Assembly (NCBI GenBank): GCA_000381585.1
Contig: KB906735.1
Coordinates: 480,836-544,835, forward strand
Length of the DNA: 64,000 bases
Reading direction: 5' to 3'
Source: Acidobacteriaceae bacterium KBS 83
GTDB lineage: Bacteria; Acidobacteriota; Terriglobia; Terriglobales; Acidobacteriaceae
Below the pieces are notes generated by a model. That model saw only the letters and a program-made list of their open reading frames with translations, was not told where the DNA came from and made no database searches. This document shows positions 1-64,000 of this stretch, one piece after another. A program made the translations under genes and the position numbers. Each line of letters opens with the position of its first letter. Position 1 is the stretch's first letter.

Positions 1-52
1 TCGATAAGAATATCACTCTCGGATCGCCCTTCCCATAGCATGACAGGATCGC

Positions 53-1255
53 ATGTCTACTCTGCCCAACGTGCACGACCTTCCCACGCGCACGCCTCTC
101 TTTGTCCGTAGCAGGCGCCTGGATTCGATCGACATCGTCCGCGGCATCATCATGATCCTGATGGCGCTGGACCTTGTGCGCGATTTCTTTGGTGTACCGG
201 GCATCAGCCCCACGGACGTGACCCACGCTACCGCAGCACTTTTCCTGACCCGGTGGATTACTAATCTTTGCGCTCCAGGCTTTTTCCTCCTGATGGGGAC
301 CGGCGTGTATCTATCGCTACAGAAAAGATCGCGCAGCGAACTGGGGCGCTTTCTGATTACGCGCGGCATGTGGCTCATCTTTTTGGAAGTCTTCGTGACG
401 CGATGTCTCGGCCTCCAGTTCAACGTTGATTACCGCATGACCATGCTGACAGTGTTGTGGGCACTGGGATGGGCCATGATCGCTCTTGCAGCGCTGCTGA
501 CCCTGCGAACGCGATGGATTGGCGTAATCGGTATCGCAATGATCGCTGCACACAATCTGTTGGATCGCGTCCAATCGGCCGATCCCCTGTGGCGGCTCAT
601 CCATGCGCCCGGCGTCGTGCTTGCCGTGCGGGGTCACATTGTCTTCGCCGCCTACCCGCTGGTCGCGTGGATCGGAGTGACCGCGGTGGGCTTGTGCTTG
701 GTCAGATTTACGGTTGGCCCGAGCAGAAGCGCAAAGCGTGGCTTGCGCGTGCCGGGATCGGGCTCACCTTGGCGTTTCTCGTTTTGCGCGCCATCAATCG
801 TTACGGAGATCCGCAGCCCTGGAGCGTGCGGGCATCCATAGGACACACCGTTCTTTCCTTCGTGAACACGACGAAGTATCCGCTGTCGCTCTTGTCCTGC
901 TGATGACGCTCGGTCCGATTCTGCTGTTGCTGCGGGTCTTTGAAGGCTGGACACCGCGCATTCTTCGCCCGGTGAATGTTTTCGGCCGGGTCCCAATGTT
1001 CTATTACCTATTGCATCTTCCATTGATCCATCTGCTGGCCGTCGCGTTATGCGGTCTGCGCTACGGTGCAGTCCATTGGATGTTTGAATCACCCACGCGG
1101 GGAATTTCCCGTTTACCGCGCCACCCGGTTGGGGCCTGACGCTGCCGGAAACCTACCTGGTTTGGGTCGCGGTCGTGGTACTGCTATCTCCGGTTTGCCG
1201 ATGGTTTGCTGCATTGAAGCAGCGGAATAAGGCTCTGTGGCTTAGCTATCTATAG
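53..1255 (+). pseudogene. DUF1624-type membrane acyltransferase, frameshifted
   Basis: The conceptual product is about 400 residues with many hydrophobic segments. It opens with RLDSIDIVRGIIMILMALD, the typical start of DUF1624 / heparan-alpha-glucosaminide N-acetyltransferase-like proteins, and ends with RVPMFYYLLHLPLIHLLA, the typical final helices. Reading must change frame three times: near 700 (one G missing in LGQIYGWP), near 892-896, and in the G run at 1099-1102. All three changes look like one-base losses, and together they restore the starting frame, so the last stretch reads through to TAG at 1253-1255. In family members this fold is thought to transfer acyl groups to sugars across the inner membrane; the substrate here is unknown. 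The gene is either decayed or affected by homopolymer sequencing errors. Confidence 0.75.
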
Positions 1256-1290
1256 GCTGCCGCGGACGCGCGATCCGTTAAGATATGTAA

Positions 1291-2865
1291 GTGAATCCCA
1301 CCGACATTCTGGAAGCGCCGCCAACGGCAGCGGTCGTCGATGCCGCACGGCCGCGTGTCGGTTTTGTGAGCCTCGGCTGTCCGAAAAATCTCGTGGACAG
1401 CGAGGTGATGATGGGGCTGCTCGATCGCGCGGGGGCCGAGCTGACAGCCGATCCGGAAGCCGCCGAGATTCTGGTCGTGAACACCTGCTCGTTTATTGAT
1501 TCGGCCAAGCAAGAGTCAGTCGACACCATCCTCGAGATGGCGCAGCACAAGACCAGTGGCCGCGCCCGCAAGCTGATTGTGGCCGGGTGTCTGGTCGAGC
1601 GCTATCGGGACGAGATCCGTAAAAACATTCCCGAGGTTGATGCGGTGGTGGGCACGGGCGAGTTGGAGGCAATCCTGGACGCTGCCGGTCTTCGGCCCGC
1701 GCAGACCGCCGTCCCCGTGGCTCCGCAGCTGTTCAATATTTTGACCGCGCCAGCAACTCCGCGTCATTCGCCGGCGAACGCAGCTTCGACAACGTTGGAT
1801 GCTCGGGCGGGGACCGCCTCCTCGCGTGCCGAAGGCGACCTGCGCGAGCAGCAGGGGCGCTTTGCGCGCGATGCATGGGATGGCGCAACGACCACGCTGC
1901 CTACGTATCTCTACGACGAGACGACGCCGCGGTTGCTGGCCACCGGTAAGACATCGGCGTATCTGAAGATTGCGGAAGGGTGCGATCATCCCTGCTCGTT
2001 CTGCGTCATCCCGAATCTGCGGGGTAAGTTCCGTTCTCGCCGGTTTGAATCGGTGGTCGCGGAAGCAGAGCAACTCGTGGCGCGCGGCGTGCGCGAGATT
2101 ACACTCATCGGCCAGGACACCACCTGCTACGGCGAGGATTTCGGATTAGAGGATGGGCTTGCGGTTCTGCTCGACCGGCTTGCGCAGGTAGAGGGCCTCA
2201 ACTGGCTGCGCTTTCTCTACGCATACCCCAACAAAATTACTGGGCGGCTGCTCGACACCATCGCGAAGCACGATCGCATTGTGAAGTACATGGACGTGCC
2301 TCTGCAGCACGCTTCCGCGCCCGTGCTGAAGCGGATGCGCCGCGGCGCGAATGCCGACATTTTCTTGCGCATGCTCGAGAAGGTCCGGGCGGCTATTCCC
2401 GGTATCGCCCTGCGCACCTCGTTCATCGTAGGCTTTCCCGGTGAGACGGCAGAAGACCACGCAGCACTGATGGATTTCGTACGCGAGGCGAAGTTCGATT
2501 GGATGGGTGCCTTCGCCTACTCGGATGAAGAGGGCTCCCATGCATTCGGCTTCGATAAGGCGCTCAAGGTGCCGAAGCGCACCATTGAAGCGAGACGACG
2601 CGCGCTAATGAAGCTGCAGCAATCAATCAGTCGCGAGCGTAAAGAGCAGTGGATCGGCCGCACGATGAACATCCTGGTCGAAGGTGAGAGCGAGGAGACG
2701 CCACTGCTTTGGGAAGGCCGCTCCGAGTTCCACGCGCCGGAGATCGATGGCAAGGTCTACATCAACGATTTCGGCCCACTTGAGACGCTGGTTCCGGGTA
2801 CCTTCTATGGCGCCGAGATCACCGAAGCGCACGACTATGATGTGGTCGCGCGCGTTATCGAATAA
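1291..2865 (+). CDS. rimO: Ribosomal protein S12 methylthiotransferase RimO
   Basis: Radical SAM enzyme that adds a methylthio group to the conserved aspartate of ribosomal protein S12. The N-terminal UPF0004 domain carries the three cysteines of one 4Fe-4S cluster at C30 (SLGCPKN), C66 (NTCS) and C100 (AGCL). The radical SAM cluster is C231-x3-C235-x2-C238 in EGCDHPCSFC. A C-terminal TRAM-like region follows. At 524 residues it is longer than the usual roughly 440: an Ala/Thr/Arg-rich insertion at about residues 140-215 separates the two domains. The SLGCPKN motif separates RimO from the tRNA enzyme MiaB. The start is GTG at 1291; the nearby ATG at 1285 is followed at once by a stop. No good Shine-Dalgarno is visible. 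Confidence 0.95.
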   Translation: MNPTDILEAPPTAAVVDAARPRVGFVSLGCPKNLVDSEVMMGLLDRAGAELTADPEAAEILVVNTCSFIDSAKQESVDTILEMAQHKTSGRARKLIVAGCLVERYRDEIRKNIPEVDAVVGTGELEAILDAAGLRPAQTAVPVAPQLFNILTAPATPRHSPANAASTTLDARAGTASSRAEGDLREQQGRFARDAWDGATTTLPTYLYDETTPRLLATGKTSAYLKIAEGCDHPCSFCVIPNLRGKFRSRRFESVVAEAEQLVARGVREITLIGQDTTCYGEDFGLEDGLAVLLDRLAQVEGLNWLRFLYAYPNKITGRLLDTIAKHDRIVKYMDVPLQHASAPVLKRMRRGANADIFLRMLEKVRAAIPGIALRTSFIVGFPGETAEDHAALMDFVREAKFDWMGAFAYSDEEGSHAFGFDKALKVPKRTIEARRRALMKLQQSISRERKEQWIGRTMNILVEGESEETPLLWEGRSEFHAPEIDGKVYINDFGPLETLVPGTFYGAEITEAHDYDVVARVIE

Positions 2866-2880
2866 CCTTCAGGAGCCGTT

Positions 2881-3114
2881 ATGACTGAGGCGAAGCAGAA
2901 AATCCTTCGCTGCCCTATCTGCAAGACCGTGGTGCCGCTGGACGAACCCAATGCGCCTTTCTGCAGCGACCGTTGCCGCATCATCGACCTGGGAAAGTGG
3001 GCCAGCGGCGAGTACCGCATCTCCTCGCCGATCCTCGATCCTGGGGTGTTGGAGGATATCGACGAGGCCACCTTGCGCCGTGCCCAGCAGGAGAATGATG
3101 CGGACGAACGTTGA
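2881..3114 (+). CDS. yacG: DNA gyrase inhibitor YacG (zinc-binding)
   Basis: A 77-residue protein with the YacG zinc finger: C11-x2-C14 (RCPIC) and C28-x3-C32 (FCSDRC), followed by the diagnostic RIIDLGKWASGEYRI segment. In E. coli YacG binds the GyrB C-terminal region and inhibits gyrase; that role is taken from the family. The start is ATG, 15 bases after the rimO stop and behind CAGGAG, a good Shine-Dalgarno. It probably shares a transcript with rimO and pgpA, which begins 15 bases downstream. Confidence 0.93.
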   Translation: MTEAKQKILRCPICKTVVPLDEPNAPFCSDRCRIIDLGKWASGEYRISSPILDPGVLEDIDEATLRRAQQENDADER

Positions 3115-3129
3115 CCGTCCCGTGGCGCA

Positions 3130-3666
3130 ATGAACGATAGACCAGCCGCGGCACCCGCCACCGGCAAGAAGACCCTGTGGGCGTGGGCCGTCGGTACGTT
3201 CTTCGGGGTGGGTCTGTTGAAGCCCGGGCCCGGGACATGGGGTTCAGTCGCCGCGACGATGCTGTGGATGGGCGGGATTCTCATCCACCAGTACAATCCC
3301 TTTCCCTTCTTTGAGTGGCAGGCCTTCTGGCTCTTCTACTCCTCGCTGACCCTTGCAGCCGTGGCGCTCGCCTCTATTATCGGCATTCCTGCGGCGAGTA
3401 TCGTCGCGCAGGAGAGCGGCCGCGAAGACCCTGGCCACGTCGTCATCGATGAAGTCGCCGGACAGTGGCTCACGCTCGTTGTCTGCCCCCCCGACTGGCC
3501 GCATGCACTTCTTGCGCTCGCCCTCTTCCGCCTCTTCGACATCACCAAACCATGGCCCATCCGCAAGCTCGAGGCGCTGCCCGGCGGGTGGGGCATCATG
3601 CTGGACGACCTGGCAGCCGGCTTCTTCGGCCTGGTCGTGCTGCTTGTGATCCAGCATTGGTGGTAG
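3130..3666 (+). CDS. pgpA: Phosphatidylglycerophosphatase A
   Basis: A 178-residue membrane phosphatase that converts phosphatidylglycerol phosphate to phosphatidylglycerol, the last step of PG synthesis. Family motifs are present in order: GVGLLKPGPGTWGS near residues 26-39, the acidic IDEVAGQWLTL near 107-117, RLFDITKPWPI in the middle, and MLDDLAAGFFG near 157-165, with hydrophobic helices between them. Length and motif order match PgpA. It lies 15 bases after yacG. It shares this stretch with another phospholipid gene, plsY, although an NHL-type gene and cinA stand between them. Confidence 0.93.
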   Translation: MNDRPAAAPATGKKTLWAWAVGTFFGVGLLKPGPGTWGSVAATMLWMGGILIHQYNPFPFFEWQAFWLFYSSLTLAAVALASIIGIPAASIVAQESGREDPGHVVIDEVAGQWLTLVVCPPDWPHALLALALFRLFDITKPWPIRKLEALPGGWGIMLDDLAAGFFGLVVLLVIQHWW

Positions 3667-3674
3667 TCTGCGCG

Positions 3675-3718
3675 TCTAAACTGGGCAGTCCTACACTGCG
3701 CAGTCGTAGACTGGAGGG
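3675..3718 (+). repeat. Three contiguous imperfect 14-15 base repeats before a start codon
   Basis: Units at 3675-3688 (TCTAAACTGGGCAG), 3689-3703 (TCCTACACTGCGCAG) and 3704-3718 (TCGTAGACTGGAGGG) lie head to tail. The middle unit runs into a perfect 10-base palindrome, ACTGCGCAGT, at 3695-3704. The last unit forms the GGAGGGG Shine-Dalgarno of the next gene. Function unknown; it could simply be local duplication. Confidence 0.5.
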
Positions 3719-3727
3719 GCCAGCCAT

Positions 3728-4786
3728 ATGATCCGTATCGCCAAGTCAGACCACTCCAATTCGAACGCGCCACGCATTGACTCCATTACCCCTGAGGCAG
3801 TCCTGCCAGGCGGTGAGGTCGAACTGGCCGGCAGCTCGTTGGGCCCGGTGGCGGAACGCCGTCCCCTCGCCGTACTCGACGGCTCGCTGGCTCCGGTCCT
3901 GATGAGCCGTCCCACGCGCATGAGCATTCGGGTGCCTGAGTCCGCCGAAGTTGGTCGTCTGGAGGTGCGTCAGAACGGCGCAACCAGCAACGCCGTCACC
4001 CTGAAGATTGGCCGTTTGTTGGCGGAAAACGTGAACCCGGTCGCCAGTCCGGTGGTGGACGCCGATGGGAATGTGTATACGACGCTCTCCGGCCAGCGCG
4101 GGGAGAAGATGCCGGTATCGGTCTATCGGATTTCGCCGGAAGGCGACATGGACAGCTTCGCCACCGACATAGTGAATCCGACAGGCCTCGCCATCGATGC
4201 GGACGGCGTGCTCTATGTTTCCTCGCGACACGAGGGCACGATCCATCGCATTACACCTCAGGGCGCCAGTTCGGTGTTTGTGGAAAGCATGGGCGTCGCA
4301 ACCGGACTCGCCTTCGACCCCGAAGGCAATCTCTACTGCGGCGATCGCAGCGGCACGATCTTCAAAATCGCGCGCGATCGGCAGATCTTTGTCTTTGCCA
4401 CGCTGGAGCCAAGCGTCTCTGCCTATCATCTCGCCTTCGGCCTGGATGGCACACTCTTCGTCTCAGGTCCTACGACCTCGAGTAACGACGCCGTGCACGC
4501 CATCGACCGCGATGGCACCGGACGCGTCTACTATCGCGGCCTTGGCCGTCCGCAGGGGATGGCCGTAGACATCGCCGGCTCGCTCTACATAGCGGCATCG
4601 CATCGTGGCCGGCGCGGCGTATTGCGCCTACCCATCGATCGCGCACCTGAGGATGAACCCGAGATCGTGATCAGCGGCAGCGGCATCGTAGGGCTTGCTT
4701 TCAGCCCATCCAGCAGCGCCGTCGTGGCCACCCATAACGCCATTTATCATGTGGCATTGGGCGTGGAAGGCCTGCGTTTTCTCTGA
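3728..4786 (+). CDS. IPT/TIG and NHL-type beta-propeller protein
   Basis: 352 residues. Residues 13-90 look like an IPT/TIG immunoglobulin-like domain (APRIDSITPEAVLPGGEVEL). The remainder is an NHL/SMP30-like propeller built of repeated strands such as NPTGLAIDADGVLYVSSRHE, TGLAFDPEGNLYCGDRSG and RPQGMAVDIAGSLYIAAS. No signal peptide is visible. The ATG follows GGAGGGG with good spacing. The gene sits between pgpA and cinA in the housekeeping run. Its role is unknown: such propellers bind ligands or proteins and some are lactonases, but I see no clear metal-binding catalytic set. Confidence 0.85.
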   Translation: MIRIAKSDHSNSNAPRIDSITPEAVLPGGEVELAGSSLGPVAERRPLAVLDGSLAPVLMSRPTRMSIRVPESAEVGRLEVRQNGATSNAVTLKIGRLLAENVNPVASPVVDADGNVYTTLSGQRGEKMPVSVYRISPEGDMDSFATDIVNPTGLAIDADGVLYVSSRHEGTIHRITPQGASSVFVESMGVATGLAFDPEGNLYCGDRSGTIFKIARDRQIFVFATLEPSVSAYHLAFGLDGTLFVSGPTTSSNDAVHAIDRDGTGRVYYRGLGRPQGMAVDIAGSLYIAASHRGRRGVLRLPIDRAPEDEPEIVISGSGIVGLAFSPSSSAVVATHNAIYHVALGVEGLRFL

Positions 4787-4863
4787 CAGATCTGCACGCG
4801 CACCGCATCCCACCCATGTCCGCACATTTTGTATCGCTGTATTTCGGAAGGTGACCCACCCGC

Positions 4864-6123
4864 ATGCTCGCAGAAACCATCGCCGTCGGCTCGGAGATGC
4901 TGACGCCCTTTCGCCAGGACACCAACTCGCTTTTCATCACCGAGCGCCTCAATGAGATCGGCGTCAAAGTTGCCTTCAAGACCACAGTTGGCGATCGCAT
5001 GGAGCACCTCGTCAGTGCGGTTCGCACGGCGGCACAACGCGTCGACATTGTCGTCATCATGGGCGGTCTCGGACCGACACAGGACGACCTGACGCGTCAG
5101 TCAGTAGCGGAAGCCATGGGCATTCATATCCGGCGCAATGCAGACATAGTGGCGGATCTCTACAAACGATTTGCCGCGCGCCGCATGAGCATGACAGAGA
5201 ACAACGCGCAGCAGGCCGACGTGCTTGAAGGCGCGCACGTGGTGCCCAATGCCAACGGCACTGCCCCGGCGCAGTGGCTGGATACGGTCTTCGGCGGCCA
5301 TCGCAAAATCCTGATGCTGCTGCCTGGACCGCCGCTTGAATTGAAGCCGATCTTCGACCAGGAGTGCATGCCGCGCCTGCGTGAGGCCTTGCCGCAACGG
5401 TTCATCGCCATGCGCACGCTAAAGGCGGCGATGATCGGCGAGTCCGCGTGCGACGCGCGCATCGCGCCGATTTACAAGCATTATCCAGACGTCGAGACCA
5501 CCATCCTCGCCGGCGGTGGCGACATTCAGCTGAACCTGATCTGCGAGAAGCCGGCCCTCGATATTGCCCAGGCACGTGTCGATGAGCTTGCTGGCCGCAT
5601 TGAAGAAGAGTTGGACGAGCTCATCTATTCAACTCAGGGTGAATCACTCGAAGAGATCGTGCTGCTCTATCTCGGAATGAAGGGCGCGACGCTGGCGGTG
5701 GCCGAGAGTTGCACCGGTGGTCTGGTAGCAGAGCGCATCACCAGCATCCCCGGCAGTTCACGGGCTTTTCTCGGTGGCGCGGTTGTGTATTCGAATGAAC
5801 TGAAGACGCTTTTTGCCGGAGCGGACGCAGGCTTGATCGAGCAACATGGGGCCGTCAGCGCTCAAGTGGCGAAGGCGATGGCTGAGGGCATTCGCAAGAA
5901 GACGGGTGCCACCATCGGCCTCGCCATCACCGGAATCGCAGGTCCGGGCGGCGGTACGGAGGAAAAGCCAGTCGGCCTGGTTTACATCGCAGTCGCGCAT
6001 GGCAAGGAAATCGAAGTAGTGGAGAAGAACTTCGCTTCGTTCTCCACGCAAAGCACGCGTGAGCGCGTGCGCACGTTGAGCGCGCAGGCCGCGCTGGACA
6101 TGGTTCGGCGCCGGCTGATGTAG
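4864..6123 (+). CDS. cinA: CinA-family protein (competence/damage-inducible)
   Basis: A 419-residue two-domain CinA. The N-terminal MoaB/MogA-like domain (AETIAVGSEMLTPFRQDTNS, then VVIMGGLGPTQDDLT) is the region linked to ADP-ribose pyrophosphatase activity in studied members. The C-terminal CinA domain, from about residue 277, carries LAVAESCTGGLVAERIT and AITGIAGPGGGTEEKPVGLV, the signature of nicotinamide-mononucleotide deamidase (PncC). It probably acts in pyridine nucleotide repair or salvage. The ATG is preceded by GGAAGGTG about 10 bases upstream. It lies in the pgpA-plsY-gpsA neighbourhood. Confidence 0.95.
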   Translation: MLAETIAVGSEMLTPFRQDTNSLFITERLNEIGVKVAFKTTVGDRMEHLVSAVRTAAQRVDIVVIMGGLGPTQDDLTRQSVAEAMGIHIRRNADIVADLYKRFAARRMSMTENNAQQADVLEGAHVVPNANGTAPAQWLDTVFGGHRKILMLLPGPPLELKPIFDQECMPRLREALPQRFIAMRTLKAAMIGESACDARIAPIYKHYPDVETTILAGGGDIQLNLICEKPALDIAQARVDELAGRIEEELDELIYSTQGESLEEIVLLYLGMKGATLAVAESCTGGLVAERITSIPGSSRAFLGGAVVYSNELKTLFAGADAGLIEQHGAVSAQVAKAMAEGIRKKTGATIGLAITGIAGPGGGTEEKPVGLVYIAVAHGKEIEVVEKNFASFSTQSTRERVRTLSAQAALDMVRRRLM

Positions 6124-6178
6124 CTCCGCGCGGTTTGGCGTAGCAAGCTGCGCACTGGTTGCGGTGAACCGCAGGCGC

Positions 6179-6184
6179 TACACT
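6179..6184 (+). promoter_or_regulatory. Candidate TANNNT -10 box before plsY
   Basis: TACACT ends 11 bases before the plsY ATG, and no Shine-Dalgarno lies between them. This spacing would start transcription within about 5 bases of the ATG, the pattern of leaderless genes. No clear -35 is seen. Confidence 0.35.
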
Positions 6185-6195
6185 CGAAGCCGTCC

Positions 6196-6834
6196 ATGCT
6201 CCTCTATTTCCTAGTCGGCGTTGTCGCCTATCTGCTGGGCTCGATTCCTTTCGGTCTCATCCTGGTGCGTGTTTTCCGCAAGCAGGACATCCGCCAGCAA
6301 GGCAGCGGGAATATCGGTGCCACCAATGTGATTCGCTCCGGTGGTAAGGGTCTGGGGGCCGCCACCTTCCTGCTCGATGCAGCAAAGGGGATTTTGGCTG
6401 TGATCGCTGCATACATGATGGCGAGCCAGCTCCACCTGAGCCGTCCGGCGGCGCAGAATCTTGCCGCGACGGCCGCGCTGTGCGCCATCGTAGGCCACAT
6501 CTACACAGTCTGGCTTGGGTTCAAAGGGGGTAAGGGGGTAGCGACAGGCCTTGGTGTCTTCCTCGCCATCTCGCCGATCGCGGCGCTCATCAGCCTGGCG
6601 GTATTCATCGTCGTCTTCACGATTAGCCGCTATGTCTCGCTTGCCTCTATTCTCGCCGCGATCACCTTTGCTGTGCTCGCGTTGATTCGTGGATACGGAA
6701 AGGTCACGCCCTGGCTACTTGCCGTCTGCGTCATCATTCCAGTCATCGTGATCGCGAAACACCACGCCAATATCCGCCGTCTGCTCATGGGGACCGAATA
6801 CCGCTTCGGCAGATCGAAGGCCGCTGCCGCGTGA
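6196..6834 (+). CDS. plsY: Glycerol-3-phosphate acyltransferase PlsY
   Basis: A 212-residue integral membrane enzyme that transfers the acyl group of acyl-phosphate to sn-glycerol 3-phosphate, making lysophosphatidic acid. PlsY motifs are clear: the opening YLLGSIPFGLIL, QGSGNIGATNVIR near residues 36-48 and FKGGKGVATGLG near 109-120, with about five to six hydrophobic helices. Length is typical. Its TGA overlaps the GTG start of gpsA, which makes the glycerol-3-phosphate it uses. The two are therefore almost certainly co-translated. Confidence 0.96.
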   Translation: MLLYFLVGVVAYLLGSIPFGLILVRVFRKQDIRQQGSGNIGATNVIRSGGKGLGAATFLLDAAKGILAVIAAYMMASQLHLSRPAAQNLAATAALCAIVGHIYTVWLGFKGGKGVATGLGVFLAISPIAALISLAVFIVVFTISRYVSLASILAAITFAVLALIRGYGKVTPWLLAVCVIIPVIVIAKHHANIRRLLMGTEYRFGRSKAAAA

Positions 6835-7856
6835 GCCGGCTTGCCATCATCGGTAGCGGGGCGTGGGGCACCGCTCTTGCCATCTCGCTCGCGCAGCGCG
6901 GCAGCCACTCGATAGCTCTGTGGTCGCATACCGCTGCAGTCGCAGAGTCCATTGCGCAACATCGCGAGAATCACACGTATCTTCCCGGTTATGTCGTTCC
7001 CGGCGCTGTAACCCCGACAGCAGACATCGCGCAGGCGCTGGCTTTCGCTGAGATCGTCATCGGAGTAATGCCATCCGCCCATGTGCACGCGATCTATACC
7101 AGGATGGCCCCGCACCTGACGGCCAATCAGGTGATCGTGAGTGCGACCAAAGGCATCATTGCCAGCGGTACCGAGCTCTTGACATATCAGCGGATCAGCG
7201 AGGTGATCGGCGATGTGCTCGCCGCGCGGCAGCTTTCGCTGCCCTGCGCCGTGCTGAGCGGGCCATCGTTTGCGCAGGAAGTTGCGGCGGTCCGCCCCAC
7301 TGCGATGACCATCGCGTGTAAGGAAGCGAAGCTGGCTGCCCGTTTGCAGGATGAACTTTCCGGCCCTGCGTTGCGCCTGTACACGAATGACGATGTCGTT
7401 GGCGTCGAACTTGGAGGCGCGCTGAAAAACGTCATCGCGATCGCAACCGGCATCGTGGATGGACTGGGTCTGGGCCATAACAGTGTTGCAGCTCTCATCA
7501 CCCGCGGCATTGCGGAGATCACCCGGTTGGCAGTCGCATGCGGCGGACGGCGCGAGACCATGGCCGGCCTCGCCGGGCTAGGTGATCTAGTTCTTACCTG
7601 TACGGGCGAGTTGTCGCGCAACCGCCGCGTCGGGATCGAACTCGGGAAAGGTCGCCGTCTCGGTGACATTCTCAACGGCATGGGCGGCAAGGTGGCGGAG
7701 GGCGTGCTGACCACAGGCGCCGCACTGGGATTAGCCAATGGCCGCGGCATCGAAATGCCCATCACCGCGCAGGTGGATGCGATCCTCCACCGTGGCAAGA
7801 GCCCGCGCGAGGCGGTCGCGGAGCTGATGCGGCGTCCCGGCCGGGACGAGCTGTAA
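6831..7856 (+). CDS. gpsA: NAD(P)-dependent glycerol-3-phosphate dehydrogenase
   Basis: 341 residues; reduces dihydroxyacetone phosphate to sn-glycerol 3-phosphate for phospholipid synthesis. The Rossmann motif GSGAWGTALA sits at residues 8-17, VLSGPSFAQEV near 140-150, and the catalytic lysine is K199 in GGALKNVIAIA. The C-terminal helical domain (MAGLAGLGDLVLTCTGELSRN) is complete. The GTG start overlaps the plsY stop by four bases, which fixes the start and couples translation. Confidence 0.97.
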   Translation: MSRLAIIGSGAWGTALAISLAQRGSHSIALWSHTAAVAESIAQHRENHTYLPGYVVPGAVTPTADIAQALAFAEIVIGVMPSAHVHAIYTRMAPHLTANQVIVSATKGIIASGTELLTYQRISEVIGDVLAARQLSLPCAVLSGPSFAQEVAAVRPTAMTIACKEAKLAARLQDELSGPALRLYTNDDVVGVELGGALKNVIAIATGIVDGLGLGHNSVAALITRGIAEITRLAVACGGRRETMAGLAGLGDLVLTCTGELSRNRRVGIELGKGRRLGDILNGMGGKVAEGVLTTGAALGLANGRGIEMPITAQVDAILHRGKSPREAVAELMRRPGRDEL

Positions 7857-7904
7857 CTTCCCGTCAGGTCTTCCGTTGCTACACTGAAGCCAGACGGGCA
7901 ATTC

Positions 7905-8870
7905 ATGATTCAGACACTTTTCGGCAGCCTGAAAGAGGCTGAGGAACCTAAAAAACGCGGCATCTTTGAACGAATGCGCGAGGCGGTGACGCGCACACGC
8001 GAGAACCTCTCGCAATCTCTCGAAGAGATCGTCGCGCTCACCATCGAGATCGACGACAAGGCCCTCGATGAACTGGAAATGAGCCTGATCGCCGCCGATC
8101 TGGGCGTTGTCACGGCGCAAGAGATACTCTCAGCGCTGCGCGAGCGCGCGCTGAACCACAAGATTCGCGATGGCGCGGAATTGAAACAAATGCTGCGGGT
8201 GGAGATTAAGGCGATTCTGGACGCGTACGCCACCCCTCCTCGTGTCGTCGAGCAGGCGCCAGAGGTGATCCTGCTGGTGGGCGTCAACGGCACGGGCAAG
8301 ACGACGACCAGCGGCAAGCTGGCGGCATGGTACCGCCGCATGGGCAAGACCGTGCTGCTGTGCGCAGCCGATACCTTCCGCGCTGCCGCGATCGAGCAGC
8401 TGGAGATATGGGGACAGCGCACCGGGGTCGAGATCATAAAGACCAAGCAGGGTGGCGATCCTTCGGCGGTGCTCTTCGACGCGCTGAATGCGGCGAAGGC
8501 GCGCTCGATCGATGTGCTGCTGGTCGACACGGCCGGGCGCCTGCACACCAAGAACGACCTGATGAAGGAGCTGGACAAGATGCGGCGAACCACGCAGCGC
8601 TTCATTCCCGATGCTCCTCATGAGGTGCTGCTGGTGATGGACGCGACCACCGGGCAGAACGGCATGCAGCAGGCGAAGCTCTTCACTGAGTCCGCGGGCG
8701 TGACCGGCATCGTCCTGACCAAGCTCGATGGCACGGCGAAAGGCGGCGTCGCCGTGGCGATCGCGCGTGAGCTGCAGCTTCCCGTGCGCTTCGTCGGTGT
8801 AGGCGAGAAGCTCGATGACCTGCTGCCCTTCGACAGCGCTGCCTTTACCGACTCGCTGCTCGGCGCCTGA
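7905..8870 (+). CDS. ftsY: Signal recognition particle receptor FtsY
   Basis: 321 residues: the NG core of the SRP receptor GTPase that docks SRP-bound ribosomes at the membrane. The N helical bundle covers about residues 20-110. The G domain has the P-loop [15 protein letters not shown] near 126, [12 protein letters not shown] and [13 protein letters not shown]. The long acidic A domain of E. coli FtsY is absent, so membrane binding would rely on the N-terminal helix. An inverted repeat (CCCGTC at 7860-7865, GACGGG at 7893-7898) and a TACACT box at 7880-7885 precede the ATG. Its TGA overlaps the ATG of ribD. Confidence 0.96.
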
Positions 8871-10039
8871 TGCGTATGCCTGAAACGCCGCAGATCGCGA
8901 GCGGAATTCCGGCAGCAGACGAACTCAAGTGGATGGAGCTCGCGCTCACCCTTGCGCGCGAGGGCGTCGGCCTCGCTTCACCTAATCCGACGGTCGGCTG
9001 CGTCATCGTTCGCGACAACAAGATTGTCGGCCGCGGCTTTCATCAATACGCGCAGCGCGATCATGCCGAGGTGGTCGCGCTCGCAGAAGCAGGCGATGCG
9101 TCACGCGGTGCTACGGCCTATGTCACGCTTGAGCCGTGCAGCCACTATGGCCGCACCGGGCCTTGCGCTCGCGCGCTGACCGAAGCCGGAGTGGCGCGTG
9201 TTGTTGCCGCGACAGCCGATCCCAACCCGCTGGTCGAGGGCCGCGGTTTCGCGATGCTGCGCTCGGCCGGCATTGAGGTCTCGCTCGGTCCGCTGACCGC
9301 GCAAGCACGCGAGCTCAATGACGCGTTCGCGCATTTCATCCGATATCGCAAGCCGCTTGTCTCGCTGAAGATCGCGGCGACTCTGGACGGGGCCATCGCG
9401 CCGCCACAGCAACCCAAAGGAACATCGTTCGCAATCACCGGCGCGGCATCGCGGGCACGCGTGCAGGAGCTGCGCCATGCGCATGATGCGCTGCTCACCG
9501 GCATTGGCACGGTGCTGGCCGACGACCCGCTGCTTACGGACCGCAGCCAGAGGCCCCGCCGGCAGAGGCTGCTGCGCATCGTGCTCGATTCCCAACTGCG
9601 GCTGCCGCTGGAGTCGCGCATTCTCGAAAACGTGGCGGATGATCTGGTGATCGTCACGCGTAGTGAGGACGATGCGCGCCGGCAGGCGCTCACGGCGCGC
9701 GGGGCGCGTGTACTGAAGCTCGATGCGCAGGCCGAGGGGGGCATTTCGCTGCGCGCGCTGCTCCAATATCTTGGCGAGCAGGAGATCCTCAGCGTGCTGA
9801 TCGAGGCCGGTGCACGGCTGAACCACAGCGCACTGGCAACCGATGTAGTGGACAAGCTTTATCTTTTTCAGTCGCCGCGTTTTCTTGGACCTGGTTCTGT
9901 GCCTATGCTTGCCGGCACACCCGCTGCGCGTCTGCCGCGCCTGCTCCGGTACAGCTCAGAACTTCTCGATGAAGACATGCTGATCGCGGGTTACGTACGC
10001 GATCCCTGGGAGGCGGCATTGGGCCTGGCCCACGGGTAA
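8870..10039 (+). CDS. ribD: Bifunctional riboflavin biosynthesis deaminase/reductase RibD
   Basis: 389 residues carrying both riboflavin steps after GTP cyclohydrolase II. The N-terminal deaminase has the zinc set H65 (HAEV), C90 and C99 ([12 protein letters not shown]) and [13 protein letters not shown]. The C-terminal reductase starts near residue 160 ([17 protein letters not shown]) and includes [16 protein letters not shown]. The ATG overlaps the ftsY TGA; a second ATG two codons on (8876) is possible. The next pathway gene, ribE, follows after an unusual 357-base gap rather than directly. ribBA and ribH are not in the window. Confidence 0.95.
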
Positions 10040-10396
10040 CGGTACTGTCCCCGCCACGATGTGGCATGCATCTCGCTTGGGATGAATGGGTTAAAGGCAT
10101 TACGGACGTTAACTTCGGTGGTTTAAAGGACTTAACTTTAAAAATGTCTAAACAAAGGACTTATGGCCGAGGCGACTCAACTGCCAACGTGCAGAATCAA
10201 CGACTTATCTTATGCTACGGTCGCTAAGTAGCTCAGAATAGGAGTGTTACCTGTAAATATTTCTTTCTATTGAAGTTACGAGCGGGGTTTTGGGATCCCT
10301 ACGGCTAGCGCCAAATGATCCCCTATTTCAGAATAGCGTTTTGCGGGAAATAACTTGCCAAAATTCTGAGTGTATTTTCGGTTGTAGTTTTGAATT
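10040..10396 (+). promoter_or_regulatory. AT-rich, repeat- and hairpin-containing gap between ribD and ribE
   Basis: This 357-base stretch is clearly richer in A+T than its neighbours and has no convincing gene. It holds a direct repeat AAAGGACTTA (10125-10134 and 10154-10163) and a possible 27-codon ORF (10144-10227). It also holds two potential stems close to ribE: GGGATC/GATCCC (10292-10297 with 10317-10322, enclosing a small GGC/GCC stem) and TCAGAAT/ATTCTGA (10328-10334 with 10363-10369). I do not see the conserved core of the FMN riboswitch. It may be a structured leader, a decayed insertion, or both. Confidence 0.4.
10385..10390 (+). promoter_or_regulatory. Candidate TANNNT -10 box before ribE
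   Basis: TAGTTT ends six bases before the ribE ATG and no Shine-Dalgarno is present. If used, ribE would be leaderless and the structures upstream would act as DNA or not at all. Confidence 0.25.
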
Positions 10397-11074
10397 ATGT
10401 TCACAGGTCTTATTCAGGAAACCGGCTCTGTACTCAGCGTGGAGCAGCGCGATGGGATACACCACATCGCGATCCATGCGCCCGGTCTTGCGCCGCGGCT
10501 TCAGGTGGGCGACAGCATTGCAGTGAGCGGCGTCTGCCTCACGGCGCTGGCCATCGCCCCGGAGGGGCAGCCGGAGCGCTTTGAAGCTGACCTCGCAGAA
10601 GAGACCGTACGCCGTACCTCGCTCAGCCAGCTTGCTCCCGGCACAGTATTGAACCTGGAGCTTCCGACGCCTGCGGGAACGCCGCTCGGCGGTCACGTGG
10701 TGCAGGGTCATGTCGACGGCGTGGGGCGCCTTATTGCGCTCAAGCCCGTCTCACCCGGGAACGACGGCACCGACTGGTGGCTGGAAATTGAGGTGCCCGA
10801 AGTGATTCGGCCCTACGTCGTGGAAAAGGGTTCGATCGCGATCGAGGGCATCAGCCTGACGGTCGCCCGCTGGGATGGAGCAAAGGTGAGCGTCGCCATC
10901 ATTCCGCACACCTATGCGCACACGAATCTGCGAACGCACCGTCCGGGGGATTTGCTGAACCTTGAGGCAGATGTGCTGCTGCGGCATGCGGCTCAGATGC
11001 ACGCAGCCCAAACGGCAGCGACGGATGACTTACCAGAACTTACTCTCGCCTTTTTGCTTAGCAACGGCTACTGA
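10397..11074 (+). CDS. ribE: Riboflavin synthase alpha subunit
   Basis: 225 residues. Dismutates two 6,7-dimethyl-8-ribityllumazine molecules into riboflavin and the pyrimidinedione. It has two tandem lumazine-binding barrels, each starting with the family pattern: MFTGLIQETG at the N terminus and GHVVQGHVDGVG at about residue 98, plus SIAIEGISLTV in the second. The MFTGLI start is canonical and fixes the ATG, although no Shine-Dalgarno precedes it. The tail beyond residue about 200 is longer than usual and looks variable. Functional partner of ribD upstream. Confidence 0.95.
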   Translation: MFTGLIQETGSVLSVEQRDGIHHIAIHAPGLAPRLQVGDSIAVSGVCLTALAIAPEGQPERFEADLAEETVRRTSLSQLAPGTVLNLELPTPAGTPLGGHVVQGHVDGVGRLIALKPVSPGNDGTDWWLEIEVPEVIRPYVVEKGSIAIEGISLTVARWDGAKVSVAIIPHTYAHTNLRTHRPGDLLNLEADVLLRHAAQMHAAQTAATDDLPELTLAFLLSNGY

Positions 11075-11096
11075 GTTCACGTCATCTCAGCGTGAC

Positions 11097-11339
11097 ATGG
11101 CTGAAAGTAGCGCCACTCACGGCAGCACGGGACGCTGTGGGCTGGACAAGCGGAAGGCCTGCGTTTTTCTGATACTGGTTGCGGTTGGGCTCCTGTGTAT
11201 CTTCACGCTGGCCTACCTGTTGTTTTTCGCGACCCCACACGCAAATACCCCGATAAAAAATGGCGGACATAGTCTGCTTCAGGAAGAAACGTCCCCTTCT
11301 CCGGCGCTAGTTTCGGCTAGTGTTCTTGTCCGCTCGTGA
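11097..11339 (+). CDS. Small single-pass membrane protein, hypothetical
   Basis: 80 residues from ATG 11097, 22 bases after ribE. A basic, Cys-containing N terminus (residues 1-20) is followed by one strongly hydrophobic helix (ACVFLILVAVGLLCIFTLAY, about residues 21-46) and a polar tail rich in Ser, Thr and Pro. No family recognised. The membrane segment and position favour a real gene, but length and unknown conservation leave doubt. Confidence 0.4.
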   Translation: MAESSATHGSTGRCGLDKRKACVFLILVAVGLLCIFTLAYLLFFATPHANTPIKNGGHSLLQEETSPSPALVSASVLVRS

Positions 11340-11454
11340 ACAGCGGAGGATCCTTTTCGAACATCGAACGTTGCCCGGGTCCGCGTGAGCGTTCTCATTT
11401 TTATGGCACTTAGCGGTAGGGGCGAGTGGCCTGTGCCGTGCTGTTTATCGGTCT

Positions 11455-13956
11455 ATGCGCCTGCTCGCTGACCTCCGCTTCGCGTTTCGCCAGTTCCGCA
11501 AATCACCCGTGTTCGCCGTTACGATGCTGGCTGTGCTCGCGATGGGTGTGGGCGCGACGGCCGCTATCTTCACCATCTTCGATCAGGCTATGCTGCGCTC
11601 ACTGCCGGTGAGCCACCCCGAGGAGCTGGTGCGGCTGCAGGGGCACGGCGAAAGCTTCAGCGGCAGCTTCAGCGCGCGTGGCGGCGATCTAGACGAGTAC
11701 ACCTCTTTTCCGGCGTATCGCTATCTGCGCGACAACACGGGTGCAGTGTTCAGCGGTGTGATCGCGACCGATCCGGAGAACACGGTGGGAGTGGCGTGGC
11801 ACGACCGCAGCGATCTGGCGAGCGCAGAACTGGTGAGCGGCAACTACTTCCAGGTGCTGGGGGTCCCGGCGCTCACCGGGCGCACGATTCAGCCGGTTGA
11901 CGACGTCGTCAAGCTTAGCTCACCGGTAGCGGTCCTGAGCTACGGCTACTGGCAGCGCCGCTTCGGCGGCGACCCGCGAGTTGTCGGCCAGGTTCTCGCA
12001 GTCAACGGACATCCCTTCACGATTGTCGGAGTGGCACCGCAGCGCTTTCACAGCGTGAATGCCGGAGAGCCGACAGACATCTTTGTCCCCATGATGATGA
12101 AGCCGGTGATTACACCGGGACGGGACGATCTGGAGCGCTATAACTCGGTTTGGCTGAACACGGTGGCCCGATTGAAGCCGGGAGTCACGCTGGCGCAGGC
12201 CACGGCTGCCATGCAGCCCATCTGGCATGCAGAGCGGATCATTGACTTTGCCTATCAGGAAAATCAGTCGCCAAACAATCGCGCGAAATATGTGGACCAC
12301 GCATACATGAAGTTATTGAGCGGCGCGACGGGATTCTCTCCGCTCCGAGACGATCTGGCGACGCCGATGAAGGTGCTGATGGGTATGGCGGGCCTGGTGC
12401 TGCTGATGGCCTGCGCCAACGTTGCGAGTCTGCTGCTTGTGCGCGCGGCAGGCAGAGTGCGCGAGATGTCCGTGCGTTATGCGCTGGGAGCGAAGCGGCA
12501 GCGGATCGTGCAACAGCTCCTGGTGGAAGGTCTGATGCTGGGACTGGTGGGAGGCGCTCTTGGCCTCGTGCTCGCTCAGCCAGTGGCGGAGCTGCTGATC
12601 CGCCGCATCCAGGGACTGAACCCGGGTGATGCGCCCTACTCCGCGCAAGTGGACCTGCGGCTGCTGCTGATCACGCTGACCATTACGCTGGCCACGAGCA
12701 TCATCTTCAGTGTGGCGCCGGCGCTCGAGTTCTGGCGGCCGAACCTCGCTCCCGCCCTAAAACAACAGAACGTCACTGCTTCCGGTGGAACGCTGCTGCT
12801 GCGCCGCCTTGCTGTGGGCGCGCAGATCGCGCTTACCGTGTTGCTACTGGCTGCGTCCGGACTCTTCTTGCGGACAGTGAACAACCTGCGTGGGGAGGAC
12901 CTGGGTTTCCGTCCGGATCACCTGGTGGAGTTCACGGTCGATCCCCGGCTGGCCGGCTATGCCGGGGACCAGGTCATGGTGCTGGACGAGCGCATCCTGG
13001 CGACCCTGAAGGCGCTTCCGGGCGTGAAGTCGGTGAGTGCGAGCGACGATCCGGAGATCTCGGGCAACGATGAGGTGACAACGCTGGACGTTCCTGGCTA
13101 CAAGGCGGCGAAGCACGACGATCTAAATGTGGAATGGTCCGCCGTCATGCCGGGATATCTGGAGACACTCGGCGCGCCACTCATAGCCGGACGCGGTATT
13201 ACCGGTGCGGATCGTCACGGCACGACGCAGGTCGTGGTGATCAGTGAGAGCGGCGCGAAGCGCTACTTCGGCAGCGCACAGAACGCGCTGGGCCGGGCTA
13301 TCAAGGTGGGGAAAGAATCGCGCAGCATCGTCGGGGTCTTCCCCGAGATCCGTCACTTTGATCTGCGGGGGCCCATCCGCGCGCGCGTCCTTCATCCATA
13401 CCTGCAGGACGATCCTCATCGGCTGACTTTCGTGCTGCGCACGGCGGCGTCGCCGGAGCCGATGATGGAGACAGTCCGCGCCGCGATGCAGCAGGTGGAT
13501 TCGAAGCTGGCGATCGATCCGGTGATCACCATGAATCTGCAGCTGGAGGAGAGCATGAGGCAGGAGCGCACGCTTGCCCTGCTGGCCACCAGCTTTGGCT
13601 TGCTGGCGGCGCTCATGTCTGCGGTCGGCCTGTACGGTGTGTTGGCCTATGAGACGGTGCAACGCACGCGAGAGATCGGTGTGCGCATGGCGCTGGGCGC
13701 GAGCCGCGGCGCCGTGGCGCGGCTGCTGATGGTGGAGACGCTGCGGCTGGCGGGCATCAGCATCGCAATCGCAATGCCGATGGCCTGGGGCTTCGCGCAT
13801 CTGGCCAAAGCCATGCTTTTCGGGATTACCAGCGCCGATCCGCTGAGCTACATTGCGGCTGCGCTCCTGGTGGCGCTAGTGGCTCTGGCTGCGTCTTCGA
13901 TACCAACGTGGCGCGCAGCATCGATTGAGCCTATGCGTGCGCTGCGATACGAGTAA
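11455..13956 (+). CDS. ADOP-type FtsX/MacB-like permease
   Basis: 833 residues. The N terminus (RLLADLRFAFRQFRKSPVFA followed by a first membrane helix with GVGATAAIFTIFDQ) is the signature of the acidobacterial duplicated orphan permease family. A MacB-type periplasmic domain follows. A three-helix FtsX block lies near residues 300-420, then a second periplasmic domain, and a final FtsX block near 700-825 (TREIGVRMALGASRG). ADOP proteins resemble MacB but carry two permease halves and usually lack a neighbouring ATPase; none is seen here. Substrate unknown. A second member lies at 49065-51488. Confidence 0.9.
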   Translation: MRLLADLRFAFRQFRKSPVFAVTMLAVLAMGVGATAAIFTIFDQAMLRSLPVSHPEELVRLQGHGESFSGSFSARGGDLDEYTSFPAYRYLRDNTGAVFSGVIATDPENTVGVAWHDRSDLASAELVSGNYFQVLGVPALTGRTIQPVDDVVKLSSPVAVLSYGYWQRRFGGDPRVVGQVLAVNGHPFTIVGVAPQRFHSVNAGEPTDIFVPMMMKPVITPGRDDLERYNSVWLNTVARLKPGVTLAQATAAMQPIWHAERIIDFAYQENQSPNNRAKYVDHAYMKLLSGATGFSPLRDDLATPMKVLMGMAGLVLLMACANVASLLLVRAAGRVREMSVRYALGAKRQRIVQQLLVEGLMLGLVGGALGLVLAQPVAELLIRRIQGLNPGDAPYSAQVDLRLLLITLTITLATSIIFSVAPALEFWRPNLAPALKQQNVTASGGTLLLRRLAVGAQIALTVLLLAASGLFLRTVNNLRGEDLGFRPDHLVEFTVDPRLAGYAGDQVMVLDERILATLKALPGVKSVSASDDPEISGNDEVTTLDVPGYKAAKHDDLNVEWSAVMPGYLETLGAPLIAGRGITGADRHGTTQVVVISESGAKRYFGSAQNALGRAIKVGKESRSIVGVFPEIRHFDLRGPIRARVLHPYLQDDPHRLTFVLRTAASPEPMMETVRAAMQQVDSKLAIDPVITMNLQLEESMRQERTLALLATSFGLLAALMSAVGLYGVLAYETVQRTREIGVRMALGASRGAVARLLMVETLRLAGISIAIAMPMAWGFAHLAKAMLFGITSADPLSYIAAALLVALVALAASSIPTWRAASIEPMRALRYE

Positions 13957-14000
13957 GAAGCAGAAAAGCATTTCGCGACGGCGGATTCCTGCATCTACGC

Positions 14001-14033
14001 TCCAGACCGCTGCTCCCAGAGCGGCGGTCCGGA
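14001..14033 (+). promoter_or_regulatory. Long hairpin overlapping a ribosome binding site
   Basis: Arms GACCGCTGCTC (14005-14015) and GAGCGGCGGTC (14019-14029) pair over 11 positions with one G-U and a three-base loop. TCC 14001-14003 can extend the stem with GGA 14031-14033 past one mismatch. The 3' arm reaches the GGAG Shine-Dalgarno (14031-14034) of the gene starting at 14040. No T run follows, so it is not a standard terminator of the permease gene upstream. Confidence 0.5.
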
Positions 14034-14039
14034 GAGCTC

Positions 14040-14255
14040 ATGAAGATCGTCGGAATTGTGCTTATCATCGTCGGCGTGATCGCGCTGGTCTACGGCGGAT
14101 TCAGCTACACCACCACTAAGAAAACGGTGGATATGGGGCCAATCCAGATCGACAGAAAGGAAAATCACTCAGTCCCGTTGCCACCGGTGCTGGGCGTGAT
14201 CGCCATTGTGGGTGGAGGCGCGCTGCTCTATTTCGGAGCGAAGAAGCCGTCCTAG
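14040..14255 (+). CDS. Small two-helix membrane protein, hypothetical
   Basis: 71 residues: an N-terminal helix (GIVLIIVGVIALVYGGFSYT), a polar loop with the pattern TTKKTVDMGPIQID and NHSVPLPPVLG, and a second helix (VIAIVGGGALLYFGA). I recall proteins with this layout in several bacterial phyla as uncharacterised (DUF3185-like), but I would not assign a role. The ATG is preceded by GGAGAGCTC. The Shine-Dalgarno lies at the foot of a strong hairpin, so translation may depend on RNA folding. Confidence 0.75.
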   Translation: MKIVGIVLIIVGVIALVYGGFSYTTTKKTVDMGPIQIDRKENHSVPLPPVLGVIAIVGGGALLYFGAKKPS

Positions 14256-14386
14256 CAATTTCCGGTGTGTGTGCAGGCTGCCCAACCGCCGCTCTCGTGG
14301 CTTTTCTCAAAGGCAAAGCCAGCCGGAGTGAATTTACGCGGTCACAGTAAATGCTTCAGCCAGAGATATGGCATATAAAGTGAGGC

Positions 14387-16402
14387 ATGCAGGCGAGACC
14401 GGCACCGCCAACCCGGCAGCGGGGAGGGTTCCTGGCCAGCGAGCCTCTGCTGCTCGTGGCTCTGGTCATCCTGACCCTTTATTTCGCGCGGGACCTGGTG
14501 GCCCCGATGGCGTTCGCGCTGGTGCTGAACTTTTTGCTGTCGCCGGCGGTAGCGCTGCTGGAACGGTGGCGACTGAGCCGTTCGGTGTCGGTCGTCCTGG
14601 TCATCCTGATTTTCTTCTCGGCGCTAGTGGCTACGGGCTGGGTAGTGGCGCGGCAGCTGGTGCATGTCGCTGAGCTGCTGCCGGATTATCGCGAGAATAT
14701 TCAGACCAAGCTGGACAGCCTGCATACGCCGATCGGCGGCGCGGCGGGAAGAACCATCAGCGCGCTCGAGGAGATGACCGAGCAGCTCTCGTCCCACGCC
14801 AACACAACCCTTGCCCCGCCGGAGCCGAATACAGCACTACCTACCGTGCGGCCCCGGCGCTCGCGGCAACCTGCTGCTCCGCAGGCAGGGCTGCCTGACA
14901 AGAATGCAACCCCGCAGCAGCCGACGCCGGTGCAGGTGGTGGAACCGCCTGTCTCCGTGGGCCGGTATTTGCAGGACATCTTCTCGCCGATCCTCCGGCC
15001 GCTTGCGGCGTGCGGCATCGTGATGGTCTTCACTGTGTACATGCTGATGAACCGCGAGGACCTGCGCAATCGGCTGCTGTTGCTGGCGGGGATGGGGCGG
15101 CTGAGCGTGATGACGCGGGCCTTGCGGGATGCGGCGGAGCGCATCAGCACTTATCTTGTCTGGCAGTTCGTGACCAATGTGCTGTTCGGTCTGCTATTCG
15201 GGATAGGCCTTTCGCTGATCGGTGTCCCGGATGCGACGCTGTGGGGTGCGTTGGCCGCGATCCTCCGCTACATCCCCTACGTGGGCACGGGCATCGCCGG
15301 GCTGCTGCCGGTGATCTTTGCGGTCGCAATTTTTCCCCGTTGGCGGGAGGTTCTGGAGATCGTCGGGCTCTATGGCGCGCTGGAAATTGTGACTGCGAAT
15401 TTCTTCGAGCCTTGGCTCTACGGGTCGCGCACCGGTATCTCCGCGCTGGCGCTGTTGGCTTCGGCCATCTTCTGGACCCTGCTGTGGGGTTGGTCCGGAC
15501 TGGTGCTGGCTACGCCGTTGACGGTTTGCCTGATCGTGCTTGGGCGCCACGTGCCGCAGCTTCGTTTCCTTCATGTGCTGCTGGGTGAAGATGCCGAGCT
15601 GGCGCCGGAAGCGAAGTTCTACGAGCGTCTGCTGGCGATGGACCAGAACGAGGCGTACAGCATTGCCGACCGGTTCCTCAACGAGCGACCGCTCATCGAC
15701 TTCTACGATGCTGTGCTGCTGCCCGCGCTGGGACTGGTAGAGCAGGACCGGCACCAAGGATCTTTCGATGAGGCTCGTGGGAACTATCTGCTGATGAGCG
15801 CGACCGAGCTGGTGGCGGAATTAAGCGAGTACAAGAGCGAAGCTGGTCCTACGGCGCCGGAAGATGGCAGCCCTGAAAACAGCACTAGTAAAAATGGTGC
15901 CCTTGAGGTTTCGAATCTGGAGCCCGAAGGGCTGCAGAAGCGTTCTCCGATTATCTGCATTCCTGCCGGCGACCAGGCAGACGAGCTGACGGCGATGGTG
16001 CTGGCGCAGCTGCTGGAGCAGAGCAATCACAAAACGCTGCTGCTACCGACCGCGTCCGTGACGCCGGAGATCCTGGAGCGGCTGGGAGAGGACGCCGGCA
16101 CGATTCTCTGCATCTCCGCAATGCCACCATTCGTCTTTACGCAGACGCGAACTCTTTGCCAGCGCATCCGGGAGCAACTTCCGGAGAACCGCATTCTGGT
16201 CGCCCTGTGGCAGTCCATACAGAGCCCGGAGACGATGCGAGAGCGCTTCGGTAGCGCAAGACCAGACCGCGTGGTGACTACGCTGGCAGCTGCGATGGTG
16301 CAGATCGAGCGGTGGCAGAAAGGCGATGCCGCGCGAGTAGATGTAGCACGAGTGGAAGGGGCCGCCGCCCGTGAATTTGCAGCCAAAGGACCGATGGAGT
16401 GA
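14387..16402 (+). CDS. AI-2E/PerM-family transporter with C-terminal sensor-like extension
   Basis: 671 residues, far longer than the usual 350-400. Residues 15 to about 400 form the UPF0118/AI-2E exporter-like membrane domain (early helices, then LRYIPYVGTGIAGLLPVIFA and FFEPWLYGSRTGISALALL), with a Pro-rich insertion near 140-185. From about 405 a soluble tail begins. Its helical segment (FYERLLAMDQNEAYSIADRF, then DFYDAVLLPALGLVEQDR) resembles the cap that precedes B12-binding domains. After a polar linker, a Rossmann-like segment starts near 519 (IICIPAGDQADELTAMVLAQ). The DxHxxG cobalamin ligand motif is not present. The family transports varied small molecules; the substrate is unknown. 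Confidence 0.85.
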   Translation: MQARPAPPTRQRGGFLASEPLLLVALVILTLYFARDLVAPMAFALVLNFLLSPAVALLERWRLSRSVSVVLVILIFFSALVATGWVVARQLVHVAELLPDYRENIQTKLDSLHTPIGGAAGRTISALEEMTEQLSSHANTTLAPPEPNTALPTVRPRRSRQPAAPQAGLPDKNATPQQPTPVQVVEPPVSVGRYLQDIFSPILRPLAACGIVMVFTVYMLMNREDLRNRLLLLAGMGRLSVMTRALRDAAERISTYLVWQFVTNVLFGLLFGIGLSLIGVPDATLWGALAAILRYIPYVGTGIAGLLPVIFAVAIFPRWREVLEIVGLYGALEIVTANFFEPWLYGSRTGISALALLASAIFWTLLWGWSGLVLATPLTVCLIVLGRHVPQLRFLHVLLGEDAELAPEAKFYERLLAMDQNEAYSIADRFLNERPLIDFYDAVLLPALGLVEQDRHQGSFDEARGNYLLMSATELVAELSEYKSEAGPTAPEDGSPENSTSKNGALEVSNLEPEGLQKRSPIICIPAGDQADELTAMVLAQLLEQSNHKTLLLPTASVTPEILERLGEDAGTILCISAMPPFVFTQTRTLCQRIREQLPENRILVALWQSIQSPETMRERFGSARPDRVVTTLAAAMVQIERWQKGDAARVDVARVEGAAAREFAAKGPME

Positions 16403-16407
16403 AAGCC

Positions 16408-16587
16408 CTACTGCGGAGTGATGATTCCGCCTACGCGCTGCCGTGGAGGAAGCGGCTTGCCTCGGCGGTCTACTTCGACGGGTAGCTCGACCTGGGATTT
16501 GACTGGCGGCCGGGAGACAGATTTTGCGGCCGTCCCCCCGTCCTTCTTTGCAGAAGATTTGGTCACACTGGGCTTTGTCGGCTTCAT
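16408..16587 (-). CDS. Short Lys/Pro-rich basic protein, hypothetical
   Basis: A 59-residue reading frame from ATG at 16587 on the minus strand, with GGTGGAG about seven bases upstream as Shine-Dalgarno. The sequence is very basic (KPTKPSVTKSSAKKDGG), low in complexity, and ends with RRGKPLPPRQRVGGIITPQ. It converges on the transporter gene and diverges from the HAD gene. No homology recognised; the ribosome site and the absence of any other gene here are the only support. Confidence 0.4.
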   Translation of the reverse strand: MKPTKPSVTKSSAKKDGGTAAKSVSRPPVKSQVELPVEVDRRGKPLPPRQRVGGIITPQ

Positions 16588-16608
16588 GGGATCGACTCCA
16601 CCGCAGAC

Positions 16609-16614
16609 TACACT
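16609..16614 (+). promoter_or_regulatory. Candidate TANNNT -10 box before the HAD gene
   Basis: TACACT ends six bases before the ATG at 16621, so a normal start site would fall at or next to the start codon. Same form as the boxes before plsY and dapD. Confidence 0.35.
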
Positions 16615-16620
16615 GAAGGC

Positions 16621-17562
16621 ATGCCGTCGCGCGTTCGCCTCATAGCTATCGATATCGATGGCACGCTTCTTCCAAGTTCCGGCACTACGATTAGCCGCCG
16701 CAACTGCCAGGCCCTGCGCGAGGCGCAGGCGGCAGGTATCCACATACTGGTTGCGACCGGCCGCCGCCACCAGTATGCCGGTCCGGTGCTGGAGCAGGTG
16801 GGCCTGGCGCCGCGCACAGTCTTGATCTCCTCAAACGGCTCCGTGGTGCGCCACTTCGACGAAAAGATTATCCAGCGCAACCTGCTGCCATCCGCAAGCG
16901 CGCGAGCCCTGTGCCCTGCCCTGCGCCAGTTCGGCCAGACCATGGTCTTTACCTTCGATCGGCAGTCCGGGCCCTCGCTAGTGGTCGAGAGCATGGAATC
17001 ACTCCATCGCAGGATCGGGCTGTGGGTGGAGTCCAACCGCGACGACATGGTCGAGATTGTGCCGCTGGAGCGCGCCTTCGATCAGGACGAAGCTCCGATT
17101 CAGGGGATGCTGTGCGGCGAAATCGCACAGGTGCGCGACGCCCAGAGGGCACTCGAAAACATGGATCTCGCGGCCAATATCACGATGCAACGCACCGAGT
17201 ATGTCGAACGCGACCTAGGCATTCTGGACATACTTCCGCCCAACTGCTCCAAGGGCCACGCTCTTGCGGACTATGCGTACTCGGTCGGAGTGGAGGCGGC
17301 AGAGGTGATGGCGATCGGGGACAACTTCAACGACCAGACCATGCTGGAGTACGCGGGGCAGGCCGTGGTGATGGGCAATGCGGGAGCGGAGATGCAGGCT
17401 CTGGCGCGCCGAAACGGCTGGACCATCACGCTGAGAAATGACGACGATGGGGTCGCCGCGACGCTGGCGCCCCTGCTTCACAGCGCACAGGAGAGCCAAT
17501 CCGCAAGTAACGATCCTGCCCCGGAAGTCGTAACCTGGGAGACCGGCGCCGGCAGCCGATGA
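16621..17562 (+). CDS. Cof-type HAD-IIB sugar phosphatase
   Basis: 313 residues. HAD motif I is D11-x-D13 in AIDIDGTLLPSS. Motif II corresponds to VATGRR. Motif III and IV are a lysine region (CSKGHALADYA) and AIGDNFNDQTML near residue 231. The cap between motifs II and III is the C2b type found in Cof/YidA proteins. These hydrolyse small phosphorylated sugars or cofactors in the cytoplasm; the substrate cannot be told from sequence. A roughly 20-residue polar tail follows the fold. A short basic ORF diverges from its promoter region. Confidence 0.9.
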   Translation: MPSRVRLIAIDIDGTLLPSSGTTISRRNCQALREAQAAGIHILVATGRRHQYAGPVLEQVGLAPRTVLISSNGSVVRHFDEKIIQRNLLPSASARALCPALRQFGQTMVFTFDRQSGPSLVVESMESLHRRIGLWVESNRDDMVEIVPLERAFDQDEAPIQGMLCGEIAQVRDAQRALENMDLAANITMQRTEYVERDLGILDILPPNCSKGHALADYAYSVGVEAAEVMAIGDNFNDQTMLEYAGQAVVMGNAGAEMQALARRNGWTITLRNDDDGVAATLAPLLHSAQESQSASNDPAPEVVTWETGAGSR

Positions 17563-17590
17563 CGCCGGCTGCATGGTAGCCTACCGATGA

Positions 17591-18325
17591 GTGATCTGCT
17601 TGCGACATGCCGGATTTGCCGCGTGGGCATTGCTGTTGGCCGGCATGGCCACGCCGCTACGTGCGGCCGAACACATCACGCTGCGCAATGGTTTTGATCT
17701 GATTTGCGATCACCGCGAGGTTGCCGGGGAACGCGTCCGCCTGTACCTGACCGCCAGCGGCCCGAACTTCATGGAAGTGTCGAACGACGACATTGCAAGC
17801 AGCGAGTTTGTCGAGCTTCCGGCAGCGAAAGAAGCCACGCCTGCAGCAGCGGCTCCCGCGCTTGTGGCGGATCCTACGCCCGCCGAGATTCACGAGATGG
17901 CGGCAAAGGCCGGGGCGGCGCATGATCTGGATGTCGAACTTCTGGCCAGCGTGATCCGCGCGGAGAGCAATGGCAATGTGCATGCCGTAAGCCGTGCCGG
18001 CGCCCGGGGGCTGATGCAGCTTATGCCCGGAACTGCGAATCAGCTTGGCGTGGCGGACAGCTTTCGCGCGGAGCAGAACATTAACGGCGGCACTGCATAT
18101 CTGAACAAGCTGCTGGAGCGCTACCACGACAACCTGGCCCTGGCACTTGCGGCGTACAACGCGGGACCAGCCGCGGTCGACAGATATCACGGCATTCCGC
18201 CCTATCGAGAGACGCGACTCTACGTTGCGCGCATTATTCACGATTTCAACCGCCGCAAGGCGCAGACCGCCGCGCATCCCGCTACGCTGGTCGCCTCGAC
18301 GGCATCGCCCGCCGCAGGCAATTGA
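17591..18325 (+). CDS. Exported lytic transglycosylase (SLT family)
   Basis: 244 residues starting at GTG. A signal peptide (FAAWALLLAGMATPLRA) ends near residue 25. A short domain of about 60 residues follows (HITLRNGFDLICDHREVAG), of the type often found before acidobacterial SLT domains. The SLT domain starts near 100: catalytic E125 in SVIRAESNGN, then GARGLMQLMPGTA and ALAAYNAGPAAVDRY. It cleaves peptidoglycan glycan strands with formation of anhydro-muramic ends. It lies 28 bases after the HAD gene. TAGCCT at 17577-17582 is a possible -10 box. Confidence 0.92.
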   Translation: MICLRHAGFAAWALLLAGMATPLRAAEHITLRNGFDLICDHREVAGERVRLYLTASGPNFMEVSNDDIASSEFVELPAAKEATPAAAAPALVADPTPAEIHEMAAKAGAAHDLDVELLASVIRAESNGNVHAVSRAGARGLMQLMPGTANQLGVADSFRAEQNINGGTAYLNKLLERYHDNLALALAAYNAGPAAVDRYHGIPPYRETRLYVARIIHDFNRRKAQTAAHPATLVASTASPAAGN

Positions 18326-18392
18326 TCCCCATCGCGCGGAAAGCTACCTCCCAGACCACGGCGAATCCCATCCAATCAGGAGCGATACCACA

Positions 18393-19442
18393 TTGAAATC
18401 GAAGAAGCTCCTGTTCTCTCTCGCCGCAGCGCTGGTGTTCGTCGCGCTTCTGGTCTACGGAAGCCACCGCACTCACTTCCGGTGGGACATCCTCGCGCAG
18501 CAGACGCACTACGTGCGCTGGACGAACATTTTCATCGGCATGCTGCTGATCTACGCAGCGTACCTGGTCCGTGCGTATCGCTGGGTCATCTTCCTGCGGC
18601 CGACGCGACGGCTGCCTGCGTTCTATCTGTTGGGTACGCAGGTGATCGGATTCACCGCGGTGGCGCTGCTTGGCCGTGTTGCCGATCTGACCCGGCCCTA
18701 CCTGGTGGCTCGCCGCAGCAATCTTCCCATCGCGTTGCAGATTGCGATCTATACGGTCGAGCGCATGTTTGACGCGTGCTCCATGGCGACCATCGTGGGC
18801 GTGGCACTGCTGCTGGCGCCGAACAAAGCGACGATGCCGCATCGCGAGCTGGCGATGGCCGCTGCCAGGAGTGCGCTCATTGGGGCGGCTGCGTTGATCG
18901 TTCTGGCGGTTGCGGTCCGGCTGGCGGGAGAGAAGCTGGCACAGATCTGCGAGAACCGCATGGGGCATAAGCTCGGCGCGAGCATTGCCGCAAAGATCCG
19001 CGGCTTTCGCGATGGGCTGGTCGCCATCTCCTCGACGGGCGCGCTGCTGCAGGCAGGACTGCTGTCTCTGCTGATGTGGGCGATGATCTCCGGCGCCTAC
19101 CTCGCCACCGTTCGCGCCTTTGCCGCGTCGCCGGTGCTGGCGACGATGACGCTGGGACGCGCGGTCATCTTGATGGCAGCCAGCATGGTGGGATCGGTTG
19201 TGCCGATCCCGATCGTGTCGTGGTTCGCGCAAATTCTTGTGCTGCAGCAGACACTGCAACATCTGTACAACGTGCCGGCGGAGATTGCGCTCGCCTGCGG
19301 CACGGGCATCACGTTCGTGACCTTCCTGTGCATCGTTCCAGCGGGCCTGGTGTGGTCGCGTTTCGAGCATATCTCGCTGCTCGAGGTGTCGGAAGAGTCC
19401 GAACACGACGCCGAGCAACTCTCTACGAGCGCACAGGCGTAG
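18393..19442 (+). CDS. YbhN/LPG-synthase-type membrane protein (UPF0104)
   Basis: 349 residues from a TTG at 18393, chosen because AGGAGC lies nine bases upstream. The frame is open further upstream, but that part overlaps the transglycosylase gene. About seven to eight hydrophobic helices are seen. Family-like segments are YLVRAYRWVIFLRPTRR, LLGTQVIGFTAVALLGRVAD, RPYLVARRSNLPI and ERMFDACSM. This matches the lysylphosphatidylglycerol synthase transmembrane region family (AglD/YbhN-like), which includes flippase-like proteins. The soluble aminoacyltransferase domain of MprF is absent, so the role is unclear. Confidence 0.85.
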   Translation: MKSKKLLFSLAAALVFVALLVYGSHRTHFRWDILAQQTHYVRWTNIFIGMLLIYAAYLVRAYRWVIFLRPTRRLPAFYLLGTQVIGFTAVALLGRVADLTRPYLVARRSNLPIALQIAIYTVERMFDACSMATIVGVALLLAPNKATMPHRELAMAAARSALIGAAALIVLAVAVRLAGEKLAQICENRMGHKLGASIAAKIRGFRDGLVAISSTGALLQAGLLSLLMWAMISGAYLATVRAFAASPVLATMTLGRAVILMAASMVGSVVPIPIVSWFAQILVLQQTLQHLYNVPAEIALACGTGITFVTFLCIVPAGLVWSRFEHISLLEVSEESEHDAEQLSTSAQA

Positions 19443-19474
19443 GGTTCGCGAGAAAGCCGCGAGACACAAGCTGC

Positions 19475-19480
19475 TATCGT
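19475..19480 (+). promoter_or_regulatory. Candidate TANNNT -10 box before nrdR
   Basis: TATCGT ends ten bases before the nrdR ATG. No Shine-Dalgarno lies between, consistent with a very short or absent leader. Confidence 0.35.
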
Positions 19481-19490
19481 AGAAGCATCT

Positions 19491-20009
19491 ATGAAGTGTC
19501 CGTACTGCGGCTTTGCGCAGGACCGCGTCGTGGATTCACGCGAGAGCAAGGAAGCCGATTCCATTCGAAGACGCCGCGAGTGCGAGCGATGCGAGAAGCG
19601 GTTCACCACTTATGAGCGGATCGACGAGATCCCCTACATGGTGGTGAAAAAGGATGGGCGGCGCGAGCGTTTCGAACGGCACAAGGTCCTGAGCGGGCTG
19701 CTGCTGGCCTGCCGCAAGCGCCCTTTCACTCCGGACAATCTTGAGGCCATCGTCGACGAGGCGGAAACGTATCTGATTGATTCGCCGGACCGCGAGCGCA
19801 CGACGAGCGAGATCGGCGAGCTGATCATGAACCGGCTCAAGGCGATTGACACCGTCGCATACATCCGCTTCGCCAGCGTGTACCGCGACTTCACGGATGT
19901 GCGCGAATTCAAGGAAGAGCTGGAGCGCCTGCTGATCGCGAAGGACCAGACGGCCAAGCGGCGTGTGCCGGAACCCCCGCCACGGAAGCCGCAACGACGT
20001 CCACAATGA
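19491..20009 (+). CDS. nrdR: Transcriptional repressor NrdR
   Basis: 172 residues. The N-terminal zinc ribbon uses C3-x2-C6 (MKCPYC) and C31-x2-C34 (ECERC); an ATP-cone follows from about residue 48 (YMVVKKDGRRERFERHKVL). NrdR senses ATP/dATP and represses ribonucleotide reductase operons through NrdR boxes. No nrd gene or NrdR box is recognisable in this window. The C-terminal Arg/Pro-rich tail (VPEPPPRKPQRRPQ) is a lineage extension. The ATG is fixed by the canonical MKCPYC start. Confidence 0.97.
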   Translation: MKCPYCGFAQDRVVDSRESKEADSIRRRRECERCEKRFTTYERIDEIPYMVVKKDGRRERFERHKVLSGLLLACRKRPFTPDNLEAIVDEAETYLIDSPDRERTTSEIGELIMNRLKAIDTVAYIRFASVYRDFTDVREFKEELERLLIAKDQTAKRRVPEPPPRKPQRRPQ

Positions 20010-20063
20010 CACGCCGGCCGTGAGCGCAGGCCACAAGATCCATTGCAAGAGGATGAACCAAGA

Positions 20064-21080
20064 ATGCCCAAACAACACACCATCACGCTGATTCCTGGAG
20101 ACGGCATCGGTCCGGAAGTGACGAACGCCGTTGTGCGCATTCTGGAAGGCGCCGGCGCAGCCACTGGGGCAAGCTTTCAATGGGAGAGCTATGCCGTGGG
20201 CGCAGAAGCCTTCGAGCGTTACAAGGAGTACATTCCCCGCGAGCTCTATCACTCGATCGAGCGCAACCGCGTGGCGTTGAAGGGGCCGGTGACGACGCCG
20301 ATCGGCGGGGGGTTCGCGTCGATCAACGTGACGCTGCGCAAACAGTTCGAGCTCTACGCTAATTTCCGCCCCATCCGGAACCTGCCGGGCACGCAGACGC
20401 GTTATCCGGGCGTGGACCTGGTGATTGTCCGCGAGAACACCGAGGATCTGTACGTCGGCCTGGAGCATGAAGTCGTTCCGGGAGTGGTTGAGTCGCTGAA
20501 GATCGTCACCGAGAAGGCCTCGACGCGCATTGCGAAGTTCGCGTTTGAATATGCGCGCAAGCATGGCCGGAAGAAGATCCACGCCATTCACAAGGCGAAC
20601 ATCATGAAGATGTCGGACGGATTGTTTCTGCGCTGCGCGCGAGACGTGGCGAAGGATTTCCCGGAGATCACCTACGGTGAGCACATTGTGGACAACACCT
20701 GCATGCAGCTGGTGATGAATCCTTACCAGTACGACATTCTGGTGCTTCCGAATCTGTACGGCGACATTGTGAGCGATTTGTGCGCAGCCTTCGTCGGCGG
20801 ACTCGGCCTCGTGCCGAGCGCGAACCTTGGCGAGAGCTGCGCGATCTTCGAGGCGGTGCACGGCTCTGCGCCGGACATCGCGGGCCAGGATAAGGCCAAC
20901 CCGACGGCACTTCTGCAATCGGCCATCCTCATGCTGCACCACATTGACGAGGCGGAAGCGGCGAACCGCATCCAGAACGCCCTCGACAAGGTGTACGCGG
21001 AGAAGACCGCGCTGACCCGCGACGTCGGCGGGACCGCGGGCACGCAGGCCTTCGCCAACGCTGTGCTGGCGGCACTCTGA
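20064..21080 (+). CDS. NAD-type isocitrate dehydrogenase (isocitrate/isopropylmalate family)
   Basis: 338 residues of the beta-decarboxylating dehydrogenase family. TLIPGDGIGPEV opens the fold. NVTLRKQFELYANFRPIRN and VDLVIVRENTEDLYVGLEHE resemble eukaryotic IDH3 and bacterial NAD-IDH rather than LeuB. YGDIVSDLCAAFVGGLGLVP carries the metal-binding aspartates. It oxidises isocitrate to 2-oxoglutarate in the TCA cycle. ATG 20064 is preferred because AGAGG lies about 11 bases upstream; an in-frame TTG at 20043 is possible. Isopropylmalate or homoisocitrate dehydrogenase is the less likely alternative. Confidence 0.88.
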   Translation: MPKQHTITLIPGDGIGPEVTNAVVRILEGAGAATGASFQWESYAVGAEAFERYKEYIPRELYHSIERNRVALKGPVTTPIGGGFASINVTLRKQFELYANFRPIRNLPGTQTRYPGVDLVIVRENTEDLYVGLEHEVVPGVVESLKIVTEKASTRIAKFAFEYARKHGRKKIHAIHKANIMKMSDGLFLRCARDVAKDFPEITYGEHIVDNTCMQLVMNPYQYDILVLPNLYGDIVSDLCAAFVGGLGLVPSANLGESCAIFEAVHGSAPDIAGQDKANPTALLQSAILMLHHIDEAEAANRIQNALDKVYAEKTALTRDVGGTAGTQAFANAVLAAL

Positions 21081-21102
21081 CACTATTCACGAAGGGACCG
21101 CA

Positions 21103-21888
21103 ATGCTATCGCTGAGCCGATCGCTGTCTTTCTTTCTTTGTAGCGCGCTGTTGATGAGCGCCGGATGCAAGCGCTCCGAGACGGGCGCGACAACGGGGAC
21201 TTCACCCGCTGCGGAGGGACCGATTACGCTGATTGACCCTGCCACCGCCGGCAGCGTGGAAGGAACGGTGCACCTCGCAGGCAAGGCGCCGGAGCGGATC
21301 GAGATCGACATGGCGCAGGACCCGGCGTGCGCGATGAGCCCCTACGGCAAGAACCTGACCGAAGGCATCATGAGCAAGGATGGCAAGCTCGCGAATGTCT
21401 ACGTGTACGTGAAGGACGGGCTCGGCAACAAGGTGTACGCGGCGCCGAGCGAACCAGTTGTGCTCGACCAGAAGGGCTGCCGCTATACGCTGCATTTGCT
21501 GGCCGCGATGGTGGGTCAGCCGATCGAGTTTCGCAACTCCGACCCAACGATGCACAACGTGCATATGCAGCCCACCGTGGGCGGTAACCAGCAGTTCGAC
21601 ATCTCGCAGCCGCCCAACGGCGGCACCATGCGACACACCTTTGCGAAGCCAGAGCTGATGATTCCGGTGCGCTGCAACAACCATCCGTGGATGCAGGCCT
21701 TCCTGAATGTTGCGGCGAATCCCTTCTTCGCGGTGAGCGGAGAGGACGGTCACTTTGCCATCCATGGGCTGCCGCCGGGCACTTACACACTGGTCGCAGT
21801 GCAGGAGCAACTGGGCCAACAGCAGGCGGCGGTGACAGTGACCACGCATGGCACGGCGACGGCTGACTTCAGCTTCAAGGCGAAGTGA
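21103..21888 (+). CDS. Lipoprotein with cupredoxin-like motif and carboxypeptidase-regulatory-like domain
   Basis: 261 residues. A lipoprotein signal peptide ends in LMSAGC with acceptor C22. The mid region has a possible type-1 copper pattern: MHNVHM, later VRCNNHPWM (Cys, His at +3, Met at +6), with the preceding FRNSDPTMHN typical of plastocyanin-like folds. The C-terminal DGHFAIHGLPPGTYTLVAVQ is a CarboxypepD_reg-like strand pair. It may bind copper or act as an electron carrier at the cell surface; this is inferred from motif spacing only. It lies 22 bases after the dehydrogenase gene. Confidence 0.8.
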   Translation: MLSLSRSLSFFLCSALLMSAGCKRSETGATTGTSPAAEGPITLIDPATAGSVEGTVHLAGKAPERIEIDMAQDPACAMSPYGKNLTEGIMSKDGKLANVYVYVKDGLGNKVYAAPSEPVVLDQKGCRYTLHLLAAMVGQPIEFRNSDPTMHNVHMQPTVGGNQQFDISQPPNGGTMRHTFAKPELMIPVRCNNHPWMQAFLNVAANPFFAVSGEDGHFAIHGLPPGTYTLVAVQEQLGQQQAAVTVTTHGTATADFSFKAK

Positions 21889-21898
21889 GGGTAAGGGA

Positions 21899-21937
21899 TC
21901 AGGAATCAGGGATCAAAGATAGTCACTTGATTCCTGA
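21899..21937. terminator. Perfect 10-base inverted repeat, possible weak terminator
   Basis: TCAGGAATCA (21899-21908) and TGATTCCTGA (21928-21937) are exact reverse complements separated by 19 bases. No T run follows, so termination would be Rho-dependent or weak. It lies in the gap between the lipoprotein gene and asd. Confidence 0.4.
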
Positions 21938-22028
21938 GGGTTACGCCTATTCGCCTCCGTCCATTTCCTGCTTTCGCCGCGATTCGCGATAAAATTACCG
22001 AATCCTAACAAAGACAGCGAAGAGGCCA

Positions 22029-23126
22029 ATGGCAGAGAGACTGAGGGTTGGCATACTCGGCGCTACCGGCACTGTCGGTCAGCGCTTTATCCAGATGCTG
22101 GAGCGGCACCCGTTCTTTGAGGTGGCTTGGCTGGCTGCGAGCGACCGCTCGACCGGCCGCAGCTATGAAGACGCGGTGCGCTGGAAGCTCGATACGGCTA
22201 TTCCGGCCGCGGTGCGTTCCCTGCCGCTGTCGCCAGCCACTCCGGAGCTTGCGCCCTCGACTGTTTTCGCCGCGCTGGACACAGATATCGCGCGTGAGCT
22301 TGAGCCGCAGTTTGCTGCCGCTGGTTGCGCTGTGATCTCTAACTCGAGTGCCTTCCGCATGCAGGAAGACGTTCCGCTGGTGATCCCTGAGGTGAACGCC
22401 GCCCATCTGTCACTGTTAGAACTACAAAGCTGGCGCAAGGAGTCGGGCGGGTTCATCGTGACCAATCCGAACTGCTCTGCGATTGGCCTCGTGCTCGCGC
22501 TCAAGCCGCTCGCGGATCGCTTCGGCATCGAGAGCATTTTCGTGAGCACCATGCAGGCCATCAGCGGCGCGGGGTATCCGGGCGTGCCATCACTCGACAT
22601 CCTGGGCAACGTCGTGCCCTTCATCAGGAACGAGGAAGAGAAGATGGAGGCTGAGACGATGAAGCTGCTGGGCACGCTCGACGGCACTTCGATTCGTCCT
22701 TACGCCGCCCGTATGAGCGCGCACTGCAACCGGGTTGCCGTGGAAGACGGCCACACGGAGGGTGTTTCGATCAAGCTGCGCACTTCGGCCACGCGTGAGC
22801 AGGTGCTCGCGGCATGGAGTGAATTTCAGCCGCTCGCGCAGCATCAGCTTCCGACCGCGCCTGCGCAGCCGGTCGAATTTCTGGCTGCCGAAGACCGTCC
22901 GCAGCCCCGACTCGATCGTATGCGTGGTGCGGGCATGGCAAGTACGGTCGGGCGCCTGCGCCCTTGCAGCCTGCTGGACTGGAAGTTCACGGTGCTCTCG
23001 CACAACACCATCCGGGGCGCGGCGGGCGCAGCACTGCTGAATGCCGAAATGCTCATGCAGATGGGCAAGTTGAGCGGTACACGCGGGGCTCGTTCTGCTA
23101 CAGCGGCGGCGGCCGTTTCCGCATGA
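22029..23126 (+). CDS. asd: Aspartate-semialdehyde dehydrogenase (archaeal/fungal type)
   Basis: 365 residues. Reduces aspartyl phosphate to aspartate semialdehyde, the branch point to lysine/diaminopimelate, threonine and methionine. GILGATGTVGQRFIQMLERH is the NADP-binding start. Catalytic C149 lies in TNPNCSAIGL, and AISGAGYPGVPSLDILGN is the signature of the archaeal/fungal-like class. SAHCNRVAVEDGHTE contains active-site His residues. The ATG follows GAAGAGG. Its TGA overlaps the lysC ATG, so enzymes for the two consecutive steps are translationally coupled. Confidence 0.96.
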   Translation: MAERLRVGILGATGTVGQRFIQMLERHPFFEVAWLAASDRSTGRSYEDAVRWKLDTAIPAAVRSLPLSPATPELAPSTVFAALDTDIARELEPQFAAAGCAVISNSSAFRMQEDVPLVIPEVNAAHLSLLELQSWRKESGGFIVTNPNCSAIGLVLALKPLADRFGIESIFVSTMQAISGAGYPGVPSLDILGNVVPFIRNEEEKMEAETMKLLGTLDGTSIRPYAARMSAHCNRVAVEDGHTEGVSIKLRTSATREQVLAAWSEFQPLAQHQLPTAPAQPVEFLAAEDRPQPRLDRMRGAGMASTVGRLRPCSLLDWKFTVLSHNTIRGAAGAALLNAEMLMQMGKLSGTRGARSATAAAAVSA

Positions 23127-24550
23127 AGCTCGTCGTCATGAAATTCGGCGGCACCTCGGTTGAGGACGCCTCCGCCATCCGCCGCACGGCCGACATCGTG
23201 GCAGGCCGTGTCGCGCACGGGCTGCAGCCGGTGGTCATCGTGAGCGCGATGGCGCGCGTGACCGACCAATTGCTGAACGCGGCGGCAGCGGCGGGTCGCG
23301 GGGACAAGTCCTCCGCACTTGCCGCCAGCGTCGCCCTGCGTGCCCGTCACCATCAGGCGGCCAGCGAACTGATTCCTGCTGGTGAGTTGGCGCCGATCTC
23401 CGCATTCATCGACGAACACTTCGACGCACTCGACGAGTTGCTGCGCGGCCTTGCTGCGGTAGGTGAGGTCACCCCGCGCACCACCGACATTGTTGCCTCC
23501 TACGGCGAGCGGCTTTCGAGCCGAATCGTCACAGCCGCGTTCCTGGCTTGCGGCATCGCGGCCAGCCATCTCGATGCGCGCGACTGCATCATCACCGACG
23601 CGCAGCACATGAAGGCTATCCCGCAGGACGAGCTGATCGCGGAGCGTTTGCGCGAACATGTACTGCCACTGGCGCAGGCGGGCCGCGTCGCTGTGCTGGG
23701 CGGCTTCATCGGGTCAACACCGGAGGGCGTGACCACCACTCTGGGACGCGGGGGATCGGACTTCAGCGCTGCCCTGGTCGGAGGCGGGTTGCACGCCGAG
23801 TCGATCGAGATTTGGACGGATGTCAACGGCATCATGACGACCGATCCGCGCATCTGTCCGGACGCGCTGCGTGTTCGCACTATCAGCTTCGACGAGGCTT
23901 CCGAGCTGGCTTACTTTGGCGCGAAGGTCCTGCATCCGGCCACGATTCTGCCCGCGGTGGAAAAGAACATTCCGGTGCTCGTGCTGAACTCGCGCGATGC
24001 GCAGAACGAGGGCACGCGCATTACCGCGCTGGCGCCGCACTGCCGCAGCCCCTTCAAGTCCATCGCCGCGAAGAAGCGGCTCACTATTATCGACATCGTC
24101 GCCAACCGCATGTTGATGGCACACGGCTATCTGAAGGCGGTCTTCGAGGTCTTCGATCGGCACAAATGCCCGGTCGATATGGTGTCGACTTCAGAGGTCA
24201 GCGTTTCGCTTACCGTGGACTCAAACGAGCGCCTACCAGAGATTGCCGCAGACCTGCGCAAGTTTGCCGATGTAAAGTACGAGGGGCGAAAGGCGCTGAT
24301 CTGCATGGTGGGTGAAAACATCCGGGGCCAGAACGGCATCGCGGCACAGGTCTTCGGCGCGCTTCGTCATATCAACCTGCGGATGATCTCGCAGGGCGCT
24401 TCGGAGATCAACATGAGCTTCATGATTGAGGAAGACGATGTGGAAGAGGCGATCCGGTCGCTGCACTCGGTATTCTTCGCGGACCCTGATCCATCGATAT
24501 TCGATCTTGAAGCACGAGCGGAAGCGCAGGCGGCAGGGGGAAAGCGATGA
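23123..24550 (+). CDS. lysC: Aspartate kinase (lysine-sensitive type)
   Basis: 475 residues. Phosphorylates aspartate, the first step to lysine. MKFGGTSVEDASAIRR starts the kinase domain; GFIGSTPEGVTTTLGRGGSD is the nucleotide-binding loop, and IWTDVNGIMTTDP follows. The C-terminal third holds two ACT domains (VDMVSTSEVSVSLTVD, GQNGIAAQVFGAL), so feedback inhibition is likely. The ATG at 23123 overlaps the asd stop, and its own TGA overlaps the dapB ATG. An upstream in-frame start would overlap asd heavily and is rejected. Confidence 0.95.
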   Translation: MKLVVMKFGGTSVEDASAIRRTADIVAGRVAHGLQPVVIVSAMARVTDQLLNAAAAAGRGDKSSALAASVALRARHHQAASELIPAGELAPISAFIDEHFDALDELLRGLAAVGEVTPRTTDIVASYGERLSSRIVTAAFLACGIAASHLDARDCIITDAQHMKAIPQDELIAERLREHVLPLAQAGRVAVLGGFIGSTPEGVTTTLGRGGSDFSAALVGGGLHAESIEIWTDVNGIMTTDPRICPDALRVRTISFDEASELAYFGAKVLHPATILPAVEKNIPVLVLNSRDAQNEGTRITALAPHCRSPFKSIAAKKRLTIIDIVANRMLMAHGYLKAVFEVFDRHKCPVDMVSTSEVSVSLTVDSNERLPEIAADLRKFADVKYEGRKALICMVGENIRGQNGIAAQVFGALRHINLRMISQGASEINMSFMIEEDDVEEAIRSLHSVFFADPDPSIFDLEARAEAQAAGGKR

Positions 24551-25230
24551 TCTTTCTGATTCTTGGCCGCGGCAAAACCGGTTCAATTGTTGCCGACGTG
24601 GCGCACGAGCGCGGCCATGGCGTGCGCGTGATCGGTGAAGAAGAGAACCGCAATGCGTCCGCCCTGACGCCTCCGCTACTGACCCAGGTGGATGCCGTTA
24701 TCGACTTCACTACCGCGGAAGCAGTGGTTCACAATCTGCGCGCCTGCCTTTCCAGCGGCGCCAAGATGGTGGTGGGCACTACGGGCTGGTATGACAAGCT
24801 GAAGGACATGCGGGCACTGTGCGAGCGGCGGAATGCCGGCCTGCTGTATGGCACAAACTTTTCCGTGGGCGTGCAGGTAATGCTGCGGCTGGTGCACGAG
24901 CTTGCGATCGGAACGCACGGCTACGAGCTCTCCATCTCGGAGATTCACCACGCCAGCAAGAAAGACGCGCCTTCCGGCACCGCGCTTTCGCTGCAGCAGA
25001 CGGTGCGGGAGGCCGGGCCGGAGCTCGATGCCGCGATTACCTCGCAGCGCGAAGGCGACGTCGCCGGCATTCACGAGCTGCAGGCCCGCTCGGCCAACGA
25101 CCTCATCACCATCCGCCATGAAGCTTTCACGCGCCGAGGCTTTGCAGAAGGAGCCGTGCGCGCCGCCGAATGGCTCTCCACCCGTACCGGCTGCTACGAC
25201 TTCAGCGATATCTACGCGCAGTTACTGTAG
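24547..25230 (+). CDS. dapB: 4-hydroxy-tetrahydrodipicolinate reductase
   Basis: 227 residues, shorter than the usual 240-270. The NAD(P)H motif is condensed to LILGRGKTGSIVADVA. Family motifs remain: VVGTTGW, LYGTNFSVGVQVMLRLV and the catalytic EIHHASKKDAPSGTAL. It reduces hydroxytetrahydrodipicolinate to tetrahydrodipicolinate in lysine/meso-diaminopimelate synthesis. The ATG overlaps the lysC stop by four bases. Confidence 0.93.
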   Translation: MIFLILGRGKTGSIVADVAHERGHGVRVIGEEENRNASALTPPLLTQVDAVIDFTTAEAVVHNLRACLSSGAKMVVGTTGWYDKLKDMRALCERRNAGLLYGTNFSVGVQVMLRLVHELAIGTHGYELSISEIHHASKKDAPSGTALSLQQTVREAGPELDAAITSQREGDVAGIHELQARSANDLITIRHEAFTRRGFAEGAVRAAEWLSTRTGCYDFSDIYAQLL

Positions 25231-25270
25231 GATCTCCCGCGCGCTTTCGCTCCATACCGCAAGTAACTGG

Positions 25271-25276
25271 TATTCT
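25271..25276 (+). promoter_or_regulatory. Candidate TANNNT -10 box before dapA
   Basis: TATTCT ends eight bases before the dapA ATG without a Shine-Dalgarno between. It could be an internal leaderless promoter within the lysine cluster. Confidence 0.3.
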
Positions 25277-25284
25277 CGCCGGTT

Positions 25285-26184
25285 ATGGAATTGCGCGGCT
25301 GCGGCACGGCACTCGTTACCCCCTTCCGTCCCGACACAACCATCGACATCGAGGCGCTCGCCGCATTGGTGGAGTGGCAGATCGCAAGCGGCATCCAGTT
25401 CCTGGTGGCCTGCGGGACCACTGCGGAGACTCCGACGCTGACGGATCGTGAGGCGCTCGACGTCATCCGGCTGGTCGTTCGTGTTGGGGCGGGCCGCGTT
25501 CCCGTCGTTGCCGGATGCACGCACAATGCGACCCGGGAAGCAGTGGAGCGCGCGAAAGCCGCAGCGGCCATTCGCGGCGTGAACGCGATCCTGACAGCGA
25601 ATCCCTACTACAACAAGCCGACGCAGGAGGGGCAATACCAGCACTTCCGCGCCATCGCGGAGTCGGTGCCGCGACCGGTCGTGATCTACAACATCCCGGG
25701 GCGCACGGCATGCAATCTGGAACCGGCCACAGTGGCGCGCCTCGCGCATGACTGCCCGAACCTTTGCGCGGTGAAGGAGTCGAGCGGCAACCTGCAACAG
25801 ATCACGGAGCTTGTTCATGCGCTGCACGAAACGAAGGTGCAGGTGCTGGCGGGCGACGACAACATTGCCCTCCCGGCAATCGCCGTGGGCGCGGCCGGGC
25901 TGGTTTCCGTGGCTTCAAATGTGATTCCCGCAGAGATGCAGCAGATGATCGCCGCCGCGCTGAAAAATGACTGGACCGCCGCGCGGGCTCTGCTGCGCCG
26001 CTATTATCCGCTGTTGCTCGCCAATTTCTGGGAGACCAGCCCTGGACCGGTGAAGCACATCCTGGCGCGAATGCGCCGCGTCACGCCGGTATGGCGTTTG
26101 CCCATGGTGCCGCCCTCGGCGGCGGTAGCAGCGCGGCTGGATGCCCTCATCGCATCGCTCGATCTCGTAGCCGCGCCTCAGTGA
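25285..26184 (+). CDS. dapA: 4-hydroxy-tetrahydrodipicolinate synthase
   Basis: 299 residues, a Schiff-base class I aldolase TIM barrel. Condenses pyruvate with aspartate semialdehyde. Expected residues: K164 in CAVKESSGN (Schiff base), Y135 in [10 protein letters not shown], and the [11 protein letters not shown] loop, where family members usually have GTTGE; here [17 protein letters not shown] is also canonical. It starts 54 bases after dapB; the gap holds a possible promoter. Confidence 0.95.
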
Positions 26185-26194
26185 CAAGCGCCGT

Positions 26195-26200
26195 TACACT
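26195..26200 (+). promoter_or_regulatory. Candidate TANNNT -10 box before dapD
   Basis: TACACT ends ten bases before the dapD ATG with no Shine-Dalgarno, the same arrangement as before plsY and nrdR. Confidence 0.35.
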
Positions 26201-26210
26201 AAGTTCATTC

Positions 26211-27080
26211 ATGCCAGAACAGCATTCCCTGCAGCAGGAAATCGAGCGCCACTTCGCCGCCGGAGCCGCAGCGATCGGCGATCCGGCCGTTCTCGAAGCA
26301 TTCACCCGATTGCGCAGCGAGCTCAACAGCGGCCGCGTGCGTTCCGCCGAGCCGGATGCCGCAGCACCGCTCGGCTGGCGTGTCAATTCGTGGGTCAAGC
26401 AAGGCATCCTGCTTGGTTTTCGCATTGGCCAGCTTGCCGCTTTTGGCAACCACGATCTTTCCTTTGTGGACAAGGGCACATTCCCGGCGCGCAGCTTCGC
26501 GCCGGAGGAGGGCATCCGCATCGTCGTCGGCGGATCGTCGGTGCGGGAGGGCGCGTATCTGGCGCGCGGAGTCATCTGCGTGCCGCCCATGTATGTGAAC
26601 GTAGGTGCCTACGTGGACGAGGGGACACTCGTGGATTCGCACGCGCTGGTGGGAAGCTGCGCCCAGATCGGCAAGCGCGTGCACCTGAGCGCAGCGGCAC
26701 AGGTGGGCGGCGTACTCGAGCCTGTAAATGCGAATCCGGTCATCATCGAAGACGATGTGTTGGTCGGGGGCAACTGCGGCGTTTACGAAGGGACCATTGT
26801 GCGTAAGGGTGCTGTGCTGGCCGCAGGCACGGTGCTGACACGGGGCACGCCGGTTTATGACATCGTGAACGGCATCATCCATAAAGCCGAGCCTTCGGGG
26901 ACGAATGCAGAGGCGAAGCCACTGGTTATCCCTGCCGGTGCCGTCGTCGTACCCGGTTCGCGAGCTATCACGCGCGGTCGCGCTTCGGAGTGGGGGCTTA
27001 GCCTTTACGCTCCGGTGATTGTGAAGTATCGCGACGACAAGACCGACCTCAGCGCGGCGCTCGAAGATTTGCTGCGCTAG
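26211..27080 (+). CDS. dapD: Tetrahydrodipicolinate N-succinyltransferase
   Basis: 289 residues. Transfers succinyl from succinyl-CoA to tetrahydrodipicolinate, showing that this organism uses the succinylase branch. An N-terminal helical part ([13 protein letters not shown]) is followed by a left-handed beta-helix of hexapeptide repeats ([39 protein letters not shown]). The ATG at 26211 is chosen because upstream in-frame codons lie inside dapA. The later genes dapC, dapE and dapF are not in the window. Confidence 0.95.
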
Positions 27081-27124
27081 GCCAGCCGGATGACATCGCC
27101 AGCGGGTCCGTGCTTTCATTTCGC

Positions 27125-27542
27125 ATGTCCGCAGAGCCTGAAGATCAGGAATTGGTTGAGGCCGCCCGATCCATCATCCTTGAACGATATCGGCCGGAGT
27201 GGCATGTTGTGGGGGCGGCGGTGCGTACTCGTTCCGGCCGCATCTGGACCGGGGTTGCATCTGGAGGCCTATGTGGGGCGGATCGCGGTCTGCGCGGAAG
27301 CGGTCGCACTTGGACGCGCAATTACCGAAGGAGACACGGAGATCACGACCGTGGTTGCCGTCCGTCATCCGGGCTACGGTTCGACAGACGGCCCCATCAT
27401 CCCGACAATCGTCGCGCCCTGCGGCATGTGCCGGGAGCTGATCTTCGACTATGCTCCAGAGGCGATCGTCCTGCTCGGCCCGGATCATCAGCCTACCCGG
27501 ACGACAATCCGCGAGTTGCTACCGGAGAAATACAAGCGCTGA
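27125..27542 (+). pseudogene. Cytidine deaminase, frameshifted
   Basis: Reading from ATG 27125 gives a cytidine-deaminase-like N terminus (IILERYRPEWHVVGAAVRTR). The frame breaks at GGGG 27251-27254. Dropping one G lets it run into LHLEAYVGRIAVCAEAVALG and PCGMCRELIFDYAPEA, which supply the zinc ligands (CAE and PCxxC). The stop is at 27540-27542. The intact product would be about 138 residues and would deaminate cytidine or deoxycytidine in pyrimidine salvage. Everything except the one-base insertion is preserved, so the break is very recent or an assembly error. Confidence 0.75.
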
Positions 27543-27688
27543 TTGCACGGGTATTGAAGACCTTCCACCCGCCAAAGCAAGATGCAGATGCTCTAATGTA
27601 GGAAAATCAGTACTGTGCCGCCGGGCCTCTTGGACGCGTATCATTCAAGAGCGGAAGCCATTTCTTTTTGTCTGCATCCCACTACTGC

Positions 27689-27694
27689 TAGCAT
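27689..27694 (+). promoter_or_regulatory. Candidate TANNNT -10 box before the RNase J gene
   Basis: TAGCAT ends nine bases before the ATG. The intervening CCTTCC is not a Shine-Dalgarno, so this may be another leaderless start. Confidence 0.3.
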
Positions 27695-27703
27695 TTTCCT
27701 TCC

Positions 27704-29365
27704 ATGTCAAAAGACAAGCTGCAAATCATCCCCATCGGCGGACTCGGCGAGTTCGGCATGAACTGCATGGCCATCCGCTGGGACGAGGACATTTTCGTCA
27801 TCGATGCCGGCCTCATGTTCCCGGAGAGCGACCTGCTTGGCGTCGATATCGTTGTCCCAGACATCACGTATCTTATTGAGAATCGCTCCCGTATCCGCGG
27901 GATCGTCCTCACCCATGGTCATGAGGACCACATCGGCGGCCTGCCATGGCTGCTGCGCGAGCTCAATGTGCCGGTGTACGCCACGGAGTTCACGCTGGCC
28001 TATGTCGAAGGCAAGCTGGAAGAGCATAAGCTCCTGGACGATGCCGAGCTGATCGAGATCGAACCGAAGAGCAAGTTTCAACTCGGACCCTTCACCATCG
28101 AGCCCCTACGGGTAACGCACAGCCTGGTGGATTGCGTTGCACTGGCGATTGAGACGCCGGTTGGCATCATCATCCATACCGGCGACTTCAAGGTTGACCT
28201 TTCGCCGCCAGATGACCACGCCTTCGATCTTGCGAGCTTTGCCGAGTACGGCAAGCGCGGCGTTCTTGCCCTGTTGCAGGACTCGACCAACGTGGACCGC
28301 GCCGGGTACACGCCAAGCGAGTGGGCGGTACGCCCGCGGCTGGACGAAGTCTTTTCGCGCACGCAGCGACGCCTTTTCTTCTCCTGCTTCTCGTCTTCGA
28401 TCTACCGACTGCGCATCGCGCTGGAGCTGGCACAGAAGCATGGCCGCAAGGTCGCGATCGTGGGACGGTCGATGCTCGAGTCGTCAGAAATTGCGCAGGA
28501 CCTTGGATACCTCAGCATTCCCGGCGATCTGCTCGTTCATCCCGGCCAGATCAAGGACTACGCTCCGGACGAGGTCTGCGTGCTCATCAGCGGCACCCAG
28601 GGAGAGCCGATGTCCGCGCTGTCGCGCGCGGCCGTGGACAATCACAAGCACGCCAAGATTGAACGCGGCGACACAGTGGTGCTGAGCTCGCGCGTCATTC
28701 CCGGGAATGAGAAAAGCATCTACCGCGTCATCGACCACCTCTGCCGCCGCGAGGCGCATGTCATCTTCGATGACGGTCAGTCAGGACTTATCCACGTCAG
28801 CGGCCACGGCAGCCAGGAAGAGCTGCGGCTGATGATCAATCTTGTCCGGCCGAAGTTTTTCGTGCCGGTACACGGCGACTTCCGCCATCTGCAGAAGCAC
28901 GCGCGGCTGGCTATGGACATCGGCATCTCCGAAAATGCATACCTGCTTGAAGATGGCGACGTGCTGGAGCTCGACCAGACCACCGCTACGAAGAACGGAA
29001 AGGTTGCCGCGGGCCGGGTGCTGCTCGACTCCGGAGCTTCAGGCAATGTAGTCGAAGACATGATCATCCGCGACCGCCGCCACCTGAGCGAAGATGGACT
29101 GGTCATCGCGATCATCACCATCAACAAGCTCACCGGCCGCGTAGAGGGCATGCCGGAGTTTGTGACGCGCGGCTTCGTCGCCGGCGATCTTGAACTGGGA
29201 GAGCAGGCCAAGGCTATCGTCGGCAAGACCCTTGAGGAGTCGAACGCGGAGGAGCGTGCCGACCAGGTGCTGATCAAGGAAAAGATCCGCGTCGACCTGA
29301 AGCGCTACATCCAGAAGCAAACGGCGAGCCGGCCCTTCATCATGCCGATCATTCTGGAAATCTGA
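27704..29365 (+). CDS. rnj: Ribonuclease J
   Basis: 553 residues of the metallo-beta-lactamase/beta-CASP RNase J family, with 5'-3' exonuclease and endonuclease activity in mRNA decay and rRNA maturation. The metal site H71-x-H73-x-D75-H76 lies in LTHGHEDHIGGLPW. HTGDFKVDLSPPD gives the next ligand. The beta-CASP part has QGEPMSALSRAA and HVSGHGSQEELRLMINLVRP, with KFFVPVHGDFRHL after it. The C-terminal domain is complete. It is the only RNase J in the window; a J1/J2 distinction cannot be made. Confidence 0.95.
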   Translation: MSKDKLQIIPIGGLGEFGMNCMAIRWDEDIFVIDAGLMFPESDLLGVDIVVPDITYLIENRSRIRGIVLTHGHEDHIGGLPWLLRELNVPVYATEFTLAYVEGKLEEHKLLDDAELIEIEPKSKFQLGPFTIEPLRVTHSLVDCVALAIETPVGIIIHTGDFKVDLSPPDDHAFDLASFAEYGKRGVLALLQDSTNVDRAGYTPSEWAVRPRLDEVFSRTQRRLFFSCFSSSIYRLRIALELAQKHGRKVAIVGRSMLESSEIAQDLGYLSIPGDLLVHPGQIKDYAPDEVCVLISGTQGEPMSALSRAAVDNHKHAKIERGDTVVLSSRVIPGNEKSIYRVIDHLCRREAHVIFDDGQSGLIHVSGHGSQEELRLMINLVRPKFFVPVHGDFRHLQKHARLAMDIGISENAYLLEDGDVLELDQTTATKNGKVAAGRVLLDSGASGNVVEDMIIRDRRHLSEDGLVIAIITINKLTGRVEGMPEFVTRGFVAGDLELGEQAKAIVGKTLEESNAEERADQVLIKEKIRVDLKRYIQKQTASRPFIMPIILEI

Positions 29366-29396
29366 GCACTGAATTCTGAGCATCGGGGACCTGACT

Positions 29397-30389
29397 GTGG
29401 CAACGACGAACATTGAGATCCGGACTGACCTTGTGACCGCGGAGGAGTTCGCTAAAGCGCGCGAGCGGCTCCGTGATGTGGTGCTGCATACACCACTGGT
29501 ACGGCTGACCTCTGTCACCGATGCGGCAGCGTATCTGAAGCCAGAAAGCCTGCAGCCCATCGGCAGCTTCAAATTGCGTGGTGCTTCGAATGCCGTCGCG
29601 CAGTTGAGCGACGATGAGCGCCGACGAGGCGTCATCTCCTACTCCAGCGGCAATCATGGGCAAGGTGTCGCTTATGCCGCGCGCGCTTTTGGCGTTCGCG
29701 CCATCATCGTCATGCCCGCGAACGCGCCGGAGATCAAGCGCCGGGCCACCGCGTCGCTGGGCGCGGAGATCGTGACCGTAGGACCGGCAAGCTCCGAACG
29801 ACGCGAACGCGCAGAGGCGCTCGCCGCCGAGCACGGTTACGCGGTTATCCCACCGTACGATGACGCCGGAATCATCGCCGGCCAGGGCACCTGCGGGCTG
29901 GAGATTCTGGCTGACTGTCCGGAGGTGGATCTGGTGCTGGCTCCGGTGGGCGGCGGCGGCTTGTTGAGCGGCGTCGCGGCGTCCATTCGCCAGCAGCGGC
30001 CGGAATGCCATGTGATCGGAGTCGAACCGCAGCTGGCGGGCGACGCGGCAGAAAGCCTCCGCCAGGGCAGGATCGTCGAGTACACCGCGGCAGAAACCAG
30101 CCGCACAATGGCCGACGGGCTCCGCACACAGAGTCTTGGCACGCTGAACTTTGCGCATATCCAGCGCTATGTAGAGCAGATCGTCACGGTGACGGAGCAG
30201 GAGATCGAGCAGGCGATGCGCCACATTGCATGGGACGCTCGGCTTATCGCCGAACCCAGCGGCGCCGTCGCTACCGCGGCGCTGCTCTTTCACCGCCAGG
30301 AACTGCCTCCGCACCGCACCGCTGTCGCCATCGTCAGCGGTGGCAACGCGGAACCCGCCACGCTGCTGCGCGTGCTTGGCAGCGCATGA
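29397..30389 (+). CDS. PLP-dependent threonine/serine dehydratase
   Basis: 330 residues, fold-type II PLP enzyme. The cofactor lysine is K59 in PIGSFKLRGASNAV; SSGNHGQGVAYAAR binds the phosphate and VGGGGLLSGVAASI follows. There is no C-terminal ACT-like regulatory domain, so it matches the short catabolic threonine dehydratase or serine racemase class rather than full-length IlvA. It probably converts threonine to 2-oxobutyrate and serine to pyruvate. The start is GTG at 29397, 31 bases after the RNase J stop. Confidence 0.88.
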   Translation: MATTNIEIRTDLVTAEEFAKARERLRDVVLHTPLVRLTSVTDAAAYLKPESLQPIGSFKLRGASNAVAQLSDDERRRGVISYSSGNHGQGVAYAARAFGVRAIIVMPANAPEIKRRATASLGAEIVTVGPASSERRERAEALAAEHGYAVIPPYDDAGIIAGQGTCGLEILADCPEVDLVLAPVGGGGLLSGVAASIRQQRPECHVIGVEPQLAGDAAESLRQGRIVEYTAAETSRTMADGLRTQSLGTLNFAHIQRYVEQIVTVTEQEIEQAMRHIAWDARLIAEPSGAVATAALLFHRQELPPHRTAVAIVSGGNAEPATLLRVLGSA

Positions 30390-30405
30390 CCGGGTGCTCC
30401 GGCGT

Positions 30406-30411
30406 TATTCT
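30406..30411 (+). promoter_or_regulatory. Candidate TANNNT -10 box before the SH3/TPR-like gene
   Basis: TATTCT ends six bases before the GTG at 30418; no Shine-Dalgarno is seen. Confidence 0.25.
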
Positions 30412-30417
30412 GAGCAC

Positions 30418-31428
30418 GTGAACCCTCCGCGATCTAAAGTTCTGTGCAGTCTCGCCGTTCTAGTCTGCGGCGGCGTTGCCTTCGCCGCGAGCTCCTTCGC
30501 AGCGGACAAACCGCCCTCCGGACCCATCGCCACTGTGCTGCGCAATACGCCCGTCTTCGTGCAGGCGGACACCGGCTCGCAAAAGCTGGATACGATCACG
30601 CCTGGGCGGGAGATGGTGATTGTCGACCAGAACGGCCCCTGGCTGCGCGTCTTCGCCAACACAGATGTCCAGCAGAACCAGGCCGCGGATGCACCGGTCT
30701 TCGGCGGCGATGCCGCCACGCCGCCCGTCTCCGGCTGGCTGCAGAGCAAGGGCATTGTCTCCGCAAATACGCCGAATGCCGACAACATCCTTTTCGGCGC
30801 GGCCGCAGCCCAGGAGGCGGCGGCGAGCGACGTGCATGGCTCGAAGGCATCAGCACAGGCCGCGCGGCTGCTGTACGCGCGTGATGCCCAGCTCTTCTCT
30901 TCGGGACCGCATGCCGGCGAAGCAGCCTGGCGCGCGGCAGACATCCGCTGGCAGCTCGAAAAAGCCGACGTTTACTCACGCCCCTCGGCACACGAGAAGG
31001 AGGCGTGGCTGCGCCAGCAGATCGATGATTCGGAGATGAAGAAAATCATCAAGCGCTTCCCCGGCACAAAGTTCGCCGACCTGGCCGCATACGACATGCT
31101 CGACAACAAGGTTTGCGGCGATTGGCAGGGATCGACGAAGTGTCCGGAAAAGGAAGCGGAGATGTTTCAGAAATACGTTGACGAGCATCCCAATTCACCG
31201 AAGGCGCCAGAGGCACTGTTCGAGGCGGTCTATCGGCTCGCTGCGGCAGGCGATATCTACGCCGGTGACAATAACGACAAAAAGGCCGCAGAGGAACGCG
31301 ATCACGCCAAGGTAGTCGCCACGCGCCTTGAGCAGAAGTACCCGGCCAGTGACTACTCGGCCCGCTCGGCCACTCTGATATACCAGATGGAGCAGTCCAT
31401 CCCCATCTATGGCGCGGAACGCAACTAA
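30418..31428 (+). CDS. Exported protein with SH3-like and TPR-like regions, hypothetical
   Basis: 336 residues from GTG 30418. A signal peptide (VLCSLAVLVCGGVAFAAS) is followed by a bacterial SH3-like segment at about residues 35-85 (ATVLRNTPVFVQADTGSQKL then GPWLRVFANTD). The second half is helical: MKKIIKRFPGTKFADLAAYD and MFQKYVDEHPNSPKAPEALF look like repeats of the outer-membrane assembly/TPR kind. Probably periplasmic. No assigned function. It lies 21 bases before uppP, which suggests, but does not show, an envelope role. Confidence 0.75.
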   Translation: MNPPRSKVLCSLAVLVCGGVAFAASSFAADKPPSGPIATVLRNTPVFVQADTGSQKLDTITPGREMVIVDQNGPWLRVFANTDVQQNQAADAPVFGGDAATPPVSGWLQSKGIVSANTPNADNILFGAAAAQEAAASDVHGSKASAQAARLLYARDAQLFSSGPHAGEAAWRAADIRWQLEKADVYSRPSAHEKEAWLRQQIDDSEMKKIIKRFPGTKFADLAAYDMLDNKVCGDWQGSTKCPEKEAEMFQKYVDEHPNSPKAPEALFEAVYRLAAAGDIYAGDNNDKKAAEERDHAKVVATRLEQKYPASDYSARSATLIYQMEQSIPIYGAERN

Positions 31429-31449
31429 ACCGCGCGCCCAAGGAAGTGC

Positions 31450-32328
31450 GTGAACGACTACATCGTCTCGGTCCTGCTCGGCATTGTCGAGGGCCTCACG
31501 GAGTTTCTGCCTGTCAGCTCGACCGCGCACCTGCGAATCGCGGAAGCGCTGCTGCACATCAATCTAGCCGATCCGTATTGGAAGATGTACACCATCGTCA
31601 TCCAGCTTGGCGCCATTCTGGCGCTGATCGTCCTCTTCATCGGCCGCATCCTGGAGTTCATCCGCACCTTCCCCAAGGGTGAGAGCGGCGATCGCAACTG
31701 GCTCAATCATCCACTCTCGCTGACGCTGATCGCCTTTGTCTGCACGGCCGTTCCTGCGTTCCTGCTGACCAAAGTCATCGGCAAACATCTGGAGAGTCTG
31801 CGGCTCATGGCGACGTCGTTGCTGGTCGGCGGCATCATCATGTGGGCGGTGGATGCATGGAGCGTGCGCCGCGAATCGACAACTGAAGATGTCGAGCACA
31901 TGACGCTGGGCCAATCGGTCTGGATCGGCCTCTGCCAGGTAACCTCCGCGGTCTTCCCCGGCACCTCGCGCTCCATGTCGACCATCGCCGCCGGGCAACT
32001 GGTCAGCATGACGCGCTCCGCCGCGCTCGAATTCAGCTTTCTCGTCTCTATCCCGACGATGGTCGCCGCTACGGGCTACGACCTGCTGCGGACGCTCCAT
32101 CCCAAACACACCGATGTAGCGGAGGCGATCGCTCCGCTGGTGATCACCGCCCACGGCTGGATTGTGCTCTTCATTGGCTTCGCCGTCTCGTTCGTGATCG
32201 CCCTGCTGGTGGTGGAATGGTTCCTGATGTGGGTGCGCCGGCATGGATTTGTAGTCTTCGCCGTATACCGGATCGTGCTGGCGATGCTGCTCTTTGCTCT
32301 AGGCAGGAAGATGATGATGACGGCGTGA
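31450..32328 (+). CDS. uppP: Undecaprenyl-diphosphatase UppP/BacA
   Basis: 292 residues. Dephosphorylates undecaprenyl diphosphate to recycle the lipid carrier for peptidoglycan; overproduction of this family gives bacitracin resistance. Both active-site motifs are present: GIVEGLTEFLPVSSTAHL near the N terminus and FPGTSRSMSTIAAG in the middle, among about seven to eight helices. The start is GTG 31450 after AGGAAG. A short dyad follows the stop, where it converges with the radical SAM gene. Confidence 0.95.
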   Translation: MNDYIVSVLLGIVEGLTEFLPVSSTAHLRIAEALLHINLADPYWKMYTIVIQLGAILALIVLFIGRILEFIRTFPKGESGDRNWLNHPLSLTLIAFVCTAVPAFLLTKVIGKHLESLRLMATSLLVGGIIMWAVDAWSVRRESTTEDVEHMTLGQSVWIGLCQVTSAVFPGTSRSMSTIAAGQLVSMTRSAALEFSFLVSIPTMVAATGYDLLRTLHPKHTDVAEAIAPLVITAHGWIVLFIGFAVSFVIALLVVEWFLMWVRRHGFVVFAVYRIVLAMLLFALGRKMMMTA

Positions 32329-32339
32329 ATCGAATTCGT

Positions 32340-32352
32340 ACACACCGTGTGT
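32340..32352. terminator. Short dyad between convergent genes
   Basis: ACACAC and GTGTGT flank a single C between the ends of uppP and the minus-strand radical SAM gene. No T run. It may help termination in both directions; weak support. Confidence 0.25.
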
Positions 32353-32362
32353 GATTTGTCCT

Positions 32363-33958
32363 TCAAGGAATCACCGTGAATGGCTCGGGGCTGGTTTCCA
32401 CACGTGTGCTGGCAAACACTGAAGGTGACGTGTCCGGTATCCAATCCGGCTCCCATACGGGCGACTGCAGCTCCGGCATTGCCTTTGCCTGAAACAGCTT
32501 GCGGCATTGCCTCGCCATCCACCGCGCCGTTCGCTTGGCCTTCTTTCGCCGCGCGCTGTCGGTGGAGATGCCGGTACCGGCGTACATCTGCCGGTAGAGC
32601 TTCGACAGAAACACAAATGCTACGCGCGCCTTGAGCGTGGGGGTGCAAGCAGAGCGCTCCCAGATCGCGGGAAAGGTATAGAACCTGTCCCAGACACGTT
32701 GCGTGCGTTCGCGGATCTCGTCGGAACTCATCGAAGGGTGCGGCGTGAACATCTTCGGGCGCACGGCGGTGGGAATGAGCCAATAGCGGGTGATCGGCAC
32801 GCCGCTTACCAGCGTGGGGGACTTCGCCTGCTCCTTCTCCCAGCGGCCAAAGTCGACCGTGCCGGGAAAGGGTGTCATCATCACGAACTGTGCGAAAGTG
32901 ATGCCCGCCTTCAGAGCCATCTCAGCGGTGGCGTCGAAGGTCGCCGGCTTGTCCGTTGGCAGGCCGAAGATGAACGAGCCCAGCACATGGACACCGTGCT
33001 GCTTGAAGGTCTGCAACTGAGTGGCCAGTCCCTCGCCCGAATAGTTCCAGTCCTTAAAGACGGCCTTCAGTCCCTCCGGTGTCACGGCCTCCACACCGAC
33101 CAGCGCGCCCTTGATATTGGCCTTGTGCATGGCGTCGAGATACTCGCCATCCTCGCCGGCCTCCATGGTGATCTGGGTGAAGAAGACCATGTCCCTGGGC
33201 AGCTTGGCCAACTCCGCCATCAACTGGAAGCGCTCGGTACGGATGCGGGTCAGTTCTTCCAGTTTCGCCTGATTGTTCTGCTCACGCGCCAGCCGCAGGT
33301 CGGTCAGCGTGACGGGGTAGAAGTTATCGTCCGCCAGCGCGATGAAGCGGAAACCCAGCCTGCGCAACGTGATGATCTCGTCCACGACGCTCTGATAGGG
33401 CCGCTGCCGCGGCTGCTGTCCGTCGGTCCGCCACACGCTGCAGAATGAGCAATGCTTCGGGCATCCGCGCAGTGTCTGTACGGATGCCCACATGTACTTG
33501 TCTTTGGCAATCAGATCCCATCGCGCGGCCAGGAACTTGGAGCCGCCAATGCGGCCGCCGTCGTAGATCCTTTCGAGCTTCCCCTCCATGCAGTCCACAA
33601 CTGCGATGCCCCACGCGAGATCGCCATCGCCCTTCACGACAGAATGCGCTTCGCCCAGGTCAAAGGGCTCCTCTGGAAACAACGTCGCGTGAATCCCGCC
33701 GTAGATCACCCAGGCGCCCCGCGCCCGCGCCATGCGGCCCACTTCATAGCCGCGCAGTGCGTTGCCGGTGTGAACGCTGATGCCCACAATGTCGCCGCTT
33801 GCGATGCTCTCCGGCTCAATCTGCTCCAGCGATTCGTCAACCAGCACGGGATCGCCCGCAATCTCCGGGGTGGCCGCCGCCAGCACAAACAGCCATCGCG
33901 GCGTGATCACCGCCGTCCCGAACGAATTGTCGCTTGGATTGACCAGATGAACGCGCAT
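32363..33958 (-). CDS. B12-binding radical SAM enzyme, hopanoid C-2 methylase-like
   Basis: 531 residues from ATG 33958, chosen because AAGGAAGG lies nine bases upstream; a TTG three codons earlier would sit on that site. Residues 1 to about 130 form a cobalamin-binding-like domain (VHLVNPSDNSFGTAVITPRW, VGISVHTGNALRG, with a degenerate DxHxxG). The radical SAM core has C166-x3-C170-x2-C173 in RGCPKHCSFCSVW, then FIALADDNFYPV and HVLGSFIFGLPTD. The C-terminal region is helical. From memory the sequence looks close to HpnP, the B12-dependent methylase that makes 2-methylhopanoids, reported in some acidobacteria. No other hopanoid gene is nearby, so substrate is inference. Confidence 0.85.
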   Translation of the reverse strand: MRVHLVNPSDNSFGTAVITPRWLFVLAAATPEIAGDPVLVDESLEQIEPESIASGDIVGISVHTGNALRGYEVGRMARARGAWVIYGGIHATLFPEEPFDLGEAHSVVKGDGDLAWGIAVVDCMEGKLERIYDGGRIGGSKFLAARWDLIAKDKYMWASVQTLRGCPKHCSFCSVWRTDGQQPRQRPYQSVVDEIITLRRLGFRFIALADDNFYPVTLTDLRLAREQNNQAKLEELTRIRTERFQLMAELAKLPRDMVFFTQITMEAGEDGEYLDAMHKANIKGALVGVEAVTPEGLKAVFKDWNYSGEGLATQLQTFKQHGVHVLGSFIFGLPTDKPATFDATAEMALKAGITFAQFVMMTPFPGTVDFGRWEKEQAKSPTLVSGVPITRYWLIPTAVRPKMFTPHPSMSSDEIRERTQRVWDRFYTFPAIWERSACTPTLKARVAFVFLSKLYRQMYAGTGISTDSARRKKAKRTARWMARQCRKLFQAKAMPELQSPVWEPDWIPDTSPSVFASTRVETSPEPFTVIP

Positions 33959-34185
33959 TTGTCCCAACCTTCCTTGATGCGAGCCCGCTGCATGGGCTTG
34001 TTCCCGTGACCTGAGCCCTGCAGCGATGTGTGCGCCGGCTCAGATACTGTGTGATCTCTGCGCCTCCACCGTCCCAGCGCCAGGCGCATGCATGCCCGAA
34101 TACGCGCTCGAAGGAGAGGTCCTGTGCCACTGGCCCGCGCGTCAGCGCCCCGGTGAAGCAAAGACGATCGACGACAAAGAGGGAA

Positions 34186-34653
34186 TCAGATCCGGAGGGT
34201 TGTTGCTGGGAGGGAAAAAGCGAGAAGAGGGTCCCGGTCGCATCGCGTCTGGAGGAAGGGGAATATCTGGGGGGAATGGAGGGATATTGCCAGACATCGC
34301 CGCGGTAACGCCATGACCCAGCATGCCAGCAACCCCAGAAACGGCGACGTCACCTGCCGATACGCGGTCAACAGTACAAGGCCGGCAAATAACAGCAGGC
34401 TGAGGAGGCCGAATTCGACATCCGGACCATCCCGCAGCAACTTGTCCCATTTGCAGAAGTGTTCGGTAAGGGGCATCAGCAGGATGAGCACTTCGGTGAG
34501 GATCAGCACCGCCCGACAAGCCAACTTGCGTACCTCGGCCAGACGACGAGTCCGCTCCGCATACTCCCTGCCTCGATCAAGACTGCTGCTCAGAGCTGCA
34601 CCACCCGATTCCCCGCCAAAAACTGTGTATGCAAAGCATGTCACGATACGCAA
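34186..34653 (-). CDS. Small membrane protein, hypothetical
   Basis: 155 residues on the minus strand. Two hydrophobic helices are clear (CRAVLILTEVLILLMPLTEH and GLLSLLLFAGLVLLTAYRQV), separated by a polar FCKWDKLLRDGPDVEFG segment. I recall uncharacterised proteobacterial and acidobacterial proteins with LTxxFWxxDxFLxGGxDFEFG-like motifs, but do not claim the match. The exact start is uncertain, and the terminal region (about 40 residues) looks less protein-like. The 227 bases between it and the radical SAM gene hold no gene I can support. Confidence 0.45.
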   Translation of the reverse strand: MRIVTCFAYTVFGGESGGAALSSSLDRGREYAERTRRLAEVRKLACRAVLILTEVLILLMPLTEHFCKWDKLLRDGPDVEFGLLSLLLFAGLVLLTAYRQVTSPFLGLLACWVMALPRRCLAISLHSPQIFPFLQTRCDRDPLLAFSLPATTLRI

Positions 34654-34751
34654 CTAATGTCGAACTATCTGTTCTCCAGCAGGCAGACATTTTTCTGAAA
34701 TATCAGTTCAGGTTCGCTTCATGCGCGAACTGGGACGCCCCGGCTAAATGC

Positions 34752-34764
34752 TTGACTTTGTCAA
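34752..34764 (+). promoter_or_regulatory. Palindrome and -35-like box before the MarR-GNAT gene
   Basis: TTGAC-TTT-GTCAA is a perfect 5-base inverted repeat 23 bases before the chosen start. Its left half doubles as a TTGACT -35 box, with a weak TAAGCT -10 at 34774-34779 (16-base spacer). MarR proteins commonly bind such short palindromes over their own promoters, so autoregulation is plausible. Confidence 0.45.
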
Positions 34765-34786
34765 ATATTTCATTAAGCTATCGCTT

Positions 34787-35764
34787 ATGGAGACCGGCGT
34801 CACGGGAGTCCTTCCTGCCAGCAATGAGACCGCGGCCTTTCGCCGGTTTACTCGCTTCTACACGCGCTTCATCGGCACATTGCAGGAGGGTCTGCTCGAC
34901 ACCCCCTATTCCCTCAGCGAGGCGCGCGTGCTTTACGAACTGGCGACGCGCCGGCGACCATTCGCAAGAGAGATTACGCAGGAGCTTGGCATGGATGCGG
35001 GATATCTGAGCCGCATTCTGAGCAAACTCGAAGGGGCCGGCCTGGTGAAGCGTGCGGCGTCTCTCGACGATGGCCGCCAAACACATCTCACGTTGACAAA
35101 ACAGGGCCGCGTCGCCTTTCGTAATCTCAATGCCCGCTCCGACCGGCAGGCACGGAGCATTTTGAGTGGCCTCGCGCCTGTGTCGCGGATGAATCTGATC
35201 CGGTCGATGCGCTCGATCGAAGAAGTGCTCAACGCAAGAACCCCAGTGAGCGGACAATCGCCCGCCGCATCTTTCACGCTTCGTCAACATCGTCCCGGCG
35301 ATATGGGCTGGGTGGTGCATCGCGAGGGAACCCTGTACGCGCAGGAATATGGATGGGACGAGAGATTCGAGGCACTGGCGGCGCGGGTGGTGGCCGATTT
35401 CATCGATCACTTCGACCCCGCACGCGAACGCTGCTGGATCGCGGAGCGAGATAGCGAAAGCCTGGGGCATATCTTCCTGGTGAAGCATCCCGAGCGCGAG
35501 GGTGTGGCGAAGCTGCGGCTTCTGCTGGTCGAGCCATCGGCACGGGGCATGGGCGTTGGACATGCGCTGGTGGCCGAATGCGTTCGTTTTGCCCGTGAGG
35601 CCGGCTACCGGAAGATCACCCTCTGGACGCAGAGCATCCTGACTGCGGCACACCGCATTTACCAGCAGGCCGGCTTCCGGCTGGTTCACGAAGAGCCCCA
35701 CCACAGCTTCGGTAAAGACCTTGTGGCACAAACCTGGGAGTTGGATCTAACGCAGAATGGCTGA
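34787..35764 (+). CDS. MarR-type regulator fused to GNAT acetyltransferase
   Basis: 325 residues. The N-terminal half is a MarR winged helix (FYTRFIGTLQEGLLDTPYSL, EARVLYELATRR, MDAGYLSRILSKLEGAGLVK, DDGRQTHLTLTKQGR). From about residue 165 a GNAT domain follows, with the acetyl-CoA loop LLVEPSARGMGVGHALVAEC and KITLWTQSILTAAHRIYQQA. This fusion is a known family; the acceptor substrate is unknown. ATG 34787 is preferred over 34748 because the promoter-like palindrome at 34752-34764 would otherwise lie in the coding region and because family members begin near this point. Confidence 0.85.
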   Translation: METGVTGVLPASNETAAFRRFTRFYTRFIGTLQEGLLDTPYSLSEARVLYELATRRRPFAREITQELGMDAGYLSRILSKLEGAGLVKRAASLDDGRQTHLTLTKQGRVAFRNLNARSDRQARSILSGLAPVSRMNLIRSMRSIEEVLNARTPVSGQSPAASFTLRQHRPGDMGWVVHREGTLYAQEYGWDERFEALAARVVADFIDHFDPARERCWIAERDSESLGHIFLVKHPEREGVAKLRLLLVEPSARGMGVGHALVAECVRFAREAGYRKITLWTQSILTAAHRIYQQAGFRLVHEEPHHSFGKDLVAQTWELDLTQNG

Positions 35765-35917
35765 CCGCGTCATCAAGTGGCGACCTCGATTCCCATCACT
35801 CGCTTTCCCTCGATTCCCCCTTCCGTGCTTTGCGACAATGGGAGGTGCTCTGGCGTGTCGGCTCCGGGTCCATTCGCAAAATGGGCGGGCGCCGTTTCGT
35901 GTCCTTCGTTGATATCC

Positions 35918-38464
35918 ATGAAGCCACTCAAGGTCGCACTTACGCCCACCGGCAATCGCAGGCTCAACGAACTGGTTGGCGTCTCGCTGATTGCCATGGC
36001 CGGCCTCCTGCTCCTCTCGCTCGTTTCCTATCGGCCCACCGATCCGTCGTTCAACACCGTAGGCAGCGCAGTCGCCCATAACTGGGCGGGGATCTTCGGG
36101 GCCACGTTGAGCGATCTGCTCTTCCAGTTTGAAGGCTTTGCCGCTTTCTGCCTGCCGCTGATGCTTGGCCTGCTCGGCATCAGTTGGATCCGCTCGCGCG
36201 CAGTGGGCGCGCCAATGTCGAAGGTCGCGGGCTTCGCACTGTTTCTGTTCATTACTCCGGCGGTCTTCGGGCTGTTGCCCGGAAACATGCACTGGCTCGG
36301 CTCCATTCCGGTAGAGGGCGTGCTTGGTCGTCTGCTAGTGGACGGCATGACTGCGCTGCTCAACTATCCCGGCACTTGCGTGCTCGTCGCGACGTTGCTG
36401 CTGATCGCGGTGCTGTTGTCCACGGCATTCTCCTTCAGCAATCTGCGCCAGTGGCTCGCGGTACGCTTCGCGTTCATCTACGCCTGGCGCGACCGGTGGA
36501 AGAACTGGCAGCTTCGCCGCGCAAAGAAGAGCGCCGCTCGTTCGGCGGACAAGGCGATTCGCGCTCAACAGAAAGTTGCTGCTCCACGCAGGACGGCCGC
36601 ACAAGCTACCCGGCGCGATGTCGCGCCTTCCCAGCCGCACACCAGTTGGCTCAGCCGCGTGCTGCATCGCCCGCAGCGAGAGGAAGACGACGACATCCCT
36701 GCGTCGCGCCGTTCCGCCTTCGCGGAGACGGCCGCGCCAGCCTCTCCTGAGGACGCCGCATATCTCGAAGAGCCGGCGCCCGCACCGTCGTTGTGGACGC
36801 AGATCCCGCGTGCCACCGTGCCCGATCCCGCGCCCGTGGCCGAACCGGCCCCGCGCACGACTGCTATCGACCGCCATCGCTGGGATGAAGCCGTGCCGAA
36901 AGACGTGGAGCAGGACGACGAGAACGGCAGTATCTCCATTGGCGAGCGCGCCGATGCCGATGCGCATCCGGTAACGCTGACACCGCGCGCCGTCTCAGGC
37001 TATCGGTTGCCGCCCAGTACGCTGCTGCACCGCTCTGAGGATCAGCAGATCGTTCGCGAGGATGAGCTGCGCGAAGAGGCAAAGGTGCTGGTTGAGAAGT
37101 GCGCCGAGTTCGATGTAACCGGGCAGGTGACGCAGATCAATCCAGGGCCAGTCGTCACTACTTTTGAGTTCCGCCCGGAGGCGGGAGTCAAATATTCTCG
37201 CGTCACCGGACTGGCCGATGACCTGTGCCTGGCGATGGCTGCGGAGAGCATCCTGATCGAGCGCATGGCCGGCAAGAGCACCGTAGGCATCCAGGTGCCC
37301 AACTCCACCCGCGAGACCATCTGGCTGCGCGATGTGGTTGAAGACGGAACCTTCGCGCAGACCAAATACAAGCTCCCGCTGGCCATGGGCAAGGACATCA
37401 ACGGCCGCATCGTAACGGCCGATCTTGCGACCATGCCGCACGTGCTGATCGCCGGCTCGACAGGCAGCGGTAAATCGGTCGCGATCAATGCCATGATCAT
37501 GTCCGTGCTCTTCAAAACGACGCCGGAACAGGTACGAATGATTCTGGTGGACCCGAAGCGGGTCGAACTCGGCATGTATGAGGGCATCCCGCACCTCTTC
37601 ACGCCGATCATTACGGAACCCAAGCTCGCCGCCAATGCGTTGCGCAATGCAGTGCGTGAGATGGAGCGGCGGCTCAAGCTGCTGGCATCGCGCTCCGTGC
37701 GCAATATTGACCAGTACAACAAGCTCTTCGATTCCGGAACGCCGAGCATGTTCGAGGATGCGGAGGAGCAGACGCCGCTGCCCTACATCATCATCATCAT
37801 CGATGAGCTTGCCGACCTTATGATGCTGGACCGGGCAAACGTCGAAGAGGCGATTACGCGCCTAGCGCAGATGGCACGGGCCGTCGGCATTCACCTGGTG
37901 CTGGCTACACAACGGCCTTCGGTCGACGTGATCACTGGCCTGATCAAGGCCAATGTGCCTACGCGCATCTCTTTCCGACTGGCCACCAAAGTGGACTCGA
38001 GGACCATCCTGGACAACAATGGCGCCGAAGCCTTGCTGGGCCGCGGCGACATGCTCTTCCTGCCGCCGGGTACCTCGCGCCTGCAGCGCGTGCACGCCCC
38101 CTTCGTGACGGAAGCGGAGATTTCCGCGGTAGTCGACTTCTGGAAGGCGCAGGGCGGCGCGGAGTACGTGGAAGGCTTCCTCGAATCGCCGCGAGATGAA
38201 AAAGGCCGCGAGCTGAACAGCGAAGATGGCGAGGAGGATGACAACGATCCGTTGTTCAACGATGCTGTACGGCTCGTCTTCGAGTTCGGCAAGGCCTCGA
38301 CATCTCTCATCCAGCGGCGGCTGCGCGTCGGCTATGGCCGCGCGGCGCACCTCATCGACATGATGGAGCGCGACGGACTTGTCGGGCCGGCAGACGGCTC
38401 GAAACCTCGCGAGATCCTGAAGAGCCCGGATTGGCTCAGCGAGATTGAATCTTCGATGCGGTAA
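35918..38464 (+). CDS. ftsK: DNA translocase FtsK/SpoIIIE
   Basis: 848 residues. Four N-terminal membrane helices (about residues 15-170) anchor it at the septum. A charged, Pro/Ala-rich linker runs to about 340. The motor has Walker A AGSTGSGKSVAIN near 511 and a Walker B strand IIIIIDELADL near 625. The C-terminal winged-helix gamma domain (STSLIQRRLRVGYGRAAHLI, about 785-840) reads KOPS-like DNA signals in studied FtsK proteins. It segregates chromosome ends during division. The frame is open to 35777, but ATG 35918 (MKPLKVALTPTGNRR) gives a normal N terminus. Confidence 0.95.
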   Translation: MKPLKVALTPTGNRRLNELVGVSLIAMAGLLLLSLVSYRPTDPSFNTVGSAVAHNWAGIFGATLSDLLFQFEGFAAFCLPLMLGLLGISWIRSRAVGAPMSKVAGFALFLFITPAVFGLLPGNMHWLGSIPVEGVLGRLLVDGMTALLNYPGTCVLVATLLLIAVLLSTAFSFSNLRQWLAVRFAFIYAWRDRWKNWQLRRAKKSAARSADKAIRAQQKVAAPRRTAAQATRRDVAPSQPHTSWLSRVLHRPQREEDDDIPASRRSAFAETAAPASPEDAAYLEEPAPAPSLWTQIPRATVPDPAPVAEPAPRTTAIDRHRWDEAVPKDVEQDDENGSISIGERADADAHPVTLTPRAVSGYRLPPSTLLHRSEDQQIVREDELREEAKVLVEKCAEFDVTGQVTQINPGPVVTTFEFRPEAGVKYSRVTGLADDLCLAMAAESILIERMAGKSTVGIQVPNSTRETIWLRDVVEDGTFAQTKYKLPLAMGKDINGRIVTADLATMPHVLIAGSTGSGKSVAINAMIMSVLFKTTPEQVRMILVDPKRVELGMYEGIPHLFTPIITEPKLAANALRNAVREMERRLKLLASRSVRNIDQYNKLFDSGTPSMFEDAEEQTPLPYIIIIIDELADLMMLDRANVEEAITRLAQMARAVGIHLVLATQRPSVDVITGLIKANVPTRISFRLATKVDSRTILDNNGAEALLGRGDMLFLPPGTSRLQRVHAPFVTEAEISAVVDFWKAQGGAEYVEGFLESPRDEKGRELNSEDGEEDDNDPLFNDAVRLVFEFGKASTSLIQRRLRVGYGRAAHLIDMMERDGLVGPADGSKPREILKSPDWLSEIESSMR

Positions 38465-38485
38465 AGAATCTTCTGGGTGCGGACG

Positions 38486-39718
38486 CTACGAGCTAGTTCG
38501 CGCACTTCGCAGCGCAACGACGCCCAGCGTGCCTACGACCAGAATCAACGCCACCCATAGCATTACCGGATGGCGCTCTGTAAACGGGCGCGCTTCGGCG
38601 ATCTCTGGCGTAAGTGCGCGTTCGGGGCCGAGCGTGCTGACAGATGCATTCGCGCCGGCAGCTTCGATCGGCGTCAGATCGTATTGTGGCGGCCCGAGCG
38701 ATGGATCGCCATAGCGCAGCGTGTAGGGAGTGTCTGGCTTTGGCAGAAAGCAGAGCCGCCGCTCACGCATCTGCAACGTGACGACATGCAGTGCGACCGG
38801 CGCATCATCGCCGTTCTGCATCGTCAGCCGCAGCACGGACGGATATGAGGCCGCACCCAGGCCGAGATCGATCGTGTTCGGTCCGCGCTCTGCTTTTGGC
38901 GAACGAGCCAGCGTGACGCCTTGAGTTTGCGTCGGCATCGCTTTCGTCGCGGTATCGGATGCAGACGATTTGTATCGCTCCAAATCTGCGGTCCGGGAGA
39001 AGACTGCGTTCGGATCATCGCTCATGAAGCTCAACTGGTCCAACGGCACATTTGCTGGGACGGAGAACTCGTAGATCGTCTGGTGCGGCTTCTGCTGTGG
39101 CGCTGCCGCAACCGCGGCCTGCAGATATCGCGGCGCCTCGGTCGTCTCGGTCAGCACATCCACGCCGGCGATGTCCCGCGGCGTCACAGGATCGAGCGCC
39201 AGTGTCTGTATTTCGAAATGCAGGTAGCGAAAATTACTCTCCGGCAGCAAGATCAGCTTCAGCTGCGGCTCGTCCTCGGGCGTGTCGGAACTATAGGCAA
39301 TCTCCGGAAACGCTACTCCGGCCTCACCTGGATGATCGATACCGGTGACGTGCACAAGAACCGAAAAATGCGAGCGCGCCATCTTGAGCAGCACGCGGCT
39401 ATAGCGCGGCTCCGTCATCTCCACATCGAAGCTGATGACTCCGTTCCGCTGGCCCAGGTTCAGGATCTGTTGTGGCCGCCCCACGTGTTCAACAGCGTCG
39501 CTCGATATGCGCAATTGGTAGGCGATCTCGCGATCACCGGCCTGGACGCGCAGATCCTGAAGCATCGGCGCTGCATGGGGCAACAGATCAAGCGGCAGTA
39601 CAACGCATGTCTCCGGTGCAGTCGCCGCACTCAGTTGCACCGGCCGCTCGTAGCGAAATGCGGGATGGACTGCGGCGGCAGCAAGCGCCGCGACGGCAAC
39701 GCCCGTATGCCGTATCAC
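38486..39718 (-). CDS. DUF3999-family exported/membrane protein
   Basis: 410 residues from GTG 39718, whose first bases overlap the TGA of the upstream DUF2339 gene (39715-39717). A signal peptide (VAVAALAAAAVHPAF) leads into a beta-rich periplasmic region (RYERPVQLSAATAPETCVVL; DREIAYQLRI; FDVEMTEPRYSRVLLKM). A C-terminal helix (VMLWVALILVVGTLGVVALR) anchors it. This matches DUF3999, which is typically found next to DUF2339. Function unknown; the strict pairing suggests one complex, with DUF3999 facing the periplasm. Convergent with ftsK, only 21 bases apart. Confidence 0.82.
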   Translation of the reverse strand: MIRHTGVAVAALAAAAVHPAFRYERPVQLSAATAPETCVVLPLDLLPHAAPMLQDLRVQAGDREIAYQLRISSDAVEHVGRPQQILNLGQRNGVISFDVEMTEPRYSRVLLKMARSHFSVLVHVTGIDHPGEAGVAFPEIAYSSDTPEDEPQLKLILLPESNFRYLHFEIQTLALDPVTPRDIAGVDVLTETTEAPRYLQAAVAAAPQQKPHQTIYEFSVPANVPLDQLSFMSDDPNAVFSRTADLERYKSSASDTATKAMPTQTQGVTLARSPKAERGPNTIDLGLGAASYPSVLRLTMQNGDDAPVALHVVTLQMRERRLCFLPKPDTPYTLRYGDPSLGPPQYDLTPIEAAGANASVSTLGPERALTPEIAEARPFTERHPVMLWVALILVVGTLGVVALRSARTSS

Positions 39719-42057
39719 TTCGTCTCCGTAGCGCCGACGGCCCGCAGATGAAGCCAGTCTCGCTGGTAGGCAAAGCTTACCGCCAGCAACAGAACGCCCA
39801 GCGCGAGAAAGCTGACGATCCGATAGCCCTGGCTGAGCGTGCTGGTATCGAGCAGGAAGACCTTGCAGATCGTAATCGCAAGCAGTACCAGTGCCTGCCA
39901 GCGCAGCAGCGCGGAGCGGCGCCTGAATCCGAATACCAGCAATGCCGCTCCCGCGAGCAGAAACCACGCCGAGTAGCTGAAGCGCTCCGCCATCTGCCGG
40001 CCCGCCACCTGCGACACATACATCACGGAACCCGGCGCAGCCAGCAGCGGACGCGTGGACCAGAAGGTCGAAATTTCAAAACAGATCGCGGTCAATGAGA
40101 GAACGGTGGCCAAAACGCTCGCGCCGATGTGAATCTGCGAGCTACAGGCAGGACCTTGCTCCGACGAACGCCGCGCTGCCCACATGGTCGCAGCAATCGC
40201 AACCGCGAAGGCGGCGAAGCGCAGGTTCCAGATGACATACTGCTGCGGATAGACCATCCCGATGCACAGCAAGATCAGCGCGGCCGACGCCCAGCAAATG
40301 CTCTCGACCAGTTGGAGGGTGAACGCGCGCACCATCGACTTGCCCCGCAGTGCCGCCCACACCAGGGCTCCGCTTGCGGCCATGAGCCAGATGGCGCTGC
40401 TTAACAATGAACCGGGTGTCCGAAGGTCTGCGAGGCCGGTCGCCGGCGGCGGACCTGACCACCAATATGTGTGAATCTCCTCGAGCACAGCGATGATGAC
40501 CAGCGCATTCGCAACCACCGCACCTATCTGCGCGAGCAACTTCCAACTTGGACCAGAGTTTATGGCCGGCTCACGATTCGCCGCCGCTCGTACCAGCACG
40601 GTTGCCACCGCCATCGCCGCCACCGATACAGCAAAGCTGAGGAAACGGGTATTCCACAGCACACGCGTCTGGGCGATGGTAGCATCCATCGACAGCGAGA
40701 TGAGCCCCAACGCCAGCGCTCCGAAAGCGAGAAACTGCATCAAGCGGCTGCCGACCCGGGTTGCCACCCAGATCAGCACTGCGCCCTCGGCCATCCAGCC
40801 CACAGTTACCCAATGTCCATGCACGGCCAGCGGCACTGCCAGGGTGAGAAAGACAATCGCGATCGAAAGCTGGACGTCGGAAAGAGAGGCCAGACGAGAC
40901 CCGGCGATCGGCGTGCGCTCCATCCATTTGCGCACGCCGAGATAAAAGGTGCCGAAGCCAACAGAGCACCATGCGAGCGCGGTGTTGCGTCCACTCCCGT
41001 TGTGCGACAGCATGGCGTAGAAGCCGAGGAAGCCGAAGGCTGCGTTGGCCATGCTCACCAGCGCGCGGGCCGTATCGTCCTGCTCCGGATGGACGCGCCT
41101 GTGCCGCGCCAGAATGGTCGCCGCGGCGAAGAGCAGAATGAAGAACGAGAGAAAAACCGTCGTTGTGACGAACGCGGCCGGCGCATAGAACTGCCAGTAC
41201 CAGCCCCAGTAGAACGCTACGGTGCCCAGGAAAGAGAGAGCCAGCAGCCGATTCCAGCCCTTCAGCACCAGCAGCGCCATGGTGGCGGCATTCATCATCA
41301 GGAGATAGCTGAAGAGGAAGACTTCTTCGTTGCGGCCGGTGGAGAGCAGCAGTGGTGTCGAAAAGGCCCCGACGATGGCGTAAACGGCCAGCAGCTCCGC
41401 GCTCTGCCGCCAGGCGATGAATGCGTTGAACGCGGTCACCACGACCATTCCGGCAAAGGCCACGGCGGACGGGATCAGGTGATACACCGAAAACGCCGCC
41501 CACAGGGAGAGGTACAAGACGCCGCTGCCGACCGCCTTGAGGGAATAGGAGAAGGCCAGATAGCCTTTGCTGCGGAAACGCTCGGACCACGCGATCAAAG
41601 CCGCCCCGCTCACGAGGCCGATCAGCACCCGGCCCGCGGGCCCGACCCAGTGATTGTCAAAGGCAAACTTGAGGAATAATGCGACGCCAATGAGCACCGC
41701 GATGATGCCAACTCGATTCAGCCACTGCGAGCCCACACGATTCTCGAGCGACCTCTCTTCACGCACGCGCACCGGAGTGACTTGCGCCGCCGCACCGGTT
41801 TCCGAAACAGGCGTGAATGAGTCGGCTGACTCGGGACCGCGAGTGACGGTGACTGGAGCCGGGGGCTGGATCGCTTGCGACGGCGCAGCCACGGCGGCTT
41901 CCGGGATTGCCGGCGCGGATACCGCCGGCATCGACTGCCCGCGCAGAGCGGCTACTTCCTTCTCCAGTTGGAAGACGCGGGCCGTCACCGCGGCCAGCGC
42001 TGCCTCGAGCCGTTCGGCGCGCTCCTCCGCAGGAGTTCTTTCTGGGCCTTCGCTCAT
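39715..42057 (-). CDS. DUF2339-family polytopic membrane protein
   Basis: 780 residues. An N-terminal coiled coil (ERAERLEAALAAVTARVFQL) and a Pro-rich linker precede about 20 or more hydrophobic helices that fill the rest. Early family motif: SQWLNRVGIIAVLIGVALFL followed by WVGPAGRVLIGLVSGAALI. This is the DUF2339 (YccA-like) architecture. No biochemical role is known to me. It is the first gene of a two-gene minus-strand unit with the DUF3999 gene, linked by a 4-base stop/start overlap. Confidence 0.88.
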   Translation of the reverse strand: MSEGPERTPAEERAERLEAALAAVTARVFQLEKEVAALRGQSMPAVSAPAIPEAAVAAPSQAIQPPAPVTVTRGPESADSFTPVSETGAAAQVTPVRVREERSLENRVGSQWLNRVGIIAVLIGVALFLKFAFDNHWVGPAGRVLIGLVSGAALIAWSERFRSKGYLAFSYSLKAVGSGVLYLSLWAAFSVYHLIPSAVAFAGMVVVTAFNAFIAWRQSAELLAVYAIVGAFSTPLLLSTGRNEEVFLFSYLLMMNAATMALLVLKGWNRLLALSFLGTVAFYWGWYWQFYAPAAFVTTTVFLSFFILLFAAATILARHRRVHPEQDDTARALVSMANAAFGFLGFYAMLSHNGSGRNTALAWCSVGFGTFYLGVRKWMERTPIAGSRLASLSDVQLSIAIVFLTLAVPLAVHGHWVTVGWMAEGAVLIWVATRVGSRLMQFLAFGALALGLISLSMDATIAQTRVLWNTRFLSFAVSVAAMAVATVLVRAAANREPAINSGPSWKLLAQIGAVVANALVIIAVLEEIHTYWWSGPPPATGLADLRTPGSLLSSAIWLMAASGALVWAALRGKSMVRAFTLQLVESICWASAALILLCIGMVYPQQYVIWNLRFAAFAVAIAATMWAARRSSEQGPACSSQIHIGASVLATVLSLTAICFEISTFWSTRPLLAAPGSVMYVSQVAGRQMAERFSYSAWFLLAGAALLVFGFRRRSALLRWQALVLLAITICKVFLLDTSTLSQGYRIVSFLALGVLLLAVSFAYQRDWLHLRAVGATETK

Positions 42058-42277
42058 TCCGCTCTCACTCTACGCAACCCTCGCCAGCGGGACAAACGGG
42101 CTGTTCGGCGGCTTCCACACGTAGCAGGTAGAATAAACAAAGGAACAGCCGGTTCCTTGTCCGGTACCACTGCTCAGCAAAAGGTGCAACTGCAGAGGCC
42201 TTCGCGTAGTATGCCCGTGTGGGAACGGTTCCCCGGCCGGCTCCATCAGTTCCGAAAATGTTCAGGTCCTAAGAACA

Positions 42278-43042
42278 CTGGCCATCGAGACACATACCGG
42301 CACGCCAGCGCTGCGCGTCCTGCTCGCTGATGACGACAGCATCGCGCTGGAGTTGGTGTCGCTGCTGCTGGCCCTCGAAGGAACCGAGATATTGCGCGCT
42401 CTGGGAGGCCAGGAGGCGCTTACAGCGCTTCAGTCATCATCGCCCCTGCCGGATGTGGTCCTGGTGGACCACCAGATGCCCGGTGTCAGCGGCGTGGACA
42501 TTGGCCGTTATGTGAAGTCGCTGCCCGAACCGCGGCCACGTGTCATCGCCATGAGCGCGTCTCCTCTCCCGGCAGAGGAACTGGCGATCTTTGACGATTT
42601 TGTTCCCAAGCCGGTCGACCAGGACCTGCTGCGAGCCGCCATTACTGGTTCCTCAACCACACCGATCGGCGCCAAGCTGCCGCCGTCTCTTGATTCCTCC
42701 ATTGTGACCAAGCTGCAGGCGATTATGGCGCCGCCCGCGATCCATGAGCTCTACGCCGTCTATGTCGCCGACACTCGGAAGCGCATCCATGAGCTTGAGC
42801 GCTACTCTGCCGAGGGAGACGAGGAATCTTTGCGCCGCTGTGCCCATGCCGTAAAAGGCTCCGCCGCCATGGTGGGAGTGCCCGGCATAGCTACCATTGC
42901 GGCGGGGCTCGAAGCGGGAGAGCTGCCGCGCCGGGATCACCGAAAGTTATTTCATGAAATGCGCAGCGCCTGTGATGATGTGGAGCAAAGTATGATCAAG
43001 AGCGCAAAGACCAATAGTGCAGCGCCCGGGGAGGCCAGATGA
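42278..43042 (+). CDS. Receiver-HPt phosphorelay protein
   Basis: About 254 residues if started at CTG 42278. The frame is open further upstream but holds no ATG or GTG before the receiver begins. The receiver (LRVLLADDDSIALELVSLLL) has acceptor D64 in VVLVDHQMPG, the switch serine in VIAMSAS and the lysine in PKPVD. The HPt domain has H190 in AHAVKGSAAM. It should pass phosphate between an unknown hybrid kinase and the response regulator whose ATG overlaps its TGA. AGG at 42264-42266 is a weak Shine-Dalgarno for the CTG. A TTG at 42353 would cut the acidic pocket and is rejected. Confidence 0.8.
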   Translation: MAIETHTGTPALRVLLADDDSIALELVSLLLALEGTEILRALGGQEALTALQSSSPLPDVVLVDHQMPGVSGVDIGRYVKSLPEPRPRVIAMSASPLPAEELAIFDDFVPKPVDQDLLRAAITGSSTTPIGAKLPPSLDSSIVTKLQAIMAPPAIHELYAVYVADTRKRIHELERYSAEGDEESLRRCAHAVKGSAAMVGVPGIATIAAGLEAGELPRRDHRKLFHEMRSACDDVEQSMIKSAKTNSAAPGEAR

Positions 43043-43737
43043 GCCCAAACGCACCTACCGCAACTGAGCATCGCAACTCGACCACCCGTATCCTGCTCGC
43101 TGACGATCATCCGGTGGTACGCATCGGCGTGCGCAACATGCTGCGCGCCGAAGGCCACTTTGATGTGGTGGGCGAGGCTTCCGACGGCGATGAGGCCATC
43201 ACGCAGACGCTTGAGCTGCTGCCCGATATCCTGTTGCTCGATCTCTCGATGCCACGCATGCCCGGCCTGGAGGCGATGCGCGCCATCATGAGCGGCTCGC
43301 CGCGGGTGAAGATCCTGCTGCTGACGGCCACCATCTCGACCCAGCAGATCATTGAAGCGCTGCAGATCGGCGCGCGCGGCATTGTCACCAAGGATGCGCT
43401 GATCGACCAGCTGACCAACGCCATCGACGCGGTCATGCAGGGCGATTACTGGATCAACGGCCAACGCGTTGTGAACCTGGTAGGCGCGCTGCACGAGTTG
43501 ATGCAGAAGGCCGCCGTGCCGGAGCGCAAGACCTACGGCCTGACGCCGCGCGAATTGGAAGTTGTCGGCTGCATCGTGGAAGGATGCTCCAATCGCGACA
43601 TCGCCAAGCAGTTCGCCATCAGCGAAGAGACTGTGAAGAGGCACCTTTCGAACATCTTCGACAAAACGGGTGTATCGACGCGCCTCGAGCTTGCTTTGTT
43701 CGCGATTGCTCACCAGTTGGTCATGCCACAGCCGTAG
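43039..43737 (+). CDS. NarL/FixJ-type response regulator
   Basis: 232 residues. Receiver: RILLADDHPVVRIGVRNML, acceptor D68 in ILLLDLSMPR, then LLLTATIS and VTKDA. The LuxR-type helix-turn-helix at about 165-225 reads LTPRELEVVGCIVEGCSNRD then ETVKRHLSNIFDKTG. The ATG overlaps the receiver-HPt stop (ATGA), so the two are made together and likely act in one relay. No histidine kinase adjoins them; target genes are unknown. A strong terminator follows. Confidence 0.93.
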   Translation: MSPNAPTATEHRNSTTRILLADDHPVVRIGVRNMLRAEGHFDVVGEASDGDEAITQTLELLPDILLLDLSMPRMPGLEAMRAIMSGSPRVKILLLTATISTQQIIEALQIGARGIVTKDALIDQLTNAIDAVMQGDYWINGQRVVNLVGALHELMQKAAVPERKTYGLTPRELEVVGCIVEGCSNRDIAKQFAISEETVKRHLSNIFDKTGVSTRLELALFAIAHQLVMPQP

Positions 43738-43771
43738 CGTTAGATGCGCGAACTTTGCTTGTGACATATGC

Positions 43772-43803
43772 GTGGCGGCCTTCAGGCCGCCACAGCCATT
43801 TTT
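43772..43803 (+). terminator. Intrinsic terminator after the response-regulator operon
   Basis: Arms GTGGCGGCCT (43772-43781) and AGGCCGCCAC (43784-43793) are exact reverse complements, very GC-rich, with a minimal loop. They are followed after five bases by TTTTT at 43799-43803. The next gene starts at 43851. Confidence 0.8.
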
Positions 43804-43850
43804 CCGGCATCTGCATCCATTCTCTGCATGCAACTGATGGAGCCCCATTG

Positions 43851-45506
43851 ATGAAGATAATCGTCGTTGCCGTAGCCCTTTTTTGTGCCTCTGTCTTGCC
43901 ATCCTTCGCGCAGGACGAAAGTCCGGTGATGCAGAAGACGCCTCCGCCTACGCAGGAGATGCGTAACGGCGAGCCGCTCTATCGCGTCGAGGTTATCGGT
44001 CGCGACATTCCTGCCATCAATTACTTCAATCGCAGCGGCAGCACACGGATCGGTTTTGAAGGCACCAGCCTTCTGCCTGGCGCGAAGGGCAAGGCAACCG
44101 TCGACAACGGCAAGGGCAACGCCACCATCGACGCGCACTTCGAGGGACTGCCGCCCGCCAATACGTTCGGTCCCGAGTACCTCACTTACGTCCTGTGGGC
44201 CATCACGCCCGATGGCCGCCCCAGCAGTCTCGGTGAAGTGCTGCCCGACGGCAACAAGGCCTACGTCCGGCTTACCACCAACATGCAGGCCTTTGGCCTG
44301 ATCGTGACTGCGGAGCCCTACTTCGCAGTCACCATGCCTTCAGATGTCGTCGTGATGCAGAACGTCGTCCTCAACGACAAGACCAGTGGCGTCATCTCGC
44401 CGATCAATGCGCACTACAGCCTGTTGCCGCGGGGCATTTACACAAAGGTCCAGGGCAGCAAAACGCTGAATCCGATTACCCGGAACGAGAAGTCTCCGCT
44501 CGAACTTTATGAGGCCATCAACGCAGTACAGATCGCAGAGGCCGCAGGCGCGGATAAGTATGCTCCTGACATCATTGCGCGAGCGAAGCAGCAGCTCTCG
44601 AATGCGCAGGACATGGACAATAACAAACACGATCGCAAACAGGAGATAACCTACGCCCGCGCCGCCGTTCAGACGGCTGAAGACGCGCGGCTGGTGACCC
44701 TACGCAAGATCCAGGCGGAGCAGCGCGCCGCCCTGGCGGCCGAACAGAAGGCGCAGCAGGATGCCGCAAACGCAGCCGCCGAAAAGGCGCGCCTCGAGGC
44801 ACAGCAGTCGCAGTTGGCCGAGCAGCAGGCGCAACTCCAGGCACAGCGCGACGCGGCACAGCGTGCCGAGGCTGAAGCGGCGGCACAGCGCGCTCAGGCC
44901 TCCCAGCAGGCTGCAGAGCAACAGGCCGCAGCAGCGCGGGCCCGCGAGGCGCAATTGCGCGAACAGCTTCGTCAGCAGCTCAACTCCATTCTGCAGACAC
45001 AGGAGACGCCGCGTGGCCTGGTCGTAAATCTCGCGGATGTACTCTTCGCTACGGCCCGCTACGACCTGAAGCAGGATACGCAGCTCAAGCTCGCGCGCAT
45101 CGCCGGCATCTTCATGGCGCATCCGGATCTCAAGGTGCAGGTGGAGGGCTATACGGACAACGTCGGCAGCGAGTCGTACAATCAGAAGCTCTCCGAGCAG
45201 CGTGCAAATACAGTACAGAGCTTCCTCGTCTCGCAGGGCATCCCGGCACAAAATGTCAGTGCGGTCGGTTACGGCATGACCAATCCGGTGGCAGACAACA
45301 GCACCGCCGCGGGCCGCAAGCAGAACCGTCGTGTGGATATGGTTGTCTCCGGCCCGTCCATCGGCATTCCCAATCAGGCCGCTCCGGGACAGACGCCGGC
45401 GCCGGCGGCCGGTGTGGCGCCTTCTGAACCACCAGTACAACCCGTGCCGCCTCCGTCGCCAGCCAATCCCAGCGGCGTCAGCAACCCGCCAGGTCCGCAA
45501 GGCTAG
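43851..45506 (+). CDS. OmpA-like outer-membrane/peptidoglycan-linked protein
   Basis: 551 residues. Signal peptide KIIVVAVALFCASVLPSFAQ. Residues about 40-250 form a beta-rich domain (RSGSTRIGFEGTSLLPGAKG; YVLWAITPDGRPSSLGEV). Residues about 283-380 are an Ala/Gln/Glu/Arg coiled coil. The OmpA_C domain follows (LKVQVEGYTDNVGSESYNQK; GYGMTNPVADNSTAAGRKQN, then RVDMVV), which binds peptidoglycan. A Pro/Ala-rich tail closes it. The coiled coil may span the periplasm between the outer layer and the wall. The ATG is fixed by the signal peptide. Confidence 0.9.
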   Translation: MKIIVVAVALFCASVLPSFAQDESPVMQKTPPPTQEMRNGEPLYRVEVIGRDIPAINYFNRSGSTRIGFEGTSLLPGAKGKATVDNGKGNATIDAHFEGLPPANTFGPEYLTYVLWAITPDGRPSSLGEVLPDGNKAYVRLTTNMQAFGLIVTAEPYFAVTMPSDVVVMQNVVLNDKTSGVISPINAHYSLLPRGIYTKVQGSKTLNPITRNEKSPLELYEAINAVQIAEAAGADKYAPDIIARAKQQLSNAQDMDNNKHDRKQEITYARAAVQTAEDARLVTLRKIQAEQRAALAAEQKAQQDAANAAAEKARLEAQQSQLAEQQAQLQAQRDAAQRAEAEAAAQRAQASQQAAEQQAAAARAREAQLREQLRQQLNSILQTQETPRGLVVNLADVLFATARYDLKQDTQLKLARIAGIFMAHPDLKVQVEGYTDNVGSESYNQKLSEQRANTVQSFLVSQGIPAQNVSAVGYGMTNPVADNSTAAGRKQNRRVDMVVSGPSIGIPNQAAPGQTPAPAAGVAPSEPPVQPVPPPSPANPSGVSNPPGPQG

Positions 45507-45599
45507 CAGACGAGGCACGGGGGCTGCTGCCGCTTTGTAAACGGGCAATGCTATGCTTGCGCGCACCGGCCACCTGCCATCAGCAGAGCCGAAGCGATT

Positions 45600-45617
45600 G
45601 CCGGCAACCTTGCCGGC
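45600..45617 (+). other. GC-rich hairpin just before a ribosome binding site
   Basis: GCCGGCAA (45600-45607) and TTGCCGGC (45610-45617) are exact complements around two bases; in practice a 6-base stem with a larger loop. The GGAG Shine-Dalgarno of the GT39 gene (45620-45623) starts three bases later. It could be a terminator remnant or a translational control element. Confidence 0.35.
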
Positions 45618-45631
45618 GCGGAGCAGCAAAC

Positions 45632-47179
45632 GTGGCCGAACCAAAGGTGGCCGAACCAGCGGATTCCTTAGCATCGCCAACCAAGAACGGATGGCGCGGT
45701 CTCGCACCTGTTCTTCTAGTCGCGCTTTTCGTCTTTCTCGTCCACCTAGCGACGAATGGCCGGTATGGTTTCCATCGCGATGAGCTTCAGGTGCTCGACG
45801 ATGCGCGCCACTTGGGGTGGGGTTTCGTTCCCTATCCGCCATTCACGCCCTTCGTGGAATGGCTGAGCTTTCACCTTTTCGGCACTTCACTGGTTGGATT
45901 GCGCCTAATCTCTGCGCTGACACAGACTGCTGCCCTGGTGCTGACAGGCATGATGGCGCGCGAGCTTGGCGGCGGCAGGCTCGCGCTGCTCATGTCGGCG
46001 ATGGCCGTCGCCGTATCGCCGCTGCCGCTGTTTGAAGGTACAGAGTTCCAGTACTCCTCGTTCGACTATCTGTGGTGGGTCGCGATTGCTTACTGCATCG
46101 TGCGGCTCTTGAATTCCGAGAATCCACGATGGTGGCTGGCTCTAGGCGCATTCGTCGGCCTCGGCCTGATGACCAAATACACCATGCTCTTCCTGATTGC
46201 CGGCGTCTTTGCTGCCGTGGCGTTCACCCCATTGCGCCGTTATCTCGCAAGCGCCTGGTTCTGGCTGGGCGTGGCACTCGTGCTGCTCATCTTCCTGCCC
46301 AACCTGCTCTGGCAGTATCAGCACCACTTCGTATCGCTCGATTTTCTGCGCCACATTCACGCGCGCGATGTGTCCCAGGGCCGAGCCGACGGCTTCATCC
46401 GCGATCAGTTCCTCATCTGTACGAGCGTTGCCGCTGCCCCGCTGTGGATTGCCGGGCTTGGCTACGTATGGTTTGCGAAAGCAGGCAGACGCTATCGCGC
46501 TCTGGGCTGGATGTACCTCGTACCCTTTCTCCTGTTCCTTATCAATCGTGGTCGAGGCTATTACCTGGCCGCGGCGTACCCAATGCTCTTTGCAGCAGGC
46601 AGCGTCGCGTACGAGCGCTGGGTGGCATCGCTTTCAAAGGTGTGGTCGCAGATTGTGCGGGTAAGTGCTTATGCGCTGCTCGCCGCGAGCGGTATTGTGA
46701 GTGCCGCGATCATTCTGCCGCTTCAGCCGATGAGCTCATCGAAGAACATCGCGCTGCCCCTCAATGGTGATCTTCGCGAAGAGATCGGCTGGCCGGAGCT
46801 GGCCGCGACCGTGGCGGGCGTGCGCGATACGTTGCCGCCGGAAAAGCGCGCCGACGTGGGCATCATCGTTGGAAACTACGGTGAGGCCGGCGCCATTAAT
46901 CTTTACGGGCCCGCCCACGGACTGCCGCCGGTGCTCAGTGGCACGAATACGGCCTGGTACCGCGGCTACGGCAGCACGCCTCCGCAAACACTTATCGTCG
47001 TCGGCTTCTCGCAGAACGCGGCCGAAGCAGCCTTTCAGTCCTGCCGCCTCGCCGCCATGAATGTGATCCCGTTCGGCATTCGCAACGAAGAGGGCGAATA
47101 CCATCGGGAAATTTTTCTCTGCGGAGCGCCGAAGCGGCCCTGGCCCGCATTCTGGGCAGATTTCCGGCGCTTCGGCTAG
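45632..47179 (+). CDS. GT39-type (ArnT/PMT-like) membrane glycosyltransferase
   Basis: 515 residues from GTG 45632, placed by GGAG eight bases upstream. About ten or more membrane helices follow a polar N terminus. The catalytic-loop pattern after the first helix is GRYGFHRDELQVLDDARHLG, then YPPFTPFVEWLSF, typical of dolichyl/undecaprenyl-phosphate-sugar glycosyltransferases of family 39 (PMT_2). A conserved C-terminal periplasmic part follows. It would transfer a sugar from a polyprenyl phosphate to a lipid, glycan or protein at the outer membrane face. Acceptor unknown. Confidence 0.85.
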   Translation: MAEPKVAEPADSLASPTKNGWRGLAPVLLVALFVFLVHLATNGRYGFHRDELQVLDDARHLGWGFVPYPPFTPFVEWLSFHLFGTSLVGLRLISALTQTAALVLTGMMARELGGGRLALLMSAMAVAVSPLPLFEGTEFQYSSFDYLWWVAIAYCIVRLLNSENPRWWLALGAFVGLGLMTKYTMLFLIAGVFAAVAFTPLRRYLASAWFWLGVALVLLIFLPNLLWQYQHHFVSLDFLRHIHARDVSQGRADGFIRDQFLICTSVAAAPLWIAGLGYVWFAKAGRRYRALGWMYLVPFLLFLINRGRGYYLAAAYPMLFAAGSVAYERWVASLSKVWSQIVRVSAYALLAASGIVSAAIILPLQPMSSSKNIALPLNGDLREEIGWPELAATVAGVRDTLPPEKRADVGIIVGNYGEAGAINLYGPAHGLPPVLSGTNTAWYRGYGSTPPQTLIVVGFSQNAAEAAFQSCRLAAMNVIPFGIRNEEGEYHREIFLCGAPKRPWPAFWADFRRFG

Positions 47180-47222
47180 AGTCTTTTGTTTCTAATCGGC
47201 GTCGCGGCCGTCGTTTTTCTGT

Positions 47223-47245
47223 TTCATTCATCCAAGATGAGTGAA
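47223..47245 (+). promoter_or_regulatory. Inverted repeat before the dehydrogenase gene
   Basis: TTCATTCATC (47223-47232) and GATGAGTGAA (47236-47245) pair over ten positions (one G-U) around CAA. It lies 23 bases before the GTG at 47269 and upstream of the AGGAG Shine-Dalgarno. Possible operator or RNA hairpin. Confidence 0.35.
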
Positions 47246-47268
47246 GACAACATCTAGCAGGAGTATCT

Positions 47269-48183
47269 GTGTCAGCTAATGCAAACCTTACTTTTCTTGG
47301 CCTAGGGCAGATGGGTGCGCCCATCGCGCGATTACTGCTCGCACACGGCCACAATGTCGCGCTATGGAACCGTGATCGGCGCAAAACAGAAGCCGTTGAG
47401 AGCGGCAACGCCCGCATGGCGTTGTCGCCACAGGACGCAGTCCGCAACGCAGCGATCGTCTTCACCATGCTGACGGACGATGCGGCTACGGAGGCCGTTC
47501 TCTTTGGCGACGCGAAACAAAGAGGATTTCTGGAAGCGCTTCCCGCCGGAGCCATCCACGTCACGCTTTCGACCATCAGCGTGGACCTCGCGCGGCGCAT
47601 CACCGCTGCACACCGGGAGCGCGACCAGCGCCACGTCGGTGCGCCGGTCTTCGGCCGGCCAGCGGTTGCCGAAGCAGGCAAGCTCTGGATCGTCGCCTCC
47701 GGTGAGAACGACGCGCTCGCACAGGTGCGGCCGGTGCTCGAATCGGTCAGCCGCGGCCTCACCGTTGTTTCGAGCGAACCGTGGCAGGCGCATGCACTGA
47801 AACTCGGTGGCAACCTCATGATCACATCGATGATCCAGACCCTCTCCGAGGCCTTCGTCTACGCGGAATCGCAGGGCATCTCGCCGGCCCTCTTTCATCA
47901 TGCCATCAACAGCGCACTCTTTCAGTCGCAGCTTTACGAGAATTACGGCAAGACCATCCTCAACCCGCCACAGCATCCCGGCGCGACGGTCTCTCTCGGC
48001 ATCAAGGACACGCGGCTCGCGCGCGAGGCCGCTGCGGATGCCGGCGTTCGCATGGGTCTCGCCGACTACTTCGCCAATGTGCTGGAGCGCGCGAAGAAGG
48101 CCGGATTCGCCGACGAAGACTGGGCCGTAGGACAATACCGCATCGCCCAATCGGACGCGCCACTGAACACAGCAAAGGATTGA
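47269..48183 (+). CDS. 3-hydroxyisobutyrate dehydrogenase-like oxidoreductase
   Basis: 304 residues, beta-hydroxyacid dehydrogenase family. NAD(P) motif FLGLGQMGAPIARLLLAHGH then ALWNRDRRK; the second-sphere motif VGAPVFGRPAVAEAGKLWIV; the catalytic lysine in ALKLGGNLMI. The central dehydrogenase helices are complete. Substrate could be 3-hydroxyisobutyrate, tartronate semialdehyde or glyoxylate/succinic semialdehyde. The GTG start has AGGAG at good spacing. It lies seven bases before an SDR gene, suggesting a two-gene redox operon. Confidence 0.88.
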   Translation: MSANANLTFLGLGQMGAPIARLLLAHGHNVALWNRDRRKTEAVESGNARMALSPQDAVRNAAIVFTMLTDDAATEAVLFGDAKQRGFLEALPAGAIHVTLSTISVDLARRITAAHRERDQRHVGAPVFGRPAVAEAGKLWIVASGENDALAQVRPVLESVSRGLTVVSSEPWQAHALKLGGNLMITSMIQTLSEAFVYAESQGISPALFHHAINSALFQSQLYENYGKTILNPPQHPGATVSLGIKDTRLAREAAADAGVRMGLADYFANVLERAKKAGFADEDWAVGQYRIAQSDAPLNTAKD

Positions 48184-48190
48184 TGCCCGC

Positions 48191-48964
48191 ATGTCACAAG
48201 ACCTCGCACAGAAGATTGCCTTTATCACCGGCGCCAGCTCCGGCATCGGACTGGCGACCGCCCGCGCCTTCGCCGCGCAAGGCGCGCGTCTGCTGCTCGC
48301 CGCCCGCCGCCAGGACCGCCTGGAAAGCGAACGCGCAACTCTTGCCGGTGCAGGCGATGTCCACACGCTCCAGCTCGACGTCACGGATCACGCAGCCGTT
48401 GAACGCGCCATCGCCGCATTGCCGCAGCAGTGGCAGGCCATCGACATCCTGGTAAACAACGCCGGCCTCAGCCGCGGCCTGGACAAGGTGTATGAAGGCA
48501 AGCGCCTGGACTGGGAAGAAATGATCGACACCAACGTGAAGGGCCTGCTCTACGTCACACGCGCCGTGGTGCCCGGCATGGTGAGCCGCGGCCGCGGTCA
48601 CATTGTGAATCTCGGTTCGACGGCCGGACGCATGACGTATCCGAACGGCGCCGTATATTGCGCCACCAAGGCCGCCGAGCGCTCCATCACCGAGGGCCTT
48701 CGCGAAGACTTGCTGGGCACGCCGCTGCGCGTCACCACGATCGATCCCGGAATGGTGGAAACCGAATTCAGTGAAGTGCGCTTCCGCGGCGATAAAGCGC
48801 GCGCCGCCAAGGTCTACGAGAACATCAAGCCGCTCACGCCAGAGGACGTGGCCGATGCCATCGTCTATGCAGTCACGCGCCCCGCGCACGTCAACATCTC
48901 CGAAGTCCTGCTCACGCCGGTGGCGCAGGCGAATTCGCTGCTCTTCCATCGAACAACAAAATAG
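48191..48964 (+). CDS. Short-chain dehydrogenase (YdfG-like)
   Basis: 257 residues. NADP-binding TGASSGIGLATARAFA with a following RRQDRL that favours NADPH; NNAGLS; catalytic Ser in NLGSTAGRM and the YxxxK pair in YCATKAAERS. Overall it resembles YdfG/serine 3-dehydrogenase, which acts on 3-hydroxy acids. That would fit its neighbour, another beta-hydroxyacid enzyme. The ATG follows the dehydrogenase stop closely. Confidence 0.92.
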   Translation: MSQDLAQKIAFITGASSGIGLATARAFAAQGARLLLAARRQDRLESERATLAGAGDVHTLQLDVTDHAAVERAIAALPQQWQAIDILVNNAGLSRGLDKVYEGKRLDWEEMIDTNVKGLLYVTRAVVPGMVSRGRGHIVNLGSTAGRMTYPNGAVYCATKAAERSITEGLREDLLGTPLRVTTIDPGMVETEFSEVRFRGDKARAAKVYENIKPLTPEDVADAIVYAVTRPAHVNISEVLLTPVAQANSLLFHRTTK

Positions 48965-49064
48965 CGGGACAAACTCGCACTTTCGCATTGCAGAAGATTT
49001 GGCTGGCCAGGAACGGAGGACGATCTCTAGACTCAATCGTCTTCCCAGCCATGGAGGCCAAACA

Positions 49065-51488
49065 ATGCTTAACCTGATGCGCGACCTTCGCTACGCAACG
49101 CGCCAGCTACGCAACTCTGCTGGATTCACGGTGGCAGCGATCTTGACGCTCGCGCTCGGCGTAGGTGCCACGACAGCCATCTTCAGTGTGGTCTATGGGC
49201 TGCTGCTTGCGTCGCTTCCCTTTCACGATGCGGCCCGCATCGTGAACGTCGGCGAGACCCATCCGCAAGTGCCGGGAAGCATCATCGCCACCTACCCCGA
49301 CTATCGGGAATGGAAAGCAGAGCAAAAGAGCTTCACTGATCTCGCGGCTTATTCCAATCTGAATCCCGACACGGTTTCGCTGGCAGCGAATGGTCATGCG
49401 GAACAGGTGCATCGCGTGCTTGCCTCAGGCAATCTGTTCTCATTGCTGGGCGTCTCCCCGCTCATCGGCCGCACTCTGAATCTGCAGGACGAAAGAGCGG
49501 GAAGCGATCACGTCGCTGTGCTCAGTGCTGGTGCCTGGGAGCGTTACTTCGGTCGGGATCCCGGCGTGGTGGGACGCGCCGTTGACCTGAACGGCGCCAG
49601 TTACACAGTTGTTGGAGTACTGCCGCCGGGGTCTGCTTATCCCGCTGACGGCGACGTCTGGCTGCCGCTTTCGCTGCTGGATCCTGCGACACAGGCCTCC
49701 CGCGTATGGCACTCGGTCTATGTCATCGGCCGTCTGCGGCCCGGCGTCTCGTTGCCGCAGGCGCAGACGGAGATGCGCACGATCGCCGCGCGGATCTCCG
49801 CCGCTTATCCCGCGACCAATCGCAATGAAGGCCTACTACTCATTCCATTGCGCAATCAGATGTTGGGCACGCTACGGCCCACCGTTCTCAGCCTTATGGG
49901 AGCGGTCGCGCTGGTGTTGCTCATCGCGTGCGCCAATGTCGCGAACCTTATGCTGGTGCGCGCGGCTGCCCATCGCCGGGAGGTCGCCATCCGCCAGGCG
50001 CTCGGAGCGGATCGGCGGCGGTTGTTTTCGCAATTTCTCGCACAGACTTCCATTCTGTGTGTCTTGGGAAGCGCACTCGGCATTGCCCTGGCTGGCACCG
50101 CGCTGCCGCTGCTTCGCGTGGCGCTCTCCCACACTTCCGGCCTGGATGCCTCGCTCATTCCTTCCATCCAGATCAATATTCCTGTGCTGCTGTTCACATT
50201 AGGTGTGTGCACGATAACCGCTACTCTCTTCGGACTCGTCCCGGTCTGGAAGACGTCTCCTCGATTGGCGGAAGCGCTGAGTCCGGGAGATCGCGGCAGC
50301 ACGCGAGCCTACAGTCAGAGCCAGGCTGTGCTCGTTGCTGCTGAGATCGCCATCGCCGTCGTGGTTTTGTTTCTCAGCACCCTTGTCATTCGTGGCTTCC
50401 AAAAGATGCTCGCAGTCGATCCCGGCTTTCGCACCGACCATCTGCTGAGCACGGAGATTACTTTACCCGGCCCGCGATATGCGGACAGCACTCCACCAAC
50501 AAACCATTTTTATGAGCAGCTTGTGAGCCAGATCTCGCAGGCACCTGGCGTGATCTCCGCCGCGACCACCACGCAGATCCCGCTCAATCCTTCACACTCG
50601 ATGACGCGCTTTCTTGTCGAAGGGGCGCCGCCATTAGCTCCGGGTGCATTTCCCCTGGCACAGATACGGCTCGTCAGTCCGGACTACTTCCGCACCATGG
50701 GAATCGGTTTACTGAAAGGCAGGGGCTTTGAACGGAAAGACATCGATGATCCAACTGGATTCTTCATTGTGAATCAGGCCTTCGCGCGGCGATATCTGGC
50801 GGGCAGAAACCCTCTGGGCGCCAATGTCATCCTCGGTGTGCTCAGCCCCCAGCCGCAAAAGATTCCCGTCATCGGAGTAGTGGCCGACGCACACGATCTG
50901 GGCGTTGACACGGACGCCGAACCAGAACTGTATCTGCCCGGTTTCGGAGCCCACGCTGTCCTGCTCGTGCGCACGGTCGCCGATCCGCAAAGCGTGCTGG
51001 CCGCGGTGCGCCAGGCCGTACACACGCTCGACACAAACCAGCCTATCTATCATGTGCAGTCGATCGACGAGGTGCTCACCGACTCGCTTGCGCTGCGGAA
51101 GATGACAGCCAGCCTGCTCGGCATATTCACACTCGTAGCCCTTGCCCTGGCTGCGGTCGGAATTTATGGCGTGCTCGCGTATTCTGTCGCGCAGCGCACC
51201 CGTGAGATTGGCGTGCGTATGGCCTTGGGTGCGAAACGGGAAGACATCGTACGGATGGTGCTGCTTCAGGCAGGCAGATATGCGGCTGTCGGGATCGCAG
51301 CGGGACTCGCAGTTTCGCTTGCCGGAGCGCGCGTCATCCATGGGCTCTTATTCCAAACCAGCCCCATGGATCCGATCTCCCTGTCCATCACAGTTGGTGT
51401 ATTGGTGCTCCTTGCAGCGGTTGCCGTTACCATACCTGCACAGCGAGCGGCCTCGGTGGATCCTACAGAGGCGCTGCGCGCCGAATAG
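49065..51488 (+). CDS. ADOP-type FtsX/MacB-like permease
   Basis: 807 residues from ATG 49065, with GGAGG eight bases upstream. Same layout as the gene at 11455: NLMRDLRYATRQLRNSAGFT start, a first helix with GVGATTAIFSVVYG, a MacB-like periplasmic domain, FtsX helices, a second periplasmic domain and a final FtsX block (TREIGVRMALGAKREDIVRM). No ATPase gene adjoins. ADOP paralogues are abundant in Acidobacteriia; their substrates are unknown. The upstream SDR gene ends 100 bases earlier. Confidence 0.9.
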   Translation: MLNLMRDLRYATRQLRNSAGFTVAAILTLALGVGATTAIFSVVYGLLLASLPFHDAARIVNVGETHPQVPGSIIATYPDYREWKAEQKSFTDLAAYSNLNPDTVSLAANGHAEQVHRVLASGNLFSLLGVSPLIGRTLNLQDERAGSDHVAVLSAGAWERYFGRDPGVVGRAVDLNGASYTVVGVLPPGSAYPADGDVWLPLSLLDPATQASRVWHSVYVIGRLRPGVSLPQAQTEMRTIAARISAAYPATNRNEGLLLIPLRNQMLGTLRPTVLSLMGAVALVLLIACANVANLMLVRAAAHRREVAIRQALGADRRRLFSQFLAQTSILCVLGSALGIALAGTALPLLRVALSHTSGLDASLIPSIQINIPVLLFTLGVCTITATLFGLVPVWKTSPRLAEALSPGDRGSTRAYSQSQAVLVAAEIAIAVVVLFLSTLVIRGFQKMLAVDPGFRTDHLLSTEITLPGPRYADSTPPTNHFYEQLVSQISQAPGVISAATTTQIPLNPSHSMTRFLVEGAPPLAPGAFPLAQIRLVSPDYFRTMGIGLLKGRGFERKDIDDPTGFFIVNQAFARRYLAGRNPLGANVILGVLSPQPQKIPVIGVVADAHDLGVDTDAEPELYLPGFGAHAVLLVRTVADPQSVLAAVRQAVHTLDTNQPIYHVQSIDEVLTDSLALRKMTASLLGIFTLVALALAAVGIYGVLAYSVAQRTREIGVRMALGAKREDIVRMVLLQAGRYAAVGIAAGLAVSLAGARVIHGLLFQTSPMDPISLSITVGVLVLLAAVAVTIPAQRAASVDPTEALRAE

Positions 51489-51545
51489 ACTTTCGTCAGA
51501 AATGAAATATTGACGAGTTAATGTTGCAAACGGAAGATGGTCACC

Positions 51546-51980
51546 ATGCGCTTTGGCGATCATCCGCCGTATTCGCACGCGTGGGCTGCCTTGCTGTTGC
51601 GCATCCTCGTGGGCTGGGTCTTTCTCACGGAAGGTATTCAGAAGTTCCTCTTCCCCGTAGCACTCGGCTACGGACGCTTCGAGAAGATCGGCATTCCGTA
51701 TCCGCATGTCAGCGCGCCGTTCGTCGGCGTGGTGGAAATTGCATGCGGAATATTGCTTCTGGTCGGATTGGCTACCCGCTTCGCCGTCGTTCCGCTGCTG
51801 ATCGATATCTCGGTCGCGATCGCAACTACCAAGGTACCGATCCTGCTCCATCAGGGATTCTGGCCGGCCATGCATGAGGCTCGCGTTGATTTCTGCATGC
51901 TCCTCGGCCTCATCGCGATCCTCTGCATCGGCGGGGGCCAGATCTCCTGCGACGCCAAGCGCTTCATGGGCGGCGAATAA
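51546..51980 (+). CDS. DoxX-family membrane protein
   Basis: 144 residues with four hydrophobic segments. LLLRILVGWVFLTEGIQKFL and GVVEIACGILLLVGLATRFA are typical of DoxX. The family appears in redox and stress settings; no reaction can be assigned here. ATG 51546 is preferred because GGAAG lies nine bases upstream; an ATG three codons earlier (51537) touches that site. chrA begins ten bases after the stop, so the pair may be co-transcribed. Confidence 0.85.
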   Translation: MRFGDHPPYSHAWAALLLRILVGWVFLTEGIQKFLFPVALGYGRFEKIGIPYPHVSAPFVGVVEIACGILLLVGLATRFAVVPLLIDISVAIATTKVPILLHQGFWPAMHEARVDFCMLLGLIAILCIGGGQISCDAKRFMGGE

Positions 51981-51990
51981 TAGAGGGCGC

Positions 51991-53193
51991 ATGATCGAAC
52001 CGCGACGGCTCCCTGCGCCGATCGAGGTTGTGCTCGCCTTCCTTCGCCTCGGCTGCACTTCCTTCGGCGGCCCAATCGCACACCTGGGCTACTTTCGCGC
52101 AGAGTTCGTCGATCGCCGCGAATGGCTCAGTGAGACCGCATATGCGGAAATCGTGGCGCTCGCGCAGTCATTGCCAGGCCCGGCCAGCAGCCAGGTGGGC
52201 TTCGCCATCGGTGTGCTGCGCGCTGGTTGGCTGGGCGGTATTGCCGCGTGGATCGGGTTCACCCTGCCCTCTGCGGCCCTGATGCTCGCTGCTGCCTTCG
52301 GCTACGGCCACTCGCAAGGTAGAACAAGCGACGCGATCCTGCATGGTTTGCAACTCGTCGCAGTCGCCGTCGTAGCGCAGGCAGTCGTCCGCATGAGGCG
52401 GATGCTTGCACCGGACGTGCTGCGTGTCTCGATTGCCCTGCTCGGCGCCCTTGTTGCGCTCGTTGCACCACCCGTCTACGCCACGGTGCTTGCAATCGCG
52501 GTAGGCGCAGGCAGCGGCCTGCTCTTGCTGCGTCATGCGAAGGAGGCGGTCCAGGACACGCCGTCGTTCGAGTTGCCAATCTCGCGCCGCGGCGCCGGCG
52601 TTGCCGCAACTCTTTTCGTGATCCTGGTTGCTGCGTCGTTGTTGCTGGTGAAAAGTCGTACGATAGCCGCCGCTGTGCTCGCCAGCCTGTATTGCACCGG
52701 TGCGCTGGTCTTCGGCGGGGGCCACGTAGTCCTGCCGCTGCTCGACGCCGCCATCGTCCAGCGTGGCTGGCTCGCGCAGTCTTCCTTCCTTGCCGGGTAC
52801 GGGGCAGCTCAGGCCGTTCCCGGTCCGTTGTTTTCAATCGCGGCTTACATCGGCGCATCCGTGCGGCCCAACGCGTACCCGTTGCTGCTTGGCATGGGAG
52901 CGCTGATCGCGCTTTTTCTTCCCGGGTTGTTGCTCATGAGCGCGGCGCTTCCGCTCTGGAACGCATTGCGACGCCGTCCACGCATTGCATCTATGCTTCG
53001 CGGCGTAAACGCAAGCGTCGTCGGAGTCCTGGCCGCCGCGCTGTACCGTCCGCTCTGGACGGCGACCATCCACACCATAACCGACTTCCTCATCGCGCTC
53101 GCCGCCTTCGTTCTGCTCGTCCGCTTCAAGGTGCAGCCGTGGATGATCGTTGTTGGCGTCGGCCTCGTGTCGATTCTGGTTGCATGGGGTTGA
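51991..53193 (+). CDS. chrA: Chromate transporter ChrA, two-domain type
   Basis: 400 residues, the long-chain CHR form with two homologous halves. The first half starts with LRLGCTSFGGPIAHLGYFRA and REWLSETAYAEIVALAQSLP, followed by GPASSQVGFAIG. The second half has ALVFGGGHVVLPLLDAAIV and FLAGYGAAQAVPGPLFSIAA. ChrA exports chromate with proton motive force in characterised bacteria; homologues may serve other oxyanions. ATG 51991 follows GAGGG. It adjoins the DoxX gene. Confidence 0.92.
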   Translation: MIEPRRLPAPIEVVLAFLRLGCTSFGGPIAHLGYFRAEFVDRREWLSETAYAEIVALAQSLPGPASSQVGFAIGVLRAGWLGGIAAWIGFTLPSAALMLAAAFGYGHSQGRTSDAILHGLQLVAVAVVAQAVVRMRRMLAPDVLRVSIALLGALVALVAPPVYATVLAIAVGAGSGLLLLRHAKEAVQDTPSFELPISRRGAGVAATLFVILVAASLLLVKSRTIAAAVLASLYCTGALVFGGGHVVLPLLDAAIVQRGWLAQSSFLAGYGAAQAVPGPLFSIAAYIGASVRPNAYPLLLGMGALIALFLPGLLLMSAALPLWNALRRRPRIASMLRGVNASVVGVLAAALYRPLWTATIHTITDFLIALAAFVLLVRFKVQPWMIVVGVGLVSILVAWG

Positions 53194-53276
53194 AGCACGT
53201 ATACTGCGGGCACCTTTCACTATGGCAAACACGGGCAGCGTTCCCCTTCCGCCGGAAATTCATGAATGAGGTGAAA

Positions 53277-53777
53277 ATGGGTCGTTACTCGCCTTTACCA
53301 AATAGGCTAAGAGAAATGCTCGAACGAGTAGAACCTAGCAAGGATGGTGACCTTGAATATTATCCCTGTCGCGTACTGCTAGTAGGCGGTAATGTCCTCG
53401 ATAACGTATATGCAGAACCAGACGAACCATATTTTAAGCGCTGGGGTGTTTATCCAGAAGAAGATCCGGGCAAGAGATCAGTGCTTATAGATGAGGTGCT
53501 CGAAATAGAAAGTAGTCCTGCCCGTCTTCCTGCAAAGATTGCAACGCGAATTTATGACGCAGGTGAATCAGGCATGGGATTTTTCATTTTCACCGTCGTG
53601 TTCGCCGATGGTCAGAAAGTGGCTTATCAGTCTGGAAATGCTGTGGATTTCATCCCATATCCAACAGGCAAAGGGCCACAAGATGTCATACACGTGATCC
53701 CGCACGAGGGCAGAAATGACCCATCGTTAAGGAATGCTCTCAACTGGTATTGGTGCTTATATTCAGGAGGGGAGTAG
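53277..53777 (+). CDS. Orphan cytoplasmic protein of atypical base composition
   Basis: 166 residues from ATG 53277 (GAGG five bases upstream; another in-frame ATG at 53262). No family recognised. It looks globular: PLPNRLREMLERVEPSKDGD, a Tyr/Cys-containing EYYPCRVLLVGGNVLDNVYA, a beta-rich middle (FIFTVVFADGQKVAYQSG) and NALNWYWCLYSGG at the end. Codons are much richer in A and T than its neighbours (for example ATA, AGA, TTA and AAT are frequent), which suggests recent acquisition. No mobile-element genes flank it. Confidence 0.7.
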   Translation: MGRYSPLPNRLREMLERVEPSKDGDLEYYPCRVLLVGGNVLDNVYAEPDEPYFKRWGVYPEEDPGKRSVLIDEVLEIESSPARLPAKIATRIYDAGESGMGFFIFTVVFADGQKVAYQSGNAVDFIPYPTGKGPQDVIHVIPHEGRNDPSLRNALNWYWCLYSGGE

Positions 53778-53902
53778 GACACCGAGCCCTTAAGTCTCGT
53801 TCAACAGTCTGGCCTCCATGGTTAGTCATGCTCATGTCGAACAACATGGATGCACGGCTGAGCGGTAGCACAATTTAGAAGTTGTAGGTCAGAAGGAGTG
53901 AC

Positions 53903-55537
53903 ATGCTTCGCTCATCGCTTGCATGCCCGGTGTCACGTCTCGCAACTTGCACAGCTGCACTTTGTATCGTGGCTAATTTTGGACTCGCCCCGACCGCCGC
54001 AGCACAGAACACCGCAACCTGTCACAGCGGGATGCAGATGAAGGCGCTTCCCGCGCCGGATTCCCTTCCCGTGCCTGTGAAGATGACCGGCATCGGCAAC
54101 AGTCGCCTCACCATCACGGCAACGCCTGAGGCGCAGGCCTGGTTCAACCAGGGACTCACCCTGCTGCACGACTTCTGGGATTACGAATCGGAGCGCGCGT
54201 TTGAACAGGGCGTTCGCGTCGATCCGAACTGTGCCATGTGCTACTGGGGCCTGTACCAGGCGCTGATGTTCCGTAACGGGATACCGAATGCGTACACTCA
54301 GCAGGCGCTTGCCAATGCCGTCCGGCTGAAGCCGCGCGCCAGCAAGCACGAGCAGCTTTACATCGACGCCACCTCTGCCTCGGATGAAGCAGTGAACGCA
54401 GCCGGTCCTGACGACGAACCGGACACGGCGAAAGAGACCGCTGTTTGGCGGCAGATCGTCAAGGATTATCCGGACGATCTGCAGGCGAAGCTCTTCCTCG
54501 CCGGCACGCTGCGTGACGGATACGACGACAAAGGCGAACCGAAGAAGAAGCAGAAGGAGCAGATCGCGCTGATTCAGGAGGTGTTGAAGCTTGCGCCGAA
54601 TGACTCCGCCGCGAATCACTACTGGATCCATGCCGTCGAGGCGAGCTCTCATCCGGAGCAGGCGCTCGAGAGCGCGGCACTGCTCGCGAGCCTCGCGCCG
54701 GCATCCGGCCACATGGTCCACATGCCGGGCCACATCTACTACCGCACCGGCGATTACGCCACAGCCGAGCATTGGTTCGCCGCATCCACCGCCGTAGAAG
54801 AGCGCTACCAACGCGAGCAACATGTTGTCGTCGACAACGACTGGAACTACGTCCACAACCTGATGTACTCGATTGCGAACCTGATGGAAGAGGGCAAAAT
54901 GCAGGAGGCAACGGCGCTCTCCGCGAGGCTCTCCGGCGCACGCGGAGAGTTCGGTCCCACTCTCTACACCCGCGTGCCGCGCGATGGCATGACGCGCCTC
55001 AATCCCCTGCTTCCGGTCGCGTTGCGGACGGGCGACTGGGACGCAGTGCTGCGCATGCTCAAAGACAGCCGACACGAGGCGAAGCTTGAAAATCTGAATT
55101 TTCTCGCCGGTCAGTTGAAGGAGTTCGCCACGGGTATGCAGGCGGCACAGGCTGGCGATATTGCGGCTGCTGAGACAACATCGCAGCGACTCGATGCTGA
55201 GCTCTGGCGGCTCTCGCAACGGGTGCACGATGAGCCCGCCGAGAAGAAACCTTCACTCACCGCGCCGGCGATGGCGGTCGTGATGCCGGATGCGCAGCCC
55301 GGCCCGTTGCTCAGCAATCTCTCCGTCATGTCGCTCGAACTGCGCGCGACGATCCTCGCTGGGCAAACACGCGTGCCGGAAGCCAAGGCGCTCTTCGATC
55401 AGGCGGCGCGTGAGGAGAAGAAGCTCGGCTATCGTGAGCCGCCTGCCTATGTTCGCCCGGTCGGTGAGACGGAAGGCGCGGTGTTGCTGCGCGCCGGCGA
55501 TGCGTCAAACGCGCACGCCGCTATGCGGCGGCCCTGA
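53903..55537 (+). CDS. Exported TPR protein, 3' end frameshifted
   Basis: 544 residues as read. A signal peptide (TCTAALCIVANFGLAPTAAA) precedes a helical-repeat protein: PEAQAWFNQGLTLLHDFWDY, CAMCYWGLYQALMF, MVHMPGHIYYRTGDYATAEH, MYSIANLMEEGKMQEATAL. Acidobacteria carry many such secreted TPR proteins with a PGHIY motif; their role is unknown. Near 55520 one base appears to be missing. After it another frame continues TPR-like sequence to 55740, so the native protein was probably about 611 residues. AAGGAG stands at good spacing before the ATG. Confidence 0.85.
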   Translation: MLRSSLACPVSRLATCTAALCIVANFGLAPTAAAQNTATCHSGMQMKALPAPDSLPVPVKMTGIGNSRLTITATPEAQAWFNQGLTLLHDFWDYESERAFEQGVRVDPNCAMCYWGLYQALMFRNGIPNAYTQQALANAVRLKPRASKHEQLYIDATSASDEAVNAAGPDDEPDTAKETAVWRQIVKDYPDDLQAKLFLAGTLRDGYDDKGEPKKKQKEQIALIQEVLKLAPNDSAANHYWIHAVEASSHPEQALESAALLASLAPASGHMVHMPGHIYYRTGDYATAEHWFAASTAVEERYQREQHVVVDNDWNYVHNLMYSIANLMEEGKMQEATALSARLSGARGEFGPTLYTRVPRDGMTRLNPLLPVALRTGDWDAVLRMLKDSRHEAKLENLNFLAGQLKEFATGMQAAQAGDIAAAETTSQRLDAELWRLSQRVHDEPAEKKPSLTAPAMAVVMPDAQPGPLLSNLSVMSLELRATILAGQTRVPEAKALFDQAAREEKKLGYREPPAYVRPVGETEGAVLLRAGDASNAHAAMRRP

Positions 55538-55740
55538 AGGACCGTCCGAACTCCGGCTTTAGTCTCTACGGAATGGCGCAAGCCAGTGAAGCAGCAGGAG
55601 ACAAAACAGAGGCGCGAGAGGAGTATCAGAAGTTCCTCACCGCCTGGAAGAACAGCGATGTGAACCGACCCGAGCTGACGCACGCGCGGGCTTACCTCGC
55701 TTCGGACAAGACGGTAGTCGCGGCAGCGCCGCACTCCTGA
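55538..55740 (+). other. Out-of-frame C-terminal tail of the TPR gene
   Basis: In the alternative frame the sequence reads YAAALKDRPNSGFSLYGMAQ, then ASEAAGDKTEAREEYQKFLT, a normal final TPR unit, ending in TGA at 55738-55740. It has no start of its own and joins the preceding gene if one base is restored near 55520. Confidence 0.7.
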
Positions 55741-55750
55741 GGCGGTTCAT

Positions 55751-55981
55751 TCACGAAACGTCGAGTGCGGCGAGCTGTGCTTCCACTTGCTCGAGCGCTG
55801 CTTCCAGTGCTGCGCGGCGGTGCGGGTTGGCGGTGCGCGCAGAGAGGATCTGCTCGCGCTGCAGTTCTAACGATTGGCGCGCCCGCTCCTTCGGCCCATC
55901 GATCTTTTTCTTCGTTTCCACAGGAGCGGCGCGTTCGGCCTGCTGTTCTTCAACGGACTTGGATTCCCAACCCTTCGACAT
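55751..55981 (-). CDS. Short coiled-coil protein, hypothetical
   Basis: 76 residues on the minus strand, highly charged and helical: QQAERAAPVETKKKIDGPKE, ARQSLELQREQILSARTANP, HRRAALEAALEQVEAQLAAL. No cysteine, no membrane segment and no recognised domain. It fits neatly between the TPR gene and the divergent oxidoreductase gene with no competing frame, which supports it being real. Confidence 0.6.
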   Translation of the reverse strand: MSKGWESKSVEEQQAERAAPVETKKKIDGPKERARQSLELQREQILSARTANPHRRAALEAALEQVEAQLAALDVS

Positions 55982-56051
55982 ATCTCAATGCTAGAAGCTG
56001 AATGCATTCTGTGCACGCAACCCTTTGCCCGCTGCCTGCTCTAATAAAGCC

Positions 56052-57068
56052 ATGAAGGCATGGCGCATCCCCGCATTCGGCATCGACAAGCTCTCGTTCG
56101 ACGAGATTCCCGCACCGCAGCCCGGCCCCGGGCAGGTCGTCCTCGACGTGCACGCCGTCTCGCTCAACTATCGCGATCTGATGACGGTCAAAGGCTTCTA
56201 CAATCCGAAGCTCCAGCCTCATCGGATTCCCTGTTCGGACGGCGCCGGAATCATCTCCGCTATTGGCGAGGGAGTAACACAAGTCGCGGTCGGCGATCGG
56301 GTCGCGGGGACCTTTTTCCAGCACTGGATCGACGGCGATCCCGCCGTGGAAAAGTTCAAGGGCGCCCTCGGCGGCGACATCGACGGCACGCTCACGCAGC
56401 AGGTCCTGCTTCGGGAAGAAGGGGTGGCTCAGATCCCGGAGCACCTCAGCTTCGAGGAGGCCGCTTCCTTGCCCTGTGCCGGAGTGACGGCCTGGAATGC
56501 CGTCGTGACGGCGGGCCGAGTCAAATCCGGCGATGCGGTCCTTATTCAGGGCACTGGCGGGGTCTCCTGCTTCGCCTTGCAGTTCGCGCGGGGACTGGGT
56601 GCACGGGTGATCGGCACCTCGTCGAGCGCCGACAAGCTGCGCCGGGCGGCAGAACTCGGCCTGGATGCCGGCGTTAATTACCGGGAAAACCCGGAATGGG
56701 CCCGCTGGGCTGTCAGCCAGACCGGCGGACAGGGCGTGGATCTTACGGTGGAGGTCGGAGGGGCCGGGACCTTCCAGCAATCGATGGCCGCAACACGCAC
56801 CGGCGGCGTCGTCGCCCAGATCGGCGTGCTCGCTGGCCGGGAACAGACTCTGATGATTACGCCTATCCTGCACAAAATGTTGCAGATACGTGGCATATAC
56901 GTGGGGTCGCGCCAGCATTTCGTCGAGATGAACCGAGCCATCGCGCAGACTGGTCTCCGTCCGGTGATCGACCGTGTCTTTTCCTTTGGAGAAGCCCGCG
57001 AAGCCTTCCAGACCATGGAACATGCCTCCCACTTCGGGAAAATCGTGATCTCGGTAAAGACTTTGTGA
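56052..57068 (+). CDS. MDR-family NAD(P) oxidoreductase (alcohol dehydrogenase-like)
   Basis: 338 residues of the medium-chain dehydrogenase superfamily. The GroES-like part has GPGQVVLDVHAVSLNYRDLM and IPCSDGAGIISAIGEG. The nucleotide part has LIQGTGGVSCFALQFARGLG and VIGTSSSADKLRRA. The structural and catalytic zinc cysteines of classical alcohol dehydrogenases are missing (NYRD in place of CxTD), so it is probably a zinc-independent quinone oxidoreductase-like reductase. Substrate unknown. ATG 56052 fits the family's MKAW start. Confidence 0.88.
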   Translation: MKAWRIPAFGIDKLSFDEIPAPQPGPGQVVLDVHAVSLNYRDLMTVKGFYNPKLQPHRIPCSDGAGIISAIGEGVTQVAVGDRVAGTFFQHWIDGDPAVEKFKGALGGDIDGTLTQQVLLREEGVAQIPEHLSFEEAASLPCAGVTAWNAVVTAGRVKSGDAVLIQGTGGVSCFALQFARGLGARVIGTSSSADKLRRAAELGLDAGVNYRENPEWARWAVSQTGGQGVDLTVEVGGAGTFQQSMAATRTGGVVAQIGVLAGREQTLMITPILHKMLQIRGIYVGSRQHFVEMNRAIAQTGLRPVIDRVFSFGEAREAFQTMEHASHFGKIVISVKTL

Positions 57069-57424
57069 TCCCCTGCCGATGAACTCTGAACGGCCCTGGA
57101 CCTGACTGCGTACGTTTGGTATGTCAAAGAGAATTCCGCCGAGGCCATGCTTTGGTAACCATTTTCGAGACTCCAGAAGGCCAGTCACTGGTGTCACCCG
57201 TAAGGCAAGAAATCGACAAATCCTCTTCGCCTTCCGCCGCGTCCTTGCTAACGTAGCTCAGCAGAATTTTGGGAGTCCGGTACGGGAATCAAAGTGCGGA
57301 AGAGGAAAATTTCTCCCCTTCCTAAAGCGACTGTTTCAGGCTTTCAGCATCTCAAGTTTGCACCCTGGGCCCGGAGGATTGGACCTGGATACCAGAGCCG
57401 CTCTCAACCATGAGGAGCTTCACA
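57069..57424. other. Gap without a convincing gene
   Basis: About 356 bases between the oxidoreductase gene and the next small gene. An open frame crosses it (57121-57462), but its translation is rich in Arg, Pro and Phe without family features. No strong hairpin, repeat or promoter was recognised apart from the GAGGAG ribosome site at its end (57412-57417). Confidence 0.4.
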
Positions 57425-57712
57425 ATGCGCTGGATTATGGAATTTTTTCAATCTGTCTTTGAGGCTATTTTCGGTTACTGCCGCCACAGCAACCTCTCGC
57501 GTCCGTTCACCATCGAGGGACAGACGTACAAGGTCTGCATGGACTGCAGCCAACAGGTCTTCTACTCCCGCGACACGATGCTGCCGCTGAGCCGGCGCGA
57601 GCTGCGCCACCTGCGCGCTGAGCAGGCCGCTGCCGCTGTCTCCATCATGCCTGCAACCGCAGAGGCGCGCGAGGCCGTGATCGGCCGCGCCCACAAGACG
57701 GCAGCAGCTTAG
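57425..57712 (+). CDS. Small protein with a possible CxH/CxxC zinc site, hypothetical
   Basis: 95 residues from ATG 57425, placed by GAGGAG seven bases upstream. An amphipathic start (MRWIMEFFQSVFEAIFGY) precedes C19-x-H21, and C38-x2-C41 follows in YKVCMDCSQQ, spaced like a small zinc ribbon. The C-terminal half is helical and charged (SRRELRHLRAEQAAAAV). Not recognised as a named family. A terminator follows, so it is probably a single-gene unit. Confidence 0.65.
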   Translation: MRWIMEFFQSVFEAIFGYCRHSNLSRPFTIEGQTYKVCMDCSQQVFYSRDTMLPLSRRELRHLRAEQAAAAVSIMPATAEAREAVIGRAHKTAAA

Positions 57713-57730
57713 ATTATTTGGGGCTTCCCG

Positions 57731-57768
57731 GCACCGGTTCCTTCCAAGAGCCGGTGCTGTTCTCTTTT
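57731..57768 (+). terminator. Intrinsic terminator after the small zinc-site gene
   Basis: GCACCGG (57731-57737) pairs with CCGGTGC (57751-57757) across 13 bases and is followed by the T-rich TGTTCTCTTTT. It ends the + strand unit before the convergent TetR operon. Confidence 0.65.
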
Positions 57769-57788
57769 CAGCCCTGATTGCTGAAAAG
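57764..57788. terminator. Second inverted repeat between convergent operons
   Basis: CTTTTCAGC (57764-57772) and GCTGAAAAG (57780-57788) are exact reverse complements with a seven-base loop. The A/T ends on both sides could serve as a bidirectional terminator for the minus-strand TetR operon, which stops at 57799. Confidence 0.5.
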
Positions 57789-57798
57789 GCACCGCAAC

Positions 57799-58437
57799 TC
57801 AATCCTGCTTCTGTGCCTTGCTGGTGGTCGCTGCTCCTCGCGTGGGCAGCCGTTTGCCCGTTCCGAACGCGGCCAGGAAGGCATCCGCGACCTGGATTTC
57901 GAGATTCTTGGGGCCCTTCCGCCCAGCTTTGTGGCCGAAGATATGCCGATACATCATCGGTCCCAGCAGGAGAGCGATACCGACCTCGGGATCGATGCCA
58001 CGGCGCAACATGCCACGCTTCTGGCCGCGCCTGATGATGTTCGTCAACGCCCGGCGGGCCGGCTCAATCACCCGCGCGCGCCACGCACCGCCCAGCACCT
58101 GATTGCGCGAAGCGTAGGCGATCATGTGGGGCACCATCTTTTCCCGAAGTGCTTTGCGGTCGGCGGCCGGCTGATACTGAAGCTGCGAGATGAGATCGGC
58201 GCGAAGATCGCCGGAATCGAAGACCGGCGGCTCCTCGTCGAGGCCGTGCAGGTATCCCATGACCTCCAGCACAAGGCTGTCTTTGTCCGGCCAATGCTTG
58301 TAGATGGTGGCCTTGCTCACGCCCGAGGTCTCGGCGATGGCATCCATGCTGGTGGCATCAATGCCGCGCTCGGAGAACAGCTCCACTGCAGCGTTCAGAA
58401 CTTTCGCATGAGCCTGTACGCTCCTCGGTCTCGCCAT
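57799..58437 (-). CDS. TetR-family transcriptional regulator
   Basis: 212 residues. The N-terminal helix-turn-helix reads AAVELFSERGIDATSMDAIA then SGVSKATIYKHWPDKDSLVL, a standard TetR DNA-binding domain. The C-terminal ligand domain is less conserved (TetR_C-like). It is the last gene of the ABC exporter operon, two bases after the permease stop. It probably represses the operon by binding the palindrome at 60037-60051 and releases it when the exported compound binds. Confidence 0.92.
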   Translation of the reverse strand: MARPRSVQAHAKVLNAAVELFSERGIDATSMDAIAETSGVSKATIYKHWPDKDSLVLEVMGYLHGLDEEPPVFDSGDLRADLISQLQYQPAADRKALREKMVPHMIAYASRNQVLGGAWRARVIEPARRALTNIIRRGQKRGMLRRGIDPEVGIALLLGPMMYRHIFGHKAGRKGPKNLEIQVADAFLAAFGTGKRLPTRGAATTSKAQKQD

Positions 58438-58439
58438 CC

Positions 58440-59186
58440 CTAAGCTTCAATTCTGGAAAAGAGATAGGCGCCCGCACTCAGGAAGACAGCCCCAATGGCG
58501 GCTAACAGCGCGACGTCGAAAGCCACGCTGAACTGCCAGGTTTGAATCAGCGCGCCCCGCAAGCCGTCCACGCCATAGGACAGCGGGTCCAGCCGGGTGA
58601 TGACGCTCATCACCACGCCGAGATTCGCCAGCGGAAAGAGCGCGCCGGAGAGAAAGAAGATCGGCATCACCAGGAAGTTCATGACCAGCTGAAAGCCTTG
58701 CATATCCTGAATGATGGAGCCGATCGCGGTGCCAAGCGCCGCGAAGACCACCGCGATCAAGACCACAAAAAGGAAGGCGAGGGGAATGGCGACCCAGCTA
58801 TGTGGGCGAAAGCCGGCGATCAAACAGATGATCAGAATCAAGGTCCCCTGGATTACAGCGACCGTAGCGCCGCCGAGCGTGCGACCCACCATGATCTGCA
58901 TTCGCGAGACCGGCGCGACCAGCGTCTCCTTGAGAAAGCCGAACTGGCGGTCCCAGAGCATCGCGATCCCAGAGAAGACGGAGCTGAAGAGCACTGTCAT
59001 TCCGACGACGCCGGGTGCCATGAATTGGAGATAGCTGCCGTGGCCGGCCTGCCGGAAGACCGGGCCGAGTCCGAAGCCGAGCGCCAGCAGGTACAGGCAC
59101 GGCTGGCCCAGCGAAACCACAATCTGTACGCGCGAGCGCACGTAACGCTTTAGTTCCCGCAGCCATAGGATGTAAATCGCACCCAT
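58440..59186 (-). CDS. ABC-2 type exporter permease (DrrB-like)
   Basis: 248 residues with six hydrophobic helices. ABC-2 membrane features: YILWLRELKRYVRSRVQIVV at the start, VTVLFSSVFSGIAMLWDRQF in the centre, then FLKETLVAPVSRMQIMVGRT, and NFLVMPIFFLSGALFPLANL. It forms the membrane part of an exporter with the ATPase encoded 27 bases upstream. Drug, lipid or polysaccharide export are all possible. Confidence 0.92.
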   Translation of the reverse strand: MGAIYILWLRELKRYVRSRVQIVVSLGQPCLYLLALGFGLGPVFRQAGHGSYLQFMAPGVVGMTVLFSSVFSGIAMLWDRQFGFLKETLVAPVSRMQIMVGRTLGGATVAVIQGTLILIICLIAGFRPHSWVAIPLAFLFVVLIAVVFAALGTAIGSIIQDMQGFQLVMNFLVMPIFFLSGALFPLANLGVVMSVITRLDPLSYGVDGLRGALIQTWQFSVAFDVALLAAIGAVFLSAGAYLFSRIEA

Positions 59187-59213
59187 ACGAATCCTCCGAC
59201 TCCTTGTTGCGCC

Positions 59214-59999
59214 TCAGCGGCGCCACATCTTGGCGACCTGCCGCATCGCAGCCTTGGCATCGGCGCCCTCGTCGCGCAGCGAAGAGCCTGTAAGCGCCAG
59301 GAACGCGTCTTCGAGCGAGTCCGTTCCGGTCTGCTCTTTCAGCTCTGTCGACGTGCCCTGGGCAACGATGCTTCCGTGATCCATGATGGCGATGCGATGA
59401 GCGACGCGGTCCGCTTCATCCATGTAATGCGTGGTCAGAAACACCGTCGTTCGCTCGGCTTCGTTGAGCCGCTTGACGTGGGTCCAGAGCTGGTTGCGGC
59501 TCTGGGGATCGAGCCCCAGAGTCGGCTCGTCGAGAAACAGGATCTTCGGCGTATGCAGGAAGCCGCGCGCGATCTCCAGCCGCCGCTTCATGCCGCCGGA
59601 AAAGGTCTTTACATAATCGTCTTTGCGGTCCCAGAGCTCAAAAGTGCGGAGCAGCTCTTCCGTCCGCGAAGCACGAAGCTTGCGCGGGACGTGGTAGAGC
59701 ACGCCATGCAGATCCATGTTTTCCCATGCGGTCTGCTCGCTGTCCAGACTTGGATCCTGAAACACGATGCCGAAGCGCTGACGCGCCTGCTTCTGCTTTA
59801 CCGTCGGATCCAGGCCATCGAGTTCGATGCGGCCGCTGGTGGGGCGCAGCAGCGTGGTCAACATCTTGATGGTTGTGGTTTTGCCGGCGCCGTTCGGGCC
59901 GAGGAAAGCAAAAATCTCTCCCTGCGCGACCTCGAAAGTGATGTCCTTGACGGCGGTAAAATCGCCAAAGCTCTTCACCAGGTTGTGGACAGAGATCAT
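59214..59999 (-). CDS. ABC exporter ATP-binding protein (DrrA-like)
   Basis: 261 residues. Walker A GPNGAGKTTTIKML near 34-47, Q-loop VFQDPSLD, signature FSGGMKRRLEIARG, Walker B ILFLDEPTLGLDP and the switch histidine in FLTTHYMDEADR. The C-terminal extension (TELKEQTGTDSLEDAFLALT) is typical of DrrA/NodI-type subunits. First gene of a three-gene minus-strand operon with its permease and a TetR regulator. Confidence 0.94.
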   Translation of the reverse strand: MISVHNLVKSFGDFTAVKDITFEVAQGEIFAFLGPNGAGKTTTIKMLTTLLRPTSGRIELDGLDPTVKQKQARQRFGIVFQDPSLDSEQTAWENMDLHGVLYHVPRKLRASRTEELLRTFELWDRKDDYVKTFSGGMKRRLEIARGFLHTPKILFLDEPTLGLDPQSRNQLWTHVKRLNEAERTTVFLTTHYMDEADRVAHRIAIMDHGSIVAQGTSTELKEQTGTDSLEDAFLALTGSSLRDEGADAKAAMRQVAKMWRR

Positions 60000-60036
60000 C
60001 GAGAAGCATCCCTTTCATCGTCGAGATCATATCAAT

Positions 60037-60051
60037 ACTGAACGGTTTAGT
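60037..60051 (-). promoter_or_regulatory. Likely TetR operator of the ABC exporter operon
   Basis: ACTGAAC-G-GTTTAGT is an imperfect palindrome (six of seven positions match). On the minus strand a TTGACT -35 box lies at 60064-60059, so the palindrome falls in the spacer/-10 area, 38 bases before the ATPase start codon. Size and place match TetR operators. Confidence 0.55.
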
Positions 60052-60306
60052 TTAGGTGAGTCAAGACTGCGAGGAAAGCACCTCGCCAATTCCGTTTCGC
60101 GTCCCGGGATGAGGGCCGACTTGGAGACTCGCTGATTCGCCGTCCAGAGCCTCTGCAACTGGCCCGCAACTTCTTCGTCGATTCGGGGTTTCGCCCGGTA
60201 CGCCGTTCTCTGCCGTACGACTTTCGTGACACGCTCCACGCGCGTGCATGCAAACTGGCAGACACGCCGGGCACGTACAATTACAGCGACCCCCTGGATG
60301 GTAGTG

Positions 60307-62475
60307 ATGATGACCCGGCACATTCGTTCTCTGTTCGCCTTTGCTGCCCCTATTGTGCTCATGATCGCCGGCTGCGGCGGCTCCAGTCCCAGCTCGAATC
60401 CTTCGAACGGCACCTTCTCTATCGCGCCTGCGACGTCAACGATCGACACCAATGGCCAGTTGCAATTCACGGCCACGCTCACAAACGGCCAGCCGGCGAC
60501 AAATGTCAATTGGGTGGTCAGCACGGGCACCAATGATTCCAACCTCGGTCTGGGGTACATCGATCCGAAAAGCGGGCTCTACTATCCGCCGAGCGCGATC
60601 TCAAAAGATTCTGTGCAGATTCAGGTCCAGGCCAACCTGACCAATAATGTCTACCAGACCGCGACGTCGGTCGTGACCGTTACGCCAGGCTTCATCCAGT
60701 CTGTAACTCCTGAGAACGCGACCCTCTCGACCGGGGGAACGGTTCAGCTCACCGCCACCATCGCTGAGTTGGGCGGTGGATCGATTAACTGGAGCCTCGG
60801 GACATCACCCTCCGGTGGGTCGAACGCAGGTTCGGCCGGCGGCAGCATCAGCGGTACGAGTTGCCACAACAGCGGCAGCATCAACTCGTCGAATCCCTAT
60901 TACACCTTCTGCACAGCCACCTATACGGCACCCTCCTCCGTGCCGTCGCAGGCCATCTATGCCATCGGCGCGGTCGCCTCCAATGCGGCCAGCACCAGCT
61001 TCTCCAAGCTGCTCTTGAATAGCTCCGGCATCAATACCTCGCCACTCGACAATCAGGCCGCGCAGACTGCGGCGGTCCAAATGGGAAGTTCCGGCGGCAA
61101 TAACAACGATGTCGACGTGGATTCCAACGGAAACGTCACCGACTGCGCCAGCGGGACGCTGGGCGCGCTGGTGAAGGATCAGGCCAACAATCTCTTCATC
61201 CTTAGCAACAATCACGTGCTGGCCGAGTCCGATCAGGGGCTTGTGGGTGACACCATCATCCAGCCGGGCCTGGTGGACACAGGCTGTACCCAGCTAACCG
61301 CGGGCGTCACCGGGATTCGTGCCATCGGTACGTTGCAGTATTGGGTACCGCTGATTGATGCTTCCGCGAATGTGGATGCAGCATTGGCCGCAACCACATC
61401 GGCCAACGTAGATACCTCCGGCGCGGTCATCGCCCTGGGAGCAGCGGGTGGTGGCACGAACCAGGTGGCCGCTGCAGCGCCGGTCGCTGGAACTGGCGAG
61501 GTACTCACAGCCGCCAACATAAGTAATATTCACGTGGCCAAGAGCGGGCGCACCACGGGCCTGACCTGCAGCACCGTCGATACCATCAATTCCACGATCA
61601 AGGTCTCCTACTACAAGGACGCCGCCGAGACCCAGTTTTACGTCTCCAAGACCTATACAAACCAGATCGGCGTGCCGGGCAACTACTTCTCCGATGCAGG
61701 GGACTCCGGCGCACTGGTGGTCGACACTGCAAACGCACAGCCGGTCGGGCTCTTCTATGCAGGCTCGGCCGGGAGCGCCACCCAGCCGGGTGAGAGCTTC
61801 GCCCAGCCAATCGGAGACGTTCTCACCAATCTTTCGCAGTTGAGCCAGGCACCGGCGGGGACGACGTTCACCATGGTGGGCGGCGGCCCTCACACGGTCA
61901 ACTGTCTCAACTACGACGCGAACACAGCCACGCCTAGTTCTGCGGTCTCCGCCGCGCGCATGAACGCGGCACGGACGGCGGTCAGCCAGAACGGCGCCAT
62001 AATCGTTGACGCCTCAAAAGGTATTTTGGGCGTCGTCGCGGGTAAGAGCCTGGACCAGCCCGGACAGGCCGCCGTGATCGTATACACCGACCAGACTCAC
62101 CCCGGCCCCATCGCGGTTCCGCAGACCATCGGCGGGCTGCCGACGCGCGTCATCACGACCACTGCAGGCGCGGTCGCTAATGGCACGGCGCCTACCAGCT
62201 CGTTTGTCACGCCGGGCATTCACCTCTCTCAGGCAACGCTCGAGGCTGCGCGGCTAGTTCAGAGACAGCACGTCCGGCAGCTCATGGGCGACCCGGCATT
62301 CTTTGGCGTGGGAGTTACCCAGAGCCAGGACAATCCCGCTGAGGCTGCGCTGATGGTCTTCATCGACCGCACGCGCATCCCACGCGCCCAGCCTGCGACT
62401 GTTGGGGGCCTGCGCGTGCGCTATCGCACCATGAACCCAATCCGGATCAACTACAACAGGGCGGCGCGAAAGTAG
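60307..62475 (+). CDS. Secreted trypsin-like lipoprotein with Ig-like domains
   Basis: About 722 residues. Lipoprotein signal peptide ends in LMIAGC. Residues about 35-225 hold two bacterial Ig-like units (TFSIAPATSTIDTNGQLQFT; PENATLSTGGTVQLTATIAE), the second with an inserted Ser/Gly/Cys-rich loop. A chymotrypsin-fold domain has H303 (SNNHVLAE), D357 (ANVDAALA) and S467 (DAGDSGALVV), a complete triad. Two similar C-terminal units follow (near 566-617 and 660-710): KGILGVVAGKSLDQPGQAAV and FFGVGVTQSQDNPAEAALMV. Surface-attached protease or substrate-binding relative; target unknown. Several adjacent ATGs (60298, 60307, 60310) leave the exact start open. Confidence 0.82.
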   Translation: MMTRHIRSLFAFAAPIVLMIAGCGGSSPSSNPSNGTFSIAPATSTIDTNGQLQFTATLTNGQPATNVNWVVSTGTNDSNLGLGYIDPKSGLYYPPSAISKDSVQIQVQANLTNNVYQTATSVVTVTPGFIQSVTPENATLSTGGTVQLTATIAELGGGSINWSLGTSPSGGSNAGSAGGSISGTSCHNSGSINSSNPYYTFCTATYTAPSSVPSQAIYAIGAVASNAASTSFSKLLLNSSGINTSPLDNQAAQTAAVQMGSSGGNNNDVDVDSNGNVTDCASGTLGALVKDQANNLFILSNNHVLAESDQGLVGDTIIQPGLVDTGCTQLTAGVTGIRAIGTLQYWVPLIDASANVDAALAATTSANVDTSGAVIALGAAGGGTNQVAAAAPVAGTGEVLTAANISNIHVAKSGRTTGLTCSTVDTINSTIKVSYYKDAAETQFYVSKTYTNQIGVPGNYFSDAGDSGALVVDTANAQPVGLFYAGSAGSATQPGESFAQPIGDVLTNLSQLSQAPAGTTFTMVGGGPHTVNCLNYDANTATPSSAVSAARMNAARTAVSQNGAIIVDASKGILGVVAGKSLDQPGQAAVIVYTDQTHPGPIAVPQTIGGLPTRVITTTAGAVANGTAPTSSFVTPGIHLSQATLEAARLVQRQHVRQLMGDPAFFGVGVTQSQDNPAEAALMVFIDRTRIPRAQPATVGGLRVRYRTMNPIRINYNRAARK

Positions 62476-62572
62476 CGGTTTACGCGACCGGCAAAGATCG
62501 TCGGCAGGTCGGCGGCTTGCATTGCTGACCTCGTCTTGATCGCGCTTCCTGTTCCGGCTTCTATTCAGACAG

Positions 62573-64000
62573 TCAGGCGAGTTGCTCAGAGGTCACGGGA
62601 GCCGCGCTTTGCTCAATCGCATCGGTGGCGGGATGCCCCACACCGTAGTCCGGGAAGAATAGCATGAACACTGTTCCCGAGCCGTTCGCCTGAGGCGGCT
62701 CGAAACGGCTGCGCACTGTGATAGTGCCCTGATGCTTGTCCACGATGTCGTGTGTCACCCAGAGTCCGAGGCCGGTTCCGGTGGCCAGTTTGGTGGTGAA
62801 GAAAGGCTCAAAAATCCGGGCCCGCACCTCATGCGGCATGCCGGTTCCCGTATCCGCCACGACGACCCGCACTCCGGCGCGCCCGTCCGTCCAGCAGTGC
62901 GAGCGTGTCGCGCGAACCATCAATCGGCCGCCGCCGTTCAGCGCGTCGAGCGCATTGGTGATGAGGTTGGCGAAGACCTGCCGCAACGCTCCGGACAGGC
63001 AATAGAGATCGACATTGTCGCCATAACGGCGCGCCACATCCACTCTGAGCGTGTGAATGCGGCCGCTGTGGAGAGTCAGGATGGAGTCGAGGATCTCTGC
63101 CACATTCGCCAAGGCTGGCGAGGTGGAGGGGCGATAGAAGCGGAGGGTCTGCTGCGTGATCTCGGAGACGCGCGACAACTCATGCTGCGCCATCTCTGCG
63201 AAGCGCATCCCATCGCCATCGAGCGGGACCTGGGTTCGCAGCAGAAACAGTAGATTGGTTACGGCCTCGAGCGGGTTGTTGATCTCGTGCGCGATCGAGG
63301 CTGCGAGCTGTCCGGCGGCGGCAAGCTTCTCGGTCCGGCGCAGCGTGTCCTCGGCGCGGCGGCGCTCCGTAGTGTCGATCATGACAGCGCCCACCCATCG
63401 GACCTCCTGTTGTCCGCTTTTTACCGGATAGAGATTCACCAGCCAGCTGCGGACATCGCCCTTGCCATCGGTAATCTGCAACTCGAGCGTGTCGACCGGC
63501 TGCGCTCCTTGAAAGATCTCCGCGAGCCGGGGCTCGAGCGTCTCGGCTTCCACCGTACCGAAGAGCTCCCTTGCGGTGTGCCCCAGGAACTGCGTCAGTT
63601 CGATTCCCATGCCGGTCGCAAGAAAATTGTTCACTCGAATGAACCGGCCCTGGCGATCGAGAAATGCAAAACCGATAGGCGCGTGCGCCAGCATGGAATC
63701 CAGCAGCGACAGTGTGTCATTCAGGCCGGAGCGCTGCTCCTCCATGGACAGCACCAGAAGATTGAAGGCCTGGGCCAGCTCTCCCGCTTCATTCGTCTCC
63801 GCTATTTCGAGCGGAAAGCCCTCCTTGGTCTCAGGATCACGAATGAGCCGCCGTGTCGCGTTCATCACAATACGCAGGGGCCGGGTAATGGAGCGGGCAA
63901 GCAGCGCAGAGGCCAGCATGCAGCCGAGTATGCCCAGAACCCCGGCGATCAACGCCACCCTCACCAGCGAGTCCACTTCTTCCTTCTCGGAAGTAGGGTT
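62573..64000 (-). CDS. Sensor histidine kinase (HAMP-PAS), 5' end outside window
   Basis: The last 475 residues of a membrane sensor kinase; the frame remains open to the window edge, so the sensor part is missing. Order: membrane helix (VALIAGVLGILGCMLASALL), HAMP (RSITRPLRIVMNATRRLI), PAS (LAHAPIGFAFLDRQGRFIRV), HisKA with the phosphorylated His in ASIAHEINNPLEAV, then HATPase with NLITNALDAL, VADTGTGMP and FFTTKLATGTGLGLW. No response regulator adjoins on this side. It could in principle feed the receiver-HPt relay, but nothing in the window shows that. Confidence 0.92.
   Translation of the reverse strand, partial: NPTSEKEEVDSLVRVALIAGVLGILGCMLASALLARSITRPLRIVMNATRRLIRDPETKEGFPLEIAETNEAGELAQAFNLLVLSMEEQRSGLNDTLSLLDSMLAHAPIGFAFLDRQGRFIRVNNFLATGMGIELTQFLGHTARELFGTVEAETLEPRLAEIFQGAQPVDTLELQITDGKGDVRSWLVNLYPVKSGQQEVRWVGAVMIDTTERRRAEDTLRRTEKLAAAGQLAASIAHEINNPLEAVTNLLFLLRTQVPLDGDGMRFAEMAQHELSRVSEITQQTLRFYRPSTSPALANVAEILDSILTLHSGRIHTLRVDVARRYGDNVDLYCLSGALRQVFANLITNALDALNGGGRLMVRATRSHCWTDGRAGVRVVVADTGTGMPHEVRARIFEPFFTTKLATGTGLGLWVTHDIVDKHQGTITVRSRFEPPQANGSGTVFMLFFPDYGVGHPATDAIEQSAAPVTSEQLA

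Follow-up and report, generated by a model that had tools for sequence, protein, structure and literature searches.

An AI-2E-family transporter from Acidobacteriaceae bacterium KBS 83 with a predicted B12-type module at its C-terminus and aspartate at the place of the cobalt-ligating histidine

Introduction

The closest described protein is HaAI-2E (WP_052573826), in which an AI-2E domain is combined with a cobalamin-binding domain (CBD) and a diguanylate cyclase (DGC). In the parts of the source that treat it, HaAI-2E served as a negative control: it has Arg at the site of the cobalt-ligating His, bound OHCbl and neither AdoCbl nor MeCbl, offers limited room for AdoCbl and is light-independent (PMC11796333). 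One AI-2E-CBD protein is thus already in print and the architecture is therefore not categorically new; beyond that report, the literature searched, with most subscription journals outside its reach, yielded no other AI-2E-CBD protein. The same search, with the same restriction, returned nothing on the breadth of the tailed clade described below, its single origin, its conserved Asp or its stress context.

The CarH-type signature, as given in sections of the same source, consists of W131, E141 and H142 in TtCarH, where the residue after the cap Trp is H132 (PMC11796333). A further B12-type fold is found in the SCHIC domain of the photosynthesis regulator AppA, which is described, in the section concerned, as carrying haem in place of cobalamin (PMC10734443). 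On the transporter side, the relevant passages of a study of the UPF0118 Na+(Li+)/H+ antiporter group, which belongs to the same Pfam family as the protein studied here, count only two characterised AI-2E members in the transporter database and describe no comparable tail (PMC7221264).

We analysed a stretch of 64,000 nucleotides from Acidobacteriaceae bacterium KBS 83, hereafter the window, in which a single gene joins an AI-2E membrane domain to a B12-type module. The clade to which it belongs carries a regulatory-looking domain within the transporter polypeptide, so that a ligand would give a lead to the physiological signal and perhaps to what is transported; the clade also offers a view of the fate of a B12 module that has given up its cobalt ligand while the rest of the site is still conserved.

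Results and discussion

The gene (14387..16402, + strand) was recognized as an AI-2E transporter fused to a B12-type module from its reading frame, its PF01594 match and the structural model. The frame begins with ATG, stays open for 671 codons and has a single stop at its end, and the translation agrees with the extension to residue 671 reported in the first-pass annotation. PF01594 (AI-2E_transport) matched the 671-aa protein with an E-value of 2.7e-43, best over residues 194-384, and the score of 148.9 bits against a curated cut-off of 34.3 places the protein in the AI-2E family; outside the AI-2E domain the Pfam scan returned zero families above cut-off. The AI-2E (PerM/TqsA-type) membrane domain comprises residues 1-399 (14387..15583, + strand). 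It matched TqsA (7nb6) by sequence with an E-value of 4.9e-21, and a Foldseek search with the full-length model (mean pLDDT 84.4) listed TqsA first (E 3.5e-10, TM-score 0.74 on the target), followed by B12 modules. TqsA shares the whole membrane domain with the window protein, whereas its chain is only 344 aa long. In the model the last membrane helix reaches about residue 388 and is followed by a short helix at 390-399, which is where, at about residue 400, the membrane domain had been said to end. An insert in the loop between helices 3 and 4 (residues 140-178; 14804..14920, + strand) is modelled with low confidence (pLDDT < 50) and is probably periplasmic. Motifs C (DFiPIiGSI) and D (IRRTVEPKVMG) of the UPF0118 group, as given in the available part of that study (PMC7221264), were unmatched by eye, the window protein having RYIPYVGTGI and ANFFEPWLYG. 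The own genome contains one full-length match and three weaker matches, in frames of 373, 215 and 243 aa, which leave the tail uncovered.

To characterize the tail, residues 398-671 alone were modelled with AlphaFold from an alignment of 77 tails. The model (mean pLDDT 88.6, pTM 0.82) contains four helices at residues 407-479, a linker, an alternating alpha/beta domain at about 521-640 and a long C-terminal helix, and the B12-type two-domain module as a whole corresponds to residues 407-640. The four-helix cap (15605..15823, + strand) coincides with a sub-threshold PF02607 match and has the family consensus YQRLLAMD and LYDxVLIPAL; residues 480-520 (15824..15946, + strand) form a variable linker that is gappy in the alignment and mostly of low confidence (about 483-520 in the model); and the Rossmann (flavodoxin-like) domain (residues 521-640; 15947..16306, + strand) coincides with a sub-threshold PF02310 match. 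The helical segment resembling a B12-module cap, the linker and the Rossmann-like domain, which had been proposed earlier with peptides that correspond to residues 438-454 and 522-541, are all recovered in the predicted structure.

The fold search that had been recommended as a check placed CtMerR (8jbs) and CarH B12 modules on top, with E-values of about 1e-6. VIA-align, which re-aligns Foldseek matches only, superposed the tail model, cap followed by Rossmann domain, on photocobilin 8j2x (Z 18.5, 3.5 A over 201), AppA SCHIC 4heh (Z 18.0, 3.3 A over 200), methionine synthase 1bmt (Z 16.2, 4.1 A over 220), AerR 7te2 (Z 15.9) and CarH 5c8e (Z 15.3). Scanned alone against Pfam, the window tail gave sub-threshold matches in the canonical order to B12-binding_2 (E 0.035) and B12-binding (E 0.061), missing the cut-offs with 14.7 against 23 bits for PF02607 and 13.6 against 32.1 bits for PF02310; a tail from the branch that we call f25 exceeded the PF02310 cut-off, with 33.7 against 32.1 bits. 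When tails were scanned singly at E-values up to 10, PF02310 was found in 74/77 and PF02607 in 69/77, the next family in 4/77 and Response_reg in 1/77. Alignments of the tails with hhalign reached moderate probabilities (75 and 85%), with response-regulator receivers scoring not far below B12 domains. Based on these models and profiles, we regard both the AI-2E transporter identity and the predicted B12-type fold of the tail as firm.

The DxHxxG ligand motif had been reported as absent, and this is borne out by the alignments. HMM alignments to 8jbs, 2i2x, 1y80, 8j2y, 4jgi, 8j2w and 8j2x, gapless in the first loop, place D532 on the cobalt-ligating His, and a profile-profile alignment against 24 B12 domains of related genomes in which DxHxxG is intact does the same, again with a gapless first loop; a by-eye alignment that put A531 at this place was rejected on the strength of these two. 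The pair D532-E533 (15980..15985, + strand) thus consists of Asp at the place of the His, followed by a conserved acidic residue. In alignment A2, whose 77 tails include those of the 79 named loci except L114, L121 and L123, D532 is present in 77/77 and Glu at 533 in 73/77. A wider set of 104 tails, which takes in Pseudomonadota, Planctomycetota and the f25 branch, has Asp at position 532 in 97, Leu in four, a gap in three and His in none, that is, no His among the 101 aligned tails. The bare pattern DxHxxG occurs in 8/104 tails, none of them with His at the aligned position, and was taken as chance.

The four tails with Leu at 532 constitute the f25 branch and read GERLSLG, the Leu standing opposite the His of photocobilin 8j2w in a direct alignment. 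This is a deep branch of the tailed clade (L038-L041 and L266-L279, some of them the same genes) with ExLxxG, in which the Gly of DxHxxG is kept, and photocobilin is its best PDB match by sequence. Relatives of the same class (L280 and L283-L286) are free-standing B12-type proteins without a membrane domain; they retain the His and have Glu for the Asp of DxHxxG, with GEFHDVG in L283, L284 and L286, GEFHDLG in L285 and GERHSLS in L280. With Asp or Leu at 532 in the tails and His in the free-standing relatives, neither branch of the lineage fused to the transporter has the His.

Of the other two motifs of the cobalamin site, SxL is retained partially and GG is lost. At the place of SxL the window tail has S577-A-M within SAMPP (residues 577-581; 16115..16129, + strand), which reads SALPP in the family; Ser is found at 577 in 75/77 tails, Leu at 579 in 64/77 and P581 in 77/77. 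At the end of strand 4, the GG motif is missing and A606-L-W608 stands instead, GxW in the family, with W608 (16208..16210, + strand) at the GG place and Trp in 76/77 and 93/104 tails. DE, SALPP and GxW therefore stand in the same three loops where DxHxxG, SxL and GG would be, and the acidic pair, S577, P581, R588 and W608, all at the canonical ligand edge, are frequent in different phyla. The loops that follow strands 1, 3 and 4 at their C-terminal edges, chosen for carrying the B12 motifs, have a mean entropy of 1.32, compared with 2.10 for the remaining positions of the domain. A value this low arose in 638 of 20000 random placements (about 3%), which makes the conservation modestly unusual. 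The edges of strands 2 and 5, with 2.56 and 1.66, are without such conservation.

In the cap, alignment to 8jbs sets R455-H456 (15749..15754, + strand) opposite the CtMerR Trp and the next residue, and the pair would therefore occupy the place of CarH W131/H132. R455 is present in 73/77 tails and H456 in 69/77, the latter in only 15/32 of a diverse set and in 0/5 plasmid-borne proteobacterial rows. The residue after the cap Trp is Arg in CtMerR and H456 in the window protein. Since most Acidobacteriota tails have H456, an upper-face His ligand is possible there. The CarH cap Trp and Glu-His are absent, with R455, G465 and N466 opposite the CtMerR residues and positions 465 and 466 variable; a canonical CarH-type photoreceptor was rejected due to these missing signature residues. 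CarH/LitR, CtMerR and the photocobilins therefore resemble the tail in the four-helix cap and Rossmann domain and, for most Acidobacteriota tails, in the His at the CarH H132 place, whereas they differ in the DxHxxG His, the cap Trp and the Glu-His, all of which are replaced in the tail. The output of CarH-type proteins is DNA binding, while here the output part is a transporter. HaAI-2E and the window protein have in common an AI-2E domain and a B12-type module without the cobalt-ligating His; they differ in that HaAI-2E has Arg and a DGC and the window protein Asp and no DGC, a comparison drawn from the published description (PMC11796333, in part).

We examined how widely the fusion occurs, since a survey across Acidobacteriota had been suggested. 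The tail is found in 33/150 sampled genomes of the same family, and the fusion recurs beyond the phylum. In named genomes, 165 pattern matches led to 86 confirmed cases, of which 79 loci were kept; these are mostly from Terriglobia, with others labelled Betaproteobacteria, Planctomycetota, Phycisphaerales, Limisphaerales and PVC group. An alignment search with up to nine candidates scored per genome found the tail in at least 17 of 297 genomes. A search with an f25 tail in the class of that branch matched 37/147 genomes, free-standing B12-type proteins included. Among plasmids, 197 records contain the tail, chiefly from Sinorhizobium (74), Rhizobium (56) and Agrobacterium (20). Phage records gave zero tail matches, and a phage origin was set aside on this ground. 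The 79 named loci and 197 plasmid records rule out a lone oddity of one genome, and the presence of the tail in relatives, together with the confident model, rules out a chance ORF or a disordered tail; the tail is conserved across homologues, so that the disorder named earlier as a possible refutation was not borne out.

AI-2E transporters themselves are common, being present in 106/119 sampled Acidobacteriota genomes and in 13/14 well-known control genomes. Among 183 AI-2E domains, 104 tailed proteins extend by a median of 246 aa past the domain, and 79 scored tail-less by no more than 88 aa. We computed a tree of 158 of these 183 transporter domains after near-copy thinning (IQ-TREE quick search, with a long-branch warning), in which a single clade of 88 rows with SH-aLRT of 100 takes in all 87 tailed rows; the tail-less rows of the tree are nearly all from Acidobacteriota, E. 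coli and other named distant AI-2E proteins being left out. The clade spans Acidobacteriota, Planctomycetota, Verrucomicrobiota and Pseudomonadota, with f25 branching first. Because all tailed rows group together, the fusion is probably old and single, one origin being the simplest reading. The sole tail-less row within the clade is L114, where the tail lies in the next in-frame ORF: the membrane part and the tail occupy two in-frame ORFs (L114:4813-6936) with one stop codon at the junction, which may be a broken gene, a true two-gene form or an assembly error. From these comparisons the AI-2E/B12-module pairing turns out to be, as it appears, one old, widespread and almost unnoticed branch of proteins. 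The named features under the tail match, among the 40 plasmid rows listed, are all annotated as 'AI-2E family transporter' with the tail unmentioned.

Some members carry additional domains. Three long tailed members (L033, L037 and L044) were tested for GAF, and all three have an extra C-terminal GAF domain after the tail (PF01590, E 2.4e-12 to 4.4e-14). In L282, from Acidobacteriota, a second diverged B12-like module follows the first and has GEEPETG at the motif place. A similar pair of B12-like modules is encoded by an ORF of L287, also from Acidobacteriota, that is cut short before any membrane domain.

Our preferred explanation, held tentatively and with a little less than even confidence, is that the window gene encodes an AI-2E-family exporter or antiporter that bears at its C-terminus a regulatory module, located in the cytoplasm and derived from a cobalamin-binding sensor. 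Most likely the tail serves as a regulatory domain in the cytoplasm and has lost His-on binding of cobalamin; the suggestion of the first-pass annotation that it may bind another ligand or regulate the transporter stands as the best reading of the sequence. Next to the computed two-domain fold, the attachment within one clade, the loss of the His in both branches and the other residues at the three loops, the sensor-like company of the tail (GAF after it, or a second B12-like module) suggests the same explanation. A regulatory role of the tail in the cytoplasm is likely. With the assumed topology, Lys/Arg number three at the N-terminus, three after helix 2, seven after helix 4 and two at the tail junction, and the long loop 96-192, on the presumed outer side, contains 8 Lys/Arg next to 10 Asp/Glu among its 97 residues; this charge pattern and the attached GAF domains fit a cytoplasmic tail. 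Counting against it, PhoA fusions assign a periplasmic C-terminus to UPF0118, another AI-2E protein, according to the part of the study that deals with topology (PMC7221264). In the proposed mechanism, a ligand- or partner-binding surface would be kept at the same edge of the module, with cobalamin no longer bound His-on; a change at that edge, as by cap movement, would be passed through the short linker at residues 400-406 to the last membrane helix, and this signal would open or close the transporter, in many lineages under stress.

It is possible, by analogy with OHCbl binding in HaAI-2E and with H456 at the place of the second CarH His, that the tail binds a corrinoid or haem. In the corrinoid case the tail would bind, for example, hydroxo- or aquocobalamin without a lower His and report cobalamin status, or oxidative or light damage, to the transporter. 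HaAI-2E bound OHCbl with Arg at the His site, according to the passages on it (PMC11796333), so that a His-off corrinoid has to be taken seriously as a rival. The nearest folds of the tail are B12 modules. H456, in 69/77 tails at the CarH upper-face His place, could ligate cobalt from above, and a B12 module with intact DxHxxG in the own genome (L135) indicates that cobalamin is probably used. Against these points, the Asp and the Trp that stand at the His and GG sites, respectively, should alter the corrin face and the nucleotide pocket, other residues take the places of the CarH Trp and Glu-His, and H456 is missing from 17/32 diverse tails. Scans of the window and of 22 tailed loci (L084 with just 34 bases before the ORF) gave no Rfam match and hence no cobalamin riboswitch, a candidate that was rejected for these sequences. 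On balance we consider corrinoid binding unlikely.

The loss of the ligand motifs would also fit a tail that acts as a scaffold, a domain for oligomerisation or protein docking that binds no small ligand and holds the transporter in its assembly or tethers a partner. CarH-type B12 modules form tetramers, as stated in the part of the source that concerns them (PMC11796333), and TqsA was deposited with five chains. The acidic pair, S577, P581, R588 and W608, which recur across phyla at the canonical ligand edge, speak against a ligand-free scaffold, and a sensing role is suggested by the GAF or second B12-like module that some members carry; we find the scaffold reading improbable too.

Still less probable is a tail that binds haem or another tetrapyrrole as a redox sensor like AppA SCHIC. 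AppA SCHIC, a haem carrier in the relevant part of its description (PMC10734443), ranks high among the fold matches (Z 18.0), and H456 of the cap could be an axial ligand; the likeness here is one of fold only, AppA SCHIC belonging to a photosynthesis regulator, unlike the transporter-fused tail. The lower axial site is Asp, or Leu in one branch, with no His in the 101 aligned tails, and H456 is missing from 17 of the 32 diverse tails. It is very improbable that the Rossmann part is a diverged response-regulator receiver with the acidic residues as its Mg-binding pair. In favour of this reading are the Rossmann part of the fold, which receivers share (Z about 12), the acidic residues behind strand 1 and an hhalign score of 36 with 16 receivers, compared with 43-45 for B12 domains. 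Against it, Ser (S577, by our inferred placement) stands at the end of strand 3, the site of the phosphoacceptor Asp in receivers; a cap domain of this kind is foreign to receivers; the alignment to B12 modules extends across the cap when the diverse alignment A4 is used (177 columns, against 90 with A2); and Response_reg is matched by only one of the 77 tails.

The regulatory module that we prefer would acquire a physiological setting from its neighbours in some lineages. The scanned neighbours of the window gene are ordinary, with a MacB/FtsX-type permease upstream and a HAD hydrolase and an SLT transglycosylase downstream. We examined 15 tailed plasmid regions, one of them without annotation. 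A Burkholderia region has BON, Spy, DUF1003, YSC84 and PRC-barrel genes and a Sinorhizobium region a general stress protein and PepSY; others have YsnF and DUF2382, DUF892 (two regions), CsbD, OsmC with PhnA-like and DUF2382, or GlsB, and six regions have few or no such stress genes. Sixteen stress-marker queries were chosen non-blind from the annotated neighbourhoods of tailed plasmid loci, once these 15 regions had been examined and clustering had shown recurrent Ysc84, BON and YflT genes near Acidobacteriota loci. At least one marker was found at 18/46 divergent tailed loci against 1/40 tail-less AI-2E loci of the phylum, and at 0/32 loci closely related to that of the window, the border between close and divergent being set by us at 43% identity and 78/79 named loci being counted, with L121 left out. 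Tail-less paralogues in the same genomes had a marker in 0/39 cases; this paired control covered 22 tailed genomes, 18 of them picked for a marker at the tailed locus, so that only the tail-less side is informative, and L246 was dropped as it is the tailed locus itself. Plasmid loci outside the query set had a marker in 3/6 cases. The loci are not independent, and the Fisher value for the comparison of divergent with tail-less loci serves only as a guide. In many lineages, then, stress genes surround the tailed transporter, though not visibly so in the window's own clade. The stress-gene context of the divergent loci counts for the preferred explanation; the close clade without stress neighbours and the ordinary neighbours of the window gene count against it.

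A more far-reaching proposal, which we consider rather doubtful though conceivable, is that an AI-2E branch in at least four phyla is gated directly in the cytoplasm by an Asp-for-His B12 module that senses a new cytosolic signal, tied to stress in many lineages. If true, transport would answer a metabolite or an oxidation state without a transcription step.

On Sinorhizobium meliloti plasmids (L129 and L177), the tailed transporter stands directly before an EAL-domain gene, which by synteny would be SMa0137 in strain 1021, with groESL nearby. In Rm1021 the tail matches pSymA at 73447-74100 of NC_003037. A sigma/anti-sigma pair in the same neighbourhood corresponds by synteny to rpoE6.
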